DNA of 32,482 nt from Acidobacteriaceae bacterium (GTDB lineage Bacteria; Acidobacteriota; Terriglobia; Terriglobales; Acidobacteriaceae), in NCBI GenBank assembly GCA_025934135.1, contig JAICYR010000016.1:1-32482 (forward strand), read 5' to 3'. This document shows, in pieces, positions 1 to 32,482 of the stretch (its first letter is position 1; each line of letters starts with the position of its first letter). Both the position numbers and the translations under genes were made by a program. The notes under the pieces are model-generated. The model was not told the origin of the DNA. It searched no databases and saw only the letters and a program-made list of their open reading frames with translations.

Positions 1-253
1 CACATTCGGGCCGCCCAAGTCGCTGAAGTCCTTCGTCACGCTTGACATGGCCGCCAGCGTGTCCCTGGGCGTCGAATGGCAGGGACACCGCACTGTGCAG
101 CAAACGGTGCTGTACGTCGTCGCAGAGGGTGCCCGCGCTCTGGGAAACAGTGGTTTGCGGGGCCGTTGCATTCGCCGAGCCATAGCCCGACGCCGTCTGA
201 GCGCCCGCCGTGATTGCAAATGACGCAATAGCGATCAATGGAAGTACTTTCAT
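1..253 (-). CDS. 5' part of an ORF with a signal peptide (MKVLPLIAIASFAITAGAQTASGYG...), running off the window; distal part is antisense to the AAA fragment
   Basis: ATG at 253-251 with an RBS-like ggtaggcg upstream; hydrophobic signal-peptide-like N-terminus; frame open to the window edge. Confidence 0.4.
   Translation of the reverse strand, partial: MKVLPLIAIASFAITAGAQTASGYGSANATAPQTTVSQSAGTLCDDVQHRLLHSAVSLPFDAQGHAGGHVKRDEGLQRLGRPEC
2..223 (+). pseudogene. Truncated fragment of a RepA/AAA_25-like ATPase (phage/plasmid type), left-truncated by the window edge; homology-like part about 2-145, then non-homologous residues to a stop
   Basis: Frame-2 translation TFGPPKSLKSFVTLDMAASVSLGVEWQGHRTVQQTVLYVVAEGARALG resembles the Walker A/early region of RepA-like AAA ATPases (typically G-P-P-K-S-G-K-S-F..LD.A..VA.G..W.G..V..G.V.Y...EG), followed by Arg-rich sequence and TGA at 221-223. 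Confidence 0.5.
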
Positions 254-401
254 CGCCTACCCTCACTTGTCTTGCTCTTCGCGAGAGCCGGAATTCCGCC
301 CGATTGCGAAATCCCAGCCTTGCGAACTTACCCAACTCGCACACTAGGATGCACTTACCAGACCAAAATCGACAATCCAGCATAAAACGAAAGTAACTTG
401 C

Positions 402-436
402 AGAAACAAAAGGGCCTGAGGGTAGCGCCACAGGCC
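402..436 (-). terminator. Rho-independent terminator-like hairpin after accC
   Basis: On the - strand: GGCCTG-tggcgctaccct-CAGGCC followed by CTTTTGTTT. Confidence 0.55.
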
Positions 437-503
437 GATAATGGCCGCTTCTCAACGGGCATCTATGTACTTCTTACATATTTCTTAACGATTTGCGGAG
501 AAC

Positions 504-1859
504 CTATTGACTCTTTTGCCGCTCGAAGAAACGCTCCATGAACTTTGTATCGAACTTGCCCGTCTTGAACTCCTCATCCTCGAAGATCTTCGCGTGCAGC
601 GGAATCGTCGTATGAATTCCCTGCACCACAAACATCCCCAGCGCGCGCCGCATCCGCGCCATCGCCTCTTCCCGATCGTGGCCGTGCGTAATCAATTTCG
701 CAATCAGCGAGTCATAATACGGAGGAACAACGCCCTCCGAATACTGCGCCGTGTCCACGCGAACGCCATTGCCGCCCGGCACATTGAAGGCCGTGATCTT
801 GCCTGCCGATGGCGTGAACTTCTCCGGATGCTCCGCGTTAATGCGGCACTCGATGGCGTGTCCCTTGATCGGCACATGCTCCGGCACAATCGATGACAGC
901 TTCTCCCCGCATGCGATCCTCAACTGCGCCTTCACCAAGTCGATGCCCGTCACGAACTCCGTCACAGGATGCTCCACCTGAATGCGGGTGTTCATCTCGA
1001 TGAAGTAGAGCTTGCCGTCCTCATCCATCAGGAACTCCACGGTTCCCGCGTTTTGGTAGCCCACATGCTCCAGCGATTTCTTCAGCGTCCTGCCAATCTC
1101 CTCGCGCAGCTTCGGCGTCACTTGTAGCGACGGGGCCTCTTCAATCAGCTTTTGGTGCCGCCGCTGAATCGAGCACTCGCGCTCGCCCAGCGACAGAACC
1201 GTCCCGTGCTCGTCCGCCAGCACCTGGAACTCGATATGCCGGGGCTGCTCGATGAACTTCTCCATGTACAGATCGCCGTTGCCGAAGGCGTTCATCGCCT
1301 CCGTGTGCGCCGCATGGAACAGCGCCGGAAGCTCTTCCGCCGAGCGGATCACGCGCATTCCCCGTCCGCCGCCGCCCGCCGATGCCTTCAGAATCACCGG
1401 AAACCCAACCGACCGCGCCCACTCCAGTGCCTCGCCATCCGACTGGATCACGCCGTCAGACCCCGGCAGAATCGGCACTTTCGCATGCTTCATCGCCTGC
1501 CGGGCTTTTTCCTTCTCGCCCATCAGCCGCGTCACGTCCGGCGGAGGCCCAATGAACTTGATGTTTGACGCGCGGCACACCTCCGCAAAATTTGCATTCT
1601 CGCTCAGAAGGCCATAGCCGGGATGGATAGCATCCACGTCCGCGATTTCCGCCGCGCTGATCACAGCGGGGACGTTGAGGTAGCTTTCAGCCGAGCGCGG
1701 AGGCCCAATGCAGATCGCCTCGTCCGCGAAGCGCACATGCAGCGAGTGCCGGTCTGCTTCGCTGTAAACCGCGACCGTGCGGATGCCCATTTCCTTGCAG
1801 GCGCATATCACCCGCAGCGCAATCTCGCCACGATTGGCGATCAGTACTTTATGGAACAT
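504..1859 (-). CDS. accC: Acetyl-CoA carboxylase, biotin carboxylase subunit
   Basis: [36 protein letters not shown]..., [26 protein letters not shown] motifs. Confidence 0.97.
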
Positions 1860-1889
1860 ATCTGTCTCGAACTCGCCTGTCGGGAATCG

Positions 1890-2474
1890 TTATCTGGGAC
1901 GCACGGCAAACAGCGGCTGGCCGTATTCCACCGGCTGTCCGCTCTGCACAAGGCGCTTCACAATCTCGCCCGCGACATCGCTTTCAATTTCATTCATCAG
2001 CTTCATCGCTTCCACAATGCAGAGCGTCTGCCCGTTCTCCACCTGGTCGCCGATCTTCACATACGCCGATGCTCCCGGCGAAGGCGACTCATAGAACGTC
2101 CCCACAATCGGCGACTTCACAATGTGCAGCGAAGCGTCTTCCGCTTCACCCGCCGTGGGCTGCCCGGCAGTGGCCGCTGGCGCCGAATGCGCCTGCGCTG
2201 TCGCGTGTACCTCGGGCAGCACCGTTGGAGCAAGCGCTTGAGGCTGCGCCGCAAATAGCCGCGCCATCTGGGCCATCTGCGTCAGGTCCAACACGCCCGC
2301 TTCGCCCGGCTTGGGAGCAAATTTGATCCGGACCTTCAGGTCGCCCCGCTCCAGGTCGAACTCGCCTATGTTGCTTTCCTTCAGAAACTCGATCAGTTCT
2401 TTCAGCTCTTGGATGTCTTCCGGTTTCATCACTCGCGTTTTTGCCTGCCTGTCGCGTTTATTCTCAGTCATCAC
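1890..2474 (-). CDS. accB: Acetyl-CoA carboxylase biotin carboxyl carrier protein
   Basis: C-terminal biotinyl domain with the EAMKLMNEIE biotinylation motif; next to accC. Confidence 0.96.
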   Translation of the reverse strand: MMTENKRDRQAKTRVMKPEDIQELKELIEFLKESNIGEFDLERGDLKVRIKFAPKPGEAGVLDLTQMAQMARLFAAQPQALAPTVLPEVHATAQAHSAPAATAGQPTAGEAEDASLHIVKSPIVGTFYESPSPGASAYVKIGDQVENGQTLCIVEAMKLMNEIESDVAGEIVKRLVQSGQPVEYGQPLFAVRPR

Positions 2475-3556
2475 AATGCAATCAATGCCTTGGCCGCTTT
2501 GGTCAGCACCTTGTTCCCGCGCTGCGTCACCGCAACCATATCTTCGATGCGAATTCCAAACTTACCCGCCAGATAAACTCCGGGTTCCACCGTAACCACC
2601 ATACCCGGCTTTAGTTCCAGCGTCTGCCCGGCCGCGAGTCGCGGGGCCTCATGAATCTCAAGCCCCACGCCGTGGCCGGTTGAATGTGTAAAGTACCGGG
2701 CGAGACCCACCTTGCGCAAGACCGACCGCGCCGCCTCGTCCACTTCCGCGCAGGTCACGCCTGGCTTAACCGCTGCCACGCCCGCCTGCTGCGCCTCCAG
2801 CACCACCTCATACGCGGCGCGTTGCTCGTTAGTCAGCCTGCCCACACACACCGTGCGCGTCATGTCGCTGCAATAACCATTGAGGATAACACCGAAGTCG
2901 AGAGTAATGAATCCGTTGCGCGCGACTCTCTGGCGCGACGCTTTTCCATGCGGCATCGCCGAGCGCTCCCCCGAGGCCACAATCGTGTCGAACGACATGC
3001 CCTCCGCGCCCATTCCTCTCGCCAGAAATTCCAACCTCGCCGCAATGTCGGTTTCCGGAATTCCGCTGGCAATGTGCGGCAGCAGATCATTAAAGACGCG
3101 ATCGCCCATCGCCGCCGCTTTTTCCATCAGCCTCAGTTCATCCGCGTCCTTGACCATGCGCAGTTCGGAGACAAGCGGCTTGTTCAGCGCAGCGAAAAAG
3201 CTCCGCCGCACTTTTCCGCTGATCGCCGAGCGCGCCATTTCGAGTGCGGCCACCGACGTATGTTCGGGATCGAACCACGCCTTCTTCGCCAGCGACTCCA
3301 GCAGCGTGCAAGCTTCCTTCAGCGCGGATTTCTTCGCTATCACCACGCGCGCGCCGCGCGTCTCCTGCTTCGCCTGCACGATGTAGCGGCCATCGGTGAA
3401 CAGGACCGCGGCCTTCGCCGTTACCGCCAGCGCCGCATTCGAGCCAGAAAACCCACACAGCCAGCGCACATCAGGAAGATGCGTGACGAGAAGAGCGCTC
3501 ACGCCCTCCCGCTCCATGCTAGCGCGTAGCGCTCGCAGTCGAACTCCATCACTCAT
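2471..3556 (-). CDS. Xaa-Pro aminopeptidase/dipeptidase family (M24)
   Basis: M24 motifs: HGKASRQRV, LDFGVILNGYCSDMTRT, HSTGHGVGLEIHEAP, VTVEPGVYLAGKFGIRIEDM; 4-nt ATGA overlap with accB. Confidence 0.93.
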   Translation of the reverse strand: MSDGVRLRALRASMEREGVSALLVTHLPDVRWLCGFSGSNAALAVTAKAAVLFTDGRYIVQAKQETRGARVVIAKKSALKEACTLLESLAKKAWFDPEHTSVAALEMARSAISGKVRRSFFAALNKPLVSELRMVKDADELRLMEKAAAMGDRVFNDLLPHIASGIPETDIAARLEFLARGMGAEGMSFDTIVASGERSAMPHGKASRQRVARNGFITLDFGVILNGYCSDMTRTVCVGRLTNEQRAAYEVVLEAQQAGVAAVKPGVTCAEVDEAARSVLRKVGLARYFTHSTGHGVGLEIHEAPRLAAGQTLELKPGMVVTVEPGVYLAGKFGIRIEDMVAVTQRGNKVLTKAAKALIAL

Positions 3557-3601
3557 GTTGCGATTGTCTCAGATCAAACGAGGCGCACGCGAAACGCAAT
3601 C

Positions 3602-4195
3602 TCAGTCAGTTGTGCTTTCTTCGCATTCTGAATCGACAGAGGAAGGAATCGCTGAGCGCAATCTGGTCTTTACCTTCTTCGCCGGGGAGCCTGCGTAGAC
3701 CCCGAACGGCTCCAGGTCCTTGGTCGCCACCGATCCCAACCCAAGCACAGCACCCTCGCCCATATTCACGCCCGGAGCCACAATCGCCCGCGCGCAAATC
3801 CACGCATAAGCTCCGATCCTCATCGGGAACGACACCATGGGGAACTCCGGTTCGTTGTAAAGGTGCGTTGCCCCGCACACATATGCGCCCTGCGAAACAA
3901 TCGCGTGCGAACCAAAATACATTGGAGAAGGATTGTAAATTTCCGCGCCGTCGCCCAGCGTCACTCGGTCCTCACAGCGCAGGTTCCAGGGGGCCCACAC
4001 CTTCGCGCCCGGATAAAAATGGCACTTCGCCCCCAGCTTTGCGCCGAACGCCCGCAGCAGCATTGCCCGCCACCCGTGGCACGGACGCGGCGACGTCCGG
4101 TACAGCAGGGCCCGGGAAACGACCCAGCAGAAACGCCCCGCGCGGTTCCGCAACGAAGTTTGTGGCCTCAGCGTTGGATCGGCAACCACGCTCAT
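3602..4195 (-). CDS. WcaF-like putative colanic acid/sugar O-acetyltransferase (left-handed beta-helix)
   Basis: Hexapeptide-repeat protein with GA.....Y.FP.....PWNL....VTLGDGAEIYNPSPMYFGSHAIVSQGAYVCGATHLYNEPEFPM; start chosen at internal ATG 4195 (track ORF extends to 4234). Confidence 0.85.
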   Translation of the reverse strand: MSVVADPTLRPQTSLRNRAGRFCWVVSRALLYRTSPRPCHGWRAMLLRAFGAKLGAKCHFYPGAKVWAPWNLRCEDRVTLGDGAEIYNPSPMYFGSHAIVSQGAYVCGATHLYNEPEFPMVSFPMRIGAYAWICARAIVAPGVNMGEGAVLGLGSVATKDLEPFGVYAGSPAKKVKTRLRSAIPSSVDSECEESTTD

Positions 4196-4272
4196 GCAAC
4201 CCATAATAGTTGGAAAACGATTCCGCCCGCGCACGACTTTGCGCAGAGCAGCCCCTGTCTCCGGAAATACCC

Positions 4273-4923
4273 ATGCGAATTTCAGCGGAAAAACCCTATT
4301 ATGAATCAGAGACAGGAGAAGACCCCGTGGCGACCCGCTCCATGAGCCTGCGCAAAACCGCCCAGTTATGGGCGGCGCCCAATCAGCTCACGCTTCTGCG
4401 CCTGTGCATCATCCCGTTCATCGTGCTGGCCATCTTTGACCAGTCCTACCGCACGGCTTTCGGTCTGTTCATCTTCGCCGGAATCACCGACGGGCTCGAC
4501 GGCTCGCTGGCCCGGTTCCTCAAGCAGCGCACCATTCTCGGCCAGTACCTTGATCCTATGGCCGACAAGCTGCTCCTCAGCACGCTCTTCCTCGTCCTGC
4601 ACCATCAGGGACTTATCAACCGTCTCGTGACCGTGCTGGTATTCGCCCGCGATCTGGGCATAGTGCTGGTCGGGGCCATCCTCTATGCCTCGGTAGGCAT
4701 GAAGGACTTCCGCCCCAGCCTCTTCGGCAAGGCGAACACACTCGCGCAGATCGTCGCCTTGCTCACCGTGCTGCTCAGCATGTTCTACGCGCCGCCCTTC
4801 GTGCTGCTGGTGCGCCACTGGTCGCTGGTGGCCACCGTGGTCTTCACCGTCGTCTCAGGATTCCATTACGCATGGCTGGGCACGCGCCGCTTCAACGCAT
4901 CGCCCGCGCCCATCGACGAGTAA
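4273..4923 (+). CDS. pgsA: CDP-alcohol phosphatidyltransferase family (phosphatidylglycerophosphate synthase-like)
   Basis: CDP-OH-P signature D-G-x2-A-R-x8-G-x3-D-x3-D present as DGLDGSLARFLKQRTILGQYLDPMADK; several TM segments; start at ATG 4273 preferred over 4210. Confidence 0.85.
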   Translation: MRISAEKPYYESETGEDPVATRSMSLRKTAQLWAAPNQLTLLRLCIIPFIVLAIFDQSYRTAFGLFIFAGITDGLDGSLARFLKQRTILGQYLDPMADKLLLSTLFLVLHHQGLINRLVTVLVFARDLGIVLVGAILYASVGMKDFRPSLFGKANTLAQIVALLTVLLSMFYAPPFVLLVRHWSLVATVVFTVVSGFHYAWLGTRRFNASPAPIDE

Positions 4924-4960
4924 AGCTCGACCAAGCGGCCTTGACCGCGGTCCTTGCCCC

Positions 4961-5122
4961 TCAGCCGTCGTCCTCATCCTCGACTTCGCGGTTCTCTTCA
5001 ATTGTCATGTCGCGAAATTCGTCCGAGTCAAAAACCTCGCCGCACTCCTGGCATTCGACGAATTCTGTGTCCTCTTCACGCGCTACGACGCGCACTTTTG
5101 GGTGTTTGCAGAGGGTGTCCAT
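4961..5122 (-). CDS. Small acidic zinc-ribbon-like protein (53 aa) absent from the ORF track
   Basis: Translation MDTLCKHPKVRVVAREEDTEFVECQECGEVFDSDEFRDMTIEENREVEDEDDG*; CxH ... CxxC candidate metal ligands; fits between flanking genes. Confidence 0.6.
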   Translation of the reverse strand: MDTLCKHPKVRVVAREEDTEFVECQECGEVFDSDEFRDMTIEENREVEDEDDG

Positions 5123-5273
5123 GTTGAATGTTCAGGAACGCCATTTTGGGGCATTCTCGGCAAGATTCTATCCTTCCCGGGTCACCTGTCAAGCACCATT
5201 GTCACTGCTGTTTCTCACCCGGATGACCCCAGTCCGGCCTATACTAAGAGCAAGACCCACGGAACGGTCCACC

Positions 5274-5756
5274 ATGCTGAGACTCACCAAAAAGGCCGAC
5301 TACGGTCTTATGGCGCTCAAATACCTCGCCGAGCACCCCGAAGAAGCCTCGCTCAGCGCCAGGGACATCGCATCCGCCTATCACATTCCGCCGCAGTTGC
5401 TGGCCAAAATTCTTCAGCTTCTCGCCCGTCAGGGCCTGCTCCAGTCCCATGCCGGCATGAACGGGGGCTATTCGCTCAACTGCGATCCGCACGACATTTC
5501 CGTATTCGAGGTCATCCGCATCGTCGATGGCCCGCTCTTCATCACGTCCTGTATCACCGACGCCGGACCGTGCGACCTCACCAGCAGTTGCACCATCAAG
5601 GAGCCGCTCGCCCGCGTCAACGACAGTATTTCCGATCTGCTGAAAAAAATCCGCATCTCCGATCTAGTCGAGGCTGACCCCGCGTACGGCCGTTCCAAGT
5701 CCCAGGTTCAGGAACTCGTTACAATTCAGCTAGGGCCACAAACCCAGCAAGTCTGA
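5274..5756 (+). CDS. Rrf2 family transcriptional regulator (IscR-like)
   Basis: MLRLTKKADYGLMALKYLAEHP..., helix-turn-helix LLAKILQLLARQGLLQSHAGMNGGYSL, three-Cys cluster CITDAGPCDLTSSC; upstream of cysteine desulfurase. Confidence 0.93.
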   Translation: MLRLTKKADYGLMALKYLAEHPEEASLSARDIASAYHIPPQLLAKILQLLARQGLLQSHAGMNGGYSLNCDPHDISVFEVIRIVDGPLFITSCITDAGPCDLTSSCTIKEPLARVNDSISDLLKKIRISDLVEADPAYGRSKSQVQELVTIQLGPQTQQV

Positions 5757-5778
5757 ACCGCTGCAATTCAGTCGGTGG

Positions 5779-5806
5779 ACTGGGACCTGGGCCCTGAGCC
5801 CTGAAG
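5779..5806 (+). repeat. Degenerate 7-bp tandem repeat, 4 units (ACTGGGA CCTGGGC CCTGAGC CCTGAAG) abutting the start codon
   Basis: Direct reading; period exactly 7, ends at ATG 5807. Confidence 0.6.
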
Positions 5807-7027
5807 ATGAGCGCCCCAGCCCAACCCGCAACCGCCTCAAATCCATCCGAACTCAACCTGCCCATCTACATGGACAACCAGGCCACCACGCCGCTCGACC
5901 CGCGCGTGCTGGAAGCCATGATGCCATGGCTCACAACGAAATTCGGCAACGCCGCCAGCCGCAGCCACTCGTTCGGATGGGAAGCCGAAGCCGCCGTCGA
6001 TCACGCCCGCCAGCAGGTCGCCACCCTCATCGGAGCATCACCGAAGGAAATCGTCTTTACCTCCGGAGCAACAGAATCCGACAACCTCGCCCTCAAGGGC
6101 ATCGCCGAGGCATACCGCGAACGCGGCAACCACATCATCACCCAGGTCACGGAGCACAAAGCCGTCCTCGACACCTGCCACCGGCTGGAAAAATCCGGCT
6201 GCCGCATCACCTATCTTCCAGTAAACTCCGCTGGCCTCATCAACGTCGAAGACCTTCGCAGTGCGATCGATGAGACGACCATCCTCGTCACTATCATGGC
6301 CGCCAATAACGAAATCGGGGTCATCCAGCCCATCACCGAAATCGGCCAGCTCTGCCGCGAGCGAAACGTCTTTTTCCATTCCGATGCCGTGCAGGCTGCG
6401 GGCAAAATCCCCCTCGATGTAAACGCCATGAGCATCGATGCGCTGTCCCTCTCCGCGCACAAGCTCTACGGCCCCAAGGGAGTCGGCGCGCTCTACGTCC
6501 GCCGCCGCAACCCCAAAGTCGAAATCGCCGAGCAAATCAACGGCGGAGGCCACGAGCGCGGCATGAGGTCCGGGACGCTCAATGTCCCCGGCATCGTCGG
6601 CTTCGGTCAAGCCTGCGAAATCGCCGCTCAGGAAATGGCCTCTGAAGCCGAACGACTGCGCCGCCTGCGCGACCGTCTCCGAGAGCGGCTCAAATCTGCC
6701 CTCGACCAGGTTCGCGTCAACGGCTCGCTCGAACACCGCCTCCCCGGAAACCTCAACATGAGCTTCGCCGGAGTCGAAGGGGAAGCCCTCCTCATGGGCC
6801 TGAGCGATGTCGCCCTCTCCACCGGATCGGCCTGCACTTCCGCCGCACTGGAGCCTTCTTATGTCCTGCGCGCCCTCGGGCTTGGAGACGAAATCGCCTA
6901 CAGTTCGCTCCGTTTCGGCTTGGGCCGCTTCAACACCGAAGCTGAAATTGACTACACAGCCGACCGTCTTATCGAAGTAGTCCAAAACCTGCGCGAGCTC
7001 TCGCCGACTTACGAGGCAGCAAAGTGA
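5807..7027 (+). CDS. iscS: Cysteine desulfurase (NifS/IscS class)
   Basis: [34 protein letters not shown]-lysine region [22 protein letters not shown], catalytic-Cys region [17 protein letters not shown]. Confidence 0.95.
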
Positions 7028-7028
7028 A

Positions 7029-9176
7029 CTACCGCGCCTCTGCCACTGGCAGTTCCAGGTGCGACCCCGCGTAAATTCGCTGAGTGGCTTTCACGTAATC
7101 TTGTGGCTTCGCGGTCATGATGTTCGGCACAAATGTCTGCGGATTGCGGTCATACAACGGAAACCATGTGCTCTGCACCTGGACCATGATTCGGTGCCCG
7201 GCCTTAAACACGTGGTCCGCCGCATGCAGGCTGTACTTATACTCTTCGACCTTGTTTGCCGGAATCGCCTCCGGATGCTCGAAGCTCTCCCGGTATCGTC
7301 CGCGAAAAATCTCTTCGGCAATCATCAATTGGTAGCCGCTCATCGCCGGAATCACCGTTGACTGCCCCGGCGCGCACGCGACGTCGGGCGCCGTGGGATA
7401 CACGTCGATCAGCTTCACAATCCAGTCGCTGTCCGTGCCGGAAGTCGACGCGAATAGATCCGCTATCACGTTCCCCGTCACCGTCACGTCATGCGTCAGC
7501 ACGCGGCTGGTCCACACCGCCACATCGGGCCGCCGGTCATACGGACGCTGGTCCTCGGCCAGCCACGTGTACCACTTCGACCCCGGAGCATAGGTCGCCT
7601 GAATCGGCCGCTTGCGGTAGTTCACCGGATGCGCCGGATCCGACACATACTGCGCATACGCGCCGTCGTCCTTCGGCTTCGCAAACGACAACATGTGACC
7701 CGCGCCCAGATACAGGTCCCGTTCCACCGTGTCTTTCGGAGGCCACGCGTCATACCGCATCCACCGGTCGGACCCCGTCTGGAAGCTCGCAACGTCCTTC
7801 AACGCGAATCCCGGCTGGCCCTTCAGGTAATACGCGAAAAACGGAGCCTCAATCCTCTGCCGGAAGGTATCGCCCGTCGCCGAGCCAAAATTCAGCACGC
7901 CTAAATGCCGCGTCGTGTGTACCCACTGCCCGTGGTCCCATGGCCCCAACACCATAAAGACTTCGTGCTTGGTGTCATGCGGCTTCAGCATGGCGAACTG
8001 CTCCTGCGGACCCCACATGTCTTCCTGGTCCCAGTAGCCGCCCACTTCCAGCGTGGGCACCGTTACACTCGTCAAGTGCGGCTGCACCGCCCGCGCCCGC
8101 CAGTAGGCGTCATACGTCGGGTTCTTCAGAAAAGCCTTCCAGGTCGGAAGCTCCGTCAACCCGCCCTTCTTGCCCGCTGCCGCCGCCGACCCGGCATTCA
8201 GAAAATAGGTGTATGCGTCCTCATCCAGCTTGCCGAAGGTCGCCTTCTTGCTCGATTCCATCCCCAGCACGTAGTCGTATCCGTAGCTCTGCCGGAACGC
8301 CCCATTATGGAAAAAGTCGTCTCCAAGCCACACGTCCGTCATGGGGGCTTGCGGCGAAATCGCCTTCACCGCCGGATTCGGATCAATCCCCGCCTCCGTA
8401 GCCAGAAACCCCGGATACGAAACCCCCAGCACGCCCAAGCGCCCATTGTTGCTTGGAACGTGCTTGAGCAGCCAGGCCACCGTGTCATACGTGTCCGTAC
8501 TCTCGTCCACGTCGCGCGAGTCCGCCGAGTTCGGGTCGTGATGCACAGCCAGCGGACGCATCATCACAAACTGCCCCTCCGACTCGTATCGCCCGCGAAT
8601 GTCCTCCATCACAAAGATGTAGCCGCTGCGCGCCAGCTCCGTATATTCCTCGTTAATCGAGTCCGACGTGCTCCCCTCCACGCCATACGGAGTCCGCTGC
8701 ATCAGGAACGGCAGCGGCTCCTTCGTATCTGTGGGTCGCAGGATAATCGCGTGCAGCTTCACGCCATCCCTCATCGGAATCATGACTTCCTCGCGGTTGT
8801 AATGCCGAAAGTGGTTGTGCTCCGGTGTCGCGCTGATCTTCGTCGCGTAGGCTGCGGCCCCCTGCTCCTCGCGCCGGACCTCCGTCACGTCGCCCGCCGC
8901 GTTGATGGTGAAGACGAACTCCGGCCCGTTGTCGGGAGCCTTGAATTTCGCTTCGGAATCTGTCGCGGCTTCGGCCTTAAGCCCGGTCGCCGCGCTGCGC
9001 GCCGTCTCAATGGTCAGGTGGTCGCCCGTATGGAAGACCGACAGCACAATGTCAGGCTCGTCCACATCCCGGTACTGCCCAACAAACCGGTCCAGATCGC
9101 CCTGTGAAGCCGCCAGCGCCGAAACCGAAAGTATCAAAACCAGAGCAACGCCAGACACAGCCGAACGAACCCTCAT
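7029..9176 (-). CDS. CocE/NonD family hydrolase (X-Pro dipeptidyl-peptidase S15 family), secreted, with extra N-terminal domain
   Basis: Signal peptide MRVRSAVSGVALVLILSVSALAA; MQRTPYGVEG, GYIFVMEDIRGRYESEGQF, LGVLGVSYPGFLAT nucleophile elbow, LGPWDHGQW; start at ATG 9176 preferred over 9254. Confidence 0.9.
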   Translation of the reverse strand: MRVRSAVSGVALVLILSVSALAASQGDLDRFVGQYRDVDEPDIVLSVFHTGDHLTIETARSAATGLKAEAATDSEAKFKAPDNGPEFVFTINAAGDVTEVRREEQGAAAYATKISATPEHNHFRHYNREEVMIPMRDGVKLHAIILRPTDTKEPLPFLMQRTPYGVEGSTSDSINEEYTELARSGYIFVMEDIRGRYESEGQFVMMRPLAVHHDPNSADSRDVDESTDTYDTVAWLLKHVPSNNGRLGVLGVSYPGFLATEAGIDPNPAVKAISPQAPMTDVWLGDDFFHNGAFRQSYGYDYVLGMESSKKATFGKLDEDAYTYFLNAGSAAAAGKKGGLTELPTWKAFLKNPTYDAYWRARAVQPHLTSVTVPTLEVGGYWDQEDMWGPQEQFAMLKPHDTKHEVFMVLGPWDHGQWVHTTRHLGVLNFGSATGDTFRQRIEAPFFAYYLKGQPGFALKDVASFQTGSDRWMRYDAWPPKDTVERDLYLGAGHMLSFAKPKDDGAYAQYVSDPAHPVNYRKRPIQATYAPGSKWYTWLAEDQRPYDRRPDVAVWTSRVLTHDVTVTGNVIADLFASTSGTDSDWIVKLIDVYPTAPDVACAPGQSTVIPAMSGYQLMIAEEIFRGRYRESFEHPEAIPANKVEEYKYSLHAADHVFKAGHRIMVQVQSTWFPLYDRNPQTFVPNIMTAKPQDYVKATQRIYAGSHLELPVAEAR

Positions 9177-9324
9177 CCGCGCCCCCGTGTACAAAGCAAC
9201 AGTGTAGCCGCGAATAGCCCGCGAACTATTGGCTTCTCTTGTTCTACATACCAATGCAGAATCCGCCGAATTCCTAAATTCAAATGAGCAGGTTTATGCC
9301 ACATTGCCCATTACAATCAACCCA

Positions 9325-10458
<1,134 letters not shown>

Positions 10459-12560
10459 AACAAGGTTGAACACCGCGCCGCTTTGTCCGCGGGTCTCCGC
10501 GCTGCGCACGCGCAGCCATCCCTGGTGCCGCTCGGCGATTTCCTGTGTCACCCACAGGCCCAGCCCCGTCCCCCCAATGCCCTTGGTCGTGAAGAACGGT
10601 TCGAAAATCCGGTCGCGGTTTTCCGGGCTGATGCCGTGTCCGGTGTCGGCAATCGTAAGGATCAGGCATTTGTGGCCGGACCGCCAGTCCGTACCCTCCC
10701 GGCTCCGCACCAGCAGCCGCCCGCCCTCGGAGCGCATCGCGTCAATCGCATTCCCAATCAGGCTATTGAGCGCCTGCCGGATCTCTCCATCAAAGCAATA
10801 GAGCGGCTCCTGCGCGCGAAGGCGTTCCTCAACATGAATTCCCGCATTCATGATCCGGGCCTGATACGCGGCAATCACTCCGCGAAGAAGCTCATCCGAG
10901 CGCACGAATTTCGGGTTGGTGGACTGCTTATGGAAGCGTAGGGTCTGGTTACTGATAATCGAAACCCGCCGCAACTCCCGCTCCGCGGCCTGGATATAGC
11001 GATGGACCTGGCCGGGGTCCGCCGACTCCAGCGATAGAAAAAGCAGGTTCGTCACTGCTTCCAGTGGATTATTGATCTCATGCGCGATGGAAGCCGCCAG
11101 CCTGCCAACCGCGGCCAGCTTTTCATTCTTCTTCAGGGCCGACTCCGCCCGTTTGAGCGACGTGATGTCGCGGCCTTCCGGCACCAGCAAAACAACCTTG
11201 CCGTCCAGGTCTCGCACTGGAGAAAGCGAAAAATCAAAAACCAGAATATCGCCCGTCGGCCGCACCAGCGGCCACTCGAACCGGATGTGCTCGCCGGAAA
11301 CCGCTCGCGCCAGCACCTCCCGGGCCATCTCCGGCGCGCCCGGTGTGTGGGTAAACCATGGACATTCCCAGAACCATTTCCCGATCAGGTCCTCGCGCGT
11401 GTTGTCGGCAAACTCAAGAGAAGCCCGGTTGCAATCCAGGAGCTTGCCCTCCGGCGAGACCAGGCCCATGTATTCCAGCGACGTATTGCACATGGCGTCA
11501 AGGCGGGCGGAGGTTTCGCGGGCAATTCTCTCCGTCTCCTTTTGTCCCGTAATGTCGCGGAAGAAGATGACGATTCCATCCTTGGTCGGGCGCACATGGA
11601 CGTCCACCCAGACGTTGAACGGTTCGGGATAATATCCTTCAAATTCTCCGCCTGTGCCCTGTTCCATCGCGCGGCGGTAATTCTCCACAAAGGGCGATCC
11701 CGGAAAACCGATATGAGGAAATACTTCCCAAAGAAGCCGGCCAATCACATCGCCATAGTTGGCCAGAACGTGCTTGGCCACAGGGTTCACATAGGAAATG
11801 CGCCAGTCGCGATCCACGCTTACCACGGCGTCAGCCGTTGCCTCCAGCGCTTGGTTCAACTGCGCTGTAACTGTGTCCCGCTCACGCTTTGCCAATATCT
11901 CCCCGGTTATGTCATGGCAGGCGCTCAATACCCCGACAATTTCACCGGACGGCGTATAGACCGGGCTGTTGCTGTACGTCCAGTAGACGTCCCGCAACTG
12001 GCCTCTGCGCCTCACAGGGATCAGCACCTTTTCCCGATACGTTGCCTCGCCGCGCAGCAGCGCGGCCTCAAGCTCGGGACCAACAATGTACCAGGCTTCC
12101 TCCCAGCTCTCGGCGGCGGGCCGGCCTAGCGCGTGGGGATGCTTTTCCGCCATCAGCGGGCGATAAGCATCGTTATAGAACTGGAGCATCTCCCGTCCCC
12201 AGGCCAGCGCCATTGGGAAGCGGCTTGCAAGAATGGTGTTTAAGCAACTGAGGAGGGTTTCAGGCCAGTCATCAATCGCACCAAGAGGAGTGTCCGACCA
12301 GTCATGGGAGCGGACAAGCTCCGCCATCTCTCCGTCGCCGCTGATCTTGCCTTGCGAATGCGGAGAGGCGGCTTCGCTGCCGAATCGAGCGGCGGAAGAT
12401 TGGCCCCTTGCCATTGCCTGCACCTTGGTCTGTTCATCTGCTCCAACGCTTACATCAATCAACTGGGAAAAAGTCGTGCAATTCAAGACCCGCGACTGAG
12501 AAGACGCGCCCCGGCCCGTTTTTGTTGCCCTGCGCGCGTTATTCACTAAAATCGGAATCC

Positions 12561-13643
12561 ATGAGTACAGGACCCAGCCCTCGCGAATTTCGACGGCTAT
12601 TGTTGAACTGGTTCGCCGAAAACGCCCGCGACCTGCCCTGGCGGCGTTCGCGCGATCCTTACTCTATCTGGGTGTCCGAGATCATGTTGCAGCAGACGCG
12701 AGTGGCCGCTGTGCTCGAGCATTACCACCGATTCCTGCGTCGCTTTCCCTCTGTCCAGGATTTGGCAGCCGCTGCGGAAGACGAGGTCCTGGCGCACTGG
12801 AGCGGCCTTGGCTACTACCGGCGCGCGCGCCTGCTGCACCGGACGGCGCAGGTCGTCGTGAACGAGATGGACGGCAGGCTTCCCCAAACAGCGGCGGAAC
12901 TGCGCGCACTGCCCGGGGTAGGCGACTACACCAGCGCGGCCATCGCCAGCATAGCCTTTGGAGAGGCGGCGGCCTGCATCGACGGCAATGTAGAGCGGGT
13001 GCTTCGGCGCCTGCGCGCCTGGCACGAAGATTCAGGCCTGCGGACGAAGATTCGCGAGGAGGCTGCGCGGCTGCTCGATCCGGGCCGCCCCGGCGACTTC
13101 AACCAGGCCATGATGGAGTTGGGCGCCACGGTCTGCCTGCCTCGCTCGCCGCTCTGCCTCCAGTGCCCGGTTTGCGGCCTCTGCGCCACCCGCGGCGAGC
13201 ACCCGGCCCGCGCGCGCAAGCCGATGCGCGCCAGGGAATCCGCTTACGCCTTTCTGCTGCGCAAGCGGAACCGAGGGGACGAAGTCCTGCTGGAGCGGCG
13301 TCCGCCCGACGCAACCCTGATGCCCGGCATGTGGGAGATGCCCGCGCTCGGTCCGAAACCTGCGTCCGAAGATGCGCCAATCCTCACACTCCGCCACTCC
13401 ATCACGGATACGAACTACTTTGTTTCGATTTATGGGTTGAATCTCAAAGAGCTTCGCAGGCTCTCCACGACAACAACCGCGCGCCGGTGGTTCGCCGCCA
13501 GCGAGTTGCCAACGCTGCCACTGACCGGGTTGGCGCGCAAAGTCCTGAAGCGGCTCCATGCTTGGCCCGACCCCGGCGAAGCCAGCCCCGCTCCGGCCTT
13601 GAGCCGAAACCGGCCCATAGCGCTTAAGCCGGGAGCAGACTGA
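12561..13643 (+). CDS. mutY: A/G-specific adenine glycosylase
   Basis: NARDLPWRRSRDPYSIWVSEIMLQQTRVAAV, HhH LPGVGDYTSAAIASIAFGEAAACIDGNVERV, 4Fe-4S C-x6-C-x2-C-x5-C (CLPRSPLCLQCPVCGLC region), C-terminal NUDIX-like. Confidence 0.95.
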   Translation: MSTGPSPREFRRLLLNWFAENARDLPWRRSRDPYSIWVSEIMLQQTRVAAVLEHYHRFLRRFPSVQDLAAAAEDEVLAHWSGLGYYRRARLLHRTAQVVVNEMDGRLPQTAAELRALPGVGDYTSAAIASIAFGEAAACIDGNVERVLRRLRAWHEDSGLRTKIREEAARLLDPGRPGDFNQAMMELGATVCLPRSPLCLQCPVCGLCATRGEHPARARKPMRARESAYAFLLRKRNRGDEVLLERRPPDATLMPGMWEMPALGPKPASEDAPILTLRHSITDTNYFVSIYGLNLKELRRLSTTTTARRWFAASELPTLPLTGLARKVLKRLHAWPDPGEASPAPALSRNRPIALKPGAD

Positions 13644-13654
13644 AAGGTAGACCT

Positions 13655-14143
13655 ATGGCGGCATCGATCATAATCGCAACGCTATTCCTTATCGGACCGG
13701 CCTTCGCGCAGACTACCCCGGCGCTGCATTCGCGCGGCCACAACGACCAGCAGGCATCCCCAACGCAGGCCGCGAAAGGAGTTTCTACCCTGCCGGAAAA
13801 CGCTTCCGGCGAATTCACACTGGACAGCCACGGCTCGGTCATTCAGATAACCATCGAGCATAACCGCCTCGACGGCTATATCACACTGATGCAGCAGGAC
13901 ACCTCCCTTACGCTGTTTTTCAACAAGACATTCATCAACGGAAAGCGCGTCACATTTACCACCAGGATCGTGCATGGCCTCAGCTATTCGTTCGCCGGAG
14001 AAATCCTGCGCGGCGATGCGGAAGCGCCATCCCTGAACGGCTATTACCGTCTTGCGGGCAAGATCACCTCCTATCGCGACGGTGTGGCGGAAACCAAATG
14101 GGTGAATTTGAAATCCACGCCGCGATTGGAAGGCAAAGATTAA
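13655..14143 (+). CDS. Hypothetical secreted protein
   Basis: Signal peptide MAASIIIATLFLIGPAFAQ; no family recognised. Confidence 0.7.
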   Translation: MAASIIIATLFLIGPAFAQTTPALHSRGHNDQQASPTQAAKGVSTLPENASGEFTLDSHGSVIQITIEHNRLDGYITLMQQDTSLTLFFNKTFINGKRVTFTTRIVHGLSYSFAGEILRGDAEAPSLNGYYRLAGKITSYRDGVAETKWVNLKSTPRLEGKD

Positions 14144-14183
14144 TCCCTAATCCCTAATTCCTAATCCCTATACCCTGCCTCCC
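14141..14183 (+). repeat. Degenerate 7-bp tandem repeat (TAATC CCTAATC CCTAATT CCTAATC CCTATAC CCTGCCT CCC)
   Basis: Direct reading; begins in the stop codon of the preceding ORF and lies upstream of the YihY/BrkB ORF at 14210. Confidence 0.75.
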
Positions 14184-14209
14184 GGTTTTCAATTACCCTC
14201 ATCTGCGTA

Positions 14210-15067
14210 ATGATTTTGCGCCACCTCCATCACCTGCGCCGGGCCGCATGGGAGGCCTTCGGACATAGCGTTTTCACCAACGCCAAAGCCGCCGCCTACT
14301 CGGCCATCCTGAGCCTTTTCCCGGCGCTGCTGGTGGTGACGGCCCTGCTCGCCTTCTCACCAGAGACCGATACGGTCCGCGGCGACCTGCGGATGGCCTT
14401 CAGCAGCATCCTGCCGGGAGATACCATGTCGCTCGTCCAGGCCTACTTCCAGATGGACCACGCGCGCTCCATCCGCATCATCTCCGGGGCCATCTTTGTC
14501 ACCTTCGCCGCCGCGCTCGGCGCGAACCTGTCGCTCATGGAAGGCTTTCGCCTCGCCCATCGGCTGCCCCGCGGCGAGTGGGGTTTCTGGAAAGAGCGGT
14601 TCGTCGCCCTCGCCCTGATCTTCGCCACCCTCATCCCCATGATCTTCGCGACCGTGCTGGTCGCCTTCGGCCATGTCATCGAGCACTGGATGATCGAAAA
14701 CGCAGGCCTCGACCTTCGGTTCTACGTGATCTTTCTTTGGCGTATTTTGCGCTGGGCAATCGCCACCGCGACCAGCGTGGCCGTGCTGGCCGTTATCTAT
14801 CACTTTGGAACTCCGGGAAAGCGGCGATGGCGCCAGGCGCTTCCCGGCGCGCTGCTGGCCACCGTCACCTGGTTTGTCGTCACCTTGGTCTACGGCTGGT
14901 ACATCACGCGCCATGCCGACTACTCCGTTATCTATGGATCGCTCGCCGCCGGTATCGCCACTCTGGTGTGGCTGTATATGGTTTGCCTCACCGTTCTCTT
15001 CGGCGCTGAATACAACGCGCAGCTTTTCGTCGCAAAGCGTCCTGCCCGCGAACGAACACGCGCCTGA
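14210..15067 (+). CDS. YihY/virulence factor BrkB family inner-membrane protein
   Basis: AWEAFGHSVFTNAKAAAYSAILSLFPALLVVTALLAF, LPGALLATVTWFVVTLVYGWYITRHADYSVIYGSLAAGIATLVWLYMVCLTVLFGAEYNAQL. Confidence 0.92.
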   Translation: MILRHLHHLRRAAWEAFGHSVFTNAKAAAYSAILSLFPALLVVTALLAFSPETDTVRGDLRMAFSSILPGDTMSLVQAYFQMDHARSIRIISGAIFVTFAAALGANLSLMEGFRLAHRLPRGEWGFWKERFVALALIFATLIPMIFATVLVAFGHVIEHWMIENAGLDLRFYVIFLWRILRWAIATATSVAVLAVIYHFGTPGKRRWRQALPGALLATVTWFVVTLVYGWYITRHADYSVIYGSLAAGIATLVWLYMVCLTVLFGAEYNAQLFVAKRPARERTRA

Positions 15068-15124
15068 CTCCCGCTGCTAAAATCGGGAGTGGACTCAAAC
15101 AATTCGATTGCAGTTGGGGGATGG

Positions 15125-16642
15125 ATGAACGTTATGCTTACCGGTTCGGACAATGTGCGCGACACGCGCCTGCGTCGGGCCAAAATCGTCGGCACGCTGG
15201 GCCCCGCCTCAAATACTGAGGAGACTTTTCGCGCGCTTCTCCGCGCCGGACTCGACGTCGCGCGCCTGAACTTTTCCCACGGAACACACCCGGAAAAACT
15301 GAAGCTCATTGAAATGGTCCGCAAGGTGGCAGCCGAGGAAGGCAAAAACATCTGTATTCTCGGGGACCTGCAAGGCCCCAAGATCCGCACGGGCAAACTG
15401 GAAAACCGTACCCCGGTCCAGCTTGAGGCCGGCAAAAAGGTCACCATCACTCCTCGCGACATTCCCGGAAACGCCCAAATCCTCTCCACCACCTTCAAGA
15501 CTCTCGCCGAAAATCTTGAACCCGGGTCCCGCATCCTCCTCTCCGACGGCCTGATCGAGCTGCGTGTACTCGCCGTCAAAGGTGAAGACGTGGAGTGCGA
15601 GGTCATCAACGGCGGCCTGCTGGGCGAAAACAAAGGCATCAACCTGCCGGGAATTGCCGTGCGCGTGCCCTCGCTCACCGAAAAGGACGAGGCTGATCTT
15701 GAATTCGCGGTTAAGAACGGAGTGGACGCCATTGCCGTGTCGTTCGTCCGTACCGGCGACGACGTAAAGCTCGTGAAGCGGCGCATCGCATCTTTCGGCG
15801 CGGACGCCTGGGTCATCGCCAAGCTCGAAAAGCCACAGGCCATCGAGCGCCTTGAGGAAATTCTGGAAGCCGCCGACGGCGTCATGGTCGCGCGCGGAGA
15901 CCTCGGCGTGGAAGTCCCTCCGGAAAAAGTCCCAGCCATTCAGAAGCACGTTATCCGCCGCGCGTCGGAGCATCGCAAGCCCGTCATCACGGCGACGCAA
16001 ATGCTGGAATCGATGATCGAAAATCCGCGCCCCACGCGCGCCGAAGCCAGCGACGTTGCCAATGCCGTTTACGACGGCAGCGACGCCGTCATGCTCTCCG
16101 CCGAAAGCGCGGCCGGCAAGTATCCGGTCGAAGCCGTCAAAATGATGGCCCGCATCATCACCGAATCCGAGGCACAGATCCGCGAAACGGGCCTGCCGCA
16201 CAACGGACACCCGGCCAACGTGCGCCTTACCGTGGCTGAAACAATCTGTGAATCGATGGCGCACGCCGCGCAGGACCTCGATGTGAAGGCCATTGCTGTG
16301 TTCACCGAAACCGGGACCACCGCCCGGCAGCTTTCCAAATACCGCCCCACCCCTCCCATCTATGCGCTCTCAAGCGTGAAGGTGGTCATAAACCGTATGT
16401 GCCTGCTTTGGGGTGTGCAGCCAATTCAATGCGCAAAGGCCCAGACTACCGAGCAGATGGTTGATCTGGCAGAGACCCTGCTGGAGGGTGCCGGATACGC
16501 CGAGCCGCACGACATCATCGGCATTGTCGCCGGCACCCTCACCAAGTCGGGATCCACCAACTTCCTTCGGCTCCATATCCTCGGCGACGCCCTCGGCGCT
16601 CCCAAACAGGTGCCCGTCGCTGAAACTGCGTGCGCGCAATAA
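15125..16642 (+). CDS. pyk: Pyruvate kinase
   Basis: RAKIVGTLGPASNTEETFRALLRAGLDVARLNFSHG, GDLQGPKIRTG, VMVARGDLGVEVPPEKVPAIQK, ITATQMLESMIENPRPTRAEASDVANAVYDGSDAVMLSAE; start at 15125 likelier than 15089. Confidence 0.97.
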   Translation: MNVMLTGSDNVRDTRLRRAKIVGTLGPASNTEETFRALLRAGLDVARLNFSHGTHPEKLKLIEMVRKVAAEEGKNICILGDLQGPKIRTGKLENRTPVQLEAGKKVTITPRDIPGNAQILSTTFKTLAENLEPGSRILLSDGLIELRVLAVKGEDVECEVINGGLLGENKGINLPGIAVRVPSLTEKDEADLEFAVKNGVDAIAVSFVRTGDDVKLVKRRIASFGADAWVIAKLEKPQAIERLEEILEAADGVMVARGDLGVEVPPEKVPAIQKHVIRRASEHRKPVITATQMLESMIENPRPTRAEASDVANAVYDGSDAVMLSAESAAGKYPVEAVKMMARIITESEAQIRETGLPHNGHPANVRLTVAETICESMAHAAQDLDVKAIAVFTETGTTARQLSKYRPTPPIYALSSVKVVINRMCLLWGVQPIQCAKAQTTEQMVDLAETLLEGAGYAEPHDIIGIVAGTLTKSGSTNFLRLHILGDALGAPKQVPVAETACAQ

Positions 16643-16647
16643 ACCAG

Positions 16648-16690
16648 AGCACAGGGCAGGATTCATGGCGTTCCTGAATCGCCCTGTGCT
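16648..16690 (+). other. Long inverted repeat downstream of pyk
   Basis: AGCACAGGGC ... GCCCTGTGCT perfect 10-bp arms with inner GATTCA/TGAATC arms. Confidence 0.7.
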
Positions 16691-16715
16691 TCCTGAATCT
16701 GGAATGACTCGAACT

Positions 16716-16751
16716 CCGCGCGGGTTTTTCCTGTGCGGGGTTTTCTTTTTT
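16716..16751 (+). terminator. Terminator-like hairpin between pyk and mutL
   Basis: CCGCGC-gggtttttcct-GTGCGG (one G-U) followed by ggTTTTcTTTTTT. Confidence 0.55.
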
Positions 16752-16767
16752 CCTCGACAATAAGCCA

Positions 16768-18735
16768 ATGGGCCGCATCCGCATCCTCACCGACCAGGTA
16801 GCTAACCAGATCGCCGCCGGCGAGGTGGTGGACCGTTCCGCGTCCGTCGTAAAGGAGTTACTGGAAAACTCCCTCGACGCGGGCGCGACCCGCATTTTGG
16901 TCGAAGTTGAGGCGGGCGGACGCAAACTCATCCGCATCTCCGACAACGGCACCGGCATGGTGCGCGACGACGCGCTGCTGGCCTTTGAGCGCCACGCCAC
17001 CTCCAAAATTCGCTCCAGCGACGACCTGCTCTCCATCTCCACTTTGGGATTTCGCGGCGAGGCCCTGCCCTCCATCGCCTCCATTGCCCGCGTGCAGGTG
17101 GAAACACGCGCGCAGGACGATGCTTCCGGCACCTTGCTCGATATCGCCGGTGGAAAAATTCTCCGAGTCGAAGACGCCGGCCTCCCCGTCGGAACCACCA
17201 TCGCCGTCCGCGACCTTTTCTTCAACACGCCTGCGCGACGCAAGTTCATGCGCGCCGAATCCACCGAGCTATCGCACGTAACCGCCTTGGTTACGCATTA
17301 CGCTCTCGCGCATCCGGACAAGCATTTTGAGCTTCATTCGACCACCCACACGCTCCTGCTGGCTCCTCCTGTCGCTAAGCCCGCCGAGCGCATATTTCAG
17401 ATTTTTGGCCGCGACACCCTTGACCAGTTGATTCCCGTCGCCGCGGAACGTCCCTTCGATCGCACCGGACTCCCCGAGCCTCCGCCCTGGAAACGCGATG
17501 ACGATTACGCACCGCCCGACCCCGGTTTTCTCCGGGTCAGCGGATTTACCTCCAAGCCCGAGTTGCAGAAGCTCAACCGCAACTCGATTTACGTCTTCGT
17601 GAACCAGCGGCTCATCCGCGACCGCCTCATCCTGCATGCGGTCAGCGAGGCCTATCGGAACGTCATTCCGTCGACTTCGTTTCCCGTGGTGCTGCTGTTT
17701 CTGGAAATGCCTCCGCACGAGGTGGACGTGAACGTGCATCCGGCAAAAACCGAGGTACGTTTCCGCCAGCAATCCTACGTTCACGACTTCGTGCGAGACA
17801 GTCTGCGCAACACGCTGGTGAAGGCGCGCCCCGCGGCCAAATTTCTCTCGGCCCTCACCGCGGCCCCGCATGCTACTCCGGCGCTCATGCCAGATGTGTC
17901 GCCAATGCCAGATTCCGACCCGAAGCCCGACTCCGAACCGCCGGTCCGCGCCGAAGACGCGGAACCCTTCGCGTCGCCCGCCGCTCCTCCACTTGAGGTG
18001 ACAGCACCGGAACTTCCGCCTGAAAGCATAAAACTTCCGTTTTCGGCGGGTGCCCTGTCTCTCGTGAACGCTCCGGGTGCCCCATCCTTGACGGGCTCGG
18101 AGCGACTGGAAAGCGCGGGAGAAAAAGTTCCAGACGAGCCCCCAACTCTTAACTCCCTCGCCTCGCTCAAGCCCATGGGCCAGCTTCGCGAGTCGTTCAT
18201 ACTTGCTGTGAACGACGAGGGCCTGTGGATCATCGACCAGCACGTCGCCCACGAGCGCGTGCTGTTCGAAAAAATCCTGCGCGAGCGCGAGGTGGAGCGA
18301 ATCGAGCGGCAGCGCCTGCTCATGCCCCTGCTCATCAACCTGCTTCCACAGCAGATGGTCCTATTTGCGGAAATCGCCGGAGAGTTGGAGCGGAACGGCT
18401 TCGACGTTGAGCCTTTCGGCCCTCAGACCATTGCCATCAAGGCCGCGCCTCCCGGACTTGATCCGGGCCGCCTTGAGCGCATGTTGATGGAAGTCCTGGA
18501 ACAGGCCGGCAATCCCGCGCAGTCAGAAAATCTGGGAACGCTGCGCACGCGCATCGCCGCGTCGCTCGCCTGCCACTCGGCCATCAAGGTCAATATGCCG
18601 CTCGACGGCAAACGTATGGACTGGCTGCTCGCCGAGCTTGCGAAAACTGAGCATCCCACAAGCTGCCCGCACGGGCGACCCATCGCGCTGCACTATAGCT
18701 GGAAAGACATTCAGAAAGCCTTCAACCGAATATAG
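16768..18735 (+). CDS. mutL: DNA mismatch repair protein MutL
   Basis: IRILTDQVANQIAAGEVVDRSASVVKELLENSLDAGATRI, DNGTGM, ERHATSKI, GFRGEALPSIAS, C-terminal ACHSAIKVN...CPHGRPIAL. Confidence 0.97.
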   Translation: MGRIRILTDQVANQIAAGEVVDRSASVVKELLENSLDAGATRILVEVEAGGRKLIRISDNGTGMVRDDALLAFERHATSKIRSSDDLLSISTLGFRGEALPSIASIARVQVETRAQDDASGTLLDIAGGKILRVEDAGLPVGTTIAVRDLFFNTPARRKFMRAESTELSHVTALVTHYALAHPDKHFELHSTTHTLLLAPPVAKPAERIFQIFGRDTLDQLIPVAAERPFDRTGLPEPPPWKRDDDYAPPDPGFLRVSGFTSKPELQKLNRNSIYVFVNQRLIRDRLILHAVSEAYRNVIPSTSFPVVLLFLEMPPHEVDVNVHPAKTEVRFRQQSYVHDFVRDSLRNTLVKARPAAKFLSALTAAPHATPALMPDVSPMPDSDPKPDSEPPVRAEDAEPFASPAAPPLEVTAPELPPESIKLPFSAGALSLVNAPGAPSLTGSERLESAGEKVPDEPPTLNSLASLKPMGQLRESFILAVNDEGLWIIDQHVAHERVLFEKILREREVERIERQRLLMPLLINLLPQQMVLFAEIAGELERNGFDVEPFGPQTIAIKAAPPGLDPGRLERMLMEVLEQAGNPAQSENLGTLRTRIAASLACHSAIKVNMPLDGKRMDWLLAELAKTEHPTSCPHGRPIALHYSWKDIQKAFNRI

Positions 18736-18863
18736 AACTGGCCGTCCAGGCAATTGCTTGGCGTGGCCACTCCCGTTTGTAGTGAATTCGCTGTTTCCAC
18801 CCGTGATGAAGAGGAGCAGAACCCGTTGGGGTTCGAGACCCACGGTACGGATGCGAATCCGGC

Positions 18864-19937
18864 TTAGGGCTGCATCAGCCCCTTGCCCGCGATGGCGATG
18901 TTGTCGCGGGTCGCGCCCTTCACCAGATACATCATCTCGTCCGCCGAGCGGATAATCTCATGGACTGTCCTGCCGTCCTCCGGCCACGTCGCCACGCCAA
19001 AGCTGGCCCGCACCTCCAGCCCCAGCACGTTTCCAAAGCTCCGTTCGCGCAGCCCTTTCAGCAGACGTTCCGCTACATACTGCGCGGCGCGTTTGTCGGC
19101 CCCTGGCAGCATGGCCACAAACTCGTCTCCGCCATAGCGGAACACGATGTCCTGCTTCCGCAAACTTGCACGCAGCGTCTCGCCCACTTCTTTCAGCAGA
19201 TGGCTCCCCACCAGGTGCCCGTGCCGGTCGTTGACTTGCTTGAAATGGTCCAGGTCAATGAAGATGAGGCTGAATGGCGTTTCGTCGTTCGCGGAATCGG
19301 GCCCGTCGAGCCGCGTCTCCAGCAAGTGATACAGGTGCCGCACGTTGTAAAGACCCGTGCAGTCATCCGTGATGGTCAGCTCCTGAATCCGCTCCACATG
19401 CCGCGCATTGTCAATCGCAATGGCCGCGTAGTCGCAAAGCACATGCAGAAACGAAATTGTGTAATCCGTCAGCGCTTCCAATTGGCAGTTGAACAGCTGA
19501 ATCACGCCGAGCGTCCGTTGGTGCGACCGTAGAGGCATGCAGATGGCGGAGCGCACCCGCAGGCCGGGTGCCGCAGCATCCTTCGTCATCTTTGAATCGA
19601 AGCGTGGGCCTTGGCCGACTTCCGGAACAATCAGGCTTTCGCCGTGCTCGGCCACCCAGCCCGCCAGCCCGTGTCCAAAGGGCACGCGCAGGTCGTGCAG
19701 GTTCTCTTCGGTATGACCGACGGCCACCGTGTAATACAGATCGTGCTTCGCTTCATCCACCAGCAGCAGCGACCACGTCTCCGGCTTAAAGAACTGCTCC
19801 ATCTGCTGCATGATGGCGCGCAGAATTGCGTCGCGGTCGAGCGACGAGGTCAGCGCGCGCGCCACATTATGAAAAACGAGTAGGTCGCGCAAACCGGGGT
19901 CGGCGGGGGCAGATGTGGGAAAAAGTGGGTCTGGCAT
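18864..19937 (-). CDS. Diguanylate cyclase with N-terminal GAF domain
   Basis: GAF-like N-terminus; RKQD I-site (RxxD) five residues before the GGDEF active site (RKQDIVFRYGGDEFVAML). Confidence 0.93.
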   Translation of the reverse strand: MPDPLFPTSAPADPGLRDLLVFHNVARALTSSLDRDAILRAIMQQMEQFFKPETWSLLLVDEAKHDLYYTVAVGHTEENLHDLRVPFGHGLAGWVAEHGESLIVPEVGQGPRFDSKMTKDAAAPGLRVRSAICMPLRSHQRTLGVIQLFNCQLEALTDYTISFLHVLCDYAAIAIDNARHVERIQELTITDDCTGLYNVRHLYHLLETRLDGPDSANDETPFSLIFIDLDHFKQVNDRHGHLVGSHLLKEVGETLRASLRKQDIVFRYGGDEFVAMLPGADKRAAQYVAERLLKGLRERSFGNVLGLEVRASFGVATWPEDGRTVHEIIRSADEMMYLVKGATRDNIAIAGKGLMQP

Positions 19938-20003
19938 TTTCTTTTTTCTACTGCTGCTGATTTTGCCACATTTTCGCCCGCGTTGGCGCGCAATTTTAAC
20001 GTC

Positions 20004-21359
20004 TTAGTGTGCATACGACATGGCCAAGGTAAGCAGAAACGCCACCACGGAGATGATCGTCTCGCACACCGACCAGGTCTTAATCGTCTCAACCACGCTC
20101 ATGTTGAAGTACTCCTTCACCAGCCAGAAGCCTCCATCATTCACATGCGAGAAGATCAGCGATCCAGCCCCCGTGGCAATCGCCAGCAGCTCCGGCTGCA
20201 CGTGCGGGCTGTGCAGCGCAATTGGAGCGACAATTCCCGCGGCGGTGGTCATGGCCACCGTGGCGGAGCCGGTCGCCAGCCGCATCAGCGCGGCAAGCAG
20301 CCATGCCAGAAACAGCAGCGGAATATGGCTGTGCAGCGCCAGCGTGATCACCGCGTGCGCCACTCCGCTGTCCTGCAGAATGCGCCCAAAGCCGCCGCCC
20401 GCGCCCACGAGCAGCGTAACCATGGCCGTCGGCGCAAGGCTCTCGTTCGAGAAGCGCAGGATGGTCTGCCGGGTAAATCCGCGCCGCGTGCCCAGCGCAT
20501 AAAAGCTGAACAGCGCGCCAATCAACAGCGCCATGTCGTCGTTTCCAACAAAGCGCAGCGTTTCAATTACGGCGCCCCCGCGCCGGGCGCTGGCCCAGCT
20601 TCCCACCAACATCAAAAAAACCGGCAGCAGAATGGTGAACAGGGTCAGCCCAAAGCTGGGCAGCGCGCGAACCGCCGCATCTTCCGGATCAGTGTCGGCA
20701 AGCTGCTCGGCCATGGGGTTTTCTTCCGCAAGCTGGATGTGCGGCGCAATGAGCTTGGCATAGATAGGCCCCGCGATAATCGCCGTGGGAATGCCGATCA
20801 TGAGTCCATAAAAAATGGTCCGGCCCACATCGGCGTGAAAAATGGTGACCGCAAGCATGGCCGCCGGATGCGGCGGCACCAGCCCGTGCACCACGGACAG
20901 CCCAGCTACCATCGGCAAGCCCACCATCACCAGCGAGGTCCGCGTGCGTCGCGCGACCGTGAAGGCGATGGGGATGAGCAGCACAAAGCCAACCTCAAAA
21001 AACGCGGGCAGGCCCACAATCAGTCCAATAACCACCATCGCCCAGTGGACATGCTTTTCGCCGAACAGCCGGATCAGTGTGTACGCGATCTGGTCCGCCC
21101 CGCCCGACTCGGCCATCATTTTGCCCAGCATCGTGCCCAGAGCGATGACCACCGCAATGTGCGCCAGCGTGCCGCCCAGCCCCGCTTCAAACGAATGGAG
21201 AATGGCGTCCGGAGGCATCCCGGCAGCGACAGCAAGCACTAGCGAAACAACCAGCAGCGTGATGAAAGGGTTCAGCTTCGCCACCGCGACCAAAAGAATC
21301 AGTCCGACGACGGCAACAAACGCGGCAATCAGCAGGTAAAGGCTGTGAGGGTCGATCAT
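20004..21359 (-). CDS. GntP family gluconate:H+ symporter-like permease
   Basis: 12-TM-like hydrophobic protein with GntP-like motifs (LNPFITLLVVSLVLAVAAGM, GLPAFFEVGFVLLIPIAF, HGLVPPHPAAMLA). Confidence 0.9.
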   Translation of the reverse strand: MIDPHSLYLLIAAFVAVVGLILLVAVAKLNPFITLLVVSLVLAVAAGMPPDAILHSFEAGLGGTLAHIAVVIALGTMLGKMMAESGGADQIAYTLIRLFGEKHVHWAMVVIGLIVGLPAFFEVGFVLLIPIAFTVARRTRTSLVMVGLPMVAGLSVVHGLVPPHPAAMLAVTIFHADVGRTIFYGLMIGIPTAIIAGPIYAKLIAPHIQLAEENPMAEQLADTDPEDAAVRALPSFGLTLFTILLPVFLMLVGSWASARRGGAVIETLRFVGNDDMALLIGALFSFYALGTRRGFTRQTILRFSNESLAPTAMVTLLVGAGGGFGRILQDSGVAHAVITLALHSHIPLLFLAWLLAALMRLATGSATVAMTTAAGIVAPIALHSPHVQPELLAIATGAGSLIFSHVNDGGFWLVKEYFNMSVVETIKTWSVCETIISVVAFLLTLAMSYAH

Positions 21360-21406
21360 CCTCAGCCCTTATACCTCATCCGGCATGGATTTATCGCCTG
21401 CGGATT

Positions 21407-22282
21407 TCATCCGCAGTTCATGCAGCCCAGACCGGCGAGTACCCCGCGCATATAGGCGAAGCTGGCGATCACCCCCGGCATCGGGTTTTCAGGATGGACC
21501 TCGTATTCGAGATCCACAAATCCGGGATAGCGAATGGCCGCCAGCGCCTTGAATATCTCACGAACCGGCATCCGCCCTTGGCCTACGGCAACCTGACTGG
21601 ACCGATCGCGGAAGTCGGTGAGGTCCTTCATATGCACATTGAACAGGCGCGGCCCGGCGGCATAAATCGCCTCGGCCACATCGATCCCGGCACGGACCGT
21701 GTGCCCCACGTCAATGCAGCAGCCCATCCGCGAATCCATGTTTTTCACGGCCTTCAGCACGGTCATTGGCGAGGGCCACAGCTTGTCCTCCGACCCGCGG
21801 TTGTGAATGGCGAAACGAATATCATGTTGCTTCACGAACTTCTCAATCCGCGGCAAGGCGTCCGGAGCCGAGTCTCCGGCAACGATCACCGGAACTCCGG
21901 CGCGCTTGGCGTATTCAAATTTTGAGCGAATATCATCATCCGTGCCTTCGCGGAAGGAAATGGTCCCGACCGCGTGAAGTTGGATCCCGTTCGCGGAATA
22001 ATCGGTGAGCGCGGCGGCCTCCTGCGCCAGGTCCATCGGGAGGTGGCTCGCGTCTCTGGAGTTCAGCGCCACAACGCGAAGCTGCTTCATGAAGGCGATC
22101 AGCTCCGCGCGGGAAAAATTGCGAAATGTATTGCTGGCAAGACCCAGGCGGATAGGCGCGGGCCTGCCTTTCGGCCGGACTTCGGCGAAGCCGGGAACAA
22201 CCGCAAGCACGGAGCTCGCCGCAAACGCGGCTGCGGTGGCCGCTCCGGTGTTCAGAAAATCGCGGCGGGAAATCCCGCTCAT
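21407..22282 (-). CDS. Tat-signal sugar phosphate isomerase/epimerase-like TIM-barrel protein
   Basis: SRRDFLNTGAATAAAFAASSVLA Tat signal; AP_endonuc_2-like core (IRFAIHNRG..., CIDVGHTVRAGIDVAEAI, FNVHMKDL); start at ATG 22282. Confidence 0.85.
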   Translation of the reverse strand: MSGISRRDFLNTGAATAAAFAASSVLAVVPGFAEVRPKGRPAPIRLGLASNTFRNFSRAELIAFMKQLRVVALNSRDASHLPMDLAQEAAALTDYSANGIQLHAVGTISFREGTDDDIRSKFEYAKRAGVPVIVAGDSAPDALPRIEKFVKQHDIRFAIHNRGSEDKLWPSPMTVLKAVKNMDSRMGCCIDVGHTVRAGIDVAEAIYAAGPRLFNVHMKDLTDFRDRSSQVAVGQGRMPVREIFKALAAIRYPGFVDLEYEVHPENPMPGVIASFAYMRGVLAGLGCMNCG

Positions 22283-22427
22283 GGAACGCCCCCGTTCTTT
22301 GGGGGATGCAAGGGTTAGCATACATCATCCGCCCAAACGGGGTCGCCTGTCATCCTCCAAATGGATGAACGCCCGGGAATTCTCTTGCGCCGGGCGCCAT
22401 CAGCCGTGTATCATCTAGTTAGTCAAG

Positions 22428-22487
22428 ATGTTCATGTTCCTCAACGCGATGTGTTGTTGTTCGGCTCCGGGCCGGACCTGTCGCTGA
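22428..22487 (+). CDS. Putative Cys-rich leader peptide (19 aa) MFMFLNAMCCCSAPGRTCR*
   Basis: ATG TTC ATG TTC CTC AAC GCG ATG TGT TGT TGT TCG GCT CCG GGC CGG ACC TGT CGC TGA; three tandem Cys codons plus a fourth, upstream of a sulfite reductase-type gene and followed by a terminator-like hairpin. Confidence 0.7.
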   Translation: MFMFLNAMCCCSAPGRTCR

Positions 22488-22539
22488 TCTGTCTTCAGCC
22501 GCACTCGCCGACGCCCACCCTTCTTCTGGTGGGTTTTTT
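22460..22539 (+). promoter_or_regulatory. Putative transcription attenuator: pause-type hairpin (22460-22476) and rho-independent terminator hairpin (22513-22539)
   Basis: TTCGGC-TCCGG-GCCGGA; then gCCCACC-cttcttct-GGTGGG followed by TTTTTTATTT, all between the leader ORF and ATG 22588. Confidence 0.65.
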
Positions 22540-22587
22540 ATTTCGAGAACATTTTTGCTCCCAGCCCGAAAGATTTCAGAGAGAGAG

Positions 22588-24261
22588 ATGACTGATACCC
22601 CAGCCGCAGCGGTACCCGTAAAGGAAACTAAGGCCCAGCGCGTCGAGCGCATCAAGCGCGAGAAAAACCCCTGGCAGGCCTTCGATGAAGTGCGCCAGTT
22701 CGCGCGCGAGGGGCGCAATAGCGTCACTCCTGAATGGATCAGCTCCTATTTCCGCTGGTGGGGAACCTACACGCAAGGCGACGGCGCCGGCGCCATCGGG
22801 GGCAAGGGCGGCGAGGGCCTCATGTCCGAATACTTTATGATGCGCATCGGCACGCCGAACGGGCTGCTCAAGTCGTATCAGGTGCGCGCCATCGGCGAGC
22901 TCGTAAAGAAGTACGCGCGCAATATGTGCGACATCACAACCCGCCAGAACATCCAGTTACACTGGCTCACCATTGAGTCGCTTCCGGAAGTCGTCGACGC
23001 GCTCCACAAAATTGGCCTCTCCCCAAAGGGGGCCTGCGGTGATGTGGCCCGCAACATCACTGGCTGCCCGCTGGCCGGCGTCGACGCCGAGGAAATCACC
23101 GACGCATCTGAACTGTCGCTTAAGGTTGCCCGCGCCATCATCGGCAATGAAGCCTTCGTGAACCTGCCGCGCAAATTCAAGCTCTGCGTCACCGGCTGCT
23201 CAAGCTGGTGCTGCTATCCCGAACTCAACGACGGCGCCTTCACCGCGGTCCGTCGCGGAGACGAGATCGGCTACACCGTCCGGGTCGGCGGCGGCCTCTC
23301 CAAAGAGCCACACCTCGCCGTCAAGCTCAACGCCTTCGTCCGCCCCGATCAGGTGGTGGACGTGGCCCGCACCATCGCCGAAATCTTCCGCGACCAGCAA
23401 GTCCTGCGCGAAAACCGCGATAAGGCCCGCCTCAAGTATCTGTTCATGGTCCACGGCTGGACCCCCGACCGCTTCCTCAACGAAATTGAAACCCGTCTCG
23501 GCGTCAAATTCGATCCCGCTCCGCAGGAAAAAGTCCCGAGTGATGTCCTCCGCGACCATGTCGGCATTCACGCGCAGAAGCAGCCCGGCCTCAGCTATGT
23601 GGGCGCGTCCGTGCTGCGGGGCCGCGTCACCGGAGACCAGTTAATCGCCGCCGCTAACCTCGCCGAAGAGTACGGTGTCAATGGAGGCGAGCTGCGCACT
23701 ACTGTCATGCAGAACCTCGTCATCGTCAACGTCCCTACAGAGCGCGCTCGAGATCTGGTCGACGAGCTGCACGGCATCGGCTTCCGCGTGGAGGGCACAG
23801 AGTTCTGGCGCGGGACCATCGCCTGCACCGGGACCGAATTCTGCAAGCTCGCCATCACTGAAACCAAGGGCTTCGCCAAGTGGCTGGTCGAGGAACTGGA
23901 AGACCGCCTGCCCGGATTCGATCAGCAAATTAAGCTCGACATCACCGGATGCCCGAACAGTTGCGGCCAGCATTGGATCGCCGACATCGGCCTCGAAGGC
24001 AAGAAGGCGAAGCACAACGGCCAGATGGTCGATGCCTACAACTTTGTCCTGGGCGGCGCGCTCGGCAAACACGCCGGGCTGTCTCGCGTGACCGGCTATC
24101 GCGCTCCGGCCACCGAAGTTCCCGACGCCATCGAGCGGCTGCTTCGTTCTTATTTGGAAGACCGCGCCGAAGGAGAAAACCTGCGCGCCTGGTTCGCCCG
24201 CCACGAAACTTCCGAGCTGAAGGACTTGCTTGCCGGCGAACCAATCCTCGCAGCAGTCTAA
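22588..24261 (+). CDS. Siroheme/4Fe-4S sulfite (or nitrite) reductase, NirA/SirA type
   Basis: RWWGTYTQ, DITTRQNIQLHWL, NITGCPLAG, C-x5-C (CTGTEFC) and C-x3-C (CPNSC) siroheme-4Fe4S ligand motifs. Confidence 0.95.
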   Translation: MTDTPAAAVPVKETKAQRVERIKREKNPWQAFDEVRQFAREGRNSVTPEWISSYFRWWGTYTQGDGAGAIGGKGGEGLMSEYFMMRIGTPNGLLKSYQVRAIGELVKKYARNMCDITTRQNIQLHWLTIESLPEVVDALHKIGLSPKGACGDVARNITGCPLAGVDAEEITDASELSLKVARAIIGNEAFVNLPRKFKLCVTGCSSWCCYPELNDGAFTAVRRGDEIGYTVRVGGGLSKEPHLAVKLNAFVRPDQVVDVARTIAEIFRDQQVLRENRDKARLKYLFMVHGWTPDRFLNEIETRLGVKFDPAPQEKVPSDVLRDHVGIHAQKQPGLSYVGASVLRGRVTGDQLIAAANLAEEYGVNGGELRTTVMQNLVIVNVPTERARDLVDELHGIGFRVEGTEFWRGTIACTGTEFCKLAITETKGFAKWLVEELEDRLPGFDQQIKLDITGCPNSCGQHWIADIGLEGKKAKHNGQMVDAYNFVLGGALGKHAGLSRVTGYRAPATEVPDAIERLLRSYLEDRAEGENLRAWFARHETSELKDLLAGEPILAAV

Positions 24262-24274
24262 TTCCGGGTGGCAC

Positions 24275-24300
24275 CCTCAAGCTGCTTTCGGCTTGAGTGG
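24275..24300 (+). other. Intergenic inverted repeat between the reductase and cysG
   Basis: CTCAAGC-tgctttcg-GCTTGAG with flanking CC/GG pairing; no U-tract. Confidence 0.5.
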
Positions 24301-24332
24301 GGACATTTTGACCGCTGATCGCCAAACGCTTT

Positions 24333-24366
24333 TCTGGTTCCTGGTCTCTGTACCCTGGTCCCTTAT
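24333..24366 (+). repeat. Degenerate 7-bp tandem repeat (TCTGGTT CCTGGTC TCTGTAC CCTGGTC CCTTAT) abutting the start codon
   Basis: Direct reading; period 7, runs into ATG 24367. Confidence 0.65.
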
Positions 24367-25668
24367 ATGACCCTGTTCCCAGCATTCATCAAACTCGCTC
24401 GCCGTCCCTGCCTCGTCGTCGGCGCGGGCGAGGTTGCGCTACAGAAAATCTCTTCCTTGCTCGCCGCTGAAGCCCACGTGCGCGTCATCGCTCCGCGCAT
24501 CCATCCTGAAGTCGCCGTTCTCGCCGCTGCCGGGACGATCTCACTCGAACGGCGCGCCTTTTCTGCCACAGATCTCGACCGCACCTTCCTCGTCATCGCC
24601 GCAACCGACGACCCAGCCATAAACGCCGCCGTCTACGATGCCGCAGTCGAGCGCAACATCCTCTGCAATTCCGTCGACGACCCTCCCCACTGTGACTTCT
24701 ATTTTGGCTCCGTTGTCTCGCGCGGCGACCTCCAGATCGCAATCTCCACGGCGGGCGGAAGCCCGGCTCTCGCACAGCGCCTCCGCAAAGAAATCGACGC
24801 GCAGTTGCCCGAAGACCTCGGCCCATGGCTGGCCGAAACCGGACGCCTCCGCCGCGAGGTCCTCGCCCGCGTCGAACCCGGCGAAGACCTCCGCCTGCTG
24901 CTGCATCGCCTCGCCGAGCGCGAGGTTTGCGGATCAGCCGCCTGCCAAGCCCGTGCCATCGCATTCGGCGGAGCTGAACCCGGCCGCGTCTATCTGGTCG
25001 GAGCAGGCCCCGGTGATCCCGACCTGCTCACCGCGCGAGCCTCCCGCCTGCTTGCCACGGCAGACGTTGTCCTGAACGACGATCTGGTCCCGGAAAAGAT
25101 TCTGGCCCTCGCCTACCCCGATGCTCTGGCCCAAAACGTCGGCAAGCGCTGCGGCAAAAAGAAAATCACCCAGGCGGAAATCAACGCGCTCATGATCGAA
25201 CACGCTCGCGCGGGCCGCTCCGTCGTGCGCCTCAAGAGCGGCGACCCGCTGGTCTTTGGCCGCGCCGCCGAGGAAATCGACGCCCTCCGCGAAGCCGGAG
25301 TGGCCTTTGAAGTCGTCCCCGGAATCACCGCCGCCTTCGCCGCCGCCGCGGCCTTGGGACTTTCCCTCACCGACCGCCGCGCCGCCTCCAGCGTGCATTT
25401 TTCCAGCGGACATCACGCCACCGGCGGCCCTCCGGCCATTCCCGAGCCTACCCGCGTCGTCTATATGCCGGGGCGCAACCTCGGCGCGCTCGCATCAGAA
25501 TGGCGCGCTCAGGGCCTTCCCTCCGACCTGCCCTGCGCCGCAATCTCGCGCGCCGCCCAGCACGATCAGCGCATTATCAAAACCACCCTCGATCAACTCC
25601 ATCAAATTGAGCCCGGCCCTTCGCCTGTGCTGGTGCTTGCCGGCTGGGTGCTCAAAAACCACTTCTAG
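24367..25668 (+). CDS. cysG: Siroheme synthase: fused precorrin-2 dehydrogenase/ferrochelatase and uroporphyrinogen-III C-methyltransferase
   Basis: N-terminal CLVVGAGEVALQKISSLL Rossmann domain, NSVDDPPHCDFYFGSVVSRGDLQIAISTAGGSPALAQRLR; C-terminal SUMT VYLVGAGPGDPDLLTARA, RLKSGDPLVFGRAAEE, EVVPGITAA. Confidence 0.95.
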   Translation: MTLFPAFIKLARRPCLVVGAGEVALQKISSLLAAEAHVRVIAPRIHPEVAVLAAAGTISLERRAFSATDLDRTFLVIAATDDPAINAAVYDAAVERNILCNSVDDPPHCDFYFGSVVSRGDLQIAISTAGGSPALAQRLRKEIDAQLPEDLGPWLAETGRLRREVLARVEPGEDLRLLLHRLAEREVCGSAACQARAIAFGGAEPGRVYLVGAGPGDPDLLTARASRLLATADVVLNDDLVPEKILALAYPDALAQNVGKRCGKKKITQAEINALMIEHARAGRSVVRLKSGDPLVFGRAAEEIDALREAGVAFEVVPGITAAFAAAAALGLSLTDRRAASSVHFSSGHHATGGPPAIPEPTRVVYMPGRNLGALASEWRAQGLPSDLPCAAISRAAQHDQRIIKTTLDQLHQIEPGPSPVLVLAGWVLKNHF

Positions 25669-25701
25669 CCCCTGCCATTTACACTGTCCATACCCCTTGC
25701 A

Positions 25702-26589
25702 ATGCGGAAATGGCTGGAGTATGCGATAGTCCGCGCGCTGGTCGCGCTGCTCGGAAGTATGCCGCGCTCTGTGGCTCGCGGCTTGGGAGCAGGCGTCGGC
25801 GCGGCGGCCTATCTGTCGCTGCGTCGGCTGCACAATGTCGGTCTCCGGAACCTCGAACTCGCCTTTCCAGAAAAATCCGCCGCCGACCGCGAACGCATTC
25901 TCCGCCGCCTCTACCGCAATCTCGGCTGGCTACTTGCCGAGTTCTGCCAGATGCCGCGCTACACCCGCGAAAGCACTCAACGCTTCCTCCGCTACGAAGG
26001 ACTGGAGAATTTCCTCGCGGCACAGGCGCGCGGCAAGGGGGTGCTCATCGTCACCGGGCACCTCGGCGCATGGGAGCTTTCCAGCTACTACCACTCGCTC
26101 ATGGGCCATCCCATGAGCATCGTCATCCGCCGCCTCGACAACGAGCGCGTCGACCGTCTCGTGAATTCCATTCGCTGCCTGCACGGCAACCGCATCCTCC
26201 ACAAGAATGACTTTGCACGCGGGCTGCTCGCTGCCATGCGTCATGGCGAAAGTGTCGGCATCCTCATGGACACCAACATGACTCCGCCACAGGGTGTTTT
26301 TGTGCCCTACTTTGGACGGCAAGCCTACACTGCTTCCGGCCTCGCGCGCGTGGCCCTCAAGACAGGCGCTGCCGTGCTACCCGGCTTCATGCTCTGGGAG
26401 GAGACGGAGCGAAAATACGTTCTGCGCTTCGGCGAAGAAATTCCTCTCGTCGCGACCGGCGACGACGAAGCGGACGCCCTCGCCAACACGGCCCGGTTTA
26501 CCGCGGTCATTGAAGACTGGGTGCGGCGGTATCCTGAGCAGTGGCTGTGGGTGCATCGCAGGTGGAAAACCCGACCCGAAGGCGAATAG
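25702..26589 (+). CDS. Lysophospholipid/lipid A acyltransferase family protein (LpxL/HtrB-like)
   Basis: VLIVTGHLGAWELSSYYHSLMGHPMSIVIRRLDN, GVFVPYFGRQAYTASGLARVALKTGAAVLPGF, YPEQWLWVHRRWKTRP; next to lpxD. Confidence 0.92.
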   Translation: MRKWLEYAIVRALVALLGSMPRSVARGLGAGVGAAAYLSLRRLHNVGLRNLELAFPEKSAADRERILRRLYRNLGWLLAEFCQMPRYTRESTQRFLRYEGLENFLAAQARGKGVLIVTGHLGAWELSSYYHSLMGHPMSIVIRRLDNERVDRLVNSIRCLHGNRILHKNDFARGLLAAMRHGESVGILMDTNMTPPQGVFVPYFGRQAYTASGLARVALKTGAAVLPGFMLWEETERKYVLRFGEEIPLVATGDDEADALANTARFTAVIEDWVRRYPEQWLWVHRRWKTRPEGE

Positions 26590-26598
26590 GAGTTTTGC

Positions 26599-27660
26599 GT
26601 GCGACTTGTCCAGTTAGCTGAATTGCTCAAAGCCGAACTTCACGGCGACCCGGAGCTTGACATCACCGGAGTCGCCTCAATCAAAACCGCGCGCTCCTCC
26701 GACCTGGTCTTCGCCGAGGACGCTGCTGTGCTGCGCGACGCGCTGTCCTCCCCCGCCGGAGCAATCATCGTCTCCTCCAAGATCAACGCCTCTGCCGGAG
26801 ATACCGGCAAAGCCGTTCTCGTCGCCGTGAATCCCAAGCTGGCCTTCGCCCGTGCGGCAAAGCTGCTTCGCTCTACTGAAGTCGAAGCCGGAATTCACCC
26901 CACCGCGCAGATCGCCCCCGATGTCGTTCGCGGACGGCACATCGCAGTTGCCGCCTACGCGGTCATCGAGGCGGGCGCACACATCGGAGACGAATCCACC
27001 ATCGGATCTGGCGCGGTCATCGGACACGGAGTCAAGCTGGGCCGTGCGTGCCGAATCTATCCCCGCGTCGTCATCTATCCGGGCACTGAACTGGGCGACC
27101 GAGTCGTCGTCCATGCGGGCGCGGTTCTCGGCTCAGACGGCTTTGGATACGTGCGCGACAACGAATCAGGCGAGTACACTCAGTTCCCGCAGCAGGGCCG
27201 CCTCATCATTGAAGACGACGTCGAGATCGGCGCCAACACCACCATCGACCGCGGCGCGCTCGAAGAAACCCGCATCGCGCGCGGCGTCAAAATCGACAAC
27301 CTCGTCCACGTCGGCCACAACGTGCGCGTCGAGCGCAACGTGGTCATCGCGGCCCAAACCGGCATTTCAGGCTCCTGCGTCATCGGCGCGGGGGCGGTCG
27401 TCGGCGGCCAGGTGGGCATCGGCGACCATGCCGAAATTGGCGAAGGCGTTATCCTCGGCTCCGGCTCCGGCGTGCTCACGCACAAGAAGCTGAAGGGCGC
27501 GGGCATCGTCCACTGGGGACGCCCCGCCCGCCCGCTGCACCAATACCTGAAGGAACTTGCTGCCTTGGCGCGGCTCGGCGAAGTAAAGCAAGACCGCCCG
27601 CGCAAAGACCCCCCCAAAAAAGCAGAAATGAAACCGCGGCATTTGTCCACAAGCAAATGA
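26599..27660 (+). CDS. lpxD: UDP-3-O-acylglucosamine N-acyltransferase
   Basis: N-terminal LpxD domain ([17 protein letters not shown]), hexapeptide repeats, [45 protein letters not shown] start. Confidence 0.96.
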
Positions 27661-27758
27661 CCTTATCACGCCATCAAAATCCGACTCGATCATCCTCGCG
27701 GCCTTGTGATACAACCGTGAAGCATTCAGCTCTGCCGGGCAGATTCCGGAGAATCCCA

Positions 27759-28313
27759 ATGTTCCTGCGCCATATCCCAACCTGTATGATTCTGCTCTGC
27801 GCCTCCCTCGCGGGCGCGCAAACCGCCGCGCCCGCCGCTCCTCCGCCGGTCAGAATGGGTCTATGGGAGACTTCAACCACTACTCAAATTAGCGGACTTC
27901 AGCTTCCCCCGGACGTTGTCACAAAGTTGAAGGCCATGGGCCGAAGTGTGCCGGGAGGCACGCATACGATGGTCTCCCAGGGCTGCCTCACGCCCGAAGA
28001 GTGGCAAAAGCAGATGGCCGACATGAACAAGCCGACCGGCACCGACTGCAAGACCACCAACCGCCAGGTCACGCCGCATAGCGTTTCGTTCAATATAAGC
28101 TGCAAATCAGAAAACGGCGCGACTACCAATGGGCATTGGGAGATGCACGTAGTGGACAAGGAGCACGGCCAAGGCTCGGCCCACATGACCAGCAGCACGG
28201 CAGGCCCCAACGGCCAAAACCTGACCATGGACATGACCTTCAACTCCCATTACCTCAGCTCCAACTGCGGCGATGTAAAGCCTGGAGACGCAAAAATCAT
28301 CCACCGCAATTAG
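27759..28313 (+). CDS. DUF3617 family secreted protein
   Basis: Signal peptide MFLRHIPTCMILLCASLAGAQ; RMGLWETSTTTQISG ... QGCLTPEEWQK ... HWEMHV pattern of DUF3617. Confidence 0.8.
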   Translation: MFLRHIPTCMILLCASLAGAQTAAPAAPPPVRMGLWETSTTTQISGLQLPPDVVTKLKAMGRSVPGGTHTMVSQGCLTPEEWQKQMADMNKPTGTDCKTTNRQVTPHSVSFNISCKSENGATTNGHWEMHVVDKEHGQGSAHMTSSTAGPNGQNLTMDMTFNSHYLSSNCGDVKPGDAKIIHRN

Positions 28314-28331
28314 CGGAGTTGATGATCCTTC

Positions 28332-29048
28332 CTAATGCTCGATATTCGGCTTATTTGAGTAATGCTGGTACGGCTCCATAATCACTTCGTCCCGCAACTT
28401 GTCAGATGCCGCAAATGCATTTGCTTTGAAAACCCACATGCCCTTTGAGCCAAGGGAAATAATCTTGTTGGCGATCTGTTCCGTGGTTTCGCCCGAACAG
28501 TCTCCTAAGGTAAATCGCTCATCATTGGTTGAATACATGATACTTCCGCCGAAGCCAAAGCCACGGTCCAAAGAAGCTTCCATCCACATGGACAGATCCG
28601 CTCCCAATTCGACCATCGTACCGCCTGGCTCACCTTTGAAATCAGAATAAGAACGAGTCAGCAGGTCCATCTGACGATCCGTGAGGTCGCCGGCAATCAG
28701 CACAAGTACGGGAATCTCATCTCTCAGCGCATAGCCTGTGCCTTGAATCGCCTCTTGAAGCGCGCTTCTCGCATCCATTTTTACCAAGTGATAAGAATGG
28801 ATCGGCTTTGAAAGAAGGCCAGCGTCCTCGCCTATCACAATCCCAATTGGAATTCTGGTCTGGTGTCCAACAGCACGAATGAGGTCCATCGGAGTAGCGC
28901 GATCACAGATAAAGGTGACCGTCGAATCAACGTTGCTTACCACCTTCGGCGCGAATTCAGGCTCTGTAGTACATCCTTGATGAGGTTGGGCGATCAGGGA
29001 AGTGGTGCCGCAGCAGGCCAGAATGACGAACCCAGCAAATCTCCACAT
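28332..29048 (-). CDS. Hypothetical secreted protein, possible STN/secretin-N-like segment
   Basis: Signal peptide MWRFAGFVILACCGTTSLIAQ; weak STN-like pattern VTFICDRATPMDLIRAVGHQTRIPIGIVIGED. Confidence 0.6.
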   Translation of the reverse strand: MWRFAGFVILACCGTTSLIAQPHQGCTTEPEFAPKVVSNVDSTVTFICDRATPMDLIRAVGHQTRIPIGIVIGEDAGLLSKPIHSYHLVKMDARSALQEAIQGTGYALRDEIPVLVLIAGDLTDRQMDLLTRSYSDFKGEPGGTMVELGADLSMWMEASLDRGFGFGGSIMYSTNDERFTLGDCSGETTEQIANKIISLGSKGMWVFKANAFAASDKLRDEVIMEPYQHYSNKPNIEH

Positions 29049-29083
29049 TGCGGTGCTCCATGAGAAGCTGACCCGAATCTCCC

Positions 29084-29296
29084 TTAACTAAACGGCTCGC
29101 GCTTCATCGCGCCGCTCCGCTGCTTGATCAGAATCTCCACCTTGCCCTCGGCCTCCGCAAGCTGCTGCCGACATTGCTCGGCCAGCTTCGAGCCTTCCTC
29201 GAACAGCTTCACCGATTCCTCCAGCGACACGTCTCCGCGTTCCATCTGCGCCACAATCCCCTCGAGCTGCTTCAGCGACTGCTCAAAGTTTTGCAA
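29084..29296 (-). CDS. xseB: Exodeoxyribonuclease VII small subunit
   Basis: NFEQSLKQLEGIVAQMERGDVSLEESVKLFEEGSKLAEQCRQQLAEAEGKVEIL. Confidence 0.93.
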   Translation of the reverse strand: MQNFEQSLKQLEGIVAQMERGDVSLEESVKLFEEGSKLAEQCRQQLAEAEGKVEILIKQRSGAMKREPFS

Positions 29297-31181
29297 CGGC
29301 GGCCCCCTCGGATTTCTCGCCCTTCGGTTCCAGCACTCCCGCGATCACATCGGCTGCCAGCGCATACCGGCTCAGCGGAGCGCTCACCTGCACGCCCTGA
29401 ACCATGCCGCGCGCGGCTGCAAGCATCTCCTGCGCAATTCGCACCCCTTCGGCCCGCGCCAGATCCGGCGTCGAAGCCTGCTGCATCCGCAACAAAATGC
29501 TGTCCGGCACCGACACCCGCAGATCATTCTTCATGAACTCCGCGTTCCGCAGGCTCGTCAGCGGCCAGATTCCCGCGATAATCGGAATCCGGAACCCCTC
29601 AATGCGTTTCAGGAAAGCTTCCAGCAGCCGCAAATCAAACACTGGCTGCGTAATCGCATACTCCGCGCCCGCCTCAACTTTATAGGCGAACCGCCGAACC
29701 TCATTATCAATGTCCGGAACACCCGGGTTCGCCGCCGCCGCAATCGTAAATCCCGTCGATGCTCCAATCGGATTCCCGCCAATATCCAGCCCATGATTCA
29801 GCCGCCGCACGATGTTCACCAGCCCGATCGCATCCACGTCGAACACCGCCGTCGCGTCGGGATAATTTCCCAGCTTCGGCGGGTCTCCCGTAAGGCACAA
29901 AATATTCTTCAGCCCGATGGACGACGCCCCCAGTAGATCGCTCTGGATGCTCAACACATTGCGGTCACGGCATGTGTAGTGCAGCACTGTCTCAATACCC
30001 GTCTTCTGCTGAATCTGAATGCACAGGCTCTGCGCGCTCATCCGTGCCGAAGCGCGCGGCGAGTCCGGCACATTAATCCCATGAATGCCACGCCCGGCCA
30101 GCAGCGCCGCGCCTTCCAGTTCCTTGGCGCAGTCAATGCCTTTCGGCGGAACGATCTCTACCAGCGTCACGAATGTCCCATCGTGGATCAGCCGCCCAAT
30201 CTTTGACCGCTGCTCCAGCGGCGCCGGAGGCGTCTCCGTCACAATCGCTTCGCTCGCGGCGACAGGCTTCGCCGTTTTTTGCGCTTCAACCGCGCGAATA
30301 GCTGACTTGATCGCCCGAATATGGTTCGGAGTCGTCCCGCAGCAACCACCCACAAACTGCGCGCCCGCTTTCAGAAACTTCCGCGCAAAGCTCGCCATGT
30401 ATTCCGGCGAGCATAGATAAATGTTGCGCCCATCCACCGCTCGCGGAGTTCCCGCATTCGGCATCGCCGCCAGTGGCAAGCTGCTCACCGCGCTCATGCG
30501 CTCAATCGCCGTCAGCACCGTTGCCGGACCCGCGCTACAGTTACATCCAATCGCGTCCGCTCCGGCAGCTTCCAGCCGCGCGGCGGCGGCTTCTGGACTC
30601 GCTCCGTCCAGGCAGTTCGCGTCCTCATCCACCGTAATCATGGTCAGTACCGGCAGATCGGGAGCAACCTCCCGCGCCGCCAGAATCGCCTGCTCGGCTT
30701 CATTCAGCGCCACAATTGTCTCGATCACCAACAGATCCACTCCGCCCGCCACCAGCCCTCGAATCTGCTCCGAAAACGCGGCCCGCGCCTCGTCCAGTCC
30801 GGTCTTCCCCAGCGGCTCCAGATGCACACCCAGAGGCCCCACTGCGCCCGCCACCCAGGCCTTTCCAGCCTGCTTGTCCTCGATCTGGTGGACAGCTTGC
30901 CGCGCAATCTCCGCTCCGGCCTTGTTGATGGCGAACACCTGGTCCTGGCATCCGTAACGCAGCAGCCGGAAGGCATTCGCCCCAAAAGTGTTGGTCTCTA
31001 TCAGCTCGGCCCCGGCCTGCAGGTAGTCGTCATGCACCGAGCGAACCAGGTCCGGCTGCGACAAATTCAGCTCGTCATAGCAGCGGTTAATAAAGACACC
31101 CTTCGCATACAGCGTGGTGCCCATGGCCCCATCGCACAGGATGGTGCGGCCACCAAACATTTCCTGAATACGGTCCGTCAT
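29283..31181 (-). CDS. Bifunctional homocysteine S-methyltransferase / methylenetetrahydrofolate reductase
   Basis: N-terminal FGGRTILCDGAMGTTLYAKG and Zn-site GGCCGTTPNHI; C-terminal MetF-like VTLVEIVPPKG ... NILCLTGDPPKLGNYPDATAVFDVDAIGLV ... GAEYAITQPVFDL; ATG at 31181 preferred over TTG at 31184. Confidence 0.93.
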   Translation of the reverse strand: MTDRIQEMFGGRTILCDGAMGTTLYAKGVFINRCYDELNLSQPDLVRSVHDDYLQAGAELIETNTFGANAFRLLRYGCQDQVFAINKAGAEIARQAVHQIEDKQAGKAWVAGAVGPLGVHLEPLGKTGLDEARAAFSEQIRGLVAGGVDLLVIETIVALNEAEQAILAAREVAPDLPVLTMITVDEDANCLDGASPEAAAARLEAAGADAIGCNCSAGPATVLTAIERMSAVSSLPLAAMPNAGTPRAVDGRNIYLCSPEYMASFARKFLKAGAQFVGGCCGTTPNHIRAIKSAIRAVEAQKTAKPVAASEAIVTETPPAPLEQRSKIGRLIHDGTFVTLVEIVPPKGIDCAKELEGAALLAGRGIHGINVPDSPRASARMSAQSLCIQIQQKTGIETVLHYTCRDRNVLSIQSDLLGASSIGLKNILCLTGDPPKLGNYPDATAVFDVDAIGLVNIVRRLNHGLDIGGNPIGASTGFTIAAAANPGVPDIDNEVRRFAYKVEAGAEYAITQPVFDLRLLEAFLKRIEGFRIPIIAGIWPLTSLRNAEFMKNDLRVSVPDSILLRMQQASTPDLARAEGVRIAQEMLAAARGMVQGVQVSAPLSRYALAADVIAGVLEPKGEKSEGAAVAKL

Positions 31182-31184
31182 CAA

Positions 31185-31253
31185 AATACCTTCCCGTCAT
31201 GGTATTCCAGCGCAGGCTGCATTTCCAGCAATCGGCAGCCAACTGCGCCTGCG
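31185..31253 (-). promoter_or_regulatory. Structured 5' leader of the homocysteine methyltransferase/MTHFR gene
   Basis: Inverted repeats CGCAGGC (31211-31217)/GCCTGCG (31247-31253) and AATACC (31185-31190)/GGTATT (31201-31206), the latter enclosing the Shine-Dalgarno-like GGGAAGG. Confidence 0.4.
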
Positions 31254-31317
31254 GCGGGCCGAGTGGGCTCTCCACACTGTATACTTAGCTTTCCCACGCT
31301 TTGTGAGGTTTTCAGGT

Positions 31318-32482
31318 TTGAAGAAAAGAAGTTTCACGGCTTTCGGCGTCAGTACGCTCCTTCTGCTGGCGTCTGCGACTTTGCTCACCTCCTGCGGCAA
31401 GAATTTCTATTTCGCGGGCCGAAACCTTCCTCCGAGCAAAGTGCTCAATCGCGTCCTCATCGCGGAGCAGAACCCCAGCGGATTCTCCAAGGGCGCCCTT
31501 CCCTTCGTCGATGCCTATTACGACATCCGCCACGCCTATAACACCAATCTTGGCGCGTTCTCCATTGCCGGCTACGCGGGATCCCTGCCGCTCACCATCC
31601 AGAACATGCCCGAAGAGCAGGTGGGTGGAATCGCCAGCGCCGACGGTCAGTTCGTTTTAGTTAGCTACTCGCAGGAGAAGACCGGCGCTGGAATCAAACT
31701 GCCCCCGGGGACCGCATCCAGCATCTTCATCGACCGCTCCCGTCAGTACGTCTACGCGGCCAATAGCGACCTGCACGTGCTGGTAGTGTCGGACCTCGCA
31801 AAGAATACGTCCTACGTTCTCAACTTGCCCAACGTCTACAAGGTATCCATCAATCCTGGCGGGACCATCGCATTGGCCTTCGTCCGCAACTCCACCCAGG
31901 GCCCAAATGCCCAGATCGGCACGACACCCAGCGACTCCTTCAGCGTCTACAGCGTCGTCGGCTTGACCCTCGACCAGCAGCAGGCCGCCGCCCGCTCCGT
32001 GGACCCGCAGCATTATCTCAACGCCCAGGACTGCGAGCCTCAGAACCTGCCCGCCTTCTGCATCTTTCCCGTCAGCACCGGCGCGGGCACTGGTGCTGCG
32101 ACCGATCCCCGCTTCGATAACCCCGTCAAGGCCGTCTTCTCGCCCGACGGATCAGCCGCCTATGTCCTTGACTGCGGTCAGGAGTGCGGTGGAGCATCGG
32201 CCGCGAATGGCGGATTCACCGGCATCACCGTCATCCCCATCACTCAGTCTTCGCTCAACGGCAATACCTCCGGAGCCAAGGGCATCGCGCTCGTCGCCGA
32301 TCACAACATTCCCATCCCGGGCGGAGCCACCAACGCCATCTTCAACGGAAACACCCTCTATGTCGCCGGGCAGCAGAAGCAGCAGGACGGCCTTTTCCAG
32401 GGCTTCCTCTCGGTTCTCGATGCCCGCGGCGGCCAGATCAGCGCCACCTATCCCATCAGCGACGGCACCCACAACAAAATGG
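31318..32482 (+). CDS. Lipoprotein with beta-propeller (YncE/lactonase-like) sequence, 3' end outside the window
   Basis: TTG start; LKKRSFTAFGVSTLLLLASATLLTSCGKNFYFAG lipobox; frame open to window end (...VYAANSDLHVLVVSDL..., AVFSPDGSAAYVLDCG...); missing from the track because it has no stop. Confidence 0.75.
   Translation, partial: MKKRSFTAFGVSTLLLLASATLLTSCGKNFYFAGRNLPPSKVLNRVLIAEQNPSGFSKGALPFVDAYYDIRHAYNTNLGAFSIAGYAGSLPLTIQNMPEEQVGGIASADGQFVLVSYSQEKTGAGIKLPPGTASSIFIDRSRQYVYAANSDLHVLVVSDLAKNTSYVLNLPNVYKVSINPGGTIALAFVRNSTQGPNAQIGTTPSDSFSVYSVVGLTLDQQQAAARSVDPQHYLNAQDCEPQNLPAFCIFPVSTGAGTGAATDPRFDNPVKAVFSPDGSAAYVLDCGQECGGASAANGGFTGITVIPITQSSLNGNTSGAKGIALVADHNIPIPGGATNAIFNGNTLYVAGQQKQQDGLFQGFLSVLDARGGQISATYPISDGTHNKM

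Follow-up and report, generated by a model that had tools for sequence, protein, structure and literature searches.

Among the closest described counterparts of the element reported here are the poly-Cys leaders of mycobacteria (Canestrari et al. 2020, doi 10.1111/mmi.14498), which, according to PMC13236596, are leaderless and act by translation attenuation. Candidate cys leader peptides were proposed in Actinobacteria, upstream of cys operons and cbs, by Seliverstov et al. (2005; PMC1262725), and terminators were not found in the mycobacterial cys leaders in that analysis. In the Rhodobacterales, the uORFC-8-2 motif upstream of cysS is predicted to act by ribosome-mediated attenuation (PMC8632094). 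According to a 2010 survey, the attenuators of Acidobacteria have almost no assigned functions (PMC2965389). We found no description of the present element in the openly licensed papers on leader peptides and attenuation in Acidobacteria, in agreement with an earlier note on this DNA, which knew of no described example in such bacteria.

We present a short ORF with tandem Cys codons upstream of a reductase gene, sir, in a contig of an Acidobacteriaceae genome (hereafter the window, i.e. the whole stretch of 32,482 nucleotides that was analysed). The earlier note had read this region as a cysteine-responsive attenuator, and its reading is supported by the conservation of the ORF, by a terminator and an antiterminator that recur across the family, and by a second attenuator upstream of cysD. 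We consider it very likely that the sir leader works by ribosome-mediated transcription attenuation, with charged tRNA-Cys as the sensed signal and the sir-cysG operon as its target.

The sir locus and its leader in relatives

The features of the locus are as follows:

22385-22414, forward strand: candidate promoter, TTGCGC (22385-22390), an 18-nt spacer and TATCAT (22409-22414), read from the sequence.
22428-22487, forward strand: leader ORF MFMFLNAMCCCSAPGRTCR with its stop codon, read from the sequence; a Cys-rich ORF is kept upstream of orthologous sir genes.
22452-22460, forward strand: three tandem Cys codons TGT TGT TGT, the proposed regulatory codons, read from the sequence.
22459-22477, forward strand: protector hairpin (segments 1:2), 22459-22466 with 22470-22477, predicted from the fold of the free leader.
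22469-22475, forward strand: predicted antiterminator 5' strand GGGCCGG, pairing with 22508-22510 and 22513-22516, from the minimum free energy fold with a ribosome on the Cys codons, the duplex and the ribosome-position curve.
22508-22516, forward strand: predicted antiterminator 3' strand CCG-ac-GCCC, overlapping the terminator 5' arm, from the duplex and the fold.
22513-22539, forward strand: intrinsic terminator, stem 22513-22519 with 22528-22534 and T run 22534-22539, from the sequence, the scan and the family.
22588-24261, forward strand: sir, a member of the ferredoxin-type sulfite/nitrite reductase family (Pfam NIR_SIR, NIR_SIR_ferr).
24367-25668, forward strand: siroheme synthase CysG (NCBIfam NF007922 above cut-off; Pfam).

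The best solved relative of the reductase is M. tuberculosis NirA (1zj8), which we take to be a sulfite reductase, and the protein has a lysine in its motif LPRKFK at the place of the asparagine in the LPRKWN motif of plant nitrite reductase. A lysine at this position is typical of sulfite reductases. Hence, we name the gene sir, and its sequence indicates that it is probably an assimilatory sulfite reductase gene. CysG, which makes the siroheme cofactor of Sir, is encoded downstream on the same strand, and its gene is probably cotranscribed with sir. The gene upstream of the leader ORF lies on the opposite strand. Elsewhere on the contig (4872-5756 and 5807-7027), a gene for an Rrf2/IscR-like regulator, recognized by inspection, adjoins an aminotransferase class V gene resembling that of the cysteine desulfurase IscS, forming a further sulfur-related pair.

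The leader ORF comprises 19 codons from the ATG at 22428 to the TGA at 22485-22487, with a fourth Cys codon, TGT 22479-22481, beyond the three tandem ones, just as the earlier note had read it. The pattern TGTTGYTGY by itself is not enriched in the genome of the window, with 134 occurrences against 186 of the reversed control pattern. We therefore turn to the relatives, which include Granulicella and Terracidiphilus. In 104 upstream regions of orthologous sir genes of the Acidobacteriaceae (102 distinct), we looked for a short ORF with at least three clustered Cys codons within the last 300 nt before sir. Such an ORF is present in 80 of the 102 distinct regions, as against 1/102 antisense controls; its frequency is 2.4% in dinucleotide shuffles and 0.5% in windows taken far upstream. 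It is kept at 71 of 90 family loci and in 44 of 48 genera, so that the conservation on which the earlier note had staked its reading beforehand is borne out. The closest relatives of the window within its genus (L004-L006) have interrupted runs, e.g. CCPACC, and stand outside this strict count.

The runs of the orthologous leaders take forms such as CCGCC, CCACCC, CTCCCC and CCCCCC. They are encoded by both TGT (338 codons) and TGC (172), which fits selection for the codons rather than for a fixed RNA motif. From the Cys run to the end of the leader there are a median of 11 codons, which carry the antiterminator strand, and the sequence outside the run varies by clade (AGRLLT, RRTCG, SDAAAC, TAKAMA). 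In one genus (g56; L048, L050, L176), the poly-Cys leader precedes a gene for a YeiH-like putative transporter upstream of sir: two loci of this genus without a leader at sir have it about 1.36 kb further upstream, before the transporter gene. This position suggests that the leader heads a longer operon. In other families of Acidobacteriota, SiR-like genes are mostly without a leader directly upstream. At three loci of such families (L210, L211, L219), sulfite reductase-like genes have poly-Cys ORFs (ACCCCCCCRPTRPTGGSG and similar) about 1.25 kb upstream, where they may head the operons of these genes.

The candidate promoter of the window has its -10 element, TATCAT, at -19 from the leader ATG, with a predicted start at about 22421 and thus a predicted leader of 6-7 nt before the ATG; its -35 element is weak, and a strict promoter scan did not list it. 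Among the 87 orthologous leaders with an in-frame ATG, 46 have a -10 element at -12/-13 from this ATG together with a -35 element at 16-18 nt, where 0.5 would be expected. Hence, in about half of the relatives the predicted transcripts begin at the leader ATG or within 1-2 bases of it, i.e. they are leaderless.

Terminator, antiterminator and the position of the ribosome

The terminator-like hairpin that the earlier note had reported before sir is present (GCCCACC-cttcttct-GGTGGGT-TTTTTATTTC) and has equivalents across the relatives. A terminator scan of the window detects it at 22513-22534, and this one hit against 0.5 expected in shuffles is unremarkable alone. In the family, an intrinsic terminator (score of at least 20, in the stretch from the leader stop codon to the start of sir) is found in 73 of 92 leaders, compared with 0.9% of shuffles. 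It usually starts 25-35 nt past the leader stop codon, a place that is steady across clades, and its stem differs from clade to clade (CCCACC/GGTGGG, CCCGCG/CGCGGG, CCCACGA/TCGTGGG, CCCACCGCCAG/CTGGCGGTGGG). The TGT run and the terminator-like site are each near background when taken singly, and their significance comes from conservation and not from the single sequence.

The distance from the terminator to the sir ATG varies within the family. In a group including L062, L063 and L074, about 6 nt separate the end of the T run from the ATG; this leaves no room for a Shine-Dalgarno sequence after it, and the hairpin may also act on translation there. More generally, one might ask if the leader controls the sir ribosome-binding site in the mycobacterial style, with the hairpin serving to sequester that site and not to terminate transcription. 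For some members of the family, 6-11 nt lie between the end of the hairpin and T run and the sir ATG, so that the 3' arm could also hide the start, and a terminator is absent from some cysD and cysK leaders, which place their Cys codons just before the stop. Nevertheless, in the window the T run is about 50 nt away from the ATG and outside a ribosome-binding site, and a GC-rich stem with a T run is kept in the family although its distance to the ATG varies. Translational attenuation is hence an unlikely account of the sir leader.

An attenuator acting on transcription calls for an alternative fold, and throughout the family the codons past the Cys run can pair with the linker and the terminator 5' arm. 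In 24 mutually dissimilar leaders, the pairing of each leader with its own terminator region has a mean energy of -23.6 kcal/mol, against -18.7 (sd 0.68) for permuted partners; none of 20,000 permutations was as strong as the observed, and the same (0/20,000) holds for the arm alone, while the linker alone gave no significant result in these leaders. This between-clade test, the statistics of which ignore phylogeny, is the main evidence for a predicted alternative fold. Covariation of the stems, to which the earlier note had looked for confirmation, is better for the terminator than for the antiterminator in the largest conserved group, in which the antiterminator is weak and not clearly above shuffles (55/500). 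The duplex of the window itself (-20.9 kcal/mol) is not exceptional among swapped partners (rank 0.365), and the window therefore relies on its relatives for support of the antiterminator.

The folds of the window nevertheless specify which bases may be involved. With the ribosome absent, 22459-22466 is predicted to pair with 22470-22477 and the terminator forms; the shorter hairpin at 22460-22476 noticed earlier is thus real, with its pairing extended in the free fold. A ribosome stalled on the Cys codons allows 22469-22475 to pair with 22508-22516, which breaks the terminator stem, whereas with the ribosome at the stop codon the terminator alone is left. As for the antiterminator sketched in the earlier note, its pairing of GGGC (22469-22472) with GCCC (22513-22516) recurs in the fold, but that of GTCG with CGAC does not, CGG (22473-22475) with CCG (22508-22510) being favored in its stead.

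When complete leaders were folded to full equilibrium, clean switching was seen in only 2 of 85 loci: the terminator usually wins despite the stalled ribosome (0.49 in the window), and the model consequently needs kinetic competition. Classical attenuators switch kinetically. We accordingly adopted co-transcriptional folding, before the terminator 3' arm is made, in place of the full-equilibrium switch test. Under these conditions the terminator 5' arm of the window is paired upstream with a probability of 0.57 when the ribosome is stalled and 0.11 when it is at the stop codon, the corresponding means for 85 loci being 0.61 and 0.25 (p~1e-14). Compared with shuffled leaders, the stalled-ribosome pairing shows a modest gain (0.61 vs 0.55, p=1e-4).

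The analysis thus shows the parts and that they are conserved, that leader and terminator pair as matched partners and, by calculation, that the pairing depends on where the ribosome stands; we posit that the parts could operate as a transcription attenuator in the following way. Transcription would start a few nucleotides before the leader ATG, and exactly at the ATG in many relatives, with a ribosome trailing RNA polymerase through the leader ORF. If cysteine, the presumptive signal, is ample, the ribosome would reach the stop codon and cover about 22467-22498; this would block the antiterminator strand 22469-22475, the 22513-22534 hairpin would form, and transcription would terminate at the T run. 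If charged tRNA-Cys is scarce, the ribosome would stall at 22452-22460 and open the protector hairpin (22459-22477); the freed 22469-22475 would pair with 22508-22516 while the 3' arm of the terminator is still to be transcribed, this being the step of kinetic competition during transcription, and the polymerase would read into sir-cysG. In an untranslated leader, the protector hairpin would keep the terminator on. The response would run in the direction of induction upon shortage, such that the cell probably switches on cysteine production only when its ribosomes are short of cysteine.

Further poly-Cys leaders and alternative readings

Genome-wide, we used both pattern and family searches. 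The combined pattern of a poly-Cys ORF and a T run has matches in 36 of 121 genomes and gave about a dozen apparently chance loci with an unrelated downstream gene or none, due to which the pattern was used only for finding target genes. Of the latter, cysD and cysK took their names from the family search that detected them and the others from inspection of the translations, except that sir and CysG of the window were compared with family libraries. The genome of the window has a second poly-Cys leader, with the ORF MRLSMQTMACCCACCMRRNGCELCM and a terminator, before cysD (L113; G000:C134, minus strand, leader Cys codons near 6352-6360), and poly-Cys leaders also precede cysD in relatives (L106, L107, L108, L168, L188, L192). 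Others are found before genes for tetrapyrrole methylases/siroheme synthases of the CobA/CysG type (L173, L179). In two genomes (G062, G101; L182, L183), a poly-Cys leader with a T run precedes a CysI-type sulfite reductase gene non-orthologous to that of the window, suggesting either that one reductase gene replaced the other while the control was kept or that the arrangement arose independently. At two further loci (L138, L140), cysK is preceded by a poly-Cys ORF without a terminator that ends in CCCCC or CCCCCCR, the Cys run lying directly before the stop; these resemble the mycobacterial translational type. Poly-Cys ORFs with a T run were also observed before peroxiredoxin-like genes (L169, L175), which could be regulon members or chance.

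These targets have cysteine synthesis in common, and not sequence. Tentatively, and with somewhat less than even confidence, we propose that cysteine synthesis in the Acidobacteriaceae might be governed mainly by separate leaderless poly-Cys attenuators, some of them terminating transcription and others without a terminator, at sir-cysG, cysDN, siroheme synthesis, cysK and perhaps peroxiredoxin genes. The main sulfur sensor would then be charged tRNA-Cys and not a protein of the CysB or CymR type.

The range of targets also bears on the peptide itself. Some relatives encode very Cys-rich peptides, and one of these has a sub-threshold match to the streptolysin S TOMM family (E 0.058), as might be expected of a functional metal-binding or modified peptide with an incidental place before sir. 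However, no NCBIfam family scored above its cut-off for the leader peptides, their sequences outside the Cys run differ by clade and pair with the matching terminator arm, and the leaders precede cysteine-pathway genes of unrelated sequence; we hence regard such a peptide function as very unlikely. It is highly improbable that a short ORF with a TGT run merely happens to adjoin the terminator of another transcript: the background frequency of TGTTGYTGY in the genome and the near-expected count of terminator-like sites in the window would permit it, but in 44 of 48 genera the leader has an equivalent position and its parts follow one another in an unchanged order, and, as the upstream gene is on the opposite strand, no sense transcript from there needs terminating. 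Finally, riboswitches often control those sulfur genes of other bacteria that have a 5' terminator, but control of this terminator by a metabolite-binding riboswitch (e.g. for SAM or another sulfur-linked ligand), with the ORF being secondary, is barely conceivable, as no Rfam family, SAM and T-box included, has a match anywhere in the window at gathering thresholds and the leader region of about 120 nt is already filled by the ORF, antiterminator and terminator.

Comparison with known attenuators

The ribosome-mediated transcription attenuator that we favor is thus of a known kind, while its phylum, its target genes and its combination of a (near-)leaderless ORF, as predicted from the promoters, with an intrinsic terminator appear to be undescribed. 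It would give an attenuator of an abundant soil phylum a function, target genes and a testable switch. It further points to leaderless leader ORFs beyond Actinobacteria, and to control of this kind over an unrelated, CysI-type sulfite reductase.

With the trp, his and leu attenuators it shares the four-segment logic of regulatory codons, protector hairpin, antiterminator and terminator. We find a short leader ORF with tandem codons for the end product, an intrinsic terminator between this ORF and the structural gene, and an antiterminator that involves the 5' arm of the terminator and is mutually exclusive with it, the last from the pairing in the family and the fold of the window. It differs from them in that the amino acid is cysteine, the ORF is predicted to be leaderless in many relatives, and the short parts diverge fast between genera. 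Like uORFC-8-2, it has a leader ORF with tandem Cys codons and two stems, the last of which is an intrinsic terminator. However, uORFC-8-2 occurs only before cysS, the cysteinyl-tRNA synthetase gene, in one alphaproteobacterial order, whereas the Acidobacteriota leaders stand before sir, as in the window, and before cysD and others, with longer Cys runs and predicted leaderless starts.

The actinobacterial cys leaders (PMC1262725) are similar in their runs of Cys codons before cys operons, but there the run is near the stop and terminators were not found, in contrast to the codons that follow the run in the sir leaders. The likeness to the mycobacterial polycysteine sORFs lies in the poly-Cys ORF, predicted here to be (near-)leaderless, before cysteine and sulfur genes and in charged tRNA-Cys as the proposed sensor. 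The mycobacterial leaders belong to another phylum and are described as employing translation attenuation (PMC13236596); the Acidobacteriota leader instead joins its poly-Cys ORF to an intrinsic terminator, of a kind not found in the mycobacterial cys leaders, and to an antiterminator that matches it.
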